Shown here piece after piece: positions 1 through 64,000 of a DNA stretch of 64,000 nt (position 1 is its first letter; each line of letters starts with the position of its first letter). Source of the DNA: Cloacibacterium sp. TD35 (lineage in GTDB: Bacteria > Bacteroidota > Bacteroidia > Flavobacteriales > Weeksellaceae); NCBI RefSeq assembly GCF_028864635.1, contig NZ_CP104850.1, forward strand, positions 2,362,001 through 2,426,000, read 5' to 3'. A model generated the notes under the pieces. That model searched no databases. It saw only the letters and a program-made list of their open reading frames with translations, and was not told the DNA's origin. The position numbers and the translations under genes were made by a program.

Positions 1-1599
1 GTTAACTACTTTAAAGCCGTTATTTTTTAGAATTCTATTCGCTAAATAACCACGCAAACCAACTTGGCAATAAATGGCATATGTTTTATTTTTATCTAAA
101 TTTTCGAGATTTGCTCGTAAATCATCTACATTAATATTTAAAGCACCTTCTATATGCCCACCAGAAAATTCCTTAGAAGTTCTTACATCTAGAATTACAG
201 CATCATTTTCTTTTACAAAATCCCAAAATTCATCATAATTCACCATTTCTAAATCTCCTTTCAAAATGTTTTCTGCAGTATACCCTGCAATATTTACAGG
301 ATCTTTCGCTGAGTTAAAAGGAGGAGCATACGTAATTTCTATTTCTGGCAAATCATAAACCGTAAGATTTCCTTTGATGGCCGTCGCGATTACGTCTATT
401 CTTTTATCTACACCAGCTTCGCCAACAGCTTGAGCTCCGAAAATTTTACCATTTTCATCAAAAATTACTTTCAGAACCATATTTTTTGCTCCAGGATAAT
501 AACCAGCATGATGACCGCGTGTTACAATGGCTGTTTTATAAGGAATACCGAAACGTTTTAATGTTTTTTCATTCAACCCAGTTGAGGCTACAGAAAGTTC
601 AAAAAATTTCAAAATAGAAGAGCCTAGACTTCCTGTATATTTATATTGATTTCCTAAAACGATATTGTCTGCTACTATTCTACCTTGTCTATTTGCAGGC
701 CAAGCTAAAGGAATCAAAACTTTTTTATTATTGATATAGTGAGTCACTTCTATTGCATCCCCTACCGCGTAAATATCTGGATTCGAAGTTTGCATAAATT
801 CATTGACCAAAATCCCTCGGGTTTCACCAATTTCTAAACCAGCTTCTACTGCTAATTTGGTTTCTGGTTTTACACCGATTGCAAGAATTACAGCATCAGT
901 TTCTACAGAAGTTCCATTATTTAAGAACACTTCTATGGTTTCACCTTTGTCATTGAATTTTTCTACGCCAACGTTTAACAACAATTCAAGCCCTTTTTGT
1001 TTGGCTTTTTCGTGAACGAAACTTGCGATATCAAAATCTACAGGTGCCATTACTTGATTGCCGAGTTCTACCAATTTCACAGATTTCCCAGCTTCAATTA
1101 GGTTTTCGGCAACTTCTAAGCCAATGAAACCTCCCCCTACAACTACAAAATTCTGCGCATTTTTGGTCTTTGCTACAATTTTATCCATATCAGGAATATT
1201 TCTGAGCGTATAAATTTTATCAGAATCAATTCCTTCAAAAGGGGGTTTTATAGGTTCCGCACCTGGAGAAAGCAATAACTTGTCATAGCTCTCTAAGTAA
1301 ATTTCGCCGGTTTGTAAATTTTTGACAGAGACTTTTTTCTCGTCTGTATAAATAGATAAAACTTCTGTAAAAACTCTTACATCTAAGTTGTATCTTTCTT
1401 TAAGAGATTCTGGTGTTTGCAATAAAAGAGCGTCTCTCTTGTCAATCGTTCCGCTGATATGATAAGGCAAACCACAATTCGCAAAACTTACATATTGTCC
1501 TTTTTCAAAAATAATGACTTCGTTTTCTTCTGAGAGTCTTCTCAATCTAGTTGCTGCTGTTGCGCCTCCTGCAACTCCTCCTACTATTAGTATTTTCAT
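1..1599 (-). CDS. CoA-disulfide reductase with C-terminal rhodanese domain (partial)
   Basis: Gene runs off the left edge; 533 codons are visible from the ATG at 1599. An FAD-binding Rossmann motif (GGVAGGATAA, residues 7-16) is followed by FANCGLPYH near residues 39-47, the segment that in CoA-disulfide reductases carries the redox cysteine (here Cys42). The middle part has a second nucleotide-binding motif (VVVGGGFIGLEVAE). The last ~80 residues form a rhodanese domain with YCQVGLRG and its cysteine near residue 511. Family knowledge: NAD(P)H-dependent reduction of CoA disulfide, CoA persulfide or polysulfide in the cytoplasm, linked to thiol redox and sulfane sulfur. Only a short C-terminal tail should be missing. 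A TAATTTTG promoter element and a perfect palindrome lie upstream. The exact substrate cannot be told. Confidence 0.9.
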   Translation of the reverse strand, partial: MKILIVGGVAGGATAATRLRRLSEENEVIIFEKGQYVSFANCGLPYHISGTIDKRDALLLQTPESLKERYNLDVRVFTEVLSIYTDEKKVSVKNLQTGEIYLESYDKLLLSPGAEPIKPPFEGIDSDKIYTLRNIPDMDKIVAKTKNAQNFVVVGGGFIGLEVAENLIEAGKSVKLVELGNQVMAPVDFDIASFVHEKAKQKGLELLLNVGVEKFNDKGETIEVFLNNGTSVETDAVILAIGVKPETKLAVEAGLEIGETRGILVNEFMQTSNPDIYAVGDAIEVTHYINNKKVLIPLAWPANRQGRIVADNIVLGNQYKYTGSLGSSILKFFELSVASTGLNEKTLKRFGIPYKTAIVTRGHHAGYYPGAKNMVLKVIFDENGKIFGAQAVGEAGVDKRIDVIATAIKGNLTVYDLPEIEITYAPPFNSAKDPVNIAGYTAENILKGDLEMVNYDEFWDFVKENDAVILDVRTSKEFSGGHIEGALNINVDDLRANLENLDKNKTYAIYCQVGLRGYLANRILKNNGFKVVN

Positions 1600-1658
1600 C
1601 TGTAAATCTTTAATGGATTAAAAAACTTCATTTCTTAAGTGAAATAAAATTTATAGTG

Positions 1659-1666
1659 CAAAATTA
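1659..1666 (-). promoter_or_regulatory. -7 promoter element of the CoA-disulfide reductase gene
   Basis: On the minus strand this reads TAATTTTG, an exact match to the Bacteroidota TAnnTTTG -7 element, 60 bases before the start codon. A TTG lies upstream but only 14 bases away, shorter than the usual 17-23, so the -33 element is uncertain. Confidence 0.45.
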
Positions 1667-1688
1667 CGGTTGGTTTTCACCAATTTCG

Positions 1689-1702
1689 GTAACAGATGTT
1701 AC
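1689..1702. promoter_or_regulatory. Candidate Crp/Fnr-type operator palindrome
   Basis: GTAACAGATGTTAC has perfect 6-base arms (GTAACA/TGTTAC) around GA. It sits just upstream of the -7 element of the CoA-disulfide reductase gene, where an activator would bind. Crp/Fnr-superfamily regulators of Bacteroidota, such as HcpR, use related GTTAC/GTAAC palindromes. The assignment to that family is inference. Confidence 0.4.
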
Positions 1703-1816
1703 AATGAAAACGTGATTTTTGTCAAAAACAAAAATTATCAAAATTCATATGTGAAATTTTTACACCTGATTATCAATGATTTAAATAAATTATTAAAATA
1801 TATTTACTACTTTGTA

Positions 1817-1848
1817 TTGCATAATACTGAATTTTATATATATCTTTG
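1817..1848 (+). promoter_or_regulatory. Promoter of the first PspC gene, with overlapping operator
   Basis: TTG (1817-1819), 21 bases, then TATCTTTG (1841-1848) fits the Bacteroidota consensus. The 25 bases at 1804-1828 that overlap the -33 element recur with two changes at 2197-2221 in front of the padR gene. Within this copy GTATT (1814-1818) and AATAC (1823-1827) form an inverted repeat with a 4-base spacer. It is therefore a plausible PadR repressor site. The promoter also shows that the PspC gene starts at 1900 and not at the upstream in-frame ATG 1846. Confidence 0.6.
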
Positions 1849-1899
1849 CATAAGAAAATAATAAAATCATTAAAATATAAAACACTAAAAAAATTGTAT

Positions 1900-2178
1900 A
1901 TGAAAACTTATCAACAAAACGAAAACCAATATCACACTGGTTGTAGAGCAAAATTAACTCGCGATGGAGACAATAGAAGAATCGCTGGTGTTTGTTCAGG
2001 ACTTGGAAGATATTTCGGGATAGATGTATCTTTAGTAAGAGTAGCATGGTTCTTACTAGCATTCTTCGGAATATTTTCAGCGGGAATTTCTACGTTTATG
2101 GTCGTATTCGTCTATTTTTTACTTTGGTTACTTTTACCAAAAACGAGAACGATTCACTACTTCGAAGAAAGAAAATAG
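1900..2178 (+). CDS. Small PspC-domain membrane protein
   Basis: 92 residues. After a polar N terminus, residues ~17-75 form a PspC domain (RRIAGVCSGLGRYFGID... followed by hydrophobic segments ending in LLPK). It has one or two membrane helices and a charged tail. PspC proteins are inner-membrane partners of phage-shock-type envelope stress responses. Their biochemical role in Bacteroidota is not settled. The start at 1900 was chosen because an in-frame ATG at 1846 lies inside the promoter. The same domain occurs in the larger protein at 2648-4384, and both promoters carry the same candidate operator, so the PadR regulator between them probably controls both. Confidence 0.85.
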   Translation: MKTYQQNENQYHTGCRAKLTRDGDNRRIAGVCSGLGRYFGIDVSLVRVAWFLLAFFGIFSAGISTFMVVFVYFLLWLLLPKTRTIHYFEERK

Positions 2179-2196
2179 TAATATATTTTTTTTGCA

Positions 2197-2239
2197 TTAC
2201 TACTTTGCATTGCATATTACTAAAAAATACCTATTTTTG
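2197..2239 (+). promoter_or_regulatory. Promoter and operator of the padR-pspC unit
   Basis: TTG (2210-2212), 19 bases, TATTTTTG (2232-2239). The sequence 2197-2221 matches 1804-1828 at 23 of 25 positions and overlaps the -33 element. This suggests that the PadR protein encoded just downstream represses both its own unit and the small PspC gene. Confidence 0.6.
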
Positions 2240-2307
2240 TTCAACAGAAAAAAATTCGTAAAATGAATGTTACAACAAATCATAAAAACCACTAATAACT
2301 AAAAAAC

Positions 2308-2637
2308 ATGAACACAGAAAATACCAAAGCGCAAATGCGAAAAGGAATTCTAGAGTTCTGTATTTTGAGCCTTATCAATAATAAAGAAATGTATGTTTCT
2401 GATTTAATAGACGAACTCAAAAAAGGAAAGCTAGATGTAGTAGAAGGAACTCTTTATCCGCTACTTACAAGATTGAAAAATGGAGAATTTCTTGCTTACA
2501 GATGGGAAGAATCTACCAGTGGACCGCCAAGAAAATACTACCAAATTACTGAAAAAGGAAAAACTTTTTTAGCAGAATTACAAAATACTTGGAATGAATT
2601 AACAGAATCTGTAAACCAAATCACCAAAACATCATAA
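2308..2637 (+). CDS. PadR family transcriptional regulator
   Basis: 109 residues with the PadR winged-helix fold. It opens with a hydrophobic helix (KGILEFCILSLINN). The recognition region then contains VVEGTLYPLLTRLKNGEFL, followed by a wing with RKYYQITEKG and a C-terminal dimerisation helix. PadR proteins are dimeric repressors. It lies between two PspC-domain genes, 11 bases ahead of the second, and two copies of a 25-base near-identical element sit on the promoters of both units. It is therefore most likely an autoregulated repressor of this envelope module. The inducing signal cannot be seen from sequence. Confidence 0.92.
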   Translation: MNTENTKAQMRKGILEFCILSLINNKEMYVSDLIDELKKGKLDVVEGTLYPLLTRLKNGEFLAYRWEESTSGPPRKYYQITEKGKTFLAELQNTWNELTESVNQITKTS

Positions 2638-2647
2638 AAACTAAACT

Positions 2648-4384
2648 ATGAACAAAACATTATCAATAGGACTTGCTGGTTTTTCTTTCGTAATAGAAGA
2701 ACACGCATACATAAAACTGAGTGACTACCTCACTGCACTGAGAAGTTCTCTAGAGGAATCAGAAGCAGACGAAATTATGCATGATATCGAAATTAGAATT
2801 GTAGAAATTCTAAAAGATAACATGGGAAAAAGAGAAGTGGTAAATGATGATGATATAGAAAAAGTAATTGCCCAAATTGGTAAACCAGAAGTAATAGAAG
2901 AACAAGAAGAAGCTTATTTTTCTGATAAAACTGCCAATAAAAAATCAAGACCTTCATTTTCTTCGGCACAGCAAAAACAACTGTTCCGTGACCCAGAAAA
3001 CATGAAATTAGCAGGTGTTTGCTCTGGTCTGGCTGCCTATTTTGGAATAGATGTAACTTGGATGAGAGTCATCTGGTTTGGTGTAGCATTTTTAGGATTG
3101 TTCACTGCCGGGATCTCTACTACTCTTATCATTTTCTTATATGTAGTTTTTTGGATTATCCTTCCTAAAGCAGAAACTGCAGCAGATTTTCTTAAAATGA
3201 AAGGTAAACCATTAAACTTCGACAACTTAAAAGAAGAATCTAGCAATATCGTAAAGTTTGCCAATGAATCTACTGCAAAAGTTGGCGAAATGTACAATGA
3301 AGCTAAACCTGTAGTAACTTCTGCTGGTAGCGGATTGCTAAATGTTTTAAGAGTTCTTTTTGGTGCTATTTTCGCTTTCTTGGCACTTGGAGCAATCATC
3401 GGTTTATTCTTCTTTTTCAATTTATTTGGAAATCCTGATTTTCCTGGTGTAAGCAAAATGAACTTCTTGTTTGACGATGGCGGAATGAAATATATCCTTT
3501 CTTCTCTGATTGTATTAGGAACATTATTTCCTGCGGTTCTTTTCAGCTTAATCAGCATCAAATTATTATCTCCTAAAACTAAATTAAGAAACTTAGGATA
3601 TGTATTAGGTGGTTTATTCTTAGCAATTGTTCTTTTAGGAACTTATTTCGGAGTAAACATGGCAAAAATAGATATGTCTTACAAAGGTGACAAAGAAGAA
3701 ACTGAAAATATTTCCATCAATGTACAACCTACAGACAGCCTTATCATTGACAAAAAACAAGTAAACATTCCAGCGAATTACACTGCTTATGATGATGATA
3801 TTTTCTCAGACAAGAAAATGGTTTTCGAAGAAGATTATCCAAATGTAGAAGTAGTAAGAAATGCTAATATTACTCAGCCTTACCTCATCATCAAAAAATA
3901 TGCGGAAGGTTACAATAAACCTCTAGAACTTAATGTTCCTGTAGAAGTGGTAGGCAACAAAATTTTATTACCAAATTTCGTAAGTTATCCTTACCAATAC
4001 AGATTCAGACATTACAGTGTAGATTATGAATTGGTGGTACCAAAAGACATGAAAGTTGCAAAAGGAAACGAGCATCTAAATGTAAACGGTGACCTAAATG
4101 CAAACGGAATAGATGATGACGAAGAAAATAATAACAATAATAATGGAGATATCGTCATAGAAAAAAATAAAATAAACATCAACGGAACTACTATAGAATA
4201 CGATTCTGAAAATGCTGACAGTGTAATTATCAACGGAAAAAAATATCCTAAAAAAGTTGCAGACAGCATTTTAGAAAAAGACATCAAAAATATTAACAGT
4301 CTAAAAGATTTAGAAAATTTAAAAGACCTTAATATTTCAATTAAAGATGGAGATTCTAAGATAGAAATTAACACTAAGAAATAA
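2648..4384 (+). CDS. Large PspC-domain membrane protein
   Basis: 578 residues. Residues 1-90 are an acidic helical domain resembling the HAAS-type segments found with PadR regulators. A PspC domain follows at about 112-178 (MKLAGVCSGLAAYFGID...). Further membrane helices lie near 230-260, 280-305 and 317-340. The C-terminal ~230 residues are soluble and probably face the periplasm. This part has an Asp/Asn-rich stretch near 490-502 and resembles the adhesin-like domains of DUF4097/DUF2807 type, though I am not sure of that. It is co-transcribed with padR (11-base gap). Its likely role is envelope-stress sensing or signalling. Confidence 0.85.
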   Translation: MNKTLSIGLAGFSFVIEEHAYIKLSDYLTALRSSLEESEADEIMHDIEIRIVEILKDNMGKREVVNDDDIEKVIAQIGKPEVIEEQEEAYFSDKTANKKSRPSFSSAQQKQLFRDPENMKLAGVCSGLAAYFGIDVTWMRVIWFGVAFLGLFTAGISTTLIIFLYVVFWIILPKAETAADFLKMKGKPLNFDNLKEESSNIVKFANESTAKVGEMYNEAKPVVTSAGSGLLNVLRVLFGAIFAFLALGAIIGLFFFFNLFGNPDFPGVSKMNFLFDDGGMKYILSSLIVLGTLFPAVLFSLISIKLLSPKTKLRNLGYVLGGLFLAIVLLGTYFGVNMAKIDMSYKGDKEETENISINVQPTDSLIIDKKQVNIPANYTAYDDDIFSDKKMVFEEDYPNVEVVRNANITQPYLIIKKYAEGYNKPLELNVPVEVVGNKILLPNFVSYPYQYRFRHYSVDYELVVPKDMKVAKGNEHLNVNGDLNANGIDDDEENNNNNNGDIVIEKNKININGTTIEYDSENADSVIINGKKYPKKVADSILEKDIKNINSLKDLENLKDLNISIKDGDSKIEINTKK

Positions 4385-4388
4385 ATAG

Positions 4389-4448
4389 TTCTAGTTTAGT
4401 TGGGTTGCTGATGATAACAACAGAAACTTCTGCAACCCTACGCTAGAA
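4389..4448 (+). terminator. Two-part hairpin after the PspC gene
   Basis: TTCTAG (4389-4394) pairs with CTAGAA (4443-4448), and inside it GGGTTGC (4402-4408) pairs with GCAACCC (4432-4438). It begins five bases after the stop codon. No immediate T-run follows, although a T-rich stretch lies 25 bases further on, so it may be a 3'-end stabiliser or a weak terminator. Confidence 0.4.
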
Positions 4449-4587
4449 ACTAAGCAACAAAAACGAAGCCTATTTTTGATTTTTTTTAGAAAATTTTAAC
4501 AAATAAAATATTTTAAAATTAAAAATAATTAATACCTTCGCTAAGTGAATGAAACTCACATAAAACAAACAAAAAACACTAGAAATT

Positions 4588-4650
4588 ATGATACAATTTG
4601 TCTTAGAAATCGTGATGAAAATAATGGAGTTCATCAGCAGTCTATTTTAG
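4588..4650 (+). CDS. Possible 20-residue hydrophobic peptide
   Basis: An ATG-initiated frame of 20 codons ending in TAG encodes a strongly hydrophobic peptide (start MIQFVLEIVM, end SSLF) with one acidic and one basic residue in its first half. It could form a short membrane helix of the kind seen in small stress or type I toxin peptides. TACCTTCG at 4533-4540 resembles a -7 element, and a terminator-like hairpin follows at 4683. The 350-base gap between the PspC and acyltransferase genes holds no other gene. Expression is unproven. Confidence 0.3.
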   Translation: MIQFVLEIVMKIMEFISSLF

Positions 4651-4674
4651 AAAGATTATAATCTATAAAATAAT

Positions 4675-4682
4675 TATATTTG
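4675..4682 (+). promoter_or_regulatory. -7 element upstream of the acyltransferase gene
   Basis: TATATTTG matches TAnnTTTG exactly, 51 bases before the acyltransferase start. No clear TTG sits at the normal distance upstream. Confidence 0.4.
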
Positions 4683-4720
4683 CAAGTAACCTTTTTGCTA
4701 GGGTTACTTGTTTTGTTTTT
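4683..4720 (+). terminator. Hairpin with T-run, or 5' leader stem-loop
   Basis: CAAGTAACC (4683-4691) and GGTTACTTG (4702-4710) pair perfectly over 9 bases with a 10-base loop, followed by TTTTGTTTTT. The form is that of an intrinsic terminator for anything transcribed from the small-peptide region. It also lies directly after a -7 element, so it could instead be the 5' leader of the acyltransferase mRNA. Confidence 0.5.
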
Positions 4721-4732
4721 AAAGAGAAATAT

Positions 4733-5308
4733 ATGAAATTTATTAAAAAAATTATCGCAAAGTTTATCCTTTGGGTTTGGGGTTGGAAGATTGTGTTAGA
4801 AGGTCCCGCAAGTAATTTAGACCGTTGCGTTTTAGTCGTAGCTCCACACACTGCTAATGATGAATACATTTTAGGAAATCTAGCTTATTGGGTTCTTGAT
4901 AAGAAATTAAAAGTTATCATTAAAGATGCTCATACTAAGGCTTGGTACGGTTTTATCGTAAAAGCATTGGGAGGAGTTGGAATCGATAGAAGCCAAAGAA
5001 ATGACTTGGTTAATTTTGTAAAAAATGAATTTGCAAAAGATGATTTCAGCTTAGTGATTACACCAGAAGGAACAAGAAGTCTTGTTAACAAATGGAGAAA
5101 AGGATTCTATCACATGGCAAAAGAATCAAACGTTCCTATCGTTATCGCTGCTGGAGATTTTAAAACCAAAAGTATTCATTTAGGTAAACAAATTTCTGCC
5201 GAAGACATTCAGACCAGAAGCTACGAAAGCATCATGGAAGAATTACAAGAATATTACAAAAAAATCACTCCAAAATATCCAGAAAAGTGGAATCCAAAAA
5301 TCTACTAA
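4733..5308 (+). CDS. Lysophospholipid acyltransferase family protein
   Basis: 191 residues. An N-terminal amphipathic/membrane segment (FIKKIIAKFILWVWGW) precedes APHTANDE (His39, Asp43), a variant of the catalytic H-x4-D box of PlsC-type acyltransferases in which the spacing is three. TPEGTRS at 110-116 is the second hallmark block. The family transfers acyl chains to lysophospholipid or related glycerol acceptors at the inner membrane. This short single-domain form is common in Bacteroidota and its substrate is unassigned. It is followed after 18 bases by the thioesterase and menaquinone genes, with which it may be co-transcribed. Confidence 0.85.
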   Translation: MKFIKKIIAKFILWVWGWKIVLEGPASNLDRCVLVVAPHTANDEYILGNLAYWVLDKKLKVIIKDAHTKAWYGFIVKALGGVGIDRSQRNDLVNFVKNEFAKDDFSLVITPEGTRSLVNKWRKGFYHMAKESNVPIVIAAGDFKTKSIHLGKQISAEDIQTRSYESIMEELQEYYKKITPKYPEKWNPKIY

Positions 5309-5326
5309 TCTAAAAGTTGAATTTTT

Positions 5327-5755
5327 ATGATAACCAACGAAGAAAAATTAGCACAGCTCAACCTTTGGAATAAAAACACTTTAATGGAAACTTTAGAAAT
5401 CGTTTTTACCGATTTAGGAGACGATTATTTGGTAGGAACTATGCCCGTAAATTCTAGAGTTCATCAGCCATTAGGTTTATTGCATGGTGGTGCTAACATT
5501 GCATTTGCTGAAAGTTTAGGCTCATGTCTTTCTAATATATTGGTAGCTCACGAAGGAAAAGCTGCTGTAGGAACTAATATTAATTCTAATCACCTCAAAA
5601 GTAAAACAGAGGGAACAGTTACAGGAACGGCTAAAATGATTAGAAAAGGACAAACGCTCCATTTTCTGGAAATAGAAATAAAAGACGAAAACGGAAGTTT
5701 ACTGTGTCATTCTACGATGACGAATATGGTGATTAACCGAAAAATAGAAAAGTAA
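5327..5755 (+). CDS. Hotdog thioesterase, probable DHNA-CoA thioesterase (MenI-like)
   Basis: 142 residues of the PaaI/YdiI hotdog family. LLHGGANIAFAESLGS carries His53 and Glu62, which fall where E. coli MenI/YdiI has its catalytic His and Glu. The family hydrolyses aromatic or acyl CoA thioesters as a tetramer. The stop codon overlaps the start of an isochorismate synthase gene by one base (TAATG). The close coupling to menaquinone synthesis supports release of 1,4-dihydroxy-2-naphthoate from its CoA ester as the function. Substrate assignment is inference from context. Confidence 0.8.
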   Translation: MITNEEKLAQLNLWNKNTLMETLEIVFTDLGDDYLVGTMPVNSRVHQPLGLLHGGANIAFAESLGSCLSNILVAHEGKAAVGTNINSNHLKSKTEGTVTGTAKMIRKGQTLHFLEIEIKDENGSLLCHSTMTNMVINRKIEK

Positions 5756-6723
5756 TGAAAGCTATTTTCAGATTACCCTTTGACGAAAAATTTATACTGA
5801 TACATCATCATGAAGCTGCAAGAAATGTGGCTTCTTTTTTTCCTTTCACCAAAGGAAAAACCATTCATTTACAAGCAGATCATCTAGAAATCTGTACTTC
5901 AGAAGAGCTCAAATCTTCTTTTTTTGAGGTAGAAAATTTTCTTGAAAACAATGCTGAAATGAATATTCCTCAGCATGAAGAATATCTACAAAAATTAGAA
6001 AAAGCGATTGAAATCATCAAGCAAAATAACTTGCCAAAACTGGTTATTTCTAGACCTATTGCTAGAGAAATTTCTTCCATCAATTTAGAAAAAACTTACC
6101 AATTACTTTGCAAAAAATATCCCAATACACTTTGTTATATTCTCATTTCTGATGAAGAAATTTGGATAGGTGCAACTCCTGAAATTTTGGGAAAATTCAA
6201 TAAAAAAACACATGAGCTTTTCACCATGAGTTTAGCCGGAACCCTTCCCGTAGATGAAGAATGGAGCGAAAAAGAAATTGAAGAACAAAAACCTGTTACC
6301 CATTATATTTCTGAAATTTTAAAAAAATATTCTTCCGAAATTACACAGAGTGAAACTTATAATCATATTTCGGGAAACATTAAGCATCTCAGAACTGATT
6401 TCACTGCTAAAATTGAAGACAAAAGGCTTGAAGAATTAATTGAAGAACTCCATCCTACTCCTGCAGTTTGTGGAATTCCGAAGGAATTTTGTAAAGAAAA
6501 AATTATAGAAATCGAACAATATAACCGTGAATTTTACGCAGGCTACATTAAAATAGAAACTGATGAAGAAATTTATTATTTTGTGAATCTTAGATGTGCT
6601 AAAATTTACAAAAATCAAGTAATAGCGTTTGCCGGTGGCGGAATTACGGCACTTTCTTCGCCAGAAAAAGAATGGCGAGAAACCGAACTGAAGTCTCAAG
6701 CTATTCTTCATCATTTACAATAA
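5755..6723 (+). CDS. menF: Isochorismate synthase (chorismate-binding enzyme)
   Basis: 322 residues of the ADCS/anthranilate synthase/isochorismate synthase family, converting chorismate to isochorismate, the first committed step to menaquinone. Recognisable blocks are VISRPIARE (near 98), IWIGATPEIL (near 138), SLAGTLP (near 160), HPTPAVCGIPKE (near 234), EFYAGYIKI and FAGGGI near the C terminus. It is shorter at the N terminus than the E. coli enzyme, as is usual in Bacteroidota. The start overlaps the stop of the MenI-like gene, so the two are translationally coupled. No siderophore genes are nearby, which favours MenF over EntC. A strong terminator follows immediately. Confidence 0.88.
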   Translation: MKAIFRLPFDEKFILIHHHEAARNVASFFPFTKGKTIHLQADHLEICTSEELKSSFFEVENFLENNAEMNIPQHEEYLQKLEKAIEIIKQNNLPKLVISRPIAREISSINLEKTYQLLCKKYPNTLCYILISDEEIWIGATPEILGKFNKKTHELFTMSLAGTLPVDEEWSEKEIEEQKPVTHYISEILKKYSSEITQSETYNHISGNIKHLRTDFTAKIEDKRLEELIEELHPTPAVCGIPKEFCKEKIIEIEQYNREFYAGYIKIETDEEIYYFVNLRCAKIYKNQVIAFAGGGITALSSPEKEWRETELKSQAILHHLQ

Positions 6724-6751
6724 AAAAAGCCGCTTCTAGAAGCGGATTTTT
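6722..6751. terminator. Bidirectional intrinsic terminator
   Basis: The palindrome CCGCTTCTAGAAGCGG (6730-6745) is flanked by an A-run on the left and a T-run on the right. It lies between the convergent isochorismate synthase gene and the small membrane-protein gene and can serve both. Confidence 0.8.
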
Positions 6752-6752
6752 A

Positions 6753-6950
6753 TTAACTATTTTTCTGTGAAAGTTTTTTCCAAGTATTCATGACCAGAGT
6801 AACTAAAATTCCTATAATAGATGCGACTATGGAGAATAAGAATTTATTGTTATCTGAATGCATAAAACCTAAATTCCAGTCTATTGCATAAAGATTAACT
6901 CCTAAAAATATAATAAAAAGCACTAAAAAAACTTTGTAAAAGGTTGTCAT
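6753..6950 (-). CDS. Small two-helix membrane protein, unknown function
   Basis: 65 residues with two hydrophobic segments (FYKVFLVLFIIFLGVNLYAI near 4-23 and FSIVASIIGILVTLVMNTW near 39-57) and a basic tail. I do not recognise a family beyond small inner-membrane proteins common in flavobacteria. It lies 33 bases downstream of marC on the same strand and may be its last partner. Coding is supported by the sensible topology and the terminator that follows. Confidence 0.6.
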   Translation of the reverse strand: MTTFYKVFLVLFIIFLGVNLYAIDWNLGFMHSDNNKFLFSIVASIIGILVTLVMNTWKKLSQKNS

Positions 6951-6983
6951 TGGTATGAGATTTATGATTTAATATTGATAATT

Positions 6984-7580
6984 TTAAAATTGTACGTATG
7001 TAGAAAATAACTGTGCAAAGTTAGCGGTAAATAATTTAATAGATATCGCTAAAAGGATAATTCCAAAAACTTTTTTGAAAATCATCAGCGTAGCATCTCC
7101 TATTTTTTCTTCTAAGAAATTGGCAGATTTTAGAACAATGTAAACCAAAATGGTATTGAGCAAAATCCCTAAAATTATATTCACTACATGAAATTCTGCA
7201 CGAAGTGATAAGGTAGTAGTCAATGTTCCAGCTCCGGCAACTAAAGGAAACGCAATCGGAACGATAGAAGCTGCCTTCACGTTTTCTACTTTGTGAATTT
7301 CTATTCCCAAAATCATTTCCAAAGCAATAATAAAAATAACCAAAGCACCTGCAATAGCAAACGAATTCACATCTATCCCGATGAATTTGAGCATTTCTTT
7401 TCCCACAAAAAGAAAAACAATCATTAATACACCAGAAACTACTGATGCTCTTTCTGCATCAATATGCCCGAATTGCTTTCTAAGAGAAACAATAATAGGA
7501 ACAGAACCTAAAATATCGATTACTGCAAACAAAACCATAAAACAAGTCAAGGTTTCTTTAAAAGAAAACGATTCTAACAT
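6984..7580 (-). CDS. MarC family integral membrane protein
   Basis: 198 residues with six predicted membrane helices. The block VPIAFPLVAGAGTLTTTLSL near the middle corresponds to the conserved P-L-x-A-G-P-G motif of the MarC/UPF0056 family; here the second proline is replaced by alanine. Despite the name, a role in multiple antibiotic resistance has not held up, and the transported molecule is unknown. It is read toward the small membrane protein at 6753. It is separated from the Bat operon, which ends at 7626, by only 45 bases, so read-through from that operon is possible. Confidence 0.85.
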   Translation of the reverse strand: MLESFSFKETLTCFMVLFAVIDILGSVPIIVSLRKQFGHIDAERASVVSGVLMIVFLFVGKEMLKFIGIDVNSFAIAGALVIFIIALEMILGIEIHKVENVKAASIVPIAFPLVAGAGTLTTTLSLRAEFHVVNIILGILLNTILVYIVLKSANFLEEKIGDATLMIFKKVFGIILLAISIKLFTANFAQLFSTYVQF

Positions 7581-7625
7581 AGTGTGATTTTTTTATTATT
7601 TTCACAAAAGTATGAAATACTTTTA

Positions 7626-9338
7626 TTATTCCATAATTTCAGAATACATCGCAGTTATAGAGTTGTAAAGCTCTTCTAAATGGGAGTCGTCATGAATAGG
7701 CGAGAATTTTTCTATTGAAATTTGCTGCTGTAGATTTTTGAAATCTTCGGTGAACTGAGAACCTTTGTAATTTTCTAAAAATGCTTTCAAGCCCATTCCA
7801 AATTTTCGCTGAATATGCTGTTCTGCATCTTGTTGCAATTCTTCATAAGTAGCAAAAAATGCTGAATAGTCTCTATTAGACATAAGCGTTTTCAGATATT
7901 CTAAATTAGCTTCAAAGCCTAGTTTTAGAAGATTTTTAATTTTTTCTTCCTCTTCTCTTATCGTAGTTATAGGTTTATTTTCTACAGTAACTAAGGTTTT
8001 TTTCTTAGGTCTAATCCACAAGAAGAAAAGGAAAGTTCCCATAACAAGAACCGCCAAACCAGAAAATAGATTTTTAAAATTAAAACGGTAAGACTGAGTA
8101 TGTTTTTCCTTTTCAATAACAGGTAAAGGAACGCTGTTTAAAACATTAGCAGTATAATCATCAACAATGTCAATCGTTGATTTTTGCGCTGCTATTTGAG
8201 CTGAATTTAGAACATTTAATACAATACTTTTCACTCCCAAATCTATGTACTGATTCAGTTCTGGATTGAAAAAAGAAAACGGTTCAGTAGAAATATTAAT
8301 TTTTCCCTCATGTTTAGGAATCACTACATATTTAGCGGTAATATAACCTTTTACTCCATTTTCATTGGTAGATAACTTACTTATAATCTGAGGCTTGTAA
8401 AAAGTATAATCTTTAGATTCTAATAATTTTGGCAATTTATCTTCGTCTAAATTTCCCAAACCAGAAATTCTTACCAAAACATCAATCGGTTTATTTACCT
8501 CAAGAGGTTCTGTTTTTGCAATTTCTTTAATCGAAATATGAAACTTCCCTACCGCGTTTTTAAAATTCTCTGGAGAATCTTTTGGCAATGTTTTTACATT
8601 AATTTTAACCTTATTCGAAATAATTTTACTGATTTCTGGAGTTTTCACCATTGCCGAAACAGGTTCTATTTCTACGTTACCCGCTTCTTCTGGAAAAATA
8701 ATAAACATAGCAATCACTTGCGAAGCCATTTCGCCATTTACATTTTCTATGTCTTGTTTTTTGTAACCGATAGGCTTAATTCTCGCGTTATTCTGCTGCG
8801 GAAATTTTATATTTTCTAATTTTCTGAAGTTATCAAAATTCTTACTATATGCTCTCAAAACCGCTACAGTTGGCTGATTTTCATAGACTTCCTTGTCTTG
8901 AACCTCTAGATTCAAATAAACATCTTTAGAAAGATATTCGGTTTCTGCTCGTGACGTTTCTTTCACCAAAATGTCAAAAGGTTCAGACTTATAGATTTTA
9001 CCATTCACGGTAAGTAAAGCCGAGCCTATTTTTACTTTTCCTGTAACTTTTGGCTGAAGATATAATTGATAAATGATTTGGTTTACTCTGATTCCTTTTT
9101 TCTGGTCAATGAAAGTATTTTGTTCTGAAGCACTTCCCACAATATCAAATTTTGATAAATCAGGAAGACGAAGCGGAGTTTGCTGTTCCATGTTTTCGCC
9201 TATCACTTCTTGTACAATGGTGAGTACAACTGGCTCATTTTGCTTCGGCTCTTTGGTATTGACATCAGTCAAAACGGTAACTTGTCCGTAAGAAATTGCA
9301 GACATTACAAAAAATAATATGTTGAGAATTTTTTGCAT
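7626..9338 (-). CDS. batD: BatD family protein
   Basis: 570 residues. It has a signal peptide (ILNILFFVMSAISYG), a long periplasmic region with repeated beta-sandwich domains (DVNTKEPKQNEPVVLTI...), one membrane helix near 420-440 (FSGLAVLVMGTFLFFLW) and a cytoplasmic tail of about 120 residues with helical content. This is the usual layout of BatD/oxygen-tolerance proteins. Family knowledge: Bat proteins form membrane complexes with a MoxR ATPase and affect envelope and oxidative-stress fitness; their chemistry is unresolved. It is the last gene of a seven-gene leftward operon, three bases after the TPR gene. Confidence 0.88.
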   Translation of the reverse strand: MQKILNILFFVMSAISYGQVTVLTDVNTKEPKQNEPVVLTIVQEVIGENMEQQTPLRLPDLSKFDIVGSASEQNTFIDQKKGIRVNQIIYQLYLQPKVTGKVKIGSALLTVNGKIYKSEPFDILVKETSRAETEYLSKDVYLNLEVQDKEVYENQPTVAVLRAYSKNFDNFRKLENIKFPQQNNARIKPIGYKKQDIENVNGEMASQVIAMFIIFPEEAGNVEIEPVSAMVKTPEISKIISNKVKINVKTLPKDSPENFKNAVGKFHISIKEIAKTEPLEVNKPIDVLVRISGLGNLDEDKLPKLLESKDYTFYKPQIISKLSTNENGVKGYITAKYVVIPKHEGKINISTEPFSFFNPELNQYIDLGVKSIVLNVLNSAQIAAQKSTIDIVDDYTANVLNSVPLPVIEKEKHTQSYRFNFKNLFSGLAVLVMGTFLFFLWIRPKKKTLVTVENKPITTIREEEEKIKNLLKLGFEANLEYLKTLMSNRDYSAFFATYEELQQDAEQHIQRKFGMGLKAFLENYKGSQFTEDFKNLQQQISIEKFSPIHDDSHLEELYNSITAMYSEIME

Positions 9339-9341
9339 TAA

Positions 9342-10145
9342 TTACCAGTCTTTAGTATTGCTTTCTGGTGAATAGTAACCATTTTTATTGAGTAACTTTT
9401 TGGCGGTTTCTCTTTCTTGATTTGCACTTCTTTGCAGAATTAATTTTTGCAAATCTTTAGGAATTTTATTGGGGTCATTAGGATTCTGCGGTTCGTTTTT
9501 CTGATTTTGTTTCTCCAATCCTTGATTCCCATTTCCTTTATTCTGATCTCCTATATTACCGTTGGGTTGATTTTTAGTGTTGTTATTTTTATTTTCTTGA
9601 TTTTGATCTCCTTGCTGATTTTGATTATTATCTTGGTTTTTATTTTGGTTATTTTGTTGATTTTGCTGTTGGTTTTGTTGATTTTGTTTATTGTCTTTTT
9701 GCTTTTGCTTCTTCTTGGCGATTTGTAAATTTTTTAAAATCGCTTCATTATCTGGATCATACTTCAAAGCATTTTTATAGGCATTAACTGCTTTTTCTCC
9801 ATCACCATTTTGCAAATGAGCATTTCCTTCGTTGTAATAAGAAGCTGCTTTTTCATCTTTATTATTGGTGTTTTTTTGTGCTTTTTGATACTCGGAAATC
9901 GCTTCATCGTACTTTTTTATTTTGTACAAAGAATTGCCCAAATTATAATGCGCCCCAAAATCTTTTTCATTTTTTTTCACCGCTTCCGAAAATGTAGAAG
10001 TAGCTTCGCCATACTTTTGTTTGTCGAAGCTTCGGTTTCCTCTGAAGATTAGGGTGTTTAAACTTTCTTGGGCTTTAACGGCAATTAGACCAAGAAAAAA
10101 TAAGCTAATATGTACAAAAAACTTTCTCAACATTTGTTGGTACAA
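9342..10145 (-). CDS. BatC/BatE-like tetratricopeptide protein with Gln/Asn-rich region
   Basis: 267 residues. A hydrophobic N terminus resembling a signal peptide (start either MYQQML at 10145 or MLRKFF at 10133) precedes about three TPR units at 28-140 (GAHYNLGNSLYKIKKYDEAI, NEGNAHLQNGDGEKAVNAY). Residues ~145-225 are low-complexity Gln/Asn/Lys, and a short conserved tail follows. In Bat operons the TPR protein lies between the VWA proteins and BatD and probably scaffolds the complex. The Gln/Asn run is a repeat tract prone to length change and creates long spurious open frames on the opposite strand. Confidence 0.82.
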   Translation of the reverse strand: MYQQMLRKFFVHISLFFLGLIAVKAQESLNTLIFRGNRSFDKQKYGEATSTFSEAVKKNEKDFGAHYNLGNSLYKIKKYDEAISEYQKAQKNTNNKDEKAASYYNEGNAHLQNGDGEKAVNAYKNALKYDPDNEAILKNLQIAKKKQKQKDNKQNQQNQQQNQQNNQNKNQDNNQNQQGDQNQENKNNNTKNQPNGNIGDQNKGNGNQGLEKQNQKNEPQNPNDPNKIPKDLQKLILQRSANQERETAKKLLNKNGYYSPESNTKDW

Positions 10146-10256
10146 AAATATCGCTTTAATTGTTAAAATTTAATCCTAAAAATGTTAAATAATTGATAAA
10201 AAAGTGGATTTTTAAGACTAAAATTCAAGGTTTTGCGTTTTCTAAAGTTTTCATTT

Positions 10257-11264
10257 TTAAAAATTGAAATCTTTTTTAGGATTAAAAAGAAAAATAATGA
10301 CAAATATAAAAAGCGAAACGCCCAAAAACCATTGATAATAATGCACCGCAGATTGTGTATTTACTAATGTTTCCGAAGCTCCTTTTTGGTTTCTGAGTTG
10401 CAAAACAATTTTATTGACCGCTGTGTCTAAATCATTACCATCTACATATTCGCCATTGGTATCAAAAGCGAGAGACATCAATGCTTCTGTTTGTCTTTTG
10501 GTAATAATAGTTTCGCCGAGAGCATCTGTTTTATAACCCATTAATTGCCCAAATTCATAAATAGGAATAGGTGCACCATCATCCTTTCCTATTCCTACAG
10601 AAGTAATGGTTATTCCTTGTCTCAATGCTTCATCTATAGCAGCTTTGTCATTTCCTTCATTATCTTCGCCATCACTTATCAAAACAATTTTTTTAGCTCC
10701 TTTTGGAACGTTTTTAAACTTTTCATTGGCTACTTCTACCGCTTTTAGAAAATCTGTTCCCTGTTTCCCAATAGTAGTAGTTTCTATCGCTCCAATATAA
10801 GTTTCGGCGGCAGAATAATCTGTTGTCAAAGGCATTATAGATTGTGCATCTCCTGCAAAAACTACGATTCCTACTTTGTCATCACCCAAATTCTGTATCG
10901 TGTTAATTAAAATATTTTTAGCTTGTTCTAATCGAGAAGGTTGCACATCTTGCGCATTCATAGAGTTAGAAACATCCAGCAAAAAAATCACAGAATTTAC
11001 TTTTTGTTGGATTTTCATTTCTTGTTTTCCTCCTAGAAAATCTACCATTGCTAAAATCAAAAAAACAAAAGCCAATAAATATAAAGCTGGGAAAAATCTA
11101 GAAAAATGATAATTTTTTGAAAATAAATCTTCTTGAAATTGAGCTTCAGCAAAAATATTTCTCCTTTCTGATTTCCATTTTTTGAAACCAAAAAGAAGCC
11201 ACGTTATTACCGGTAAAAGTAATAACAGCAATAAATACCAAATATTTCCTAGACTAAAATTCAT
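10257..11264 (-). CDS. batB: BatB, von Willebrand factor A domain membrane protein
   Basis: 335 residues. There is a membrane helix near 10-27 and another near 57-75. A VWA domain follows with the metal-ion-dependent adhesion site DVSNS near 95-99 and SDGEDNEG near 195. A C-terminal membrane helix lies near 308-328. It is a periplasm- or cytoplasm-facing scaffold of the Bat complex together with BatA, encoded eight bases upstream in the operon. The gap of 110 bases before the next gene is the largest inside the operon. Confidence 0.9.
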   Translation of the reverse strand: MNFSLGNIWYLLLLLLLPVITWLLFGFKKWKSERRNIFAEAQFQEDLFSKNYHFSRFFPALYLLAFVFLILAMVDFLGGKQEMKIQQKVNSVIFLLDVSNSMNAQDVQPSRLEQAKNILINTIQNLGDDKVGIVVFAGDAQSIMPLTTDYSAAETYIGAIETTTIGKQGTDFLKAVEVANEKFKNVPKGAKKIVLISDGEDNEGNDKAAIDEALRQGITITSVGIGKDDGAPIPIYEFGQLMGYKTDALGETIITKRQTEALMSLAFDTNGEYVDGNDLDTAVNKIVLQLRNQKGASETLVNTQSAVHYYQWFLGVSLFIFVIIFLFNPKKDFNF

Positions 11265-11271
11265 TTCTATT

Positions 11272-12255
11272 TTAATTAAAAATTCTGAAAATTCTCCATC
11301 TTAAAACTGAATCTATCAATAAAAACGCCAAAGCAATCCAAAGAAAAACCCTGAAATATTCTTCGTAATTGTAAATTTTATTGGTCTTAATTTTCGATTT
11401 TTCTAAAGAATTAATCTCATTATATATATTTTCTAAACTCACGTTAGAAGTGGCTCTGTAATATTTTCCGCCTGTAAGGGTTGCAATTTCAGAAAGCGTA
11501 GCTTCATCAATCTGCACTTCTTGTTCAAAAAACTCTATTCCAAAAGGGGTAATCTGTGGAAATAGCGCAAAACCATTCGTCCCGATTCCTATTGTATAAA
11601 CTTTAATTCCGTAAGATTTTGCCAATTCACCTGCAAACTGTGGTGGCATTGCATTTGGAACCGTATTTACGCCATCAGTCATTAAAATAATGATTTTAGA
11701 CTTTGATTTACTGTCTTTCAAATGATTTACAGCTACAGAAAGCCCTTCTCCAATGGCTGTTCCCGTAAGTTCTTCACTAGGACTCATGTCTCTAATTTCA
11801 TCTAAAACCACTTGATGGTCAGACGTGAGCGGAACTTTTGTAATTCCTTCTCCCCAATACTCTACAATTCCTATTCTGTCACCTTCCCTTTTTTTGACAA
11901 AATCAGTTGCAATTTTTTTCAAAGCCGAAATTCTGTCTGGCTCTAAATCTTTGGCCAACATACTTGGCGAAATATCAATCGCTAAAAATATATCAATGCC
12001 TTTGGTTTCGTCTCTATCGCTAAAAATGGTGTAAGTTCTAGGCCTTGCCAAAGCAATAATGAGCGCGGAAAGAATGATGTATTTAGAAAATTGTAAAAAT
12101 TTTTGAACCAAAGAAAAACTTCCTGATACAGACATATTTCGGGTAGTCGGAACATTGATTCCCGAATTTTTCTTCTTGCTAAAATCCCTTATCAAAAGCG
12201 GAATAAAAAGCAAGAATAGCAATAAAAAATATGGACTATCTATCTGAAAATTCAT
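11272..12255 (-). CDS. batA: BatA, von Willebrand factor A domain membrane protein
   Basis: 327 residues. It has two N-terminal membrane helices (near 8-24 and 55-72) and a VWA domain with MIDAS motif DISPS near residue 93 and MTDGVNTVP further on. A C-terminal helix (VFLWIALAFLLIDSVLRW) completes the protein. It pairs with BatB. The gene lies between the BatD-like gene (one-base gap) and batB, which is the standard Bacteroidota order. Confidence 0.9.
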   Translation of the reverse strand: MNFQIDSPYFLLLFLLFIPLLIRDFSKKKNSGINVPTTRNMSVSGSFSLVQKFLQFSKYIILSALIIALARPRTYTIFSDRDETKGIDIFLAIDISPSMLAKDLEPDRISALKKIATDFVKKREGDRIGIVEYWGEGITKVPLTSDHQVVLDEIRDMSPSEELTGTAIGEGLSVAVNHLKDSKSKSKIIILMTDGVNTVPNAMPPQFAGELAKSYGIKVYTIGIGTNGFALFPQITPFGIEFFEQEVQIDEATLSEIATLTGGKYYRATSNVSLENIYNEINSLEKSKIKTNKIYNYEEYFRVFLWIALAFLLIDSVLRWRIFRIFN

Positions 12256-12256
12256 C

Positions 12257-13264
12257 TTAATGCACTTCTCTTAAATGTTCTGCTTCAACATCTGTAACCG
12301 AACGCTCTACAAATTCATAAATTTCTAAAAAATCACACTCCATTAATTCTTGATTTGGAAGGATTTTAGCAAATTTCACCAAATCTCCTCTCAGAAAAAC
12401 CTCCTCCACTATTTTTTCATTTTCTGGCGAAATTTTATTGGTATGTTTCATCATATCGATTAAATCATCGGTCAACAAAACATCTGCTGGAATGTGATAT
12501 TGTTTTACCAAAAACGCTCTGGTTATGTCTATCAATTCTACATAAAACATTCTGTAATTTCCTTTTTCTGCGTATTTTTTCTTTTCAAGATTTTTCAGAT
12601 CTTGTAATGTTTTATGAATCGGACTTTTCTCTTTACCCGAATTTCTGAAAACCCCATTTTTGAAGAAACTTAAAAATAAAAACAGTGAAGTAAAAATCAC
12701 CAAACCTCCTAAAATATACCATTTGTACATTTCCCAATAATCACTGAAACCCAAATCAACTTGCTTATTGTTCATAATATCGTTGATTTGATCATCTGCA
12801 TTAACAGGATTATAAACCGTGATTTCATAAGGAATCGTTTTGATGGTTTCTGCTCCATTTATAGAAAACTCCAGCTCTGGAATGGTAAATTTTCCTTCCT
12901 CAAAAACCTGAAATTCTATAGTTCTGGTATATTGATCGTATGTTTTGTTGATTTCGTCTTGTGTTTCCTCTAAATGAAAAGGCAAGAGTTCATTTTTAGG
13001 TTTAGAAATCACATCTTTTCCTTCTAAACCATTGATGGTTAATCGAAATGTTGCTTTTTCGCCAAGCGCAATTTTTTCTTTAGACAAATTAGACGAAAGG
13101 GTCTGCGCAGAAAAACATTGAGCAACCAAAACAAACACCAAAGCCAATTTTTTAATCACTCCAAAAGCAACAAAAGGCCATTTGAACCTTTTTAGATTTG
13201 GCGAAACTTTATCGAGTTGTCGGTCTATATATTGATTGAAAATTTTTAAAAAATTTTTCTTCAT
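12257..13264 (-). CDS. Bat-operon membrane protein (BatD-like N-terminal, DUF4381-like position)
   Basis: 335 residues. After a basic N terminus a hydrophobic segment near 33-50 ends in CFSAQT, suggesting an uncleaved anchor or late signal peptide. A beta-rich domain (SKEKIALGEKATFRLTINGLEG...) resembles the first domain of BatD. A membrane helix near 185-205 and a ~125-residue cytoplasmic helical part follow. Its position between the DUF58 and BatA genes is where a DUF4381-type component sits in many Bat operons. I cannot assign a sharper family. Confidence 0.7.
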   Translation of the reverse strand: MKKNFLKIFNQYIDRQLDKVSPNLKRFKWPFVAFGVIKKLALVFVLVAQCFSAQTLSSNLSKEKIALGEKATFRLTINGLEGKDVISKPKNELLPFHLEETQDEINKTYDQYTRTIEFQVFEEGKFTIPELEFSINGAETIKTIPYEITVYNPVNADDQINDIMNNKQVDLGFSDYWEMYKWYILGGLVIFTSLFLFLSFFKNGVFRNSGKEKSPIHKTLQDLKNLEKKKYAEKGNYRMFYVELIDITRAFLVKQYHIPADVLLTDDLIDMMKHTNKISPENEKIVEEVFLRGDLVKFAKILPNQELMECDFLEIYEFVERSVTDVEAEHLREVH

Positions 13265-13277
13265 TAATTGCTATTTT

Positions 13278-14141
13278 CTATTTTTTCTGAAAATAATTAT
13301 ACAAAATCTTGGTATAATCTTCCTCTGCTTTTACTTCTACAAAGCTTGCAGAGCTTTTCTCAAAAGCTTCTCTCAGGTGTCTTATTTTTTGTTTTTGAGC
13401 TTCTGCATAATTGTAACGCCATCTTTGGTTAGATGTATTCACCCAAATTTGTTTTCCGGTTTCTATATCTCTGAAAAAAGCATAACCTACATCTGGAATT
13501 TCATTGTCTTTTTCGTCAAAAACTCTCAAGCCTAATAATTGATGTTTTTTGGAAGCAATTTTCAATAATTTTTCGTCAAACTCATCTGCGAAATCAGAAA
13601 AAAGAAACGCCAAAGATTTCTTTTTGAAAACATGCATCATGTATTCTAAAGCAGCATCTATATTGGTTTCTGCCTGCACATAATCTGCAGTCAAAATCGT
13701 TGAAATTATGGCTAAAATATGTTTTCTACCTTTCTGTGGCGGAATTACTTTATAGACTTTATCCGCAAACAAAATCAGCCCTACTTTATCATTATTTCCT
13801 GCCGCAGAAAATCCTAAACTTGCCGAAATTTCTGCCACCAATTCTCTTTTCAGTTGAATTTTTGTTCCATAATTCATAGAAGCAGAGATATCAACCAAAA
13901 TCATCATGGTGAGTTCTCGTTCTTCTTCCATCACCTTTACATAAGGTTCTTTGAAACGTGCGGTTTTATTCCAATCAATTCTGCGAATATCATCTCCAAA
14001 TTGATACGGACGAACTTCTGCAAAAGCCATTCCCTGACCTTTAAAAGCACTGTGATATTGCCCCATCAAAGTATTTTCCGTTCTCTTTCGAGTACGGATT
14101 TCTATTTGTTTTACTTTTTTGACGATATCTTTTATTTGCAT
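13278..14141 (-). CDS. DUF58 domain protein of the MoxR/Bat operon
   Basis: 287 residues. The N-terminal part contains the DUF58 signature near residues 45-70 (VRPYQFGDDIRRIDWNKTAR) and a degenerate VWA-like fold with LVDISASMNYG near 98. The protein is soluble. DUF58 proteins accompany MoxR AAA ATPases and are presumed adaptors or substrates. It is 72 bases downstream of moxR and 13 bases upstream of the next Bat gene. Confidence 0.88.
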   Translation of the reverse strand: MQIKDIVKKVKQIEIRTRKRTENTLMGQYHSAFKGQGMAFAEVRPYQFGDDIRRIDWNKTARFKEPYVKVMEEERELTMMILVDISASMNYGTKIQLKRELVAEISASLGFSAAGNNDKVGLILFADKVYKVIPPQKGRKHILAIISTILTADYVQAETNIDAALEYMMHVFKKKSLAFLFSDFADEFDEKLLKIASKKHQLLGLRVFDEKDNEIPDVGYAFFRDIETGKQIWVNTSNQRWRYNYAEAQKQKIRHLREAFEKSSASFVEVKAEEDYTKILYNYFQKK

Positions 14142-14213
14142 TTCGAAAATTTAAAAATTAAAGAATTTAAAGATTAAAACATTTTCAACTTTCAATTCTC
14201 AATTTTCAACTGA

Positions 14214-15218
14214 TTACGGCGCTTGAACTTTTCCTAAAATTTTATCTACAATTGCATCAGCATCTACATCTTCCGCCTCCGCTTCGAAACTTAGACCAAT
14301 TCTGTGACGCAAAACATCCTTAGCAATTGCTTTTACATCTTCAGGAATTACAAAAGCTCTTCCTTTTAAGAAAGCATAAGCTCTGGAAGCAATCGCCAAA
14401 TTAATAGAAGCTCTAGGTGACGCCCCAAAACTGATGTAATTTTTAAGTTCAGAAAGTCCATATTTTTCTGGAAATCTGGTCGCAAAAACCATATCAAGAA
14501 TGTATTTTTCTATTTTTTCGTCTAAATAAATTTGATTGATGATTTTTTTGGCTTCCACAATTTGTTCCAAAGAAATCACAGGTTTTATTTGAGGAATATC
14601 TGAAGTTGAAACCATTCTCATGACTTGTCTTTCTTCCTCAAACTCTGGATAATCAATTTTGCATTTCAGCATAAAACGGTCAGTTTGTGCTTCTGGCAAA
14701 AGATAAGTTCCTTCTTGGTCAATTGGGTTTTGAGTTGCTAAAACCAAAAACGGCGTTGGCAATTTCATGGTTTCATCACCAATTGTCACTTGTTTTTCTT
14801 GCATTACTTCCAAAAGTGCAGATTGCACTTTTGCTGGAGCACGGTTAATTTCATCCGCCAAAACAAAATTTGCAAAAACAGGACCTTTTTTGATGGAAAA
14901 ATCGTTTTCTTTCACATTATAAATCTGCGTACCAATAACGTCTGCAGGCAATAAATCTGGCGTAAACTGAATTCTAGAAAACGCTCCATGAACCGCTTCT
15001 GAAAGGGTTTTGATGGCTAAAGTTTTTGCCAAACCAGGAACACCTTCCAGCAAAACGTGACCATTTCCCAATAGACCAATCAAAAGTCTATCTACCATGT
15101 ATTCCTGTCCGATAATTGCTCTGTTAATTTCCTTTTTCAAAAGTGAAAAGTAAACGTTCTGTTCTTTTACTTTTTCGGTGAGTTGTTTAATATCTTCGGC
15201 TTGATTAAGTTCTTGCAT
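14214..15218 (-). CDS. MoxR family AAA+ ATPase
   Basis: 334 residues from the ATG at 15218. A longer in-frame start at 15275 exists, but MQELNQAEDIKQ at 15218 matches the normal N terminus of the family. Walker A is GVPGLAKT and Walker B is VLADEINRA. Sensor and lid segments (TQNPIDQEGTYLLPEAQTDRF, SFGASPRAS) are all present. MoxR proteins act as chaperone-like ATPases that insert cofactors or remodel VWA-domain partners. Here those partners are the DUF58, BatA and BatB proteins encoded directly downstream. It is the first gene of the operon. Confidence 0.93.
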   Translation of the reverse strand: MQELNQAEDIKQLTEKVKEQNVYFSLLKKEINRAIIGQEYMVDRLLIGLLGNGHVLLEGVPGLAKTLAIKTLSEAVHGAFSRIQFTPDLLPADVIGTQIYNVKENDFSIKKGPVFANFVLADEINRAPAKVQSALLEVMQEKQVTIGDETMKLPTPFLVLATQNPIDQEGTYLLPEAQTDRFMLKCKIDYPEFEEERQVMRMVSTSDIPQIKPVISLEQIVEAKKIINQIYLDEKIEKYILDMVFATRFPEKYGLSELKNYISFGASPRASINLAIASRAYAFLKGRAFVIPEDVKAIAKDVLRHRIGLSFEAEAEDVDADAIVDKILGKVQAP

Positions 15219-15424
15219 AATTTTTTGAAAAATTAGACTGTAAATTTCACGATTTTCAAGGAATTGGCAACACAATTAATGCCAAATTTTGGTTAAAGTT
15301 TGTTAAAATATTGAGTGCTAGAAGTTGGATGTTTGAAGTTTTCTTAAATTTTCCAAAAACTTCCCTCATCAAGTATAAAATTCCAGCCTTTTTCAGTATT
15401 TTTGGAGATTAAAATCAATTTTAA

Positions 15425-15895
15425 ATGAATACTCATTTTCAAAATCATAGAGCAGTAAGAAAAAACCTTCTGAATATTTTGCAAAATACGTCTCACAAAG
15501 ACTTATTGACCATTCCAGATGGTTTTAACAATAATATTTATTGGAATATTGCACATTGCGTAGCTACTCAGCAACTTTTGTGTTACTATTTAAGCGGAAA
15601 TCCTTTTAGAATAGACAAATATTGGGTAGATACTTACAAAAAAGGCACTCTTCCTAATCTGGATGTTTCTGAATCTGAAGTAGAAGATTTAGGTTTTCTT
15701 TTGATAGAAACTTCTAAAATTTTGATGAAAGATTATGATGATGATTTTTTCCCAGATTATACCGCTTATTCTACAAGTTTTGGAATTGATTTAAAAAACA
15801 TACAAGATGCAATCATTTTCAACAACATGCACGAAAGTTTACATTTTGGATACGTAATGGCTCAAAAACGTGCTTTAGCAGGAGAACAGTTCTAA
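15425..15895 (+). CDS. DinB family protein
   Basis: 156 residues forming a four-helix DinB/YfiT-like bundle. The expected metal-binding histidines can be seen in NIAHCVATQQ (near residue 43) and HESLHFGYV (near 138-142). The family includes thiol-dependent transferases and many uncharacterised metal proteins. There is no operon partner: the gene stands between the divergent moxR operon and rlmB. Its role is unknown. Confidence 0.8.
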   Translation: MNTHFQNHRAVRKNLLNILQNTSHKDLLTIPDGFNNNIYWNIAHCVATQQLLCYYLSGNPFRIDKYWVDTYKKGTLPNLDVSESEVEDLGFLLIETSKILMKDYDDDFFPDYTAYSTSFGIDLKNIQDAIIFNNMHESLHFGYVMAQKRALAGEQF

Positions 15896-15969
15896 GAGCC
15901 CAGTAAAAATAACCAAGTAAAAGTAAGACTTGTTAAAAGCAAGTTTAATAAATTTTAAAAATCAAAAAA

Positions 15970-16830
15970 TTGGGAGAATTTAATAAAAAATATAACTCAG
16001 GTGAGAGAAGAAGTTTTGGACCAAAAAATTTCGACAGAAAACCTCGTTTTGACAACAATCGAAATTCAGATAACGAATCTAAAAGCGAAAAAGAAGATTT
16101 CATTTTCGGTTTGAGACCTGTAATGGAAGCGATAGAAGCTGGAAAAACCATCGACAAAATTTTTGTACAAGGTGGTTTACAAGGTGAGATTTATTCAGAA
16201 TTAAAAAAATTACTGAAAAAATACAACATCAGACCAAACACCGTTCCTGTAGAAAAACTGAATCGTTTTACGAGAAAAAATCACCAAGGCGTTGTCGCTT
16301 TTATCTCAGAAATTCCGTTCTATAAAATCGAGGATTTGTTACCACAGATTTTTGAGGAAGGAAAAATTCCGTTTTTATTGATTTTAGACCGTTTAACAGA
16401 TGTAAGAAATTTCGGAGCGATTGCCAGAACTGCAGAATGTGTAGGAATAGATGCAATTGTAATTCCAGACAAAGGAGCTGCTCCTATCAATTCTGATGCG
16501 ATTAAAACTTCGGCGGGTGCACTTTACAATGTGAAAATCTGTAAAGAAAATAATTTGGCTCACGTAGTAGATTTTCTTCAACAATCGGGAGTTACCGTTT
16601 TTGCAGCGACTGAAAAGGCAGAAAAAATGATTTATGATGCTAATTTTTCAGAACCTTGCGCCATTGTAATGGGAAATGAAGAAACAGGAATTTCTAAAGA
16701 AGTAATGCATCATGCTGATGAAAAAATAAAATTACCTATCACTGGAAAAACACAATCTTTGAACGTTTCTGTAGCTTGTGGAGCTATTCTTTATGAAGCA
16801 GTGAGACAGAAAATAGTGGGAGAATTGTAA
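15970..16830 (+). CDS. rlmB: 23S rRNA (guanosine-2'-O-)-methyltransferase RlmB-like
   Basis: 286 residues of the SpoU/TrmH family. A basic, Asn/Arg/Lys-rich N-terminal extension (~40 residues) precedes the SpoU substrate-binding domain (FIFGLRPVMEAIEAG). The knotted catalytic domain has RNFGAIARTAEC, MGNEETGIS and LNVSVACGAILYE. RlmB methylates the ribose of a guanosine in the peptidyl-transferase region of 23S rRNA. The start is a TTG at 15970; the first internal ATG would remove the substrate-binding domain, so the TTG, or another non-ATG codon nearby, is preferred. Confidence 0.87.
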   Translation: MGEFNKKYNSGERRSFGPKNFDRKPRFDNNRNSDNESKSEKEDFIFGLRPVMEAIEAGKTIDKIFVQGGLQGEIYSELKKLLKKYNIRPNTVPVEKLNRFTRKNHQGVVAFISEIPFYKIEDLLPQIFEEGKIPFLLILDRLTDVRNFGAIARTAECVGIDAIVIPDKGAAPINSDAIKTSAGALYNVKICKENNLAHVVDFLQQSGVTVFAATEKAEKMIYDANFSEPCAIVMGNEETGISKEVMHHADEKIKLPITGKTQSLNVSVACGAILYEAVRQKIVGEL

Positions 16831-16923
16831 AAATAAAGAATTTTCAAAAAGATCTAAAAAAAATCAACCCGTGAATAATAGCCCTGATTAAGCGATGTGT
16901 TTGAGCTCTTTTTGTTTTTTTTA

Positions 16924-16950
16924 GATGTTTCGACTCTACTCAGCATGACA
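16924..16950 (+). repeat. Short interspersed repeat (intergenic copy)
   Basis: The 27 bases here, ending in CAGCATGACA, match 21663-21689 at 22 positions. The second copy lies inside a glycosyltransferase gene. Similar TTCGACTNCGCTCAGCATGACA-type words recur in many flavobacterial genomes. This copy lies in the 211-base gap before the DUF6263 gene. Confidence 0.5.
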
Positions 16951-17041
16951 AAAAAACAAAAAAGCGAGTCGCGAAAGCAGGACTAAAAGTGAATAAAAAG
17001 GCAAGATTCTTGCTTCAAATGATACAAAATAATTAAAATCA

Positions 17042-18094
17042 ATGAAAAAAATTACAGCAATAGCGCTGCTTTCAATAGCAATAGTTTCTTGTCAAAAAGA
17101 AACAAAAACCGTAACCAAAGTTGACCCTAAAACAGGAAAAACCATCACCGTAGAAGTTCCTGTGAAAGATAAAGAAACGGCAAAAGTAGAAAATTCTGCC
17201 ATCAAAGATTCTTTGGGTGTTTACCATGCAACTTTTAAATTAGAAAAAGGAAAAACTTATCCTTTCAGCACTTACCAAAGAGATGTGCAAACGCTTTCTG
17301 ACGGGAAACAAAACATTTCTGGAACGAATGAATCTACAGACGAAATGACTTTTACGGTAGATAATATCGATGCAAAAGGAAATTACGAAATTTCTATGAC
17401 GCTGGTTGGGAAAAGAATGTCTGCGACTTCTCAGGGAAAAACCCAATCCATAGACACGAAAGGAAGCGCTCCTGAAGATGCTCAACAAAAATTTATGTGG
17501 GCGGTACAAAAAGCACAAACAGGTAATAAATTAAAAATTACGATGGACAAAACTGGGAAAATTCTTTCGATTACAGGTTTTGATCCTATTTATAAAAAAA
17601 CCAATGATGCTGCTGCTTCTATAATTAAAGATGCTGCACAACTTAAAAATTTCATGGAAGGATTTAAACTAAGTTTCAACGAGAAATTTTTAAAAGAACA
17701 ATTTGGGAAAAACCTAAATATTCTTCCTGCAAAAGGAGTGAAATTAGGCGGAACCTGGACACAGTCTGACAATGTAACTCCAGATGGAAGCGTAAAAATA
17801 AATACCACTTACACCCTAGCAAAAGTAGAAGACGGAATTGCGGAAATTACCATAAAAGGTGGAATTCCTAGAAAAGCAAAAACACAGTCTAAAAACGGAA
17901 TGACGCATTCTGTAAGCATAGAAGGTGTACAAACGGGAACCATAAAAATAGACGCCAACTCTGGTTGGATTCTAGGCTCTAAAATCCAAATGAACACTAC
18001 GGAAAAAGAAAGTCTGAGTGACGGAAAACAATCTCAAACCATGTCTAAAAAGACCAACTCTTTAGTTTCAATCAATCCTAGTTATAAATTTTAA
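17042..18094 (+). CDS. DUF6263 family lipoprotein
   Basis: 350 residues. The signal peptide ends in a lipobox (AIALLSIAIVSC, Cys17), so the mature protein is a lipoprotein. The mature part starts with Lys/Thr-rich repeats and then follows the DUF6263 pattern (NSAIKDSLGVYHATFKLEKG, MTLVGKRMSATSQGK, SLSDGKQSQTMSKKT). It probably lies at the outer membrane, facing the periplasm. Function is unknown. It is followed after three bases by a DUF4834 gene, indicating co-transcription. Confidence 0.75.
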   Translation: MKKITAIALLSIAIVSCQKETKTVTKVDPKTGKTITVEVPVKDKETAKVENSAIKDSLGVYHATFKLEKGKTYPFSTYQRDVQTLSDGKQNISGTNESTDEMTFTVDNIDAKGNYEISMTLVGKRMSATSQGKTQSIDTKGSAPEDAQQKFMWAVQKAQTGNKLKITMDKTGKILSITGFDPIYKKTNDAAASIIKDAAQLKNFMEGFKLSFNEKFLKEQFGKNLNILPAKGVKLGGTWTQSDNVTPDGSVKINTTYTLAKVEDGIAEITIKGGIPRKAKTQSKNGMTHSVSIEGVQTGTIKIDANSGWILGSKIQMNTTEKESLSDGKQSQTMSKKTNSLVSINPSYKF

Positions 18095-18097
18095 AAA

Positions 18098-18331
18098 ATG
18101 GCACTGGTCAAATATTTATTCGAATTAGTTTTAGCAACCATCATTATATTCTTTGTTTGGAATATTTTGAAAAGGATATTCTTTAATCAATTTTATAAAA
18201 ATTTTCCTGGTCTTAATCCTAGAAACCGAGAAAACATTTCACCAAAACCTGCAAAACCTAAAAAAGAACAAGTAAAATGGGATGCAGAAACTGTGGAATA
18301 TGAAGAAGTAGAGGAAAAAGAAAAAAGGTAG
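18098..18331 (+). CDS. DUF4834 family small membrane protein
   Basis: 77 residues. A single N-terminal membrane helix (FELVLATIIIFFVWNIL) precedes a basic middle segment with an NPRNRENISPKP turn. The acidic tail (WDAETVEYEEVEEKE) is typical of the DUF4834 family of flavobacteria. It sits between the DUF6263 lipoprotein and the yfhO-like gene. No function is known. Confidence 0.75.
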   Translation: MALVKYLFELVLATIIIFFVWNILKRIFFNQFYKNFPGLNPRNRENISPKPAKPKKEQVKWDAETVEYEEVEEKEKR

Positions 18332-18400
18332 AATAACGACCTAAATCATAGAACCGGAGTTTTTCCGAAACAAACAACAAAAGATAAATTTTTGCAAAAT

Positions 18401-20941
18401 ATGCTGAAAAATAAAAACATTCTTTACATCGTCATTTCATTGGCGATTTTTGTAGTTTTAGCTTTAGTTTATAACAATCCTATCATTTCTGGGAAACAAC
18501 TTTTGCAACATGACATTGTACAATACAAAGGTGGCGCAAAAGAACTCTTAGACTACAGAGCCGAAAACGGCAAAGAAACTTATTGGAGTGATGCGATGTT
18601 TGGCGGAATGCCTACTTATCAGTCGGGTTCACAGTTTAGAGGAGACCTCATCAAAAAAATAGATGACACGCTGAACTTTTTGCCAAAACCTGCGAATTTT
18701 ATTTTTCTGCTTTTTGCTGGATTTTTCTTACTCGGTTATGTTACAACCAAAAATTGGAAATACGCTTTGTTAGGTTCCACATTTTTTGGACTTTCCACGT
18801 ATTTCTACATCATCATTGCAGCTGGTCATAATGGTAAAGTAGCCACTCTGGTATACTTTGCACCACTTTTAGCAGGGATTTTACTTGTCTATATTCGTAA
18901 AAAATATATTCTTGGATTCATTGTAACTGCGCTTTTCATGGGCTTGCAAATTGCCGCTAATCACCCTCAAATGACGTATTACCTTTTCTTGGCATTAGGA
19001 TTTTTATTCCTGTCTGAGTTGGTAAGAGCAGCTACAGGAAAAACACCATGGAAACATTTCTTCATTTCTTCGGGAATTCTAGCTTTGGCGATGATTCTGG
19101 GAATTGGAATGAACAGCCAGAGACTTCTCGCCAATTCTGAATATGTAAAAGAAACCGTTCGTGGAAAACAAATTCTGAAATCTGAGCACAATGCTGCAGA
19201 TAATGACGGAATGAAAAAACAAGAAATTCTGAACTGGAGCTATGGAAAACTAGAAACCTTGAACTTATTCATTCCAAGAGCAATGGGAGGAGCAAGCGAT
19301 GAAGAAGGTTCAGATGAGATGATGAAAAAAGTTCAAGAATTGGTACAAGAAAATGTAACCTCACAAGAAGAATATGACCAAATTTCTAAAGGATTTGGAG
19401 GAAGCTTAACCTATTGGGGAGACCAACCAGGAACATCTGGACCAGCTTATCAAGGAGCTATTGTGGTATTTTTAGCCATTTTAGGATTTTTCTTCGGGTG
19501 GAAAAAATACCGTTATTGGATTTTAGGCGCGTCTGTACTTTCTGTGCTTTTAGCTTGGGGAAGTAATTTCATGCCGTTGTCTGAATTATTCATCAAATTT
19601 GTTCCGTTTTATGACAAATTTAGAGCACCAAGTTCTATATTAGTTGTTGTAGAATTATTGTTTCCACTCATTGCAATCATTGGACTGTACAGATTTTTCA
19701 ATGACGAAAAACTTACAGAAGAATACAAACAAAAAGTTTTAGTTTACGGAAGTGCTTCTGTGCTTGGAATTACTTTATTATTGGTAATTTTCGGGAAAAG
19801 CTTACTCGGATTTTCTACTTCAAACGAAACTGCTTATTTGCCTTCATATTTATTAGATTATCTGGTTGGCGAACGCTTCACGATGTTTAGAATAGATGCT
19901 ATTAAAGCCATAATTTATGTTTCAATCACCGCTTTAGCACTTTATTTTGCATTGAAGAAAAAATTATCTCAAAACATTGCTTTAATCATTATAGGATTGG
20001 TAAGTTTATTTGATTTATGGTCTGTCAACAAGCGATATTTAAACAGCGATAATTTTGTAGATAAAGCTTTTGCACAAACTCCATTTGTGACAGAAAATTC
20101 AGATTATTTATCTGGAAAAGCAGGCGAAAATCCTCTTTTAAATGATTTGCTTTCTAGAGCGAATATGAATAAAACTTTAGAAGAAATCACTGAAAAAGAT
20201 AAAACTCATTATAGAATTTTCAACCAACTTTTAGGGCCTTTTAATGAAACCAACACTTCTTATTACAAAGCTTCTGTTGGTGGTTATCATGCTGTAAAAT
20301 TAAGAAGATATGACGATTTAATCAATCATTATTTCTATGCTCAAGATAGTGTGAAGTCTGCTCAAATTCCGCAAATTCTCAATTTATTGAATACCAAATA
20401 TGTAGTAGGCGGAAGTTTAGAGGAACCTCAAGTTCAGATCAATCCGAATGCGAATGGAAATGCTTGGCTGATTTCTGATATTAAATTTGTGAATTCTCCG
20501 AATGAAGAAATAGATGAAATAGGAAATATTGATTCTAAAAAAACGGCGGTTATTTCGAAGGATGATAAAAAATATTTCGAAGGAAAAAATTTAGCAGCTG
20601 ATTCTACTGCTTATGTAGACTTAACGAAATATCAAGCCGATGAATTAGAATATAAAACACAGTCTAAAACTCCACAATTGGCAATTTTCTCTGAGATTTA
20701 CTATCCAAAAGGTTGGAAAATGTTTGTAGATGGAAAAGAAGTTCCATACATTAAAGCTGATTATTTATTGAGAGCCGTTTACGTTCCAGCGGGAAATCAC
20801 ACGGTAAAAATGATATTCGAACCAGAAGTGATAGCCAAAGGAAAAACTATTTCCTTAATTGCTTTTGGATTGTTTGTTTTACTTTCTTTGGTAGGGATTT
20901 ATTTTCTCATTAGAAAAAAAGAAGTTTTAAAAACTGAATAA
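18401..20941 (+). CDS. YfhO family membrane protein
   Basis: 846 residues from ATG 18401 (an in-frame TTG nine bases earlier is less likely). About 12-13 membrane helices extend from residue 8 to ~545, with large external loops. A C-terminal soluble domain follows (LAIFSEIYYPKGWKMFVDGKEV near 760), and a final membrane helix. YfhO proteins resemble GT-C-type glycosyltransferases and in Bacillus affect lipoteichoic acid decoration. In Bacteroidota a role in cell-surface glycan or lipid glycosylation is likely but unproven. A GT4 gene starts 14 bases downstream. Confidence 0.87.
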   Translation: MLKNKNILYIVISLAIFVVLALVYNNPIISGKQLLQHDIVQYKGGAKELLDYRAENGKETYWSDAMFGGMPTYQSGSQFRGDLIKKIDDTLNFLPKPANFIFLLFAGFFLLGYVTTKNWKYALLGSTFFGLSTYFYIIIAAGHNGKVATLVYFAPLLAGILLVYIRKKYILGFIVTALFMGLQIAANHPQMTYYLFLALGFLFLSELVRAATGKTPWKHFFISSGILALAMILGIGMNSQRLLANSEYVKETVRGKQILKSEHNAADNDGMKKQEILNWSYGKLETLNLFIPRAMGGASDEEGSDEMMKKVQELVQENVTSQEEYDQISKGFGGSLTYWGDQPGTSGPAYQGAIVVFLAILGFFFGWKKYRYWILGASVLSVLLAWGSNFMPLSELFIKFVPFYDKFRAPSSILVVVELLFPLIAIIGLYRFFNDEKLTEEYKQKVLVYGSASVLGITLLLVIFGKSLLGFSTSNETAYLPSYLLDYLVGERFTMFRIDAIKAIIYVSITALALYFALKKKLSQNIALIIIGLVSLFDLWSVNKRYLNSDNFVDKAFAQTPFVTENSDYLSGKAGENPLLNDLLSRANMNKTLEEITEKDKTHYRIFNQLLGPFNETNTSYYKASVGGYHAVKLRRYDDLINHYFYAQDSVKSAQIPQILNLLNTKYVVGGSLEEPQVQINPNANGNAWLISDIKFVNSPNEEIDEIGNIDSKKTAVISKDDKKYFEGKNLAADSTAYVDLTKYQADELEYKTQSKTPQLAIFSEIYYPKGWKMFVDGKEVPYIKADYLLRAVYVPAGNHTVKMIFEPEVIAKGKTISLIAFGLFVLLSLVGIYFLIRKKEVLKTE

Positions 20942-20954
20942 ATTGTAAAAATCT

Positions 20955-22289
20955 TTGGAAAAAGAATTAAAAAAAATATTAATCATCTCTTATTACTGGC
21001 CTCCAGCTGGAGGACCGGGAGTTCAGCGTTGGTTGAAATTTGTAAAATATTTACCTGATTTCGGTTGGGAACCTACCGTTTTTATTCCAGAAAATCCGAG
21101 TTATCCGATTGTAGATGAAACTTTACAAAAAGACGTTCCCAAAAATCTCAAAATGATTAAAACCAAAATTTGGGAACCTTATCAATTGGCAGAAAAATTT
21201 GGGAAAGACAATAAAAAATTCAAAGCAGGGCAGTTTGATGTAGGTGAAAATCAATCTTGGAAAGCCAAACTTTCGATTTTTGTTCGTGGCAATTTCTTTA
21301 TTCCAGATGCGCGTGTTTTTTGGGTAAAACCTTCCGTAGAATTTTTAGAAAAATATCTAAAAGCCAATCACTATGATGTTTTGGTGACAACTGGCCCACC
21401 ACATTCTTTGCACTTGATTGGTTTAGGTCTTAAAACAAAATTCCCAGACTTAAAATGGATTGCAGATTTCCGTGATCCTTGGACTGAAATTTCGTATTAC
21501 AAACATCTGAAACTGACTAAAATAGCCGATAAAAAGCATAGAAAATTAGAATCTGAAGTGTTTAAAAATGCAGATATTACCTTGGCAACAAGTTATACTG
21601 ATGCTAAAAATTTCAGAAAGAAAGGCGCAAATGCTTTTTGCGTTACGAATGGGTTTGATGTAGATGCTTCTACTACGCTCAGCATGACAGAAGAGAACTC
21701 TAAAACTCTACCACTCTCCAATTCTACCGCTAAATTCACATTAAGTTACATCGGTGTCTTGGAACAACTCAGAAATCCTGAAATTCTGTGGGAAACATTA
21801 AATGATTTCATTCAAGAAAATGCAGACTTCAAAAATGATTTTCAACTGAAATTTGTAGGAAGATTAGACGATAAAATTTTAAAGAAAATAGAAAGTTCAG
21901 CTCTTAAAAATAACTTAACCAATTTGGGTTATCAAACGCATGATGTTGCGCTAAAACACATGCAAGATTCATCAGTTTTATTGATGACCAATTTCCCTCA
22001 AGAATCTTCAAAAGGAATTATTCCAGGAAAAATTTTCGAGTATTTGGCAACGGGAAAAACCATTCTTTCTTTCGGTCCAAAAGATGCTGATGTAGAAAAA
22101 ATCTTGAACGAAACCAAAGCTGGAAAACATTTTAGCTACGAGGAAAAAGAAAATCTAAAGAAATTTATTTTAGAATCTTACGAAAATTGGAAATCAGGAA
22201 CGCTGAACCAAAACGCTGAAAATATTGAGCAATTCTCTAGAAAAAATTTGACTCATAAATTAGTCGATTTAATGAATAAATGGTTTTAA
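20955..22289 (+). CDS. GT4-type glycosyltransferase
   Basis: 444 residues with GT-B fold blocks. The N-terminal part has ISYYWPPAGGPGVQRW and VTTGPPHSLHLIG. The C-terminal donor-binding half includes YIGVLEQLRNPEIL, KFVGRLDDKIL and GIIPGKIFEYLATGK, with the conserved Glu in the last. Start is TTG at 20955; no in-frame ATG occurs before the first conserved block. It probably decorates a surface glycan together with the YfhO protein. Residues near 237-247 (ASTTLSMTEEN) are encoded by a copy of an interspersed DNA repeat, which looks like an insertion into the interdomain region. Confidence 0.85.
   Translation: MEKELKKILIISYYWPPAGGPGVQRWLKFVKYLPDFGWEPTVFIPENPSYPIVDETLQKDVPKNLKMIKTKIWEPYQLAEKFGKDNKKFKAGQFDVGENQSWKAKLSIFVRGNFFIPDARVFWVKPSVEFLEKYLKANHYDVLVTTGPPHSLHLIGLGLKTKFPDLKWIADFRDPWTEISYYKHLKLTKIADKKHRKLESEVFKNADITLATSYTDAKNFRKKGANAFCVTNGFDVDASTTLSMTEENSKTLPLSNSTAKFTLSYIGVLEQLRNPEILWETLNDFIQENADFKNDFQLKFVGRLDDKILKKIESSALKNNLTNLGYQTHDVALKHMQDSSVLLMTNFPQESSKGIIPGKIFEYLATGKTILSFGPKDADVEKILNETKAGKHFSYEEKENLKKFILESYENWKSGTLNQNAENIEQFSRKNLTHKLVDLMNKWF
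21663..21689 (+). repeat. Interspersed repeat copy inside the glycosyltransferase gene
   Basis: 22 of 27 positions match 16924-16950. Here the repeat is translated (part of ASTTLSMTE) between the N- and C-terminal domains of the GT4 protein, keeping the frame. Confidence 0.5.
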
Positions 22290-22291
22290 AA

Positions 22292-22885
22292 ATGAAATTT
22301 ATCTTCGCTTTTTCACTTTCGATATTGTTCGTTTCTTGTTCATTAATGCAACCGAATACAGCTAGAACTTCATCTCAACTTTCTGAAAAAGAAATCACTA
22401 GAATTACACAACTCATTGGCAAAGAAAAAATTGCAAAAGAAGTTTACGAAAATTTTCATAATCAATATCAAAACAACCTTTTCGGAAATATTGCCAAAAG
22501 AAAACAAAAACATATTGAAATCTGGAAAAATATTCTTGCAAAGCAGAATATCAATGTTCTAGAAAATGAGACCATAGAAGAAACGGAAAATCTTAAAAAG
22601 CAACTTCTTTCTGATGCGACAGATGAAATTTCTGCACTGAAAACCGCCATAGGAATAGAGGAATTAAACCTAAATGATATTTATATCGTAAGAAAAAATA
22701 GTCAAAAATCTAGCATTAGAGAAGCCGCAAATGGTATAGAATGTGGCACTAGAAATCATCTTTTTGTTTTTTACAGAGCATTGAAAGAAAAAAATGAAAA
22801 CTACAACCATCAAATTATTTCTGGTAAAAAATTTAAAAATATCATTAGCGGCGCGGTAAATCCTTGCGGTTTACAATATGATTAA
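22292..22885 (+). CDS. DUF2202-like ferritin-fold lipoprotein
   Basis: 197 residues from ATG 22292; a start 12 bases earlier overlaps the previous gene but gives a worse signal peptide. The signal sequence ends in a lipobox (SILFVSC). The mature protein resembles the DUF2202 protein at 23023 in layout: an EKIAKEVYENF helix, then HIEIWKNILAKQNI, an acidic DATDEISALKTA segment and a Cys-Gly-Thr-Arg-Asn-His block near the end. The expected Glu/His metal ligands are partly present, so it may be a diverged, perhaps non-metal-binding, paralogue. Function unknown. Confidence 0.65.
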   Translation: MKFIFAFSLSILFVSCSLMQPNTARTSSQLSEKEITRITQLIGKEKIAKEVYENFHNQYQNNLFGNIAKRKQKHIEIWKNILAKQNINVLENETIEETENLKKQLLSDATDEISALKTAIGIEELNLNDIYIVRKNSQKSSIREAANGIECGTRNHLFVFYRALKEKNENYNHQIISGKKFKNIISGAVNPCGLQYD

Positions 22886-23022
22886 TCACTCTTTCTTTAA
22901 TTGGTAATATTTCATCTAATTATGGTAATATTTATTGACATGTCATGATTTACCTTATTTTTTTGTAAAAATCAACTTAACTTTCTGTAATGATTTTTGT
23001 CTAATATAAAAATCTCACAGAA

Positions 23023-23700
23023 ATGAAAACCAAATCTTTTACCTTAGTTTTTCTCATTATTTTTGGAATGGTAATTTTCACTAATTCTACTCCTAAAAAA
23101 ACAATAGAAAATGACACTTCTTCTCTCCTATTTATGCTAGAAGAAGAAAAATTAGCACATGATGTGTACACTTTTTTATATTCGAAATGGGAAACTAGAC
23201 CTTTTGCTAATATTAAAGAAAGTGAAAAAGTACATATGCAAAAATTACAAGAACTTTTAGAACAAAATAAAATTCCTTACGAAATTCTTCCCGAAGGAAA
23301 ATTTAAAAATCAAAATCTTCAAAAATTATATAACGACCTTACTGCAAAAGGAAAAACTTCTGAAATTGAAGCTTTAAAAGCAGGAGCAACGATAGAAGAT
23401 ATAGATATTTACGACTTGCAAAGATTAACCAAAGAAACTCAAAATCAAGACATCGCCAATGTTTACAAATTTCTAGAATGTGCTTCTAGAAATCATTTGA
23501 GAGCATTTTCACGTAATTTAGAAATGAGAAATACCAATTATATTTCTAAAAATATTTCTAAAAATGAATATGAAAAGATTATCAGCGCAAAACAGGAACA
23601 ATGCGGTATGCAAAATGGTATGCAATGCCAAAATCAAGGAAAAGGTAGAGGAAATAGAGGTAGAGGAAACGGTTTTGGAAATGGAAATTGCATGAATTGA
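23023..23700 (+). CDS. DUF2202 ferritin-like domain protein
   Basis: 225 residues. A signal peptide or anchor (FTLVFLIIFGMVIFTNS) precedes a DUF2202 domain: EEEKLAHDVYTFL, ESEKVHMQKLQELLE, ATIEDIDIYDLQ and CASRNHLRAFSRNL, the Glu/His pattern of a ferritin-like four-helix bundle. The C terminus is Gly/Arg/Asn-rich (KGRGNRGRGNGFGNG) with Cys and Met, perhaps a metal-binding tail. It probably acts in the periplasm or at the surface. It lies 137 bases after its paralogue; the two look like an old tandem duplication. Confidence 0.75.
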   Translation: MKTKSFTLVFLIIFGMVIFTNSTPKKTIENDTSSLLFMLEEEKLAHDVYTFLYSKWETRPFANIKESEKVHMQKLQELLEQNKIPYEILPEGKFKNQNLQKLYNDLTAKGKTSEIEALKAGATIEDIDIYDLQRLTKETQNQDIANVYKFLECASRNHLRAFSRNLEMRNTNYISKNISKNEYEKIISAKQEQCGMQNGMQCQNQGKGRGNRGRGNGFGNGNCMN

Positions 23701-23784
23701 TAAGAAATATTTTATGTTCCTCATTTATATGCTATGGTTCATCAACTAGTTTTAAATAGAGGAAAGTAATTTTGATTTGATATG

Positions 23785-23818
23785 AAAAATCGGGAAGATT
23801 ACTCTTCCCGATTTTTTT
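23785..23818. terminator. Strong bidirectional terminator
   Basis: A 12-base perfect stem (23787-23798 with 23803-23814, core TCGGGAAGA) around the loop TTAC is flanked by an A-run and a T-run. It separates the convergent DUF2202 gene and the PLP-enzyme gene. Confidence 0.88.
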
Positions 23819-23840
23819 ATTTTGAATTGATTATTTCGTA

Positions 23841-24824
23841 CTAGTCTAACCAGCCCATTTCCTTCATCCAATCATCATTGTAGATTTTCCCTACATATCT
23901 AGAACCATGGTCATGAAGCAAAACTACTATAATATCATCTTTGGTAAATTGATCTTGCATTTGCTTAATTGCAGCAATAGCACTTCCTGCAGAATAACCA
24001 CAGAAAATCCCTTCTTCTTTAGCTAATTTTCTAGCATAAATCGCACCATCTTTATCGGTAACTTTCTCGAAATGGTCTATTACAGACATGTCATAGTTTT
24101 CAGGCAAAATATCCTCACCAATTCCTTCTGTGATGTAGGTATAAGCATGATCATAATGGATTTCTCCTGTCTCATGAATTTCTTTCAAAATAGAACCATA
24201 AGTATCTACACCGATTACTTTGATGTCTTTACTTTTTTCTTTGAAAAAAGTTCCGCAACCTGTAATCGTGCCTCCTGTTCCTGCTCCTACTACAAAATGA
24301 GTCAACTTCCCTTCGGTTTGTTTCCAAATTTCTGGTGCAGTAGATTCATAATGCGCTGCTCTGTTAGAAAGATTATCATATTGGTTTACATACCAAGCGT
24401 TTTCAGTTTCTTCGGTTAATCTTTTTGCAGTTTGGTAATAAGAACGAGGATCGGTAGGTTTTACATCAGTAGGACAAATCACTACCTCAGCTCCTAGAGC
24501 ACGTAAAATATCTGCTTTTTCTTTTGATTGTTTAGAATTGGTTACGAAAATACACTTGTAACCTTTTATAATTGCTGCTAAAGCCAATCCCATTCCTGTA
24601 TTTCCAGAAGTTCCTTCGATGATGGTTCCTCCAGGTTTCAGACGACCGTCTTTTTCAGCATCTTCAATCATTTTAAGTGCCATTCTGTCTTTTACAGAAT
24701 TCCCAGGATTGAAGGTTTCTACTTTTGCTAAAACCAATGCTGGAAAATCTTCTCCTAAAACTTTATTTAGCTTTACTAGCGGTGTATTCCCTATCGTTTC
24801 TAAAATATTTTTTGCGTAGTTCAT
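23841..24824 (-). CDS. PLP-dependent cystathionine beta-synthase / cysteine synthase family enzyme
   Basis: 327 residues of the fold-type II cysteine synthase family. The PLP lysine lies in NPGNSVKDR (near residue 43), the phosphate-interacting loop is EGTSGNTGMG (near 68), and the glycine loop is GAGTGGTITG. Several blocks (ALGAEVVICPTD, YVNQYDNLSNRAAHY, GVDTYGSIL) follow cystathionine beta-synthase more closely than CysK. It could therefore condense serine with homocysteine, or make cysteine from O-acetylserine; sequence alone does not settle it. It lacks a C-terminal CBS regulatory pair. It is monocistronic with its own promoter element and a terminator. Confidence 0.85.
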   Translation of the reverse strand: MNYAKNILETIGNTPLVKLNKVLGEDFPALVLAKVETFNPGNSVKDRMALKMIEDAEKDGRLKPGGTIIEGTSGNTGMGLALAAIIKGYKCIFVTNSKQSKEKADILRALGAEVVICPTDVKPTDPRSYYQTAKRLTEETENAWYVNQYDNLSNRAAHYESTAPEIWKQTEGKLTHFVVGAGTGGTITGCGTFFKEKSKDIKVIGVDTYGSILKEIHETGEIHYDHAYTYITEGIGEDILPENYDMSVIDHFEKVTDKDGAIYARKLAKEEGIFCGYSAGSAIAAIKQMQDQFTKDDIIVVLLHDHGSRYVGKIYNDDWMKEMGWLD

Positions 24825-24841
24825 TGTAAAAATTTGAGCCG

Positions 24842-24849
24842 CAAAAATA
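24842..24849 (-). promoter_or_regulatory. -7 element of the PLP-enzyme gene
   Basis: The minus strand reads TATTTTTG, an exact TAnnTTTG match, 17 bases before the ATG. A TTG lies 24 bases further upstream, slightly beyond the usual spacing. Confidence 0.45.
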
Positions 24850-24922
24850 CGATTTTTATTTTTAGAAAATGACCAAAAATTAAAACCTGACTTTTAACTA
24901 TTGATTAAATTTTAGAAAATAA

Positions 24923-26158
24923 TTAATTATACTTAATCGCTTTTACAGGAGAAATTTTAGAAATTAGATAACTAGGCAAAATAAGAGCGAAAGCAGATAT
25001 CGCCAAAATCCCAACAGAAATTCCCAAAATGTAAACAGGGTTTAGATCAACAGGAACTGTGCTTACATAGTAATTTTCTGGATTGAGTTTGATAAATCCG
25101 AAGATTTTTTGAAGCACCAAAAATCCTAAACCTATTACATTCCCCATAATTAATCCAGGAATCATAATCAGCAAAGTATAGTTGATAAAAATCGCTCGAA
25201 TTTGTCCGTTGGTTGCACCCAATGTTTTCAGCATCCCGATAGAATTAGTGCGCTCAATAATGAGAATAAGCAAAACCATAATGATATTAATAACTACTAC
25301 AATCAGCATAATCGTGATAATCAGTCCGATATTGGTATCAAAAATATTAATCCAATCTACGATTTGCGGATATTTATCTGTTGCTTTTTCTGCGTAATTT
25401 TTGTAACCAATAAGTTTTTCAATTTTTGGATAAATGGCATCCATATCATCACTGTCTTTCAAGAAAATATCTATTCCTCCCACATCAGTTTTTGCCATAT
25501 TCTGAATTTTTCTCACGTGATTAATATCGCCGATGATAAACAAATCATCTATCATTTTGATGTCTGTCTTGTAAATTCCAGAAATTTCAAATTTTCTATA
25601 AATGGGCTGTTGGTCTTCTTTAGAAAAAATCGCTACAATGCTGTCTTTGGGTTTCAGATGCAAATCATTTGCAATTTTATCAGAAAGAATGACTTGATTA
25701 TTATAGCCTTCTTCGTTGAATTCCGGGACTTCTCCAGCTACCATAAAACTCTGAAAACGTTCTGCATCAAAATCTTTGGCAACGCCTTTTAGAATAACCC
25801 CTGCAAAGTTTTCTTCGGTTCTCAGAATCCCAGAAACCGTAGCATACGATTGCGTATTAGAAACGTCTGGTAGATTTTGAATTCCCTTTACGTTTAATCC
25901 CTCTTTGTGAAGTACCGAAGAGTTATAGGAAGAATTGCTTTTAGTAGATTTCACAGAAATGTGTCCCACGAAATCTGCCATACGATTTTTAATGGCTTTT
26001 TTGGAGCCTAAACCCGTAGAAACTGTCACCAATGAAACAATAATTCCCAGCGCTACAGAAAGCCTTCCGATGAAGACAATCACGCGTGAAAGATTATTTT
26101 TGTTATCTTTGGAGAACGCTATTTTTTTAGAAAAATATATTGGAAATTTCAAAATCAA
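24923..26158 (-). CDS. FtsX/LolE-type ABC transporter permease
   Basis: 411 residues. It has one N-terminal membrane helix (near 25-50), a large periplasmic domain (~55-265), then three helices near 275-300, 325-350 and 372-398 with the FtsX signature (ERTNSIGMLKTLGATNGQI). This is the lipoprotein-release or MacB-like permease arrangement; in flavobacteria this protein is annotated as a LolC/E-type subunit. No ATPase gene is adjacent. The start is a TTG at 26158, which directly abuts the ATG of the divergent NamZ gene at 26159. No ATG occurs before the first conserved segment. Confidence 0.83.
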   Translation of the reverse strand: MILKFPIYFSKKIAFSKDNKNNLSRVIVFIGRLSVALGIIVSLVTVSTGLGSKKAIKNRMADFVGHISVKSTKSNSSYNSSVLHKEGLNVKGIQNLPDVSNTQSYATVSGILRTEENFAGVILKGVAKDFDAERFQSFMVAGEVPEFNEEGYNNQVILSDKIANDLHLKPKDSIVAIFSKEDQQPIYRKFEISGIYKTDIKMIDDLFIIGDINHVRKIQNMAKTDVGGIDIFLKDSDDMDAIYPKIEKLIGYKNYAEKATDKYPQIVDWINIFDTNIGLIITIMLIVVVINIIMVLLILIIERTNSIGMLKTLGATNGQIRAIFINYTLLIMIPGLIMGNVIGLGFLVLQKIFGFIKLNPENYYVSTVPVDLNPVYILGISVGILAISAFALILPSYLISKISPVKAIKYN

Positions 26159-27418
26159 ATGAATTTAAGTGTCAAAATTAAAGATTTAGTTCTTATTATG
26201 CTAATGATTTTTGGGTTACAAAGTTGTAGCACTCAAAAAAACAATGCAAATCCCACTCCAGAACCTGTAAAAACGGTAGAAATTGCCTTAGAAAAACCAA
26301 AAAATAAAGAAGAAAATTGTTTTAAAAACGCTGCAGACAGACCAGAACTCTATTTGCCTCTTCTGAAAAACAAAACTATAGCAGTAGTCGCTAATCAAAC
26401 GAGTTTATTAGCTGACAAAACACATTTGGTAGATTTTTTGGTTCAAAACAATATCAAAATCAAACATATTTTTGCTCCAGAACACGGGTTTCGTGGAACT
26501 GCAGATGCTGGTGAACATGTAAAAAACGGAATTGACACCAAAACAGGTTTACAGATTATTTCGCTTTATGGCGACAATAAAAAACCAAAACCTGAACAAT
26601 TACAAGGAGTAGACATTGTACTTTTTGACATTCAAGATGTGGGTGTAAGATTTTACACGTACATTTCTACACTCACTTACGTAATGGAAGCTGCCGCAGA
26701 AAATGGTAAAGAAATCATTGTTCTAGACCGCCCGAATCCTCATGATGGTTATACAGACGGACCTGTTTTAAAAGAAAAATGGACTAGTTTTGTAGGATTG
26801 CACAAAGTTCCTGTAGTATATGGATTAACAATTGGGGAATACGGAAAAATGGTAAATAGCGAAAAATGGATGAAAAATGCAGTACAAGTAAAATATACGC
26901 TCATTCCAATGCTGAATTATCATAAAAATAAAAGATATCCTATTTCTGAAAAACCTTCACCTAATTTACCCAATGATCAATCCATCAACCTCTATCCTAG
27001 TCTTTGTTTCTTCGAAGGAACACAAGTTTCTGTAGGAAGAGGAACAGATTTTCCATTTCAGGTGTATGGAAGTCCTTGGTTAAAAAATCAGGAATTTTCT
27101 TTTACTCCGAAACCTACTTCTGGTGCAAAAGACCCTTTCTTGAATGGTAAAATATGCTTTGGAAAAGATTTACGTCAATTTCCAGAAATTAAAGCAAAAT
27201 TAGATTTAAGCTTCGTCATTGATGCGTATCAAAATTTTGACAAAAAAGTTCAAGATTTCTTCTTGAAAAACCTTTGGTTTGATACACTAGCAGGGACAGA
27301 TGAATTGCGCAAGCAAATTATATCTGGAACTCCAGAAGCAGAAATTAGAAAATCTTGGCAAAAAGATTTAGAAAATTTCGAGAAAATCCGTCTCAAATAT
27401 GTTCTTTATGAAAACTAA
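26159..27418 (+). CDS. Exo-beta-N-acetylmuramidase NamZ-like lipoprotein (DUF1343)
   Basis: 419 residues. The signal sequence ends in a lipobox (IFGLQSC), giving a lipoprotein. The DUF1343 core includes VVANQTSL, HIFAPEHGFRG, LFDIQDVGVRFYTYISTL and VLDRPNPHDG, and further on NLYPSLCFFEGTQVSVGRG. NamZ enzymes remove N-acetylmuramic acid from the non-reducing ends of peptidoglycan fragments, acting in cell-wall recycling. The ATG at 26159 is used here; M14 at 26198 is an alternative. The next gene (TSUP) follows after 10 bases. Confidence 0.87.
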   Translation: MNLSVKIKDLVLIMLMIFGLQSCSTQKNNANPTPEPVKTVEIALEKPKNKEENCFKNAADRPELYLPLLKNKTIAVVANQTSLLADKTHLVDFLVQNNIKIKHIFAPEHGFRGTADAGEHVKNGIDTKTGLQIISLYGDNKKPKPEQLQGVDIVLFDIQDVGVRFYTYISTLTYVMEAAAENGKEIIVLDRPNPHDGYTDGPVLKEKWTSFVGLHKVPVVYGLTIGEYGKMVNSEKWMKNAVQVKYTLIPMLNYHKNKRYPISEKPSPNLPNDQSINLYPSLCFFEGTQVSVGRGTDFPFQVYGSPWLKNQEFSFTPKPTSGAKDPFLNGKICFGKDLRQFPEIKAKLDLSFVIDAYQNFDKKVQDFFLKNLWFDTLAGTDELRKQIISGTPEAEIRKSWQKDLENFEKIRLKYVLYEN

Positions 27419-27428
27419 TCAACTTTAA

Positions 27429-28214
27429 ATGGATTTTTTCTCTGATTACAGTCTTTATACGCTATTCTTTTTAGCAGCATTTGCCTTTATTGCAGGTTTT
27501 TTAGATGCAATAGTTGGCGGTGGTGGTTTGATACAATTGCCCGCTTTGTTGATTCAATTTCCTCAATTGGCATTGCCAACACTTTTTGGAACCAACAAAA
27601 TAGCCGCACTGTCTGGAACAAGTATTGCAGCGGTGCAATACGCCAAAAGAATACGCTTCAATTGGAAGGTTTTGCTTTCCATATCGATTTTTTCCTTTCT
27701 GTTTTCATTTTTGGGAGCCAGAACGGTGAGTTACTTAGATTCTGAAGCATTAAAACCTTTAATTTTAATTATTCTGATTGCGATTGCTATTTATACTTTC
27801 ATCAAAAAAGATTTAGGAAATGTTGCGACCAAAGATTTAAGTACAACCAAAAAAATGATTTTCGGAGCATTAATTGGAGCGGTAATTGGCTTCTACGATG
27901 GATTTTTTGGGCCTGGAACAGGGAGTTTCTTTGTCTTGGCGTTCGTGGTAATTTTAGGATTTGATTTTCTTTCGGCTTCTGCCTATGCTAAAGTGGTGAA
28001 CTGCATCACCAATATTTCAGCGCTTTTGGTTTTCATCAGCCACGGAAATTATTTGCTAGAACTGGCTATCTTAATGGCGGTTTTTAATATTGCAGGAAAC
28101 TTTCTAGGAACAAAAATTGCCTTTAAAAAAGGCAATGGATTTATCAGAATTGTATTTTTAATCATCGTAATGCTGATGATTTTACGATACAGCAAAGAAG
28201 TTTTTTGGCCGTAA
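27429..28214 (+). CDS. TSUP family (TauE/SafE) anion exporter
   Basis: 261 residues with about eight membrane helices. It shows the TauE/SafE hallmarks FIAGFLDAIVGGGGLIQLPAL near the N terminus and GFYDGFFGPGTGSFF in the second half, the internal repeat of the family. TSUP proteins move sulfite, sulfoacetate or other organosulfur anions across the inner membrane. The substrate here is unknown. It is probably co-transcribed with the NamZ gene. Confidence 0.87.
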   Translation: MDFFSDYSLYTLFFLAAFAFIAGFLDAIVGGGGLIQLPALLIQFPQLALPTLFGTNKIAALSGTSIAAVQYAKRIRFNWKVLLSISIFSFLFSFLGARTVSYLDSEALKPLILIILIAIAIYTFIKKDLGNVATKDLSTTKKMIFGALIGAVIGFYDGFFGPGTGSFFVLAFVVILGFDFLSASAYAKVVNCITNISALLVFISHGNYLLELAILMAVFNIAGNFLGTKIAFKKGNGFIRIVFLIIVMLMILRYSKEVFWP

Positions 28215-28215
28215 T

Positions 28216-28422
28216 TTAATCGAAATGTTGCGGGCCAGATTTATCGTTTTTGCTTCGGTTGTAAATAATCATCCCGATTGTAAGACCTACCATTCCGCCA
28301 AGTCCATTAAGGATAGCACTTTGTAGTTTATCTGGCTGTGTATTCCCGATGTAATTCATCAAAAATACAATTACGAAAGTAATTATCAAAGCTGCTAAAA
28401 ATTTTACACTTTTTATTTTCAT
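28216..28422 (-). CDS. Small two-helix membrane protein, unknown
   Basis: 68 residues. Two hydrophobic segments (FLAALIITFVIVFLMNYIG and ILNGLGGMVGLTIGMIIY) are joined by a short polar loop, with a charged tail ending in QHFD. No family was recognised. It is immediately downstream (one base) of the outer-membrane-like gene on the same strand, and its stop lies one base from the stop of the convergent TSUP gene. Confidence 0.6.
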   Translation of the reverse strand: MKIKSVKFLAALIITFVIVFLMNYIGNTQPDKLQSAILNGLGGMVGLTIGMIIYNRSKNDKSGPQHFD

Positions 28423-28423
28423 A

Positions 28424-28990
28424 TTATTTTATTTGATAAGAAATCATTACTCCTCCTTTATAAGGAATCCATTCTCCGCTTCCGTTAATAGAAGCTCCTT
28501 CTTCTTTGTCTGCTCTTATATCTGGGAAAGCATTATAATAAGATCTATATCTAGATTGTGCATTGCCACCACCTAAAAATATATCTAAATTTATTTTGTC
28601 ATTTACTTTTACTACATAACCTACTGTTCCGCCTAAAAGTATAGAATATCCTTCTTGATGAATACCTGTGTTGAGATGGTTATATTTTTGCATTCTATAA
28701 ATCGCTACTCCTGTATTAGCAGCCACATACCAATTTTTAAAACTTTCGGTAAAATAATAACGATATTCTAAAGTACCAATAGCAAAAAGCATTCTATTTC
28801 CAAAAACAGATTTCCAAGGAGAAACGAAAACATCTGCTTGAAAAGTAGTTTTATCCGTAAGTTTTGTCTCTATTCCTGCATTTAACATCAGAGCAGGCAA
28901 AGTGAAACCATTGACTTTTACATAAGTTTGAGCATTATAATGAACAAATAAACTCATGAAAACGAGGAAGAAAAACTTTTTAAACGCCAT
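28424..28990 (-). CDS. Predicted outer-membrane beta-barrel protein, unknown function
   Basis: 188 residues. It has a signal peptide (KFFFLVFMSLFVHYNAQT) and then alternating amphipathic strands (TTFQADVFVSPW, TLEYRYYFTESFKNWYVAANTG, YSILLGGTVGYVVKVNDKINLDIFLGGG) ending in a C-terminal SYQIK strand. The pattern is that of small Bacteroidota barrels of the DUF3575 type. It is four bases after the thioredoxin-like gene and one base before the small membrane-protein gene, so the three form one leftward unit. Confidence 0.7.
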   Translation of the reverse strand: MAFKKFFFLVFMSLFVHYNAQTYVKVNGFTLPALMLNAGIETKLTDKTTFQADVFVSPWKSVFGNRMLFAIGTLEYRYYFTESFKNWYVAANTGVAIYRMQKYNHLNTGIHQEGYSILLGGTVGYVVKVNDKINLDIFLGGGNAQSRYRSYYNAFPDIRADKEEGASINGSGEWIPYKGGVMISYQIK

Positions 28991-28994
28991 CCTT

Positions 28995-30167
28995 TTACTT
29001 TATCTTTTTTAATAATTCTTCAGTTGATGCGTATTCATCTCCTTTCGCTTTAGCAATTTCGATAGATTTTTTCGCCCAAAGTTTAGCATTTTTATTATCT
29101 CCCAATTTATAATAAATATTGGCTAATGTATCTGTATTCTGGCTATTTTCTTCTTTTTTAATGCCCTCTAAACACAATTGCGTCACTTGAGTCAACAAAG
29201 TTTTATCTGTAACGTAGAGGTAAAAATTCCAAGCGACATTATTGAGTTCATCGGTGGCAAAATCTTTAGGATTTTGATAATAATTCAAAGCTGATTTTGC
29301 GTAATCATCATATTTTTTTTGAGTAAAAAATAAATCCATATTGATTTTATTCAAAAGTTGCTCTGCTTCTTTTTCACCATAAATTTTTGTTCCTTCAGCT
29401 AAAAAAACTTGTTCATTAATACTTTGTGTATTGGCATCGAAAGATTTTTGTAAAACCTTGTTCAATTTGAGTTGCTTATCATATTCCTCCAAATAACTTT
29501 CTGGAATTTGCGTAGAAAGTTCTGCCTTTTTTGCCGTGAAGATTTTATACAAATCATCATCTATGGTTTTGGTGAAAAACAACAACATTCCTGCTTCTTC
29601 TTTAGAATATGTAGCGTCTGTTCTCGTTTGGAAATAACGGGTAGCCACTTTTTGAGCCAATGAAAAATCAGTTGCATAGGTATTTTTAATCAATCCCATC
29701 AAAAATTCCGGGTCTTTTTCTCCTGCTTCAAACTTCGCAATTTTATTTTCTAAAGTATTTTCAGGATTCACGGCTTCTTTGGCAATACTAATGAGTTCTT
29801 GCGGACTCATGTAACCTGCAGCTTTGTAAACTACTTTTCCGTCTCCATTTATGAATAGCAATGTAGGATAAGAATAAATGCTGTATTTTTTTGCAATTTC
29901 TATTCCTTCTCCTTTTTCCATGTCAATGTGAAGGTTCAGGAAATTGGCATTGAAATAATCGCCCACTTCTTTTTTAGGAAATACATTTTTGTCTAACAAT
30001 TTACACGGACCACACCATAAAGCAAAAGCATCTAAAAAAATGAGTTTATTTTCTTTTTTGGCTTGTTCTAGGGTTTGAGCAAAAGATTGCTTTCCGAATT
30101 TTATTCCATCTTGAGAAAAAAGTGCTGTAGAAATCACCAAGAAAAGGAACGGTATAATTTTTTTCAT
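28995..30167 (-). CDS. Secreted thioredoxin-fold protein with helical repeat C terminus
   Basis: 390 residues from ATG 30167 (a start two codons earlier is possible). After a signal peptide (IIPFLFLVISTALFS), residues ~20-130 form a thioredoxin domain with the active site WCGPCK and the cis-proline segment YSYPTL. The remaining ~250 residues are helical and TPR-like (ALNYYQNPKDFATDELNNVAWNFYLY, ANIYYKLGDNKNAKLWAKKS). It is likely a periplasmic thiol oxidoreductase of the DUF953/thioredoxin_7 kind. It is the first gene of a three-gene leftward unit. Confidence 0.82.
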   Translation of the reverse strand: MKKIIPFLFLVISTALFSQDGIKFGKQSFAQTLEQAKKENKLIFLDAFALWCGPCKLLDKNVFPKKEVGDYFNANFLNLHIDMEKGEGIEIAKKYSIYSYPTLLFINGDGKVVYKAAGYMSPQELISIAKEAVNPENTLENKIAKFEAGEKDPEFLMGLIKNTYATDFSLAQKVATRYFQTRTDATYSKEEAGMLLFFTKTIDDDLYKIFTAKKAELSTQIPESYLEEYDKQLKLNKVLQKSFDANTQSINEQVFLAEGTKIYGEKEAEQLLNKINMDLFFTQKKYDDYAKSALNYYQNPKDFATDELNNVAWNFYLYVTDKTLLTQVTQLCLEGIKKEENSQNTDTLANIYYKLGDNKNAKLWAKKSIEIAKAKGDEYASTEELLKKIK

Positions 30168-30378
30168 TATCATTTAAAAATTGAGCTACGAAGATAAAAT
30201 TTTTTAAGGGAACAAAAAATTAAAAACCAATAATTAAGATATAGCTTTTTACTATTAAAATCTTCATCTTCATTTATTTAATCTCTTTTATTTCATTTCC
30301 CATTAAAAATATATATTATCTAAGGATATTCATAAAATTTATTCTAATATTGTATGATAATAGTCTATTTACATTTTC

Positions 30379-32046
30379 ATGAAAAAGATTTTTTTTATTT
30401 GCTTTTTAATGAGTTTCTTTATTTCGGTTTTTTCTCAAAAACAATATAAAGAATTTTATAATCGCTTCGACAAAATCTTCCCAAACGAACCGGTTATGAT
30501 AAAAGCTAAAGAAGAATATTACAAGGCTTTCAAAAAAAATGGAAACAGTGATGATTTAGCTTTTTCAAAAATCATTGACATCATTTACTTAACGCCAAAA
30601 GACTCAATACAAAATCTAAAAGCGGCATATGATATCATAAATTATTCTTCCCCTCAGACCACAGCAAAAGCAGAAGGATATTATTGGGCTGCAATTTATC
30701 AGGAAAAAAACTCTTTGGATCTCAGCAGAGAATATTTAGAAAAAGCAATAAAAATAAATCTAAAAAACAAAAACTCTTATTTACTTCCTAAAAACTATCA
30801 TATTTTGGGAAGAAACTACTACAAAAAAGGTGAATATCAAATTGCCCTAGGATACTTCAGAAAAGCATTGAACTATTTCACAAAACAAAATGAAATTACA
30901 CAAATGAGTTCTATGTATAATAATTTTGGACTCACCTATGCTAAAATGAAAAATTATCCTCTAGCGATGAAAAACACTTTAATCGCAAAAAATCTGTTAG
31001 AAAAAAAACAACATCTTTTACATTATGAAAATGTGTTTTTAAATAGTATAAAAGTAAATTTAGGAACTTATAGTTATGAACTAAAAGATTACGACAATGC
31101 TTTACACTATTATGAAGAGGTATATCAGTACACTAAAGAATACCCCAATAACAAGCAAATTACAAGTAAAATATTAACAAATCTATATACGTTTTACCTT
31201 AAAAACCCTACAAAACTAAATGATTTTATTCTCTGGCTTCATAATTCCTTAGATGAAAACTACGAAAGCCCATTCAATATAGACATTTTAAGAATTCTTC
31301 AAAAAGATGCCATCAATAAAGGTAATATTAAAAACATTCAATTAATTTCTCAAAAACTGAATTATTATGAAGACAAACATAAATCTTTCATGCTAAGAGA
31401 ACAAAGTGAAACCACAAAGGAACTTAATAAATATCTTGTCAACTCTATAGAAAATGAAAAGTTAATTATCAAACAAAAAGAAAAAATTAATTATCTTATT
31501 TTTTATTTCATCCTGATTTTAACCCTTACTGGCAGTTACTATCTTTATAAAATTAATCAATTAAACAAAAAAAAGGCAAAAATTAAAAATGATTTATTGA
31601 TAAAAGAAAAAAATATTATTGAAGAAAGAATGAATAATCTGAGTCTAAATTTAGAAATTAAATCAAAAACCGAAAAAGAATTTCTTCTTAGACTAAAAAA
31701 AATAAAAAAAGATAAAAACTACGAAACCGAAGAAATCATAAAAGACCTTCATTTAAGCATTTCTAGTCTACTTAATATTGATAAAAAACAATATTTAGAG
31801 CTTGAAAAAAATAATAAAATCAATGATTCTTTTATTCAAAAAATAAAACTAGATTTTCCCCTTTTAACTCCTCAAGAAATTCAACTCTGTGGCTACGTTC
31901 ATCTTTCATTATCAAACAAAGAAATTGCCCTTCTAGAAAACATTACAGCCCCTAGTGTTAGGGTTTATAAAACAAGATTGAAAGCCAAACTTGGCCTTTC
32001 TAAAGAACAAGATTTAGAAACATTCTTAAAGACTAATTACTTGTAG
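30379..32046 (+). CDS. TPR sensor with LuxR-type DNA-binding domain
   Basis: 555 residues. A signal peptide (IFFICFLMSFFISVFS) is followed by tetratricopeptide units (~60-330, e.g. NYHILGRNYYKKGEYQIALGYFRKAL). A membrane helix lies near 372-388 (YLIFYFILILTLTGSYYLY), then a coiled coil. The C-terminal helix-turn-helix (LTPQEIQLCGYVHLSLSNKEIA... VRVYKTRLKAKLGL) is of LuxR/GerE type. The layout is a one-component transmembrane regulator common in flavobacteria, with periplasmic TPRs sensing and a cytoplasmic HTH. Target genes are unknown. The gene is monocistronic and the P-type ATPase gene lies 139 bases downstream. Confidence 0.82.
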   Translation: MKKIFFICFLMSFFISVFSQKQYKEFYNRFDKIFPNEPVMIKAKEEYYKAFKKNGNSDDLAFSKIIDIIYLTPKDSIQNLKAAYDIINYSSPQTTAKAEGYYWAAIYQEKNSLDLSREYLEKAIKINLKNKNSYLLPKNYHILGRNYYKKGEYQIALGYFRKALNYFTKQNEITQMSSMYNNFGLTYAKMKNYPLAMKNTLIAKNLLEKKQHLLHYENVFLNSIKVNLGTYSYELKDYDNALHYYEEVYQYTKEYPNNKQITSKILTNLYTFYLKNPTKLNDFILWLHNSLDENYESPFNIDILRILQKDAINKGNIKNIQLISQKLNYYEDKHKSFMLREQSETTKELNKYLVNSIENEKLIIKQKEKINYLIFYFILILTLTGSYYLYKINQLNKKKAKIKNDLLIKEKNIIEERMNNLSLNLEIKSKTEKEFLLRLKKIKKDKNYETEEIIKDLHLSISSLLNIDKKQYLELEKNNKINDSFIQKIKLDFPLLTPQEIQLCGYVHLSLSNKEIALLENITAPSVRVYKTRLKAKLGLSKEQDLETFLKTNYL

Positions 32047-32087
32047 AAAATTAAAAAATCTACTTGATAATTTTAAAAATTTCAAGT

Positions 32088-32117
32088 TTGAAATTTCAGA
32101 TAAATTACCTAACTTTA
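32088..32117 (+). promoter_or_regulatory. Promoter of the P-type ATPase gene
   Basis: TTG (32088-32090), 19 bases, TAACTTTA (32110-32117). The last base of the -7 element departs from TAnnTTTG, but spacing and position (69 bases before the ATG) fit. Confidence 0.45.
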
Positions 32118-32123
32118 GCATAC

Positions 32124-32149
32124 ACAAGTTTAAAAAAATTAAAACTTGT
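32124..32149. promoter_or_regulatory. Inverted repeat in the P-type ATPase leader
   Basis: ACAAGTTT (32124-32131) and AAACTTGT (32142-32149) pair perfectly with a 10-base A/T spacer, just after the likely transcription start. It may be an operator for a dimeric repressor or a leader hairpin. Confidence 0.4.
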
Positions 32150-32185
32150 AAGTTTCTTATTGCTAAATAACAAAACTCTAACACC

Positions 32186-34660
32186 ATGACACAAGGAATC
32201 ACTCAAAAAAAAGCAGCAGAACTTTTGAAACAATACGGCTTCAATGAGCTCCCTTTTGCAAAACCGAAAAACGTTTGGAAAATTGCCCTAGAAGTGATTC
32301 AAGAGCCCATGTTTATCTTGCTTATGTTTTGTGGTCTCGTCTATGTTTTATTGGGAGATTATACCGAAGGAATGATTCTGTTGTGTTGGGTTTTCGTTAT
32401 TATTTTCATCACTTTTTATCAACACAGAAAAACCGAAAAATCATTAGAAGCATTGAGACAATTGTCTTCTCCACGAGCTTTGGTGATTCGTGATGGGCAA
32501 GAAATTAGAATTCCTGGAAGAGAAGTCGTTCCCGAAGATGTAGTGATTTTAAATGAAGGAGATAGAGTTCCTGCAGATGCTGTTTTATTAGAAAGTCAAC
32601 ATCTCACAATAGACGAATCTTTATTAACTGGCGAATCTGTTCCTGTCATTAAAACCGAAGGAAAAGAGGCTCACGTTTTCAGCGGAACTCTAGTAGTACA
32701 AGGAAAAGGCAAAGCAAAAGTTACGCATACAGGTTCGGAAACACAGTTCGGGAAAATTGGTGTTTCTCTACAAAATATAGAACAAGAAAGTACCAGACTG
32801 CAAAAAGAGATGAAAAGACTCATTAGAAGTCTATTTCTTATGGGAATCGCCATCAGCATTGGGGTAATTCTGGCTTTTTACTTTACTAGAGGGAATTTCC
32901 TTAATTCTTTACTGAATGGTCTGGCTTCTGCTATGTCTATTTTACCTGAAGAATTCCCAGTAGTATTGACCATTTTTTTAGCATTAGGAGCTTGGAGATT
33001 ATCCAAAAATAATGTCTTAACACGTAAACCTTCTGCTATAGAAACGCTAGGTTCTGCTACCGTGCTATGTAGTGATAAAACGGGCACCATTACCCAAAAC
33101 AAAATGGAAGTTGCAGCACTTTATCAAGAAGAAAAACTCTATTTCAAGAAAGATTTTAAACATTCTTTAGAAAATATCAGTAATGTTTTAACGGTTTTAG
33201 TTCATGCGTCTCAGCGTCATTCTATAGACCCTATGGAGAAAGCGATTGGGAATGAAATCAGCAGATTACGTATAGCAAAAGAAGAATTTGATTTAGTGAA
33301 AGAATATCCACTGAGCAAAGAATTATTTGCCATGACTCGCGTGATGAAATCTAAAAATCATCCACAAAGTCATGCCTATTGTAAAGGGGCTCCAGAAGCC
33401 ATTTTCCAATTGTGCCATTTTTCTGAAGAAGAAAACGCTCGTTATACTCAATTGGTGCATCAATTGGCTGAAGATGGCTATAGAGTTCTTGCAGCAGCTC
33501 ATTGTGATATATCTTCTGCTGAACTACCTGAAAAACAAGAAGAATTTCCTTTTATTTTCAGCGGATTAGTTGCTTTTGAAGACCCAATTCGTGAAGAAGT
33601 TCCAGGAGCCATCAGCGAATGCAACAAAGCAGGAATTAAAGTCATTATGATTACGGGAGATTTTTCTGCCACTGCCAAAAGTATCGCCAATCAAATTGGT
33701 TTACAGCACAATGAACAAGTTTTAACGGGTGCAGAACTTCAAAATATGAGCGATGCAGAACTAAAAGAAAAAATAAAAACTACCCATCTTTTCGCAAGAA
33801 TTGTTCCCGAACAAAAACTCCAAATCATCAAAGCTTTAAAAGCCAATGGAGAAGTAGTAGCGATGACTGGAGACGGCGTAAATGATGCACCTGCGCTGAA
33901 AGCTGCCGACATCGGAATTTCAATGGGAATGAAAGGAACAGATGTAGCCAGAGAAGCGTCTTCCTTGGTTTTGTTAGATGATAATTTTGCGTCAATTGTT
34001 TACGCTATTCGTTCTGGAAGAAGAATTTTTGACAACCTTCAAAAAGCCATGTCTTATATTCTCGCTATTCACGTTCCGATTATTGGTTTGGTTTTATTGC
34101 CTGCATTTTATTCTTCCTTGCCTATTTTATTGATGCCAATGCATATTGTATTTATGGAACTGATTATCGACCCAGTTTGTTCTATTGCTTTTGAATCTGA
34201 ACAAGAAGAAAAAGGCATTATGAACAGACCACCCAGAAATCCTGACGAACTCTTTTTCGGTTGGCGAAAAATTGCTTTTAGCTTGGTGAAAGGATTTTTA
34301 CTTCTCGCAATGGTGGTAGTGGTTTATTTTCTTTCTCTAAAAGAAGGACATTCTGATAACGCAGTGAGAGCCATCGCATTTTCTTCACTCATTGTAGGAA
34401 ATGTATTTCTTATTCTCACTTCATTGTCTGACACCCGAAATTTTGTTTCTGTGATTTTAGAGAACAATAAAGCTTTGGTGATAATATTTACCATAGCGTT
34501 TACCTTATTATTTCTCACCATCGGAAACCCAATGTTACAAAAAGTTTTCAGTTTTGAATATCCGGGTCATCAACATTTTATTACGTCTATCATAGGAGCG
34601 GTAAGTCTTTTATTTATCTTAGAAATGATTAAGCTATTGAAGCTAAAACTTAAATCTTAA
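32186..34660 (+). CDS. Cation-transporting P-type ATPase
   Basis: 824 residues with all P-ATPase blocks: LTGESVP (A domain), PEEFPVVLT in M4, the phosphorylation site SDKTGTIT, KGAPEAIF (nucleotide binding), MITGDFSATA and MTGDGVNDAPAL. There are about ten membrane helices. The sequence type (ITQKKAAELLKQYGFNELP N terminus, PEEFP in M4) is that of P2A-like Ca2+/Mn2+ pumps; the ion cannot be fixed from sequence. It is preceded by its own promoter and an 8-base inverted repeat. No chaperone or metal-binding N-terminal domain is present, arguing against Cu+ or Zn2+. Confidence 0.9.
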   Translation: MTQGITQKKAAELLKQYGFNELPFAKPKNVWKIALEVIQEPMFILLMFCGLVYVLLGDYTEGMILLCWVFVIIFITFYQHRKTEKSLEALRQLSSPRALVIRDGQEIRIPGREVVPEDVVILNEGDRVPADAVLLESQHLTIDESLLTGESVPVIKTEGKEAHVFSGTLVVQGKGKAKVTHTGSETQFGKIGVSLQNIEQESTRLQKEMKRLIRSLFLMGIAISIGVILAFYFTRGNFLNSLLNGLASAMSILPEEFPVVLTIFLALGAWRLSKNNVLTRKPSAIETLGSATVLCSDKTGTITQNKMEVAALYQEEKLYFKKDFKHSLENISNVLTVLVHASQRHSIDPMEKAIGNEISRLRIAKEEFDLVKEYPLSKELFAMTRVMKSKNHPQSHAYCKGAPEAIFQLCHFSEEENARYTQLVHQLAEDGYRVLAAAHCDISSAELPEKQEEFPFIFSGLVAFEDPIREEVPGAISECNKAGIKVIMITGDFSATAKSIANQIGLQHNEQVLTGAELQNMSDAELKEKIKTTHLFARIVPEQKLQIIKALKANGEVVAMTGDGVNDAPALKAADIGISMGMKGTDVAREASSLVLLDDNFASIVYAIRSGRRIFDNLQKAMSYILAIHVPIIGLVLLPAFYSSLPILLMPMHIVFMELIIDPVCSIAFESEQEEKGIMNRPPRNPDELFFGWRKIAFSLVKGFLLLAMVVVVYFLSLKEGHSDNAVRAIAFSSLIVGNVFLILTSLSDTRNFVSVILENNKALVIIFTIAFTLLFLTIGNPMLQKVFSFEYPGHQHFITSIIGAVSLLFILEMIKLLKLKLKS

Positions 34661-34702
34661 ATTAAAAATCATCCTTTATTACAATCAAATTTTTAAAAAA
34701 TA

Positions 34703-34732
34703 TTGATTTGTTTCAAAGTTTTTGTACATTTG
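34703..34732 (+). promoter_or_regulatory. Promoter of the DoxX-GPx / ohrR operon
   Basis: TTG (34703-34705), 19 bases, TACATTTG (34725-34732): a full match to the Bacteroidota consensus. The start codon at 34766 is 34 bases downstream, so in-frame codons upstream of it lie within the promoter. Confidence 0.65.
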
Positions 34733-34733
34733 C

Positions 34734-34760
34734 ATCGTGAACGATTTAATTTTAAACGAT
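34734..34760 (+). promoter_or_regulatory. Candidate OhrR/MarR operator
   Basis: ATCGT (34734-34738) and ACGAT (34741-34745) form an inverted repeat around GA, and a further ACGAT lies at 34756-34760. The element directly follows the -7 box, where a repressor would block transcription. The MarR-type regulator encoded in the same operon is the obvious candidate to bind it. Confidence 0.4.
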
Positions 34761-34765
34761 ACTTT

Positions 34766-35668
34766 ATGAAGACTAACCTTATACAGACCATTTTCAGAGT
34801 CATCCTAGGTTCTTTTATGCTACTGGCAGGAATAGGTCACCTCACTTTTCAGCGTACAGAATTTCTAGCACAAGTTCCTAGATGGTTGCCTAGTCATCCT
34901 CACTTTATGGATTTTATTGTTTTATTATCTGGTGTAGCAGAAATTTCACTAGGTTTAGCGATGATTTTTTGGACTCGCAAAAAGGCTAAAGTGGGAATAG
35001 CATTGGCTATTTTCTATGTGCTTATTTTCCCGGGAAATATTTCACAATATACCAATGGAATATCTGCTTTTGGCTTAGATACTGACGAAAAAAGATTTAT
35101 TAGATTATTCTTCCAACCTGTGCTTATTCTTTGGGCATTATGGTCAACTGGAGCGCTTCAACTGCTTTTGAAAAAGAAAAAATCTAAGACTTCTGTTTCA
35201 TTTTTTGATTTAAAAGCACAATTATTGAATGGTGATACCATTTCTATGAATCAGTTCCGAAATATGACCATCATCGTGGTCAATACTGCAAGCAAATGCG
35301 GACTTACCCCACAATATGAAGGTTTAGAAAAACTTTATCAACGATACAAAAATGAGGGATTGGTGATTTTAGGATTTCCTTGCAATCAATTTGCAAAGCA
35401 AGAATCTGGAAGTGCCAATGAAATTCAAGAGTTTTGTCAAATAAACTATGGCGTAAGTTTCCCAATGTTTGACAAAATAGAAGTTAATGGCAAAAACGCT
35501 CACCCTATTTTCAAATATTTAAAAGCTGAACTAGGAGGATTTCTAGTGGATGATGTTAAATGGAATTTCACCAAATTTGTCATCGACAAAAACGGAAAAC
35601 CTGTTCGTAGATTTTCGCCGACTACTCCACCAGAGAAAATGGAAAACTACATCAAAAGTATCTTATGA
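34766..35668 (+). CDS. DoxX-like membrane domain fused to glutathione peroxidase
   Basis: 300 residues from ATG 34766. Residues 1-~140 form a four-helix DoxX-like membrane domain (IFRVILGSFMLLAGIGHL, AKVGIALAIFYVLIFPGNI, LFFQPVLILWALW). Residues ~150-300 are a complete glutathione-peroxidase domain: VVNTASKCGLTPQYEGLE with a cysteine in place of selenocysteine, LGFPCNQFAKQESG and WNFTKFVIDKNG. The second domain reduces organic hydroperoxides, usually with thioredoxin. The fusion puts it at the inner membrane. The stop overlaps the start of the OhrR-type gene (ATGA). Clear TTG-N19-TACATTTG promoter. Confidence 0.88.
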   Translation: MKTNLIQTIFRVILGSFMLLAGIGHLTFQRTEFLAQVPRWLPSHPHFMDFIVLLSGVAEISLGLAMIFWTRKKAKVGIALAIFYVLIFPGNISQYTNGISAFGLDTDEKRFIRLFFQPVLILWALWSTGALQLLLKKKKSKTSVSFFDLKAQLLNGDTISMNQFRNMTIIVVNTASKCGLTPQYEGLEKLYQRYKNEGLVILGFPCNQFAKQESGSANEIQEFCQINYGVSFPMFDKIEVNGKNAHPIFKYLKAELGGFLVDDVKWNFTKFVIDKNGKPVRRFSPTTPPEKMENYIKSIL

Positions 35669-36132
35669 AAACAGAAAAAGATTTCAGCGCACTCTATTTA
35701 GAAAGACAATTGTGCTTTCCACTGTATGCAGCATCTCGATTAACCACCAAGATTTATGAGCCTTTTCTCAAAAATCTAGACCTTACCTATCCACAATATT
35801 TGGTGCTTATGGTCCTTTGGCAAAATGACGCCATTACCGTGAATGAAATAGGGAGCCGACTTTTTTTAGAATCTAATACGCTCACTCCATTGCTCAAAAG
35901 ATTAGAACAAAAGGGATTGCTTACCCGAAAACGCTCTGCCGAAGACGAAAGAAAAGTAGTGATTTCTCTTACCCAATCAGGAATAGGACTCCGAGAACAA
36001 GCAGTAGAAATTCCCACAAAAATTATTAGTCATTTCTCAGACGAAAGCATTTCTGCGGAAGAAATCATACAATTCCAAAAAACCTTGCATAGTTTGATAG
36101 AAATTCTTCATCAAAAATCTGAAAAACAATAG
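35665..36132 (+). CDS. OhrR-type MarR family peroxide sensor
   Basis: 155 residues. The N-terminal LERQLCFPLYAASR carries the reactive cysteine (residue 16) in the same setting as OhrR sensors. The winged helix shows LTYPQYLVLMVLWQND, RLFLESNTLTPLLKRLEQKGL and RKRSAEDERKV, nearly a textbook OhrR pattern. OhrR is a repressor that releases DNA when organic peroxides oxidise the cysteine. Normally it controls ohr. Here no ohr gene is present and the partner is the DoxX-GPx fusion, with which it overlaps by four bases. Confidence 0.9.
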   Translation: MKTEKDFSALYLERQLCFPLYAASRLTTKIYEPFLKNLDLTYPQYLVLMVLWQNDAITVNEIGSRLFLESNTLTPLLKRLEQKGLLTRKRSAEDERKVVISLTQSGIGLREQAVEIPTKIISHFSDESISAEEIIQFQKTLHSLIEILHQKSEKQ

Positions 36133-36157
36133 AGTATTTACAGATAATTATATATTC

Positions 36158-36185
36158 AAGCCTATTTTTAATAGGCTTTTTTTAT
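36158..36185 (+). terminator. Terminator of the DoxX-GPx / ohrR operon
   Basis: AAGCCTAT (36158-36165) pairs with ATAGGCTT (36171-36178) around a 5-base loop, followed by a run of seven Ts. Confidence 0.88.
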
Positions 36186-36186
36186 G

Positions 36187-36426
36187 GAAAAAAGCTGTGA
36201 AAACTTATATTGCTACATGGACATACCTTGCTCTAATTTCCCTATGTTAAAGCTATTGCAAAAGTCATTTAAATGTTATATTGATTTTAAAAATAATTGA
36301 ACGAAGAAATAATACTTAGAATTTAAATAGTATAAAAAAAAATATCTTTATCATGCACTCCTCATGCACTATCTATGGAGTATCTATGCACCATCTATGC
36401 TATACCCAAATTTATGTATCGACCTG
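36187..36426. other. AT-rich gap with short clustered repeats
   Basis: No open frame or RNA gene could be supported here. Within 36351-36402 short words recur: CATGCAC three times (one as ATGCACC) and ATCTATG three times at irregular spacing. They are too short and irregular for a CRISPR array. The cluster stands just left of the structured RNA candidate and may mark an old integration junction. Confidence 0.4.
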
Positions 36427-36660
36427 GTGTCGTCCTAAAATAACTATATAGGTTACTTTATGAAAAATTTATTATCAAGTAAACCACACGAAAGGATTTG
36501 TGCGGTAACGGGGACAGCTCTCTGTAGCTAGTCAGTGCGTATAATGTTCATTATGTTACTTGCTGCGGACAGCAGTGTTTTTGGAACCTTGACGATGTTA
36601 TTAAGAACTGAACGTTTTAGTGTGTTTAAGGTCACGGATTAGAAATCCGAGGCATTTGGG
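36427..36660 (+). ncRNA. Structured RNA candidate, copy A
   Basis: The 88 bases at 36513-36600 align with 62011-62093 at 61 of 83 compared positions, with one 5-base gap. The hairpin CTGC-GGACA-GCAG (36563-36575) corresponds to CCAC-AGACA-GTGG in copy B: two internal base pairs are changed on both sides so that pairing is kept. A second hairpin (ATAATG/CATTAT, 36541-36554) precedes it. TCGTC (36430-36434) can pair with GACGA (36591-36595), closing the element, and copy B offers the same at equal distance. A further stem CGGATT/AATCCG stands at 36635-36649. Boundaries are estimates and the strand is inferred from the terminator of copy B. Confidence 0.55.
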
Positions 36661-36784
36661 TTTTATACCAACCTATAGCTTCAACATAAACAATTTTCTT
36701 ATCCCCTACCCTGACTTCGACAAGCTATTAGATTTGCAAAAGAAAAAGTAACTTTAAATATTAATTTAAGTTATACTGATACCA

Positions 36785-36930
36785 GAGGCGCTATGGTGAA
36801 CTAGTTCGACTAATAAATAAGACTTATACTGAGCATTAGACCTTAGCGCCTTTTAGGTTCTTGAACCATTTAGAATTTTAAGTTTCTAGACTTAGTAATA
36901 GCGTTAGTTAGAACCTTGCTGGAAATCAGA
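36785..36930 (+). ncRNA. Candidate IS110 bridge RNA
   Basis: Two large stem-loops lie between the left end and the transposase start. Stem 1 pairs 36787-36797 with 36840-36850 (7 + 3 pairs around one T-T mismatch) and encloses a 42-base loop. Stem 2 pairs AGGTTC (36855-36860) with GAACCT (36911-36916) around a 50-base loop. Known IS110 bridge RNAs have two such loops, one for target and one for donor. In loop 1, TGAGCATT (36830-36837) is the exact complement of AATGCTCA at 37962-37969, the right junction of the element. Expression is not shown. Confidence 0.5.
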
Positions 36931-36952
36931 ATGACCTTTCAATTGTAAATTT

Positions 36953-37942
36953 ATGAAAAATCTATTTATTGGAATTGATATTTCCAAAGAGGTATTTGAT
37001 TATTGTGCTATTGATGAGCAAAACCAAATAATCATCAATAAACAAGTTGCCCCAAATTCCAAAGATGGAATTGAAAAATTTTGTCAAAAACTTGACCAAT
37101 TAAAAGAGTATTCTATCTGGATTGCCATGGAACACACTGGGCATTATGGAAGTTTACTATGTTATGAGTTCTCTATTCGTCAACTTTGTTATTCCTTAAT
37201 CAATCCTTTAGAAATGAAACATGCTACTGGAATTAGCAGAGGAAAAACTGATGCAGTAGATGCTTGGAGAATTGCAAGTTATGCTTTAGCTAATAAACAT
37301 AAACTAAAACCATACATATTACCAGCAAAAGAACTTAGAAAACTCAAAATATTAATGAGTTCTAGAGAACGTTTGGTTAAAGTCCATGTACAAATGAAAA
37401 ACGGCTTAAAAAGCTTAGAGATAGAAGCAAAAATAATCTCTCTAAAGTCTCACACTCAAGAAATGGAGCGAATTATTCTTCAAATAGAAAAATCTATATT
37501 GTCTACGGAAAAACAAATGAGAGAATTTATTAAACAAAACGATGAATTGAAAAACAACTTTCAGAAAATAACTTCTGTTATTGGTGTAGGAGAGATTACT
37601 GCTATAAAATGCATTCTTGAAACGGATAATTTTACCAAATTCAACAACCCAAGAAAGTTCAGTTGTCACTGCGGTTTAGCCCCTTTTAAATATCAATCTG
37701 GAAGCAGTATTAGAGGGAAAACTAAAACAAGTTCGCTCTGTGACAAATCCCTTAAAAGCATCCTTTTTAAAGCTGCTTGCTCAGCTATACAGCATGACCC
37801 TCAACTGAAAAATTATTACTTAAGAAAAACTTCTGAGGGAAAACACAAATTATCTGTAATAAACGCTGTAGCAAGTAAAATTGTGCTAAGAATTTTTGCC
37901 GTATCTAAAAGAAAACAAAATTTTGTAAAACTTTTTAACTAA
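36953..37942 (+). CDS. IS110-family transposase (DEDD recombinase)
   Basis: 329 residues. The N-terminal RuvC-like domain begins FIGIDISKEVFDYC (first Asp at residue 9) and continues with AMEHTGHYG and KTDAVDAWRIASYA, giving the DEDD acidic residues. A coiled-coil linker (~140-200) is followed by the C-terminal Tnp domain (TSVIGVGEITAIKCILETDNFTKF, CGLAPFKYQSGSS) with the conserved serine of the IS110/IS116/IS902 family. The protein is full length with no frameshift, so the element could be active. It is directed by an RNA from the upstream region in characterised members. Confidence 0.93.
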   Translation: MKNLFIGIDISKEVFDYCAIDEQNQIIINKQVAPNSKDGIEKFCQKLDQLKEYSIWIAMEHTGHYGSLLCYEFSIRQLCYSLINPLEMKHATGISRGKTDAVDAWRIASYALANKHKLKPYILPAKELRKLKILMSSRERLVKVHVQMKNGLKSLEIEAKIISLKSHTQEMERIILQIEKSILSTEKQMREFIKQNDELKNNFQKITSVIGVGEITAIKCILETDNFTKFNNPRKFSCHCGLAPFKYQSGSSIRGKTKTSSLCDKSLKSILFKAACSAIQHDPQLKNYYLRKTSEGKHKLSVINAVASKIVLRIFAVSKRKQNFVKLFN

Positions 37943-38079
37943 ACTCTTGTTTTTATCTTAGAATGCTCAACAATTGCTGCATATTTATCTTTTATAAGAT
38001 CTTTGCCAATTGTAATGATATGTCTTCCAGCAGGTCTTATTTTATATAAACCATCTTTAATTTTAAATTCTTTGCTCAT
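37939..38079 (-). pseudogene. GHKL (MORC/MutL-like) ATPase, first 38 codons only, cut by the IS
   Basis: Overlaps the methyltransferase stop by four bases (ATGA), so it was the next gene of that operon. It encodes MSKEFKIKDGLYKIRPAGRH and then IITIGKDLIKDKYAAIVE, matching the N-terminal start of GHKL ATPases found beside DNA methyltransferases, up to the glutamate of the N-box, where E-L-V-K-N-x-Y-D-A-D would continue. At that point (about 37966) the frame enters the IS right end, adds HSKIKTRV and stops at 37939. No remainder of the gene was found on the other side of the IS. Family assignment is from memory of the motif, not from a search. Confidence 0.6.
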
Positions 38080-39290
38080 AATAGATCTTTCATTTTTTTT
38101 GCAATAGCATATGCCATTAACGGTGGAACGGCATTACCTATCTGTTTAAATGCGGCAGAACGCGAACCTTCGAAATAGAAATCATCAGGAAAAGACTGTA
38201 ATCTGGCAGCTTCTCTCACCGATATAGAACGACATTGCTCTTCATCAGGATGTATGTAGTAATGTCCGTCTTTTGCAATATGTGCTACAACTGTATGTGA
38301 AACTCCTGTTCCATTGACAACTTTAAATCTATCAATAAATGAAGATTCATTTTTATGTGTTTTTAATTCCTCCGGCAAATCTGGGTATTTCATTCTTATC
38401 TGCTCGTGATTCCACTTGCGAATAGCAGTTTTATATATAGCTAAATCCCTTTTGTTGTGAGGCCGAGAAATATGCTGGGTAACAAAATCAATCCCATTTC
38501 GTAAATTGAATTTTTCAAGATACTTGTTTTTTTGTTCTTTGTAATTTATATACTGATACCCCTCGCCAGGTTTTAATTTAGGTAAATCCTGAAATGCTTC
38601 ATTTACGGTATATTTTTTTTCTGATTTTTCAAAATCGGGAAATCCAAAATCAGATTCTTTTTTCCATCCAATAATTATAATTCTCTTTCTAGCCTGTACA
38701 ACTCCATAATCTGATGCATCAAGTGTATCGTGATACACTTCATAACCAAGCTTTCTGAAATATGTTTTTAAGTTTTTAAAATGTTGTCCTTTATTTGCAC
38801 TTAAAATTCCAGGAACATTTTCAAACACAAATGCTTTGGGACTAAACTCTTTCAAAAATCTCCCATATTGAATGTATAATTTATTTCGAGGGTCATTTTC
38901 TATATTGTCATGATGTCTTCCTAACAGAGAATATGCTTGACAAGGTGGACCTCCAATTATTAAATCAATGTTTCCCTTTTCTTTAACAAGTTTTTTGAAA
39001 ATGTCTTTTATAGAATTATCATCTATTTCAACATTTATAACAGAATTTAAAATTTCATCTGGTATATTTTTGTAAAACTCTTCCCTATTTATTTCTTTCT
39101 TTAAATAACTGTAGTATACATCTAATTTATTTTCTGATTTAAGATAATGATAAGCTGATCTAGTTTTTATAGTAAAACAGGCTTCTTCATTCATTTCAAT
39201 ATGTGCAACAGGATTGAACCCTGCTTTAATAAATCCTTCAGACATCCCAGATGCTCCCGCAAACAAATCTATAAAATTGTGATTTTTCAT
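38076..39290 (-). CDS. DNA (cytosine-5-)-methyltransferase
   Basis: 404 residues with the ordered motifs of the C5 family: motif I DLFAGASGMSEGF, motif IV GGPPCQAYSLLGR with the catalytic cysteine, motif VI FVFENVPG, motif VIII QARKRIIIIG, then EAARLQSFPDDF and motif X QIGNAVPP. The enzyme is complete. The target sequence cannot be deduced. Located on the minus strand ahead of a truncated GHKL ATPase gene, it is probably the surviving modification part of a restriction-modification-like system. Confidence 0.92.
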   Translation of the reverse strand: MKNHNFIDLFAGASGMSEGFIKAGFNPVAHIEMNEEACFTIKTRSAYHYLKSENKLDVYYSYLKKEINREEFYKNIPDEILNSVINVEIDDNSIKDIFKKLVKEKGNIDLIIGGPPCQAYSLLGRHHDNIENDPRNKLYIQYGRFLKEFSPKAFVFENVPGILSANKGQHFKNLKTYFRKLGYEVYHDTLDASDYGVVQARKRIIIIGWKKESDFGFPDFEKSEKKYTVNEAFQDLPKLKPGEGYQYINYKEQKNKYLEKFNLRNGIDFVTQHISRPHNKRDLAIYKTAIRKWNHEQIRMKYPDLPEELKTHKNESSFIDRFKVVNGTGVSHTVVAHIAKDGHYYIHPDEEQCRSISVREAARLQSFPDDFYFEGSRSAAFKQIGNAVPPLMAYAIAKKMKDLL

Positions 39291-39533
39291 TATTAAGCAA
39301 ATATGAAATTAATTAGATTTAAATTTGAATTATAATCATAAAACAAATATTTAATCATTTTTTTCTATGAAAATTAAAATTACCATTAGTAAGAGTTAAC
39401 AATAATTAGTTTTTTAACAAAATTAATAAAAGTTATCTAATAAAATTACGGAAAATCTTAAAATCAATAAAAATCATAAAACCCCATCATTTTTCTCCCA
39501 ATCAAGTTAGGGTCAAGTTCTACTCAAGTTTTA

Positions 39534-39615
39534 GGTTTGTTCGTGGTTTGTTCGTAATTTATGGTACTTTTCCGAGGCTGATTCGAAGGAAACACAAACA
39601 AACCACGAACAAACC
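39534..39615. repeat. Perfect 19-base inverted repeat downstream of the WYL gene
   Basis: GGTTTGTTCGTGGTTTGTT (39534-39552) is exactly reversed and complemented at 39597-39615, spacer 44 bases. The right copy of the long repeat keeps only a degraded version near 56952-57040. No T-run follows on the minus strand, so a plain terminator is not certain. The rest of the gap 39291-39675 shows no gene. Confidence 0.6.
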
Positions 39616-39675
39616 CCACAGAAAACCCGAATTTCACCCAACTTTGACTCGAAGATATGGAGTTAACAATAGTGC

Positions 39676-40596
39676 TTACACAGAAAAATTTTTCAGCATG
39701 ATTTCTACCTCTGCTTTCAGTTCTTGGATAAAACTTTCTGGCGCTAAAACTTGCACGCGTTTTCCGTAGGATAAAATCTCCCTTTGGAAATCATAAGTAG
39801 GCACCAAACTCACCCTAAAAATGGTCTCCGTTTCGTTCTCGGCGATTACGGTTTGGGAATGATGCAGTGGCAAAGCTTTGACATAATTGGCTTGTTCACG
39901 GTCAAATTTCAACAAAATTTCCTGTGTTTCTTTGCCCAAAGTACTGATGATGCCAAAAGAATTTTTGTAAGCCTTTTCTATATCAATATTCTCTCTTTTG
40001 AAAGAAGTATTGCTGATATTGAGGTCAGAAATGCGGTCTAGTCCGTAAGTTTTTAGAAAAAAAGAGGGGTTTTTGGACTGATAATCGGCGGCCAAAAGAT
40101 ACCAACGGTTTTTGAATTCCTTCAACGCATAAGGCATGACGACTTTGCTGGACTTTTCGTTTTCCCAAAATTTTTGATAGGTAAAAGAGAGTACTTTCTT
40201 CTGGGTAATCGCATGAATCAAACCGTTAAGATGTACTAAACCTCTGGCTCTTCTCGGCTCAAAAAACATCACATCTGCTTTTCCTTTGGTTTCGCGGTAG
40301 GCTTCTACCAATAGCAATTGGTCAAATACGCTCTCTTGGGAAAGTTCCAGTTCTTCTTCCTCTATGAAATGGGCATTTTTCTTACGGGAATAAGAAATCT
40401 GTATCCCAAATACATCTGCAATCGCCAGTTTATCTCGCTGAAAAGTGCGTTCAGTAAATTTGAGTTCCAGTCCTTTTTCTGCAAACTGCGTTTCTAAGTA
40501 GTCTGCAATTTCTGGATAAGTGGCGCCTCGGTCTTTTCTTCTGCGTAAAAACTCTTCTATAAAGAGCAGTCTGAGCATTTGTTCGTTTTTTGCCAT
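39676..40596 (-). CDS. WYL-domain transcriptional regulator, copy 1
   Basis: 306 residues from ATG 40596 (an upstream in-frame start at 40683 lies in the probable control region). An N-terminal winged helix-turn-helix (LFIEEFLRRRKDRGATYPEIADYL, TERTFQRDKLAIADVFGI) is followed by a WYL domain near 130-220 (VLSFTYQKF, LKEFKNRWYLLAADY) and a C-terminal extension. WYL proteins sense nucleotides or other ligands and regulate transcription, often in defence or mobile regions. Only seven residues differ from copy 2 at 57082-58002. A 7-base inverted repeat lies 40 bases upstream. Confidence 0.88.
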   Translation of the reverse strand: MAKNEQMLRLLFIEEFLRRRKDRGATYPEIADYLETQFAEKGLELKFTERTFQRDKLAIADVFGIQISYSRKKNAHFIEEEELELSQESVFDQLLLVEAYRETKGKADVMFFEPRRARGLVHLNGLIHAITQKKVLSFTYQKFWENEKSSKVVMPYALKEFKNRWYLLAADYQSKNPSFFLKTYGLDRISDLNISNTSFKRENIDIEKAYKNSFGIISTLGKETQEILLKFDREQANYVKALPLHHSQTVIAENETETIFRVSLVPTYDFQREILSYGKRVQVLAPESFIQELKAEVEIMLKNFSV

Positions 40597-40635
40597 GGGA
40601 AATAGATTAAGATGGAAGCAAAGATAAGGAAGTAG

Positions 40636-40654
40636 AACGTCAAAAGATGACGTT
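40636..40654. promoter_or_regulatory. Candidate operator of the WYL regulator
   Basis: AACGTCA (40636-40642) and TGACGTT (40648-40654) pair perfectly around five bases, 40 bases upstream of the start. Copy 2 retains AACGACA and TGACGGA with the same spacing at 58043-58061, so the position is conserved while the arms have partly decayed. Confidence 0.4.
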
Positions 40655-40745
40655 TTTAGAACTTTCGATGAGTAGAAAGTCAATTCTATTGAAAAGACAA
40701 AAACAAGAATGACCTTCGGAAAAGCGGAATTAAATTTAAAAAAAA

Positions 40746-41771
40746 CTATGAATTGGTAGAGTCTCTTTGAACAATTGTAGATTTAAAGGTGAGTTTCTTC
40801 TCATAGAAATATCCGATTTCATTTTTGAGATGAAAAAATAAATCTTGAGCTGCCATACTTCCCATTTCATAAGCAGGTTGGGTAATGGTAGAAAGGGGTG
40901 GAGTTAATAAATCTGCATTGCTGTAATTAGAAAAACAGATTAATTTCATTTGTTTAGGAATCTTGATATTCAACTGATTACAAACTCTCAAGGTTTTAAT
41001 CGCTAAATTTTCTACAGAGGCAAAAACAGCATCTGGCCTGCCTTTTTTAAGTTCTAAAAATTTATAAATTTTATCGTAAGAATTATTGCTTTCTTCGCCA
41101 TCTCTTACACATTTTAAGAGCCTTTGTTTATTAAACGGAATGCCATATTTTTTTAGAGCATCTATATAACCTTCTTTTCTTCCGCTTTCTATGCTTAAAC
41201 TGTCATTTAAAGAAAAAAAGGCAATGTCTTTGCATCCGTTTTTGATTAAAAATTCTGTAGCATTAAAACCAGCTTCGTAATCATTGGTAATTACTTTGGT
41301 CACATTAAGCGTTTTAGGAACTCTATCAAAAAACACTACCGGAATTCCTTCATTAATAATATCTTCGAAATGCTTGGTATCTGTAGTATTAAAGGCTATA
41401 GAAGCAATTACACCTTCTACTCTACCATTGAGTAAATGTTCTGCAATTTCTTTCTCTTCCTGGTAATTTTCTTTACTAGAATACACCAAAACATGGTAAC
41501 CATTTTCTCTGGCTACTGCTTCTACGCCACTGATGGCTTGGATAAAAAAATCATTATTAAGTTCTGGTACAATGAGCGCAATCGTTTTGCTTTTATGATT
41601 TCTGAGTGAACCAGCATAAGGATTGGCATGATAGCCCAATTCTTTGGCAGCATCTAAAACCAACTTCTTCGTTTCTTCACTTATTTCATAGCTATCGCGA
41701 AGCGCTTTAGAAACAGTTGATACTGAAAGTTTTAGATGTAATGCTAAATCTTTGAGACTAATTTTACCCAT
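40746..41771 (-). CDS. LacI family regulator of the glucuronate island
   Basis: 341 residues from ATG 41771 (MGKISLKDLAL). An earlier start at 41807 would add 12 residues outside the family pattern. The LacI helix-turn-helix is LKDLALHLKLSVSTVSKALRDSYEIS, and the hinge segment is GYHANPYAGSLR. The periplasmic-binding-protein-like ligand domain follows (TIALIVPELNNDFFIQAISGVE ... PLSTITQP). It probably represses the neighbouring uptake and glucuronate genes in the absence of a sugar acid. It lies directly beside the GH3 gene and is read in the same direction. Confidence 0.88.
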   Translation of the reverse strand: MGKISLKDLALHLKLSVSTVSKALRDSYEISEETKKLVLDAAKELGYHANPYAGSLRNHKSKTIALIVPELNNDFFIQAISGVEAVARENGYHVLVYSSKENYQEEKEIAEHLLNGRVEGVIASIAFNTTDTKHFEDIINEGIPVVFFDRVPKTLNVTKVITNDYEAGFNATEFLIKNGCKDIAFFSLNDSLSIESGRKEGYIDALKKYGIPFNKQRLLKCVRDGEESNNSYDKIYKFLELKKGRPDAVFASVENLAIKTLRVCNQLNIKIPKQMKLICFSNYSNADLLTPPLSTITQPAYEMGSMAAQDLFFHLKNEIGYFYEKKLTFKSTIVQRDSTNS

Positions 41772-41857
41772 AGAACAAAAATAATAAATATCGTTTAAAT
41801 TTTTCATAAAAATATGCTGATATAAATTATATTGTGATAAATATTTTTCTATTTAAA

Positions 41858-41896
41858 TAGAAAAAGACTGCATTTTTGGTGAGGAATGCAGTCTTT
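41858..41896 (-). terminator. Terminator of the TonB receptor-GH3 unit
   Basis: A 12-base perfect stem (41863-41874 with 41885-41896, core GACTGCATT) with a 10-base loop is followed on the minus strand by TTTTTCT. It closes the GH3 gene and separates it from lacI. Confidence 0.85.
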
Positions 41897-41917
41897 AGTA
41901 TAAATTATTTAATCTAA

Positions 41918-43936
41918 TTATTTTGAAAAACTCATTCCTTCCTTGTAATGGAATAGCGGATAATCAGGCCCTTCTAAATATCCTGGTACATCTGATTTTT
42001 GATTCTGCGCTTTTTCTTCACTGATAGGAGTAGAAAATGGCATTTTAGCAGTTGGATTAAACTTGCCCGTCAAAATATCAAAAAGTGCATCTGTAGTGGC
42101 TCCGAAAGTTGCCAAAACACCTTTTACATTTTTAGTATCTTTATTGTAAACCTCATCTATTACCCAAGGATTGGTATAGTTGACTACCATCACAGTAGGT
42201 TTTTTAGCATAGAGTTCGTTCAGGTGTTTTACATCTACTCCATTTTCTGAAAGCGAAAGTTTAAGAGGAGACCCATCAGAATCGAAAAGAGATTTAGAAC
42301 CAGGTGTTACCCAAGAAACCACTACATCTGCTTCTTCTGGAGTATTGACAAAGGTTACATTCCACAGATTGTTTTCTGGAACAATGACTTTAGAACCATT
42401 TGGATTGGCTTTGTTTTTAAAGAATGTTTCGTAGTACACTTTGGTTCCTGGTTTTAGAGGAAGAATATTTTCTTGATTTCTAAGCAAAACGATAGATTTT
42501 CTAATCGCTAAATCTGCTTTTTTCTGAAACGCTGCATTTCCTACAATTTTTTCTGCTTTAGTAACATCTACATAAGGATTTTCAAAAAGTCCTAATTGAA
42601 ATTTTTCTAATAAGATTTTGTAAACGGAAGCATCTATCGTATTCATTTTCACATAACCTTCTTTGATGGCTTGTAATAACTGATGAGGGTCTGCTTGCCC
42701 AGAATACAGATTAATTCCAGCTTCTTGAGTTTTACCATATCTTTGAGAAATCGTTAAGTGTTCTGCTCCCCATGGCATCATTTCAATTGGGCCTGTATCT
42801 GAATTGATAATTCCTTTGAATCCTAATCTTTCTCTTAAAATCCCTTGAAGAATAGGTTTATTATAAGCATATCCTATGGCTTCATATTGAGTTCCTTTTG
42901 GTGCAGAATAGTAAGGCATAATCGCTGAAACACCAGCATCTATTACTTTTTTGAACGCTTTGATGTTATTCTCAAGCATATTTCCTGGGAATACTTCATA
43001 TTTCCCCCAATCAAAATGGGAATCTTGACCACCTTCTGCAGCTCCACCACCAGGAAAATGTTTAAAAGTAAGCGCTACAGAACCTTTGTTCAGTTGAGTT
43101 CCTTGAAAACCTAAAACCATTTCTCTAGACACATCTGCCACCCATTCTGCATCTTCTCCGAAGGTTCCTTCTACACGTTGCCATCTAGGTTCAGTAGCTA
43201 AATCTGCCATATACATATAGCCTTTTCTAAGTCCTATTGCACTCCATTCTTGTCTGGCAATATCTGCAAACTCACGAATCAGTTTTAAATCTCTAGTCGC
43301 CGCCAATCCTAATTCTCCTGGCCAAGTAGAAAAAGTAGTTTTTCCTACGCTTAAGCCTATTGAAGCATCTTTGGTAATATGATTTCTAGGATTAGAAGTT
43401 ACAATAGCTGGAATCCCATGTCCGTTTTTCTCACAAAGTGCCTGTAAATTATTAGACCACTCTGCTAAAATTTTGGTAGAAGCATTGGCTCTCAAAATAA
43501 AATTTCTCATGTGGAACTGTTCTACACTTTTAGTAGTTCCAGCCGCCATCATCATAGGATAATCTAGTTTTTGTTTGGTAAACATATTGGTATCCTGAAC
43601 TAAATCTACCTCATTAAAACCACTGCCGATTGGGCCTTGTGTTTTTGGCTTTTCAAAAGACCAATCATTTTCTAAACGGGTAGTTGCAATGAGCATCATT
43701 CCTGCCTTTTCTTCAGTAGTCATTTTAGATACCAAATCTTTCGCTCTTACGGAATAAGGGAGTCTCCAGTCCTCGTATTGATCTAGTTTACCGTTTTTAT
43801 TAAGGTCTTTGAACTGTAAGCCTTTAATTTTTAGAATTTTAACAGATTTATAGCCTAATTCTGGTTGTTTTTTCAATTGAGCATTTGAGTTTCCTACAAA
43901 AAATGCGAGAATTGCGGTTATTAAATACTTTTTCAT
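41918..43936 (-). CDS. Glycoside hydrolase family 3 protein
   Basis: 672 residues with a signal peptide (YLITAILAFFVGNSNAQL). The GH3 N-terminal barrel contains GIPAIVTSNPRNH, EPRWQRVEGTFGEDAEWVADV and KHFPGGGAAEGGQDSH. The nucleophile aspartate is probably that of GIINSDTGPIE. The C-terminal alpha/beta sandwich follows (KSIVLLRNQENILPLKPG). GH3 enzymes release beta-linked sugars from non-reducing ends in the periplasm. Its place in a uronate island suggests that it frees glucuronic acid or an adjacent sugar from an oligosaccharide. It is 79 bases downstream of the TonB receptor gene. Confidence 0.87.
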   Translation of the reverse strand: MKKYLITAILAFFVGNSNAQLKKQPELGYKSVKILKIKGLQFKDLNKNGKLDQYEDWRLPYSVRAKDLVSKMTTEEKAGMMLIATTRLENDWSFEKPKTQGPIGSGFNEVDLVQDTNMFTKQKLDYPMMMAAGTTKSVEQFHMRNFILRANASTKILAEWSNNLQALCEKNGHGIPAIVTSNPRNHITKDASIGLSVGKTTFSTWPGELGLAATRDLKLIREFADIARQEWSAIGLRKGYMYMADLATEPRWQRVEGTFGEDAEWVADVSREMVLGFQGTQLNKGSVALTFKHFPGGGAAEGGQDSHFDWGKYEVFPGNMLENNIKAFKKVIDAGVSAIMPYYSAPKGTQYEAIGYAYNKPILQGILRERLGFKGIINSDTGPIEMMPWGAEHLTISQRYGKTQEAGINLYSGQADPHQLLQAIKEGYVKMNTIDASVYKILLEKFQLGLFENPYVDVTKAEKIVGNAAFQKKADLAIRKSIVLLRNQENILPLKPGTKVYYETFFKNKANPNGSKVIVPENNLWNVTFVNTPEEADVVVSWVTPGSKSLFDSDGSPLKLSLSENGVDVKHLNELYAKKPTVMVVNYTNPWVIDEVYNKDTKNVKGVLATFGATTDALFDILTGKFNPTAKMPFSTPISEEKAQNQKSDVPGYLEGPDYPLFHYKEGMSFSK

Positions 43937-44015
43937 TTTTTGAAAAATTTTAGATTTATTTTTTATTTCTTGAAAAATGTTTACGCTTTGTTAAGGTAGT
44001 CATTTTATTTATTTT

Positions 44016-46265
44016 TTAGAATTTTAAACCTACTTTAAATTCTAAAGTAAATGGTTTTATGTAACCTCCTGCTACAAACGCTGGGATTTTAGACAAATAA
44101 GAATCATTATTCCAAAGGTCTGAACCGCCAATGGTACCTAAAGCGCCATTCTGATTAAGGAAATTGATAACACTTAATGAACAAGTTAAATTTTTGTTGA
44201 CATTATAATCTAACCCTCCGAAAGTTTCCCAATGCGGATTAAAATACAGTATGTTTCCATAGTTGGCGTATTGTTTACCGAAATATCTAAGTGAAGCCCA
44301 AACTCTGAATTTACTGAAAGAATAACTTGGGTCTATTTCCATAAGCGTTTGAGATACTTTTTGTACGATATTTCCGCTAAAATCATAATCAGTATTAAAA
44401 ATATTGAAAGCATAATTTTTATACTTAGGCTGTTGTAATTGTAGCATATAGTGCAATTGGAAGCCTTTGAAAGGTTTATACACCACATCTGTAATCCATC
44501 CTATGGTTTCTACATCAAATTTCAATAATTGAGCGCCTCTGGCTCCAGTTACTGGGTCTACTAAATTGCTGTAGCTTTGGATATTGGTTTTACCAATGTA
44601 AGTGAGTGCAGATACAAGGCTCAACTTAGGATGATTATAGAAAACACCTAATCTGCCGTAAGGAATAGTAGTTGGGTCTGTAGTTACAGGACCTGTTCCC
44701 GCCCAATCTGGTAGTCTATTTGCGTTTTTAGCATATAAAGCTTCTAGTAATAATCCCATTTTTGGGGTAAAATTATAGGTAGCATTAAAGGTTACAGATG
44801 GTAAAATCCAACTTTTGCTAAATGGAGTCAGTTGAGCCACCACTCCCGTATTAGGATGGGTACTGCCAACGTAAAAATTATTATAATTATGAGGCGTTGC
44901 TACATTTTCGCCGCTGATAGTTAAGCTTTCTAATCTACCTCCAAAGAATAAATTTAAGTTTTCTGTAGGTTTCCATTCATCTGAAATATACACCGCATTA
45001 CGGAATTCTTTTCCTTTTACATATTCACCACCATTATTGAACCCTGAAAATCTCACACCGTTTTTCTCTAAAATCTCTGGATCTTCTTGTGCCTGATATG
45101 CAAAATTACCTCTAGAACCGAAATAATCTTCATAATTGTACCAGCTATTTACGCCTATTTTTATTTGATGAGCTTTAAACTTTTTCGCTACTTCTCCCAT
45201 CGTCATAAAATCAGTCACTTTTCCTCGGTAATAAAGATACAGTGAGTTTTGTACGCCTCCTGCATAAGATTGTCCGGTTCTCGCTACCGTATAACCTGCA
45301 CTGTTATCTACTACCGCTGTACTGGTAGGAATATAAACCAACAATCCTGCATCTGTATAGCTATATTTAGCATTAGCATTAAGTTTCCAGCCATTGCCTA
45401 AATCATATTTAAAAATAGCAGCTACTGCGTCTCCTACATTTTTAGAAGCATCTTTAGCAGAAATATCATGCATAGAACCATCTCTGGTATCCATGTAAGT
45501 TAGCATTCCATCAATCGGTGCATAATTCATTTGGCCTAATTCAAATCCGTTATAGGGAGAAATCCCTCCCTTTCCATCATAAACGAAAGGCCCATTACTA
45601 TTAAGATTCGTTAAATTCGTAGAATTAGAGTGTTTGTATAGAATAGAGAATTCTCCTTTTTGAAGTTTTCTGGTTACCGCAGCTTTAAAGAAAGAAGTTC
45701 TGTCTGCTAAACCAAATTTATAATCAAAAGCACCTGGGTCAAAATTTTGAAAAGAAGAAGCACTGTAAAGCCATTTTTTGTCTTTGCTTAGAGGTCCATT
45801 GAGTGTAATATCAAATTGCTGAAGACCGTAATTATTGGTTTTATAATTTACTCTATACTCCTGTTGCTCAGTTCCTAGTCTTGTAAAAGAAGTGGTTCCA
45901 TAAGCAACTTTACCCGTAGTAAGCACCAATTCTCCCAATTTGGCTAATCCTATTTTAGAATAACTGCCATCTGCTCTCCATTCTGCGGTAGGATAATGTG
46001 GCCAATACTGATAAACCACTGGCAAATCATTTTCTAAGATGACCATGTCTGCTGCATTTACAGGTGGCAAACCTATGTTAATTTGTCTAGGTCCTTCATT
46101 TACAGATGCATTAAGCATCATATTACGGTTTCCTTCGTCAGGTTTTTTAGCATCTTCCTTTTTTTGTTCTTCAGTTTTTTTGTCTGAATTGGGAAGGGTT
46201 TGTTGTGCAGAAAATTGACCAGAAATCGCCAAAGCAAAAATTGCTAGTGCTATTGTTCTTTTCAT
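44016..46265 (-). CDS. TonB-dependent outer-membrane receptor
   Basis: 749 residues. It has a signal peptide (TIALAIFALAISGQFSAQ), then a Lys/Glu-rich linker. Only a reduced plug-like region is seen, followed by a long series of outer-membrane beta strands ending in FTLEFKVGLKF, with the aromatic C terminus needed for barrel assembly. There is no carboxypeptidase-like N-terminal domain and no SusD gene beside it, so this is not a standard SusCD pair. It probably imports an oligosaccharide containing glucuronate and is co-transcribed with the GH3 gene. Confidence 0.82.
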   Translation of the reverse strand: MKRTIALAIFALAISGQFSAQQTLPNSDKKTEEQKKEDAKKPDEGNRNMMLNASVNEGPRQINIGLPPVNAADMVILENDLPVVYQYWPHYPTAEWRADGSYSKIGLAKLGELVLTTGKVAYGTTSFTRLGTEQQEYRVNYKTNNYGLQQFDITLNGPLSKDKKWLYSASSFQNFDPGAFDYKFGLADRTSFFKAAVTRKLQKGEFSILYKHSNSTNLTNLNSNGPFVYDGKGGISPYNGFELGQMNYAPIDGMLTYMDTRDGSMHDISAKDASKNVGDAVAAIFKYDLGNGWKLNANAKYSYTDAGLLVYIPTSTAVVDNSAGYTVARTGQSYAGGVQNSLYLYYRGKVTDFMTMGEVAKKFKAHQIKIGVNSWYNYEDYFGSRGNFAYQAQEDPEILEKNGVRFSGFNNGGEYVKGKEFRNAVYISDEWKPTENLNLFFGGRLESLTISGENVATPHNYNNFYVGSTHPNTGVVAQLTPFSKSWILPSVTFNATYNFTPKMGLLLEALYAKNANRLPDWAGTGPVTTDPTTIPYGRLGVFYNHPKLSLVSALTYIGKTNIQSYSNLVDPVTGARGAQLLKFDVETIGWITDVVYKPFKGFQLHYMLQLQQPKYKNYAFNIFNTDYDFSGNIVQKVSQTLMEIDPSYSFSKFRVWASLRYFGKQYANYGNILYFNPHWETFGGLDYNVNKNLTCSLSVINFLNQNGALGTIGGSDLWNNDSYLSKIPAFVAGGYIKPFTLEFKVGLKF

Positions 46266-46598
46266 TTTGATGTTGTTTTAATACGATATTGTTTTTCTCA
46301 ATTGTCAATAAAAGGAACCTATGTCATTCTGTCTTTACTCACAAACACTCTCGCTTCTAAAAGACGAAAAAAAACCTAGATTAATGTCTTTTTCATACTC
46401 CTGACTTTTTCTAAAAAAAGATAAATCTGCTTCATTTTGGCAATACAAATTTTTAACGATTTTTTAAATACTGCAAAAAAACTTACTACATCGTTTTCGT
46501 AACTTTTTTTTTCCATAGCTCTCAAACTCAATAATTTTACAATCGAAAAAAGAAAAACATCTTTATAAAATTTAATTAAAGTTAAAAATAAAAGAGCA
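46266..46598. promoter_or_regulatory. Divergent control region between TonB receptor and uronate operon
   Basis: The 333 bases hold no gene. AACGAT (46455-46460), ATCGTT (46490-46495) and ACGATAT (46283-46289) words recur here. ATCGTT also lies at 41790-41795 inside the probable lacI promoter, so these may be half-sites for the LacI protein. They do not form a clear full palindrome. Promoter boxes are not convincing on either strand. Confidence 0.35.
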
Positions 46599-47423
46599 AT
46601 GAAAACATCAAATCAACTATTCTCTTTAGAAAACAAAATAATCGTAGTGACTGGCGGAAGCGGAGTACTCGGGTCTTCATTTGTTAATGCAATAACCGAA
46701 GCAGGAGGAACTGCCATCATTATAGACCTTCATCAAGAAAATGCGGAGCAAAAAGCTAAAGAAATCACCGAAAAAGGTGGGAAAGCTTTCGGATATCAAG
46801 GAAATGTATTAGATGAAGCCGCTCTTACTGAAGTGAAAAAACAAATTATAGAAAAATTCGGTAAAATAGATGGTTTAGTAAATGCTGCTGGTGGAAATGT
46901 TCCAGAAAGTGTCATCAATCCAGACCAAGATGTTTTTGACGACATGAATATAGAAGGCATGAAAAAGGCTCTGGTACTCAACGTTTGGGGAACGGTAATT
47001 CCTACTAAAATTTTTGGTGCAGCCATGAAAGAAAACGGTGGAAGCATTGTAAATATTTCTTCGGTAAGCCCTAAAACAGTTCTTACAAGAGTGATGGGAT
47101 ATAGCATGGGAAAAGCTGCTATAGACATTTACACCAAATGGTTTGCAGTAGAAGTTGCCAAAAGATATGGAGATAAAATCCGTGTGAACGCTATTGCTCC
47201 AGGGTTTTTCTTAACCAAACAAAACAAAGACCTTCTTACCAATCCAGATGGTTCACTTACCCAGCGTTCTGTAGATATTCTACGCTCTACTCCTTACAAT
47301 AGATTCGGGCAACCAGAAGAACTCAATGGAGCTCTTATTTACCTTCTTAGTGATGCTTCTCTGTTTGTTACTGGTTCAGAAATCGCTGTAGATGGTGGTT
47401 TTACCAAATACAGTGGCGTATAA
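46599..47423 (+). CDS. SDR-type D-mannonate oxidoreductase (fructuronate reductase)
   Basis: 274 residues, short-chain dehydrogenase fold. The dinucleotide motif is [11 protein letters not shown] near residue 19, NAAGG lies near 97, and the catalytic Tyr and Lys are in YSMGKAA, preceded by the serine of NISSVSP. The C terminus has [12 protein letters not shown]. In Bacteroidota and Firmicutes this SDR type replaces the long-chain UxuB enzyme in uronate operons. It is first in an operon directly before uxuA, so it should interconvert fructuronate and mannonate with NAD(P)H. Confidence 0.85.
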
Positions 47424-47449
47424 TTTATCATCTTTTAAAATTATTAAAA

Positions 47450-48661
47450 ATGTATCCATCTTATCAAAATACAGGTTATAAAATGACCAATACCATGCGT
47501 TGGTATGGGCCGAATGATCCGGTAAAACTATCAGACATTAAACAAGCGGGTTGTACAGGTGTAGTAACAGCACTGCATCACATCCCTAATGGTGAAATAT
47601 GGACGGTAGAAGAAATTAAAGAAAGAATCCGTATCGTAGAAGAAGCTGGCTTAACTTGGGACGTAGTAGAAAGCGTTCCCGTGCACGAAGACATCAAAAC
47701 GCAAAAACCAGGTTTCGAAAAATACATCGAAAACTATAAAACATCATTAAAAAATCTAGCCGATTGCGGTGTAAAAATTGTCACCTATAATTTTATGCCC
47801 GTTTTAGATTGGACTCGCACAGATTTAGCTTATACCGTAGAAGATGGCAGTAAAGCTTTGCGTTTTGAAAAAGCAGCTTTTATCGCATTTGATGTTTACA
47901 TTTTGAAAAGACCAAATGCCGAAAAAGACTATACCGCAGCAGAACTAGAAAAAGCAAAACAAAAATTCGAAAGCTTTTCAGAAGAAGAGAAAATAACGCT
48001 TCAGAAAAATATTATTGCTGGTTTACCAGGAAGTGAAGAGAGTTTTACGCTAGAAAATTTCCAAAAAGCATTAGACAACTATCAAGATATTGATGCAGAA
48101 AAACTCAGAACCCACCTATTGCATTTCGTAAAAGAAATTACCCAAACTGCAGATGAAAACGAGGTAAAACTAGTGATTCACCCAGATGATCCACCTTACC
48201 CAATTCTAGGTTTACCTAGAGTAGTTTCTACAGCAAGTGATATAGAAGCAATGGTAGAAGCGGTTCCCTCTCCTAATAATGGATTGTGTTTTTGTACAGG
48301 GTCATTCGGTGTTCGTGAAGACAATGACTTGCCTAAAATGGTAAAGCAATTCGGAGATAGAATTAATTTCTTACACCTCAGAGGAACAAAAAGAAATGAA
48401 GAAGGTGATTTCTACGAAGCCAATCATCTAGAAAGCGATGTAGATATGTACGCTGTAATAAAAGAAGTGGTAGAGGTTATGCAAAAACGTGGCACTTCTA
48501 TCCCGGTAAGACCAGACCATGGTCACCAAATGCTAGATGACCTGAACAGTGGCAAAAAAACCAATCCTGGTTACACTGCTATCGGTAGATTAAGAGGTTT
48601 AGCCGAAATAAGAGGTGTGGAATTAGGTATTCTAAGACAATACGCCGAATACAACCAATAA
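47450..48661 (+). CDS. uxuA: Mannonate dehydratase
   Basis: 403 residues with the characteristic N terminus [19 protein letters not shown] after a short leader, [10 protein letters not shown], the metal-binding segment [10 protein letters not shown] and VRPDHGHQM. UxuA removes water from D-mannonate to give 2-keto-3-deoxygluconate, using Mn2+/Fe2+. It follows the SDR gene after 26 bases and precedes uxaC by 31 bases. Confidence 0.95.
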
Positions 48662-48692
48662 AACATTTTCAAAATTTGAAAATTTCCCTATC

Positions 48693-50099
48693 ATGGAAAC
48701 CATTTTTACAGAAAACTATCTTTTAGAAAGTAAATCTGCACAGCATCTCTATCATTTTTATGCTAAAGATTTGCCAATTATTGATTACCATAATCATCTT
48801 TCTCCAAAAGATATTGCCGAAAATATAAAATTTAAAAACCTTACCGAAGCATGGCTAGGCATTGGCGACCACTATAAATGGAGAGCTATGCGTACACTAG
48901 GCATTTCTGAAGACTATATTACAGGAAACCAACCAGACGAAGAAAAATTTCTAGCATGGGCAAAATGTGTGCCTTACACTGTGAGAAACCCTCTGTTTGC
49001 TTGGACACATTTAGAACTCAAAAATCCATTTGGAATTCATGAATATTTGAATGAAAAAACAGCTTTATCCATTTACGAAAGAGCTAATGAAAAGCTGCAA
49101 GAAGACCAATTCAGTACAAGAGGCATTTTAGAAAATTATCATGTAAAAATGGCTTGTACTACAGATGATCCCATAGATGATTTGCAGTATCATCAGAAAA
49201 TTTCAAAAGAGGGATTTACTATAAAAATTCTTCCAGGATTCAGACCTGATAAGATTTTCAACATCGAAAATAAAGATGCTTTCATTTCTTATTTGCAACA
49301 ATTAGAGCTGAAAAGTGGAGTGAAAATATCAGATTTTAATACTTTACTCGAGGCATTAAAACAACGTGTAGACTATTTCCATGAAGCAGGTTGCAGAATT
49401 GCAGACCATGGGATTCCTTCTATGCCACCAGTAAGAGCTTTCAAAAAATCTCTGGAACAAGAGTTTAAATATTTTATTCAAGATAAAAATATTGAGTCTT
49501 TTTCTCACCCAGAAGCTTTTAAAGGTCAAATACTTCTAGAACTCTGTAAACTATATCATCAAAAAGGTTGGGTACAGCAATTCCATATTGGTCCTATGCG
49601 AAACAACAACCAAAGATTATTCTACAAACTGGGAGCAGATGCTGGTTTTGACAGTATTGGAGATGAATTACAAGCGGTAAAACTCTCTGCTTTTTTAAAT
49701 GAATTAGACCTCACAGAACAACTTACCAAAACCATTATCTATAACCTTAACCCATCCTACAATGAGGTTTTTGCAGCCATGACAGGCAATTTTAATGATG
49801 GAAACATCAGAGGCAAAGTACAATTTGGTGCAGCATGGTGGTTTATGGATACTATGGACGGTATGACTCGCCAACTCAATGCATTATCTAACATAGGAGT
49901 TATCAGCACATTTGTAGGAATGCTTACTGATAGCAGAAGTTTCCTTTCCTTCCCTAGACATGAGTATTTCAGAAGATTGCTTTGCAATATGTTTGGAAAC
50001 GAAATGGAAAAAGGACTTCTCCCTAAAGATGAAAAATGGATAGGAGAAATCATCAAAAATATATGTTACGATAACGCAAAAAGTTATTTTAATTATTAA
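48693..50099 (+). CDS. uxaC: Glucuronate isomerase
   Basis: 468 residues, amidohydrolase-like fold of the UxaC family. DYHNHLSPKDIAEN near residue 31 holds two metal-binding histidines, TTDDPIDDLQYH lies in the middle, and FHIGPMRNNN and FPRHEYFRRL are further family blocks. It converts D-glucuronate to D-fructuronate, and galacturonate to tagaturonate in organisms that have the other branch. No UxaA/UxaB homologue is present, so the operon is built for glucuronate. Confidence 0.95.
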   Translation: METIFTENYLLESKSAQHLYHFYAKDLPIIDYHNHLSPKDIAENIKFKNLTEAWLGIGDHYKWRAMRTLGISEDYITGNQPDEEKFLAWAKCVPYTVRNPLFAWTHLELKNPFGIHEYLNEKTALSIYERANEKLQEDQFSTRGILENYHVKMACTTDDPIDDLQYHQKISKEGFTIKILPGFRPDKIFNIENKDAFISYLQQLELKSGVKISDFNTLLEALKQRVDYFHEAGCRIADHGIPSMPPVRAFKKSLEQEFKYFIQDKNIESFSHPEAFKGQILLELCKLYHQKGWVQQFHIGPMRNNNQRLFYKLGADAGFDSIGDELQAVKLSAFLNELDLTEQLTKTIIYNLNPSYNEVFAAMTGNFNDGNIRGKVQFGAAWWFMDTMDGMTRQLNALSNIGVISTFVGMLTDSRSFLSFPRHEYFRRLLCNMFGNEMEKGLLPKDEKWIGEIIKNICYDNAKSYFNY

Positions 50100-50103
50100 T
50101 AAT

Positions 50104-51111
50104 ATGAATCCTAAAATTTGTTTTTTCGGTGAAATGCTGCTCAGGCTCTCTCCTAATTCTGACCATTGGGTAACCAGTAATAATATCCCATGTCATCTAG
50201 GAGGCGCAGAACTGAACACCGCTACCGCATTAGCGAATTGGGGCATAAAAACCAAATATGTTACTGCGGTTCCAGACAATTTTTTCTCTAGACAAGCATT
50301 ATGCTATTTCAAAGAGAAAAACATAGATGCCACAGACATCGTTTTTTCTGGTGACCGATTAGGATTATATTATTTACCCATAGGAATGGATGTCAAAAAC
50401 GCAACCATCGTTTTTGACAGAAAAAATTCCTCTTTTTCACAATTGACTCATAGTGTTTTCAGTTGGGATAATATTTTCAAAGGATGTTCTTGGTATCATT
50501 TCAGCACCATCGTTCAATCATTAAATGATACGATTGCTGAAACTTCTAGGGAGAGTATTCAAGCCGCGCTACAATCTAGTGTCCAAATCTCTGTAGACTT
50601 GAATTATAGAGCTACTCTCTGGAACGAAAGAAATCCTTTGAAAATCATCCCTAATTTAGTCCAAGCCTGTGACTTGATTATGGGAAACATTTGGTCTATA
50701 GAAAAACTTTTAGGCATACCCTCTCCTCTTGAAAACAGTGAAGGGAAAACTATTTCCGAATTATTATCCGCAGGAAATAGCGTAGCCGAAGAAATTTTCA
50801 AACAATACCCTAAAGCTAAAGTGATTGCCCTTACTTTTCGATTAGACAATGAGTATATAGGCTTCTTAAAAAGAAGAGATACCGAATATGTATTCTCTCA
50901 TCAAAAAATAAAAACAGTAAATGACCGTGTAGGAAGTGGAGACTGCTTTATGGCAGGATTAATTTACGGAGAAAACCAAAAATTCTCTGACCAAAAAATA
51001 ATCGATTGGGCTACAGCTGCAGCCATCAATAAACTCAAAGAAGTGGGTGACACTACCTCTCAAACGATAGCTGATGTAGAAAATACCATTTCAGAAAAAT
51101 TACAACACTAA
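50104..51111 (+). CDS. PfkB family sugar kinase, KdgK paralogue 1
   Basis: 335 residues of the ribokinase fold. FFGEMLLRLSPNSDHW near the N terminus, LGGAELNTATALANWG, the sugar-binding segment YYLPIGMD and the anion hole/base DRVGSGDCFMAG are visible. It is clearly related to the kinase encoded 32 bases downstream, but only modestly similar. It has Cys in place of the usual Ser after the catalytic Asp. It may phosphorylate 2-keto-3-deoxygluconate or a related keto-sugar acid. Two such kinases in one operon suggest different substrates. Confidence 0.82.
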   Translation: MNPKICFFGEMLLRLSPNSDHWVTSNNIPCHLGGAELNTATALANWGIKTKYVTAVPDNFFSRQALCYFKEKNIDATDIVFSGDRLGLYYLPIGMDVKNATIVFDRKNSSFSQLTHSVFSWDNIFKGCSWYHFSTIVQSLNDTIAETSRESIQAALQSSVQISVDLNYRATLWNERNPLKIIPNLVQACDLIMGNIWSIEKLLGIPSPLENSEGKTISELLSAGNSVAEEIFKQYPKAKVIALTFRLDNEYIGFLKRRDTEYVFSHQKIKTVNDRVGSGDCFMAGLIYGENQKFSDQKIIDWATAAAINKLKEVGDTTSQTIADVENTISEKLQH

Positions 51112-51142
51112 AAATTAAATAAATCTTCTAAATACTACTAAA

Positions 51143-52186
51143 ATGAGCAAAAGAATAGTAACTTTCGGTGAAGTGATGCTAAGATTAGCAACACCAGGAT
51201 ATGAAAGATTCAGTCAAGCAAAATCCTTAAACGCCACTTTCGGAGGTGGAGAAGCTAATGTAGCCGTATCTCTTTCTAATTATGGTATGAAAGCAGATTT
51301 TGCGACCAGACTTCCTCTCAATGATATCGCAGAATCATGCATTATGGATTTAAAAAAACACAGTGTAGGAACAGATTTTATTGCAAGAGGTGGAGACAGA
51401 ATGGGCATCTATTTTCTAGAAACAGGAGCTGTAGCAAGACCGAGTAAAGTAGTCTATGACCGTGCACATTCTGCAATTGCAGAAATACAACCTGGAATGA
51501 TAGACTGGAAAGAAGTCCTAAAAGATGCAGATTGGTTTCACTGGACAGGAATTACACCTGCACTCTCACAAGGTGCTGCAGATGCTTGTTTAGAGGCAAT
51601 AAAAGTAGCCAATGAAATGGGTGTAACCGTTTCCACAGACTTAAACTACCGAAAAAACCTTTGGAAATATGGTAAAAAGGCTTCAGAAATCATGCCTGTT
51701 TTAGTAGAAGGATGTGATGTAATCTTGGGAAACGAAGAAGATGCCGAAAAAGTATTTGGCATTAAACCAGAAGGCTTCGAGGTAGAACACACAGGTGGCG
51801 AAATAAATTCTGCAGAGTTCGAAAGTGTTTGCACCCAATTGATGCAGAAATTTCCAAGAGCAAAAAAAGTAATCATCACCCTGAGAGGTTCTATCAATGC
51901 CAATCACAATACTTGGGGAGGAGTATTGTACACCGATGGAAAACTATATGAATCTAAAAGATATGACATTACCCACATTGTAGATCGAGTAGGTGGTGGC
52001 GATTCCTTCATGGGAGGTTTAATTTATGGTTTATTAACCTACGAAGAAAATCCACAAACCGCTTTAGATTTTGCTGTAGCAGCCTCTTGTCTGAAACATA
52101 CCGTTTACGGAGATTACAACTTAGTGACCGTAGCAGAAGTAGAAAACCTAATGAAAGGCAACGGTAGCGGCCGCGTTCAGAGATAA
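51143..52186 (+). CDS. kdgK: 2-keto-3-deoxygluconate kinase
   Basis: 347 residues, PfkB family. [56 protein letters not shown] and [12 protein letters not shown] are the family blocks, the last containing the catalytic Asp. This sequence is the closer match to the usual Bacteroidota KdgK. It uses ATP to form 2-keto-3-deoxy-6-phosphogluconate, the substrate of the aldolase encoded 25 bases downstream. Confidence 0.9.
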
Positions 52187-52211
52187 AAAACACCCTTTAA
52201 AAAATACTGCA

Positions 52212-52880
52212 ATGAGATTCAATAAAATACAAGTTATTTCAAAAATGGCAGAAACAGGAATGGTTCCTGTGTTCTATCATAAAGACTTAGAAACCGCCAA
52301 AAAAGTAGTAAAAGCATGTTATGACGGTGGCGTAAGAGTTTTCGAATTTACCAACCGTGGAGACTTTGCTCATGAAATTTTCACAGAATTGGTAAAACAT
52401 TTTGCTACTGAATGCCCAGATTTAATTTTAGGAATAGGCTCTGTGGTAGATGCAGGAACGGCATCGCTCTATCTTCAGTTGGGTGCCAACTTCATCGTAG
52501 GACCTTATTTTAATGCAGAAATTGCCAAAGTTTGCAACAGAAGACTTGTACCCTATACTCCAGGAGCTGGTTCTGTAACAGAAATAGGCAATGTCCAAGA
52601 AGCAGGTTGTGATGTAGTAAAAATCTTCCCTGCGGGAAATGTTGGGGGACCTTCTTTCGTAAAGAATGTAAAAGGACCACTTCCGTGGTCACTGCTAATG
52701 GTAACAGGCGCAGTAGAACCTACTCAAGAAAATCTTACCGCATGGATTAAAGCGGGAGTTACCTGCGTAGGAATGGGCTCTAATTTATTTCCAGAAGAAG
52801 ACATACACTCAGAAAATTGGCAAAAAATAACCGATAGATGTAAAAATGCTTTTTCTTATATTCACCAAGCGAAGTCTTAA
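52212..52880 (+). CDS. eda: KDPG aldolase
   Basis: 222 residues, class I aldolase. The Schiff-base lysine is in [13 protein letters not shown], other blocks are [20 protein letters not shown] and [12 protein letters not shown]. It cleaves 2-keto-3-deoxy-6-phosphogluconate to pyruvate and glyceraldehyde-3-phosphate, the last step of the pathway encoded here; the family can also cleave 4-hydroxy-2-oxoglutarate. It stands between kdgK and the transporter. Confidence 0.93.
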
Positions 52881-52898
52881 ACTTTAATTTTCATTAAA

Positions 52899-54341
52899 AT
52901 GAAAGCGGTTGCCTCTACTAAAATGACCAATTACCGATGGACGATTGTTGCACTACTTTTTTTCGCAACCACCATTAACTATTTAGATAGACAGGTTTTA
53001 TCTTTATTACAACCCATGCTAGAAAAAGAGTTCCATTGGACGGATAGTGACTACGGAACCATTACAGCAGTTTTTTCACTCTGTTATGCTGTTTCTATGC
53101 TTTTTGCAGGAAAATTTATAGACAGATTAGGAACCAAAAGTGGTTACGCATGGGCGATTACAATATGGTCTTTTGGTGCAATTATTCACGCTTTTTCTGG
53201 AGTAGTTACCGAAGGTTTTGTAGGCTTAGAAAACGCTGAAGCACTAAGAAAAGTAGCACAAGGTAGCCAATTAGCAGCCAGTATTTCTATGATTAGCGTT
53301 GCTTCTTTTACTATTGCCAGATGTGTTTTGGCAATCGGAGAAGCGGGAAACTTCCCTGCTGCGATTAAGACTACAGCAGAGTATTTTCCGAAAAAAGACC
53401 GAGCTTTTGCTACAGGAATTTTCAACTCAGGTGCCAATGTGGGCGCAATATTGGCCCCTCTTAGTGTGCCTATTATGGCAGAACTTTGGGGCTGGGAAAG
53501 TGCATTTATCGTGGTAGGGGTAATTGGGTTTATTTGGTTGGCTTTTTGGTTAAAATATTACCACGAACCGAAAAACAATCCAAAGGTAAATCAAGCCGAA
53601 AAAGAATATATTTTACAAGATACCATCAATGACAAAGAGCTACTAAACCAAACCTTAAACGAAACCTCAACTGCTTCAATTTCTATTGGAAAGCTTTTTA
53701 AATATAGACAAACTTGGTCTTTTATTTTAGGAAAATTCTTAACAGACGGTGTTTGGTGGTTTTTCTTATTCTGGACTCCAGCTTACATGAAGGCTCAGTA
53801 CAATATGCAAGGCTCAGAGATCGCATTACCTATTGCTGTGCTCTATAGCATAACGGTTGTAGGTTCTATTTTGGGAGGTAAGTTCCCTACTTATTTTATC
53901 AATAAAGGAATGGATCCTTATGCTGGAAGAATGAAAGCCATGTTTATTATTGCCTTATTCCCTCTATTGGTATTACTGGCACAGCCTTTAGGACATTACT
54001 CTTATTGGTTTCCTATTCTATTAATTGGAATAGGTGGTGCTGCTCACCAAGCATGGTCTGCAAATATATTTTCTACTTCTAGCGACATGTTCCCGAAGAA
54101 AACCCTCGCTACTATAACTGGAATTGGAGGAATGGCAGGAGGGCTCAGTTCTTTCTTAATTAATAAAACCAGTGGACTCCTTTTTACCTTTGCAGATAAA
54201 ACCCATCTTACATTTTTAGGATTTGAAGGTAAACCAGCAGGATACTTTATTATTTTTATTTTCTGCTCTATTGCTTATATCCTAGGTTGGATGTGCATGA
54301 AAACCCTAGTTCCAAAATATAAACTTATTACGGATTTGTAA
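52899..54341 (+). CDS. MFS hexuronate transporter (ExuT-like)
   Basis: 480 residues with twelve predicted membrane helices. The anion/cation symporter subfamily is shown by NYLDRQVLSLLQPMLEKEF near the N terminus and the motif GKFIDRLGTKSG between helices 2 and 3. AIGEAGNFPAAIKTTAEYFPKKDRA is typical of ExuT/GudP/phthalate carriers. It brings glucuronate through the inner membrane and is the last gene of the operon. The first ATG (52899) is used; MTNYRW at 52923 is also possible. Confidence 0.9.
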   Translation: MKAVASTKMTNYRWTIVALLFFATTINYLDRQVLSLLQPMLEKEFHWTDSDYGTITAVFSLCYAVSMLFAGKFIDRLGTKSGYAWAITIWSFGAIIHAFSGVVTEGFVGLENAEALRKVAQGSQLAASISMISVASFTIARCVLAIGEAGNFPAAIKTTAEYFPKKDRAFATGIFNSGANVGAILAPLSVPIMAELWGWESAFIVVGVIGFIWLAFWLKYYHEPKNNPKVNQAEKEYILQDTINDKELLNQTLNETSTASISIGKLFKYRQTWSFILGKFLTDGVWWFFLFWTPAYMKAQYNMQGSEIALPIAVLYSITVVGSILGGKFPTYFINKGMDPYAGRMKAMFIIALFPLLVLLAQPLGHYSYWFPILLIGIGGAAHQAWSANIFSTSSDMFPKKTLATITGIGGMAGGLSSFLINKTSGLLFTFADKTHLTFLGFEGKPAGYFIIFIFCSIAYILGWMCMKTLVPKYKLITDL

Positions 54342-54351
54342 AAACAAAATT

Positions 54352-54424
54352 AAAGGTTATTATAATTTATATTACAAAATATTTCTCTTTAGAAATTTTT
54401 TATATTTTTAGCGAAATAACCTTT
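54352..54424 (+). repeat. Upstream arm able to compete for the rod RNA
   Basis: AAAGGTTATT (54352-54361) is the exact reverse complement of AATAACCTTT (54415-54424). The second arm is also the 5' strand of the rod at 54413-54472, so the two pairings exclude each other, as in an attenuator. Confidence 0.4.
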
Positions 54425-54477
54425 TGTGCAATTTTGGACTGCAGTTCCAAATCGACGGCAAGAGGTTATTTCTTTTT
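54413..54477 (+). ncRNA. Rod-shaped small RNA or very strong terminator
   Basis: Bases 54413-54427 pair with 54458-54472 over 15 positions (two G-T pairs). A nested hairpin TTTGGA/TCCAAA (54433-54451) caps the rod, and TTTTT follows. TATATTTT at 54401-54408 resembles a -7 element at the correct distance for a start at about 54413. It could be a ~60-base independent RNA, or the terminator of the uronate operon, whose last stop codon is 72 bases upstream. Confidence 0.5.
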
Positions 54478-54748
54478 AAGGTTTTAAAATATTAAGTAAA
54501 AGAAGATTTCTTCTTTGTACTGAGAAGGCGTTTTGATTAAAAAACTGTTGGGTAATTTCTAGAAAAGGTTTGGTAAATTCTATTGCAAGAGAAAACTTCA
54601 GTCTCTGCAAACGCTGTTTTTTTGTAGGTACTTTTTGAGAAGTTTTAAGTGCAGCACGCATAATAGAAACCCCATTTAAGGTAAGTACTACTACATTGCC
54701 TACTTTCCCAGAAAACCCTCCTAGAATTCCGTCTTTTGCAATGGCCTT
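54476..54748 (-). pseudogene. DUF6266 protein remnant
   Basis: Reading from 54748 the frame gives K-AIAKDGILGGFSGKVGNVV, then VLTLNGVSIMRAALKTSQKV, the start of a DUF6266 protein, but the initiator position is AAG in place of ATG. The frame ends after ~90 codons, where the family is normally over 200 residues long. It is therefore a truncated and start-less remnant. Its end touches the rod RNA. It lies downstream of the DUF2075 gene on the same strand. Confidence 0.6.
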
Positions 54749-54781
54749 GGTTGGTTAGTTTTTTGATTAGAGTTTCTATAT

Positions 54782-56170
54782 TTATTCTACAATTTCAATT
54801 CCTAAACTTTTTAAATAGTCAAATGTAGGACTGTAAAATTCCGGTTGTCTTGTATGATCATCCACATTTCCTTCGGGAACTACTATAATCATTCCTTGTC
54901 TTGCTCTAGTAAGCAAAACTCTATAAGCATTAATGAGATATTTTTTTCTGATATTTTTATGAATATTCTGCCATTTATTTCCTACAAAAGAGAATGTTTT
55001 CCAACCTTCATTTGAATATCTTAAATCTGCATCCCAAGTTATACAAACCCAATCTAATTCTAAACCTTGTACTTGAAATTCCGTTGCTACATCTTCTAAA
55101 AAGTAAGATGAACGAATATCATATTTATCATCCAAGAACCAATTGACATGATTAATAGGAGTTTTAACATCTATTGCTAATGGCTTCAATCGATAAGCTT
55201 GTGAAGAAACCACAATACCATATCTTTCGCTACCTCTGGCTTTTTCTTTAAGCCATTTTTTAGCTTTTTCTATATCTCTAGTGATTACGACAGGATATTT
55301 ACCTTTCAATTTTTTCAAAGTTTCTTTTGCATTTTCATCGAAATCTAAAATCTCTTTAACAAATCTTGATAAATATTCTGCTCTAAAAGAGCGCATGGAA
55401 ACTGATAAGTGTAATTTATCATCAAAAACAACTTTGTTAGTCAATTCTAATTCTTTTATTGATTCTTGCGCATTGTATTCTGTATCAATTAAATTAGGAG
55501 AAATTCTAGTTTCCCAATTTTTAAACTTGTTTTTAACGGCTGAAAGCCATTCAGAAATACCAGCTTCTCCTGTATTAATTTCTTGGCCACCTCCTACCAA
55601 ACATACAATCACAGCCCAATCTTGATGTCTATTCAAACAAGAAATTAAAAATTCCGGTTCAGAATATTGAAAATTAGAAATGCCTTTCTTTTGTTGCATA
55701 AATTTTACAGTTTGCTCTTTTGTCCAAGCTCTTTGAGCTTCATCAAAAATAGCAACATGGTCATAAGGAGCTTTAGGATCTCTTAAATATTCATCTCGAT
55801 AATGGTGAATAATTTGAATAAAAGCTTTTACACTTTCTCTAGCACTTTTTTTGGTTATTTTATTGCCTTTTAATTTCTCCTGCCCAATTTTATCTCGAGC
55901 TAATGCTTCCTGTAAAATATCTACCAAAGGCTTATTTCCCGATAGAAAAACACTTGTATTTCCCTTTTCTTTATCTAAATGTTCAGTTGCTACTTTCAAG
56001 CCAACCAAAGTTTTACCTGCACCAGGAACACCTGTAACAAAGCATATTACTTTTTTATTATTTTGTTTAGCGTAATCTATTGTATCAGAAATATAATTTG
56101 AAGTATAATTTAAATTAATTGCATCTGCATCATTTCTAGTTATAGCTTCTACATTATGATTATTATATAA
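54782..56170 (-). pseudogene. DUF2075 helicase, C-terminal part of a frameshifted gene
   Basis: The open frame extends upstream of any ATG to 56170 and includes a Walker A motif, [16 protein letters not shown], followed by IFDEAQRAW (Walker B, DEAQ), [16 protein letters not shown], and the motif V/VI region [15 protein letters not shown] and [13 protein letters not shown]. This is the SF1-like DUF2075/Schlafen-type helicase core. The preceding residues ([15 protein letters not shown]) continue the product of the next-upstream frame, showing that one base has been lost near 56172 between the two halves. If translated alone it would need the internal TTG at 56008 and would lack Walker A. Confidence 0.72.
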
Positions 56171-56757
56171 CTAATTGCAGCTTCAATAATCGTTGGTGTA
56201 GGAGAGTAACTCCCTTTTAGATATTCATTGGGATTAATTTCTTCTGTAGATTGATAAAATTTAATTACCTCTTGAATAGTCGTCCCCAAATTTTCCGCAT
56301 TTGTTCTTAATGGACTTGTTAAGTTATCATTATGACTTGTAAAAATAACTTCTAATGGAATTTTTTTGGAATGGGTAGCAACTAGAATTGGAACAAGTAA
56401 AAGTTCATGACTTGGTTGATGAAAATTTTTCAAATCTAATGCATAATCCCAAACTTGTTCAATATTGTGATTTAAAAATTCTTTTTCTCCTACCTTAAAC
56501 TCAATTACAAAAACAATATTCTTAATAATTAATATACAATCTACTCTTTTACCCATCCTTGGAACGGAGAACTCAAAAAATAAATGCCCATTAAATTGTT
56601 TTAAAATTTCTTTTAAAAGGCTGATTTGAAATTCCCAAGCGTATAATTCAGTATTAATATGACCCAATCTTCCATTTACAGAAATTTCACCAATTATTGT
56701 TTCAGGTGATTTCTCAAGAAAATCATTAATTGTATCAGAATAGTAATAGTTAAGCAT
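56149..56757 (-). pseudogene. N-terminal nuclease-like part of the frameshifted DUF2075 gene
   Basis: 202 codons from ATG 56757. Residues ~70-95 show a PD-(D/E)xK nuclease pattern: MGKRVDCILI with Asp, then VFVIEFKVGEKEF with E-x-K. The last good residues (SYSPTPTIIEAAI) lead naturally into the helicase frame one base away. In this frame only a spurious SYIIIIM tail follows before the TAG. Restoring one base near 56172 would give a protein of about 650 residues with nuclease and helicase domains. Whether this is decay, phase variation or a sequencing error cannot be told. Confidence 0.7.
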
Positions 56758-56888
56758 ATATTAGACCGAGCTTTATGTAATTAAAAAGAATTTTTAAAAT
56801 TCTTTTTATCAAAGTTTTCATTAATTAGTTTTAACAAATATATCAAATCCTTTTCAAACAAAATTATGGAAAAACGCATTGCGCTAAA

Positions 56889-58006
56889 AATCATAAAACC
56901 TATTCATTTTTCTTGCTTTTAAGTTCGAGTCAAAGAGCAGTCAAGTTTTAGGTTTGTTCATGACTTGTTCGTAATTTATGGTACTTTTCCGAGCTTGATT
57001 CGAAGGAAACACGAATAAACTACGAGCAAACACGAAGGAAAACCCAAATAATAGCCGATTTTGACAGGTAAAGAAGTGTGATTATTCTGAAAAATTTTTC
57101 AGCATAATTTCTACCTCTGCTTTCAGTTCTTGGATAAAACTTTCAGGGGCTAAAACTTGCACACGTTTTCCATAGGATAAAATCTCCCTTTGGAAATCAT
57201 AAGTAGGAACCAAACTCACCTTAAAAATGGTTTCCGTTTCGTTCTCAGCGATTACGGTTTGGGAATGATGCAGTGGCAAAGCTTTGACATAATTGGCTTG
57301 TTCACGGTCAAATTTCAACAAAATTTCCTGTGTTTCTTTGCCCAAAGTACTGATGATGCCAAAAGAATTTTTGTAAGCCTTTTCTATATCAATATTCTCT
57401 CTTTTGAAAGAAGTATTGCTGATATTGAGGTCAGAAATGCGGTCTAGTCCGTAAGTTTTTAGAAAAAAAGAGGGGTTTTTGGACTGATAATCGGCGGCCA
57501 AAAGATACCAACGGTTTTTGAATTCCTTCAAAGCATAAGGCATAACTACTTTGCTGGATTTTTCGTTTTCCCAAAATTTCTGATAACTAAAAGATAGTAC
57601 TTTCTTTTGAGTAATGGCATGAATCAAACCGTTAAGATGTTCTAAACCTCTGGCTCTTCTAGGCTCAAAAAACATGACATCTGCTTTTCCTTTGGTTTCG
57701 CGGTAAGCTTCTACCAAAAGCAATTGGTCGAAAACGCTTTCTTGGGAAAGTTCTAGTTCTTCTTCCTCTATAAAATGGGCATTCCTCTTTCGGGAATAAG
57801 AAATCTGAATCCCAAAAACATCTGCAATCGCCAGTTTATCTCGCTGAAAGGTACGTTCTGTAAATTTGAGTTCTAGTCCTTTTTCTGCAAACTGCATTTC
57901 TAGATAATCTGCAATTTCTGGATAAGTGGCACCTTTGTCTTTTCGTCTTCGTAAAAACTCTTCTATAAAGAGCAATCTGAGCATTTGTTCGTTTTTTGCC
58001 ATAGAA
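56889..58006. repeat. Long direct repeat, right copy (WYL gene plus flank)
   Basis: Counterpart of 39474-40600 in the same orientation, 17.4 kb away. The shared region includes the downstream words TTTATGGTACTTTTCCGAG and GATTCGAAGGAAACAC and nearly the whole WYL gene. The 19-base inverted repeat of the left copy is decayed here. Confidence 0.8.
57082..58002 (-). CDS. WYL-domain transcriptional regulator, copy 2
   Basis: 306 residues from ATG 58002, differing from copy 1 at seven positions counted by eye (for example K for R at 23, M for T at 36, E for V at the middle GL-HLNG site, and the last residue). The winged helix and WYL domain are intact. Because both copies are open and nearly identical, the duplication or a conversion event is recent. 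It stands upstream on the minus strand of the DUF2075 gene, which it might regulate. Confidence 0.87.
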   Translation of the reverse strand: MAKNEQMLRLLFIEEFLRRRKDKGATYPEIADYLEMQFAEKGLELKFTERTFQRDKLAIADVFGIQISYSRKRNAHFIEEEELELSQESVFDQLLLVEAYRETKGKADVMFFEPRRARGLEHLNGLIHAITQKKVLSFSYQKFWENEKSSKVVMPYALKEFKNRWYLLAADYQSKNPSFFLKTYGLDRISDLNISNTSFKRENIDIEKAYKNSFGIISTLGKETQEILLKFDREQANYVKALPLHHSQTVIAENETETIFKVSLVPTYDFQREILSYGKRVQVLAPESFIQELKAEVEIMLKNFSE

Positions 58007-58109
58007 ATATAGATTAAGGTTATGACAAAGGTAAGAAAGCAAAACGACAAATAATGACGGACAAAATTAGATTTAAAATAAATATTTAAAACCCATATAA
58101 AAACAAAAA

Positions 58110-58129
58110 CCGCTTCTAAAAAGAAGCGG
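58110..58129 (-). terminator. Terminator on the minus strand
   Basis: CCGCTTCT (58110-58117) pairs with AGAAGCGG (58122-58129) over 8 bases. On the minus strand the stem is followed by TTTTTGTTTTT. No gene feeding it from the right was recognised. Confidence 0.6.
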
Positions 58130-59025
58130 CTTGTGGTTTCTCCAGGAATATATTTTTTTTCTTCAATCTGCTTACTGCAAGGGCTTACAGATTTTAATTA
58201 TTTTTAGGTAACCGAATATTCCACCTATTAAAATGTTACAATTTTACTCAAATCGTATAGCAAATTTAGTAAATCTTTATTAGTTTTAGATAAATTAATA
58301 ATGTTATTTGTCAAACAAGTTTCATTTTTATAAACGTATCTGATTGTATTTGAAGTTATAGTTTTAAATTATGGTTATTGGCATGAGAGCAAATAATTAA
58401 AACCCAAACACTACTCTGATAACATACTGCCAGACTGAAGTGATTATGAAACCCTGATTAGAATGAAAATAATTCCATAAAAAGTGTAACATACGAACAT
58501 TAAATTAAAGAATAGTTTAAAATATATTCTTTAACAAAATACAAATTATTGATTTACAATTGATTAAACATAATTAGCATTATTATCCCTTATTTATTTC
58601 AAGAGCATTTTATAAATAAATAGTTGCAAAAAAATAACTTTATATCTCCTAAAACAATAAGGAAGGATAATTATAAGGAAAATGAGTTGAGGGGTATGGG
58701 TTGAAGGGTGTGGGTTAAATTTTAAAATAAGTAATGAGTTTTTTGTAAAACTTCACGAAGACTGAGTAAATTATTTTATTGAAGGTACGTATTACAAACC
58801 CAAGTCATAAGTTATGTTAATCGTTTTTTTGACACTACTTATTTTAGTTTCAGTTAGAAACCAGCTATAAGGCGATCGAGCAGAAAGGACTGAACTGTTT
58901 GAATGAAAGCATTTTACTTACTCCTCATTCCATTGATTATTTCCATATTAATTTACCTAAATAACAGGACGTGAATTATATATAAAATACAAATAATTAT
59001 ATAAATTTTTGTAAAACCCTTCACA
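58130..59025. other. Long AT-rich gap with a small tandem duplication
   Basis: No convincing gene is present on either strand. A 14-base unit is duplicated in tandem with two changes at 58689-58702 and 58703-58716 (GAGGGGTATGGGTT form). An open stretch at 58858-58974 could be the last 38 codons of a lost gene (ends HINLPK) but has no start. The region separates the duplicated WYL gene from the catalase operon and may be a decayed junction. Confidence 0.4.
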
Positions 59026-59033
59026 TAACTTTG
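59026..59033 (+). promoter_or_regulatory. -7 element of the DUF892-catalase operon
   Basis: TAACTTTG is an exact TAnnTTTG match, 27 bases before the ATG. The nearest TTG is only 14 bases upstream. Confidence 0.45.
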
Positions 59034-59059
59034 GCCAAAACCCATTTAATAATATTATT

Positions 59060-59611
59060 ATGAAAAATCAGAAAAATTTAGCAGAGTCCGTATCGAAAAA
59101 TTTGAACGATATATTTATAGAGGGACTTAAGGATATGTATTGGGTAGAAAATACATTGGTTAAGGCTCTTCCAAAAATGTTTGAAAATGCGAGGGACACT
59201 CGACTTAAAACCGCCATTAAAGACCACCTTGCTCAAACTAAAGAACATGTTATCCGTCTGGAGCAAGTTTTTGAACAATTGGGAGAAAAAGCAGAAGCCC
59301 AAAAATGTTTCGCCATGGAGGGAATATTGAAGGAAGGTGACGAAATTTTAAAAGACACTGAAGAAGGAGCAGTTCGAGACGCCGCAATCATTGCCGCCTC
59401 TCAAAAGGTTGAACATTATGAAATTACTTCATATGGTACCCTTTGTGCTTACGCCAAAACACTTAATGAAAGAGCAGCATTAGATTTACTCTTGAGAACA
59501 TTAGGTGAAGAAAAAAAATCTGACTGTTTATTGAGTTCCATAGCAGATACCAATCTTAATTCACAGGCCATGACGGATCTGTTGCCATCTAAAAATATTA
59601 AAGCTGTTTAA
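59060..59611 (+). CDS. DUF892 (YciE/YciF) ferritin-like protein
   Basis: 183 residues. The ferritin-like helices of the family are LNDIFIEGLKDMYWVENTLVKALPKM, HLAQTKEHVIRLEQVFEQLG and QKVEHYEITSYGTLCAYAKTL, carrying the Glu/His pattern of a di-metal site. These proteins are stress-induced and often accompany catalases. It precedes the catalase gene by 17 bases, so the two respond together, probably to oxidative or general stress. The enzymatic role is not established. Confidence 0.87.
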   Translation: MKNQKNLAESVSKNLNDIFIEGLKDMYWVENTLVKALPKMFENARDTRLKTAIKDHLAQTKEHVIRLEQVFEQLGEKAEAQKCFAMEGILKEGDEILKDTEEGAVRDAAIIAASQKVEHYEITSYGTLCAYAKTLNERAALDLLLRTLGEEKKSDCLLSSIADTNLNSQAMTDLLPSKNIKAV

Positions 59612-59628
59612 CTTTTCAAAATAAAATT

Positions 59629-61767
59629 ATGAAACCCAAAGAAAAAGAACCCTTTGAAAACGGTGCAAATCCTAAACAGGAACAATTGTCACAATATACC
59701 ACAGATACCCAAGGAGAATTTATGACTACCAACCAGGGACTGAAAATCAATGACGATCAGAATTCATTGAAAGACGGAGAACGCGGCGCTACGTTGCTTG
59801 AAGATTTTATCTTAAGAGAAAAGATTACCCATTTCGACCATGAAAGAATCCCTGAAAGAATTGTACATGCAAGAGGATCAGGTGCACATGGTGTTTTCGA
59901 GTTATACCAATCTATGGGAAAATATACCAAGGCAAAATTTTTAAATGACACCTCTTATAAAACGCCCGTTTTTGCCCGTTTTTCTACTGTTGCAGGAAGC
60001 AGAGGCTCGACAGATATGCCCCGTGACATTCGTGGTTTTGCGGTAAAGTTCTATACACAAGAGGGGATTTATGATCTGGTGGGCAATAATACGCCTGTAT
60101 TTTTTATTCAGGATGCGATGAAATTTCCTGATCTTGTACATGCCGTAAAGCCAGAACCAGACAATGAAATTCCGCAAGCGGCTTCCGCTCATGATACTTT
60201 TTGGGATTTTATCTCTCTTATGCCAGAATCCATGCACAACATTATGTGGCTTATGAGCGACCGAGCTATTCCTAGGAGTTTGCGAACCATGGAAGGCTTC
60301 GGCATCCATACCTTTAGATTTATTAATGAGGAAGGAAAATCTCATTTTGTGAAGTTTCATTGGAAACCTTTGCAGGGAGTACTTTCATTGGCATGGGACG
60401 AATCTCAGCGAATTGCGGGAAAAGACACCGATTTTCACCGTCGCGATCTTTGGGAAGCCATAGAAGCAGGTCATTATCCTGAATGGGAACTTGGCGTACA
60501 AATTATTCCAGAGGAAGATGAACATAAATACCCATTTGATTTATTGGATCCCACTAAAATCATTCCTGAAGAAATGGTTCCCGTAGAAATTATTGGAAAA
60601 ATGACCCTTAACCGAAATCCTGATAATTTCTTTGCTGAGACAGAGCAAGTGGCCTTCCATCCTGGGCATATTGTTCCGGGAATTGATTTCAGCAATGATC
60701 CTTTGCTTCAAGGTAGACTTTTTTCATACACTGATACACAGATTTCAAGACTTGGGGGCCCTAATTTCCACGAAATCCCCATCAACAAATCCATCCATGA
60801 AATTACCAACAATCAGCGTGACGGCATGCACAGAATGCAGGTTAACAAAGGTAAAGCACATTACCATCCCAATTCGATTGGCGGAGGCTGTCCTTTCCAA
60901 GCGATGATGAAGGAAGGTGGATTTCATTCTTTCAATGAACGTGTGGATTCGTCAAAAATTAGGAAAAGAAGCCAGAGTTTCTTTGACCATTTCAGTCAAC
61001 CTGCTCTATTTTATAATAGTATGACCCCTCATGAGAAGCGACATATTCAAAATGCGTTTTCCTTTGAGCTGGGAAAAGTAAAATTGGTTCCGATTCGCCA
61101 AAGAGTCGTCAACATGCTTTTGGAAGTGAGTGTAGAATTGGCCACCATCGTTGGAAATCATCTTGGTCTCACTCCTCAAAAACTTCCGCAGCCGATTACA
61201 GGAAGTATTCCTGCGGACGGAAATCTGGAAGAATTTTATTCATTTAGTAATAAACTCCCTATAGATAAATCTCCAGCTGTAAGCCAAGCTGATAAATTAC
61301 CTACCAACATTAAAGCAAGAAGAATTGCCCTCTTGACTGCAGATGGTGTGAATGATTCTGCTTTTACAGAAATTAAAAAACAGCTTTGTGATATGGATGC
61401 CGTAGTGAATATTATTGCCCTAAAACATGGATTTGTCACTACAAAAAGTGGTGATCTATATCCCGTTTGTGAAAGCCTGTTAACGGCATCGTCTGTAGTT
61501 TTCGATGCCGTATATGTTGCGGGTGGAGATAGTGTTGCTACCCTTTCATCAAATGCAGATGCTCTACATTTTGTAGCAGAAGCCTTCAAACACTGTAAGC
61601 CTATTGGTGCAGATGCAGATGCTGCTGAATTATTAATTAAAGCGATTCCACAGGTTGAATTACCGACTGCCGGAGTAATAACGGATGGGAATCTTGATGA
61701 TTTTGTAATTGCTCTCCAAAAGCATCGATTTTGGGAACGAGAGGAAGAGCCAAAAGTTCCTGCATAA
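59629..61767 (+). CDS. katE: Large-subunit catalase with DJ-1/PfpI-like C-terminal domain
   Basis: 712 residues, the HPII (KatE) type. ARGSGAHGVFELY holds the distal His, RFSTVAGSRGSTDMPRDIRGFAVKFYT follows, and LFSYTDTQISRLGGPNFHEIPIN holds the proximal haem-ligand Tyr. A C-terminal domain of ~150 residues (RRIALLTADGVNDSAF ... VYVAGGDSV) resembles the DJ-1/PfpI fold of large catalases. The enzyme breaks down hydrogen peroxide. It forms an operon with the DUF892 gene and ends at a clear terminator. Confidence 0.95.
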   Translation: MKPKEKEPFENGANPKQEQLSQYTTDTQGEFMTTNQGLKINDDQNSLKDGERGATLLEDFILREKITHFDHERIPERIVHARGSGAHGVFELYQSMGKYTKAKFLNDTSYKTPVFARFSTVAGSRGSTDMPRDIRGFAVKFYTQEGIYDLVGNNTPVFFIQDAMKFPDLVHAVKPEPDNEIPQAASAHDTFWDFISLMPESMHNIMWLMSDRAIPRSLRTMEGFGIHTFRFINEEGKSHFVKFHWKPLQGVLSLAWDESQRIAGKDTDFHRRDLWEAIEAGHYPEWELGVQIIPEEDEHKYPFDLLDPTKIIPEEMVPVEIIGKMTLNRNPDNFFAETEQVAFHPGHIVPGIDFSNDPLLQGRLFSYTDTQISRLGGPNFHEIPINKSIHEITNNQRDGMHRMQVNKGKAHYHPNSIGGGCPFQAMMKEGGFHSFNERVDSSKIRKRSQSFFDHFSQPALFYNSMTPHEKRHIQNAFSFELGKVKLVPIRQRVVNMLLEVSVELATIVGNHLGLTPQKLPQPITGSIPADGNLEEFYSFSNKLPIDKSPAVSQADKLPTNIKARRIALLTADGVNDSAFTEIKKQLCDMDAVVNIIALKHGFVTTKSGDLYPVCESLLTASSVVFDAVYVAGGDSVATLSSNADALHFVAEAFKHCKPIGADADAAELLIKAIPQVELPTAGVITDGNLDDFVIALQKHRFWEREEEPKVPA

Positions 61768-61785
61768 AATAAGATATCTAAATAT

Positions 61786-61810
61786 AACCCTACTTGATGT
61801 AGGGTTTTGT
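61786..61810 (+). terminator. Terminator of the catalase operon
   Basis: AACCCTAC (61786-61793) pairs with GTAGGGTT (61799-61806) around TTGAT, followed by TTGT. Confidence 0.75.
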
Positions 61811-61928
61811 ATTTAGTATTGTGCTAATTATCTCTAAGTTTTTAATTACTAAACCGAGAGTGCGTTTAATGAGAGCGTTTATTAACTATATTCTATTACC
61901 ATAATGTGGTAAAGCATAAAGCTGTACC

Positions 61929-62145
61929 CGTCATCATACCTTATATTCAACTATAGAACTAAGGAATACTGATGACGTAACCCATGAAATGACACGTTTT
62001 GGAATACGAAGACCGCTCTCTTTGGCAGTGTGAATAATTTCGCTTATAAAACTAGCCACAGACAGTGGTGATTTTGGAGTCTTGACGAAGTTAAAATAAA
62101 TTTCCTGTAAAGCCTTTAAACAAATAGTTTTTGGGCTTTTTTTTA
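61929..62145 (+). ncRNA. Structured RNA candidate, copy B, with its own terminator
   Basis: Homologous to copy A over 62011-62093. Hairpin CCAC-AGACA-GTGG (62056-62068) keeps pairing through two double changes relative to copy A and preserves the GACA loop. An upstream hairpin pairs CGTCATCA (61929-61936) with TGATGACG (61970-61977), and CCTTA with TAAGG inside it. An intrinsic terminator closes the unit: AAAGCC (62109-62114) with GGCTTT (62134-62139), then Ts. This gives a ~215-base independent RNA. No protein gene fits the region, and no transposase stands beside it. Confidence 0.6.
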
Positions 62146-62501
62146 TTTCATTGGTACAACATAAGTGCAACAAATTAAAAAGTATTGTAAAATTGATGCT
62201 TCCCTTTACTTTGCACTATAGCAAATATATAAAATGTTTTTTTGTTGTGTAAAATATTGATAAAATATATTTTATTATATGATTTATTTTAGTTTACTAG
62301 AATTTTCAATAAATTCTTTTACCAGAAAAAATTATACATCATTATAAGTCAATAAATATGGTGAAATCGCAATCAAACGTGAGTTATGATATGAATAATA
62401 ATTACTACTTTTTGAGTTTTATTAAAGCTTTCATTTTTCCTTTTAAATTTAAGTCATAATCTGAATGTCCAAATATTGTTATTCAAAGAAAATTAAAAAA
62501 A

Positions 62502-62531
62502 TTGGAGTTCAGAAAAAATTCTGTACCTTTT
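62502..62531 (+). promoter_or_regulatory. Promoter of the small-protein / NTPase unit
   Basis: TTG (62502-62504), 19 bases, TACCTTTT (62524-62531); the -7 element has T in place of the final G. Downstream, GCCATATTGA and GGCATATTGA (62544-62577) form a direct repeat that could bind a regulator. The remaining bases from 62146 are AT-rich without a gene. Confidence 0.45.
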
Positions 62532-62614
62532 TAGTTTAAAAATGCCATATTGACAGATTTAACAAGTGGCATATTGATTGTAAAATATTAAAAATCAATT
62601 TAAAACAAAGTATT

Positions 62615-63013
62615 ATGCCATTATTGACAACAACAACTTTAGTAGTTTTATATCCTTTTTTAATCGAATTAGCTAAAAAGGGTGCAGATAAAATAGTAGA
62701 AACAAGTAGTGAAAAACTTACATCAGGAAGTATTAGTTGGTTAAAATCTTTATTCTTTAAAGATGACGAACCCAAAAAAGAATTGAAAGAATTAATTAAT
62801 GAACCTGAAAATGTGGAAAAACAAACTGCCATTAAGACATTAGTTGAAAATTCTATTGAGGATAATCCTGAATATGAAAGCTATTTGAATGAACTTTTAG
62901 ATAAACTTCCAAAAATTGAAAATAATATAAATAACAGCAAGAATGTGATTACTGGAAATGTAAATACTGGGGGTGGTAATTTTATTAATGGAGATGGTAA
63001 TCAAATGTCATAG
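62615..63013 (+). CDS. Small protein with FINGD motif, partner of the NTPase
   Basis: 132 residues. An N-terminal hydrophobic helix (TTTTLVVLYPFLIELAKKG) is followed by a charged helical region (~25-105) and a Gly/Asn-rich C terminus (residues 109-132) containing KNVITGNVNTGGGNFINGDG. The same pattern opens the NTPase encoded immediately downstream (KNIISK...GGDFINGDNN). The stop (TAG, 63011-63013) is in frame with that gene and only one codon (TTG) separates it from the next ATG. I do not recognise the family. A role as sensor or adaptor joined to the NTPase through the shared motif is inference. Confidence 0.7.
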   Translation: MPLLTTTTLVVLYPFLIELAKKGADKIVETSSEKLTSGSISWLKSLFFKDDEPKKELKELINEPENVEKQTAIKTLVENSIEDNPEYESYLNELLDKLPKIENNINNSKNVITGNVNTGGGNFINGDGNQMS

Positions 63014-63016
63014 TTG

Positions 63017-64000
63017 ATGGAGTCGGGTAAAAATATTATTAGTAAATCAATCATCTACACGGAGGGTGGGGATTTTATTAATGGGGATAATAATTTCATC
63101 CAAAAAATAATTTTCAATCTTGCTTATAATAAAGCGGGATTAAAAAGTATTGTAAAACAAACAAAGAATGTTTTAAACAAAATTAAATCAGATATTTCAG
63201 GGCATATTCTAAAAAGAAACTTAACTGATTTACCTATTGAAGAAATTATAACAAATAACCAATTTCTTTTTATTGATGGCGAAGCAGGTTCAGGTAAATC
63301 CGCCTATGCAAAACATATTTTAGAAACTCTCGATGATACTTGTATTATTTCTTTTGCAGCTGACCAATTTTTAAAAAGTTCACTTATCAACACTCTCCAT
63401 GAAATTAATGTCGATTTAAGTATCGAGGAAATTTTTAATGAGTTTGAGGAGTTTTCAAATAAGCTGATATACATTGATAGTTTTGAAAAATTATTAGAGG
63501 GAGATGCAGAATCATTCCGAGAATTTGTTGCCGTTTTAAGGGAAAACAAGGACATTAAACTAATTGTTTCATGTAGAAGTTATGCTTTAGAAACATTGAA
63601 ATTCAACTATTTTGATAAACAATTACTACATAATAATTCGGCTATTATAAATGTTCCTCAACTTAATGACGAAGAATTACAATATTTTGTTGAAAAAATT
63701 CCTGCTCTTGATAGCATAGTTCAAAATGCGAATCTTGCTGAAATTATTAGAACCCCAAAATATTTGTCATTGGCAGAAAAACTAATCACTGCTTCAGATG
63801 AAGATTTATCCATAATTGATGTGGTGGAATTTAAAAAGCAACTTTGGAAAAATATTGTTGGTGGTAGTAATGCACCATTTGAAGAGGAAAGGCAAAATAC
63901 TTTTGTAGGTATTGCTGTAAAAAGGGCAAAAAATTTGACATTACTGACAACTGCAAACGAATTTGATTCAGAAACTGTATATAGACTTAAGTCAGAAGGA
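63017..64000 (+). CDS. STAND/NACHT-like P-loop NTPase (partial)
   Basis: 328 codons visible, running off the right edge. Residues 5-26 repeat the KN-I-I...GGDFINGDNN motif of the upstream protein. Walker A is GEAGSGKS (88-95), Walker B IYIDSFEKL (151-159), and KLIVSCRSYAL (181-191) is the sensor-1-type strand of NACHT/STAND NTPases. Helical segments resembling a winged-helix region follow. STAND NTPases are signalling switches in bacterial immunity and programmed death, with C-terminal sensor repeats that would lie beyond this window. Start chosen: ATG 63017, the first after the upstream stop. Confidence 0.75.
   Translation, partial: MESGKNIISKSIIYTEGGDFINGDNNFIQKIIFNLAYNKAGLKSIVKQTKNVLNKIKSDISGHILKRNLTDLPIEEIITNNQFLFIDGEAGSGKSAYAKHILETLDDTCIISFAADQFLKSSLINTLHEINVDLSIEEIFNEFEEFSNKLIYIDSFEKLLEGDAESFREFVAVLRENKDIKLIVSCRSYALETLKFNYFDKQLLHNNSAIINVPQLNDEELQYFVEKIPALDSIVQNANLAEIIRTPKYLSLAEKLITASDEDLSIIDVVEFKKQLWKNIVGGSNAPFEEERQNTFVGIAVKRAKNLTLLTTANEFDSETVYRLKSEG

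What the first reader, a model, noticed from the sequence alone, without database searches (positions are those of the whole stretch)
36427..36660. Two-copy structured RNA family with covarying hairpin (copy A beside the IS110)
36513-36600 and 62011-62093 are homologous at about 73 % of aligned positions although neither is coding. The central hairpin changes from CTGC/GCAG to CCAC/GTGG with an invariant GACA in the loop: two base pairs substituted on both strands. That is direct evidence for selection on RNA structure. Both copies also allow a closing TCGTC/GACGA-type pairing about 160 bases apart. I cannot match it to a known RNA class. Copy A ends at the IS110 region and may be truncated by it.
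Basis: partly seen in the sequence, partly recalled or inferred. Interest (0 to 1): 0.85.

Follow-up and report, generated by a model that had tools for sequence, protein, structure and literature searches.

The report
Worn-out folded Xer-type recombination sites
The two look-alike stretches are decayed copies of a DNA repeat carried by mobile elements in Flavobacteria; intact copies fold one DNA strand into an imitation of the bacterium's own chromosome-separation site (dif), so this is probably a folded DNA recombination site and not a new RNA gene.

Summary
In detail: copies A and B are homologous and non-coding (local score 46; best of 500 shuffles 31). The RNA-hairpin interpretation does not: CTGC/GCAG with GACA survives in 4 of 60 relatives and is broken in the orthologue of B. 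The repeat is a family found in Cloacibacterium (the window's genus) and other Weeksellaceae, with diverged members at order level. Intact copies have two inverted dif-like sites, 18-19 of 22 arm positions identical to the host's probable dif. One strand folds both sites into one dif-like duplex: 97.8% of cells paired in 55 copies (26-40% when slid), eight pairs with double changes, independent on a tree, conserved mismatches and bulge. It lies in fixed orientation 3' of a recombinase pair in RHS-toxin elements, at the right end of a second mobile unit, and near a third integrase. Copy A keeps only the right site; copy B is decayed; neither is cut by the IS110. Best reading: a CTXphi-attP-like folded single-strand Xer site. 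No recombination was tested; single-strand origin or RNA remain possible. The crossover of the RHS elements lies elsewhere, in the RHS core codons.

The parts
36512..36533 (+). copy A: remnant of the inter-site loop (GACAGCTCTCTGTAGCTAGTC)
   Evidence: matches the loop of intact Cloacibacterium copies L003, L036, L105
36534..36561 (+). copy A: right dif-like site (site2), AGTGCGTATAA-TGTTCA-TTATGTTACTT
   Evidence: identical to site2 of intact copies at 353922 and 355586 of the own genome; site1 is missing to its left, replaced by the flank downstream of the MarR gene, as in G003 L034
   Evidence: copies alone at 355408 and 357702 and in L041; hairpin not kept in the family
61932..61959 (+). 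copy B: decayed left site (site1), CATCATACCTTATATTCAACTATAGAAC
   Evidence: position matches site1 of its orthologue L043, whose upstream half matches the family (31 versus shuffle maximum 25); in B itself that half no longer exceeds chance (119 of 500 shuffles as high)
62027..62054 (+). copy B: diverged right site (site2), AGTGTGAATAA-TTTCGC-TTATAAAACTA
   Evidence: aligned with copy A and L043
62055..62140 (+). copy B: right flank repeat ending in a terminator-like run of T
   Evidence: homologous to the flank of A; partial copy at 2482358
36953..37942 (+). IS110 transposase (neighbour, not part of the repeat)
   Evidence: PF01548 and PF02371

Best explanation
A and B are fossil copies of a 110-170 bp DNA module carried by mobile elements of Flavobacteriia. 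The intact module has two inverted dif-like sites. In one strand they pair along their whole length and form a single dif-like duplex: a XerC-type arm (GTGCGTATAA), a centre with an asymmetric bulge, and a XerD-type arm (TTATGTTA). Inferred mechanism: as in the CTXphi attP, the folded single strand, not the double strand, is what XerC/XerD-type tyrosine recombinases recognise, so an element that is transiently single-stranded can undergo a one-strand exchange. In double-stranded form site1 has a 7-bp and site2 a 6-bp centre, so the two should not recombine efficiently with each other. Shown: family, anatomy, folding signal, dif likeness, position in mobile elements, decay of A and B. Inferred: recognition by host XerC/XerD (Cloacibacterium has no TyrB), single-strand exchange, and the biological use.
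For: Site1 (reverse) arms CCTATAA...TTATGTTAAAT equal the 18 inner arm positions of the probable host dif AATTCCTATAA-TTTATA-TTATGTTAAAT, at the GC-skew switch near 1.99 Mb; over 55 copies 18-19 of 22 arm positions agree. On 55 copies, 26 pairs: 97.8% paired versus 26-40% when slid by 1-3 columns; 88 double-change cells versus 30.9 in shuffles; covariation score 0.192 versus 0.076 (0 of 500). On a tree without helix columns: 5.4 versus 0, 5 versus 0, 3 versus 0, 3 versus 0, 3.6 versus 0 coordinated versus opposite independent changes. Mismatches TT/TT and G.G and the bulge are conserved, and wobble favours one strand: 30 G.T against 1 A.C cells. Arms differ between elements of one host, C. oryctis, but pair within each. 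Arms diverged at order level (G551, G360) and in L184 still pair, beside the same TyrA-TyrB-RHS units. Position: 34 of 40 pattern hits lie in one of two fixed gene orders; 20 of 30 loci fetched by TyrB protein alone have the pair 27-411 bp 3' of TyrB. Geometry equals CTXphi attP: two inverted dif-like sites, 5-7 and 12 bp centres, 90 bp apart (PMC4246890).
Against: No element sits at the chromosomal dif in the own genome. The crossover of the TyrA/TyrB units is in the RHS core codons, 345-1100 bp away, and the related Aureibacter unit has no recognisable hairpin; the MARQKS units end at a tRNA-like motif. So the hairpin is not the crossover of those elements. The wobble asymmetry is 7 columns against 1, over half of it in one column. 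No phage, plasmid or IMG/VR record with the site was found.
Confidence: 0.55

Rival explanations
1. Single-strand origin or primase-loading hairpin: the fold starts complementary-strand synthesis when an element is single-stranded (conjugation, rolling circle).
For: strand-specific large hairpin, modular in at least two element types, beside a CHC2/Toprim primase gene in one
Against: does not explain why the arms equal the host dif with XerC/XerD polarity and spacing; the MARQKS units carry no recognised replication gene
Confidence: 0.2
2. Structured non-coding RNA, transcribed from the site1-to-site2 strand.
For: compensatory changes and G.U wobble on one strand; no Rfam match, so it could be a new class
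Against: arms are dif-like; no consistent promoter or gene context (convergent with TyrB in one setting, other genes in the second); copies A and B have lost the helix; no promoter-like site above chance near A
Confidence: 0.12
3. Two ordinary double-stranded Xer or integrase sites whose likeness is kept by protein specificity or by template-switch correction of the quasi-palindrome; no folding function.
For: each site alone resembles dif; inverted repeats tend to be homogenised (own knowledge)
Against: conserved mismatches and unequal centres are not corrected; centre bases not expected to be read by protein covary; arms differ between elements of one host while pairing within each
Confidence: 0.13

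Closest known systems
CTXphi attP (two inverted dif-like sites folding into a XerC/XerD site; PMC4246890)
   Same: two inverted dif-like sites with unequal centres about 50-95 nt apart, folded by one strand into one dif-like duplex; arms match host dif
   Different: in chromosomal elements with their own recombinases or with unknown mobilisation, not in a filamentous phage; not found at dif; no integration shown
Integron attC site (PMC4792948)
   Same: conserved folded structure more than sequence, asymmetric unpaired bases, suggested strand preference, beside tyrosine recombinases
   Different: arms are dif-like, no attI or IntI, not at cassette boundaries; the tested crossover of the neighbouring element lies elsewhere
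pdif/Xer modules and IMEX
   Same: dif-like arms exploiting XerC/XerD
   Different: known pdif are single 28-bp double-stranded sites flanking genes; here two inverted sites with a folding signature (pdif comparison from own knowledge)
dif-flanked phiCjT23-like prophages of Flavobacterium (PMC9719478)
   Same: Flavobacteriia, dif-like sites, tandem 6-9 kb spacing suggested it
   Different: the units here carry TyrA/TyrB, primase and RHS toxin genes; no capsid or phage hit

Membership tests
CTXphi-type folded attP | two inverted dif-like sites within about 100 nt | tested here: met
CTXphi-type folded attP | arms match the host dif | tested here: met
   18-19 of 22 arm positions to a predicted dif; dif itself is a prediction supported by GC skew
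CTXphi-type folded attP | one strand folds into a single dif-like site, under selection | tested here: met
CTXphi-type folded attP | carried by a filamentous ssDNA phage | tested here: not met
   no phage or IMG/VR hit; neighbours are integrases, primase, RHS, DUF5675, DUF6943
CTXphi-type folded attP | integration at chromosomal dif | tested here: not met
   own-genome copies at 17, 354, 2398 and 2424 kb; predicted dif at 1993 kb
CTXphi-type folded attP | XerC/XerD-catalysed single-strand exchange | not testable with these tools
   needs a recombination assay
integron attC | element boundary/crossover lies in the folded site | tested here: not met
   TyrA/TyrB crossover maps to RHS core codons
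integron attC | integron integrase IntI in the element | tested here: inconclusive
   TyrA is nearest to Xer-type recombinases, IntI4 third among solved structures; the IntI-specific extra helix was not examined
known RNA family (Rfam 15) | covariance-model match | tested here: not met
   none at gathering score in the window; only sub-threshold chance hits in five loci
   4 of 60 copies keep it; broken in L043
IS110 bridge RNA | lies inside the IS110 element | tested here: not met
   intact copies have no IS110; copy A lies outside the IS110

The most novel reading that the evidence does not exclude
Chromosomal mobile elements of Flavobacteriia, some of which move RHS toxin-immunity cassettes with a two-recombinase system (TyrA plus a TyrB lacking conserved catalytic residues), carry a strand-specific folded dif mimic that lets their single-stranded form be processed by Xer-type recombinases: a single-strand recombination route outside phages and integrons.
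Probability: 0.35. Interest if true: 0.78.

Novelty: new variant of a known kind. Interest (0 to 1): 0.58.

Why it matters
Single-strand recombination by tyrosine recombinases is, as far as I know, described for integron cassettes and a few filamentous phages. A folded dif mimic spread over Flavobacteriia in non-phage elements would extend it to a new phylum and cargo, RHS toxin cassettes, and is directly testable with oligonucleotides and xer mutants. It also warns that two-copy covariation can be read as RNA when the conserved structure is a DNA site.

Tried and rejected
Rfam: no match. Tandem small prophages as carriers: suggested by 6-9 kb spacing, rejected by gene content. Phage, plasmid and IMG/VR carriers: none found. 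The hairpin as the TyrA/TyrB crossover: rejected, because attL/attP/attR of Aureibacter pAT2 and a Weeksellaceae array place it in the RHS core motif. The hairpin as integration point of the MARQKS units: not supported by their left ends. Intact tRNA genes at the MARQKS units: tRNA-Asp genes near only one, L119. Covariance model R1 on the window: no hit, as expected for a half site and a decayed copy. Contig-end overlaps as a sign of circular forms: none. Structure of the MARQKS protein: moderate model, unspecific beta-sandwich matches. Searches for an empty site beside A, B and L085 gave none. The literature library gave no description of this module; subscription papers are not held.

Full report
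WHAT WAS CLAIMED AND WHAT IS THERE. The window lies at 2362001-2426000 of a 2.595 Mb single-contig genome. Its genus is Cloacibacterium: contigs of C. normanense IMET F match genome G006 of the same genus. Copies A and B are homologous non-coding stretches; their local alignment scores 46 against a shuffle maximum of 31. The DNA of A finds five more places in its own genome and several in congeners, among them L043, the orthologue of B downstream of the same catalase gene. Rfam has nothing.

ANATOMY OF INTACT COPIES. Longer relatives (L003 in the same genome, L036, L037, L105 and others) show a second element to the left that A lacks. Reading left to right: AGGAAAGCATTTAACATAATGCCACATTATAGGGAC (site1), 52-95 nt of partly conserved loop, then GTGCGTATAATGTTCATTATGTTACTTGC (site2). 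Each is a dif-like sequence and the two are inverted. Site1 read backwards is AGTCCCTATAA-TGTGGCA-TTATGTTAAAT. The best dif candidate of the own genome is AATTCCTATAA-TTTATA-TTATGTTAAAT at 1992850, near the switch of GC skew. E. coli dif for comparison is GGTGCGCATAATGTATATTATGTTAAAT (PMC3025954). Across 55 copies site1 agrees with the host dif at 18-19 of 22 arm positions and site2 at 15-16.

FOLDING. Site1 and site2 are complementary as one folded strand. On alignment A1 (55 copies) a 26-pair helix has 97.8% paired cells against 26-40% when slid by 1-3 columns, 88 double-change cells against 30.9 in shuffles, and no shuffle reaches the covariation score. On a tree built without the helix columns, coordinated changes are independent: 5.4 versus 0, 5 versus 0, 3 versus 0, 3 versus 0 and 3.6 versus 0 for five pairs (each count is too small for significance alone, none goes the other way). 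The centre, 5 nt in site1 against 4 nt in site2 inside the flanking T..A, pairs next to the XerC arm and leaves an asymmetric bulge on the XerD side. Mismatches TT/TT and G.G are conserved, which argues against simple homogenisation. Wobble is on one strand only: 30 G.T cells in 7 columns against 1 A.C cell; with DNA parameters that strand is the more stable in 54 of 55. In one host, C. oryctis, three elements have different arms (CAC/GTG, CAT/ATG, CAA/TTG), each pairing with itself. Diverged copies still pair: L184, L186 and two genomes of another family in the order, G551 and G360.

WHERE IT SITS. Setting 1: 3' of a pair of tyrosine recombinases, TyrA and TyrB, in tandem units of about 6-9 kb with a CHC2/Toprim primase or helicase-like protein, an XRE regulator and RHS C-terminal toxin fragments. 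A search that started from TyrB protein found the pair in 20 of 30 fetched loci by pattern, 27-411 bp 3' of TyrB; the orientation is the same wherever the strict pattern or the model sets it. Two further loci have diverged or degenerate forms. TyrA keeps the Arg, HxxR, GH and Tyr motifs in most homologues (three had no match to the first motif); TyrB lacks the first Arg and the His in all 24 examined. Setting 2: the right end of a discrete mobile unit with a 252-aa protein (MARQKS), DUF5675, a holin-like protein and DUF6943. In Cloacibacterium this unit has different flanks in each genome and homology ends 7 bp after site2. Setting 3: 0.5-0.6 kb 3' of an integrase of about 406 aa (L007 beside tRNA-Phe, L092, L106). 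Of 40 pattern hits in named genomes, 34 are in settings 1 or 2 with one orientation. The common denominator is the attachment-proximal region of integrative elements.

WHAT IT IS NOT. It is not the crossover of the TyrA/TyrB units: in Aureibacter plasmid pAT2 attL, attP and attR share TATGGATT in the RHS core codons, and in the Weeksellaceae array L087 homology to the full-length RHS gene starts at the equivalent motif. The crossover there is hundreds of bases from the hairpin, and the Aureibacter unit has no recognisable hairpin. It is not the insertion point of the MARQKS units either, whose left ends lie at a tRNA-3'-like motif. No element lies at dif in the own genome.

BEST EXPLANATION. 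The match to the host dif, the unequal centres (7 and 6 bp), the one-strand fold that rebuilds a single dif-like duplex, and the position in mobile elements are the features of the CTXphi attP, where two inverted dif-like sites with 12 and 5-7 bp centres 90 bp apart are active only as a folded single strand (PMC4246890). I therefore read the module as a folded single-strand Xer site. Recognition by host XerC/XerD is the likely case in Cloacibacterium, where the TyrB profile finds only a weak match at the level seen for ordinary Xer-type recombinases. What the elements gain is unknown; single-strand origin function is the main rival, RNA the next.

THE WINDOW COPIES. A is a half: site2 and its flank repeat survive, site1 is gone, and the same truncation is present in another species (L034), so it predates and is unrelated to the IS110, which lies beyond a further repeat. 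B keeps both positions but both are decayed; the family model does not find either copy. Neither is likely to be functional.

LIMITS. The dif is a prediction. Related sequences inflate raw pair counts; the tree test mitigates this. No recombination, binding or transcription was tested.

Noticed in passing
L217, L218 (Aureibacter tunicatorum plasmid pAT2, NZ_AP025307) and L087: Tandem units carrying TyrA, TyrB, primase, XRE, immunity gene and RHS C-terminal toxin insert site-specifically into the conserved RHS core motif (Y-x-Y-x-[F/Y]-N-G-K-E), so site-specific recombination appears to swap the toxin end of RHS genes in frame.
   Followed up: partly
alignment A2; TyrB genes 3' of TyrA in L077-L132: TyrB is a tyrosine-recombinase-like protein lacking the first catalytic Arg and the His in all 24 homologues examined, always paired with an intact-looking TyrA.
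   Followed up: partly
G000:C1:1992850-1992873 (L149): Probable chromosomal dif of Cloacibacterium, AATTCCTATAATTTATATTATGTTAAAT, at the GC-skew switch.
   Followed up: partly
L188, L190, L191 (genus g16): 3' of more distant TyrB genes lies a different, long, hairpin-rich conserved non-coding region.
   Followed up: no
L008 5658-7930 and relatives in L084, L085, L105, L094, L119, L123: Conserved mobile gene set of a 252-aa protein without Pfam match, DUF5675, a holin-like protein and DUF6943, function unknown.
   Followed up: partly
L008 9263-12295 (G000 354-357 kb): Two cargo genes (274 aa and 408 aa) flanked by long inverted repeats and by copies of the site, resembling a cassette cluster.
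   Followed up: no
window 36725-37960: IS110 element; it appears to have inserted into a separate repeat (ATAGCTTCAACATAAACAATTTTCTT...) about 65 bp beyond copy A, not into copy A; exact ends not determined.
   Followed up: partly
L078-L089, between the paired hairpin and the RHS junction: A second inverted repeat (AATGTGGATTTGTGG/CCACAAGTCCACATT) whose arms also differ together between elements.
   Followed up: no
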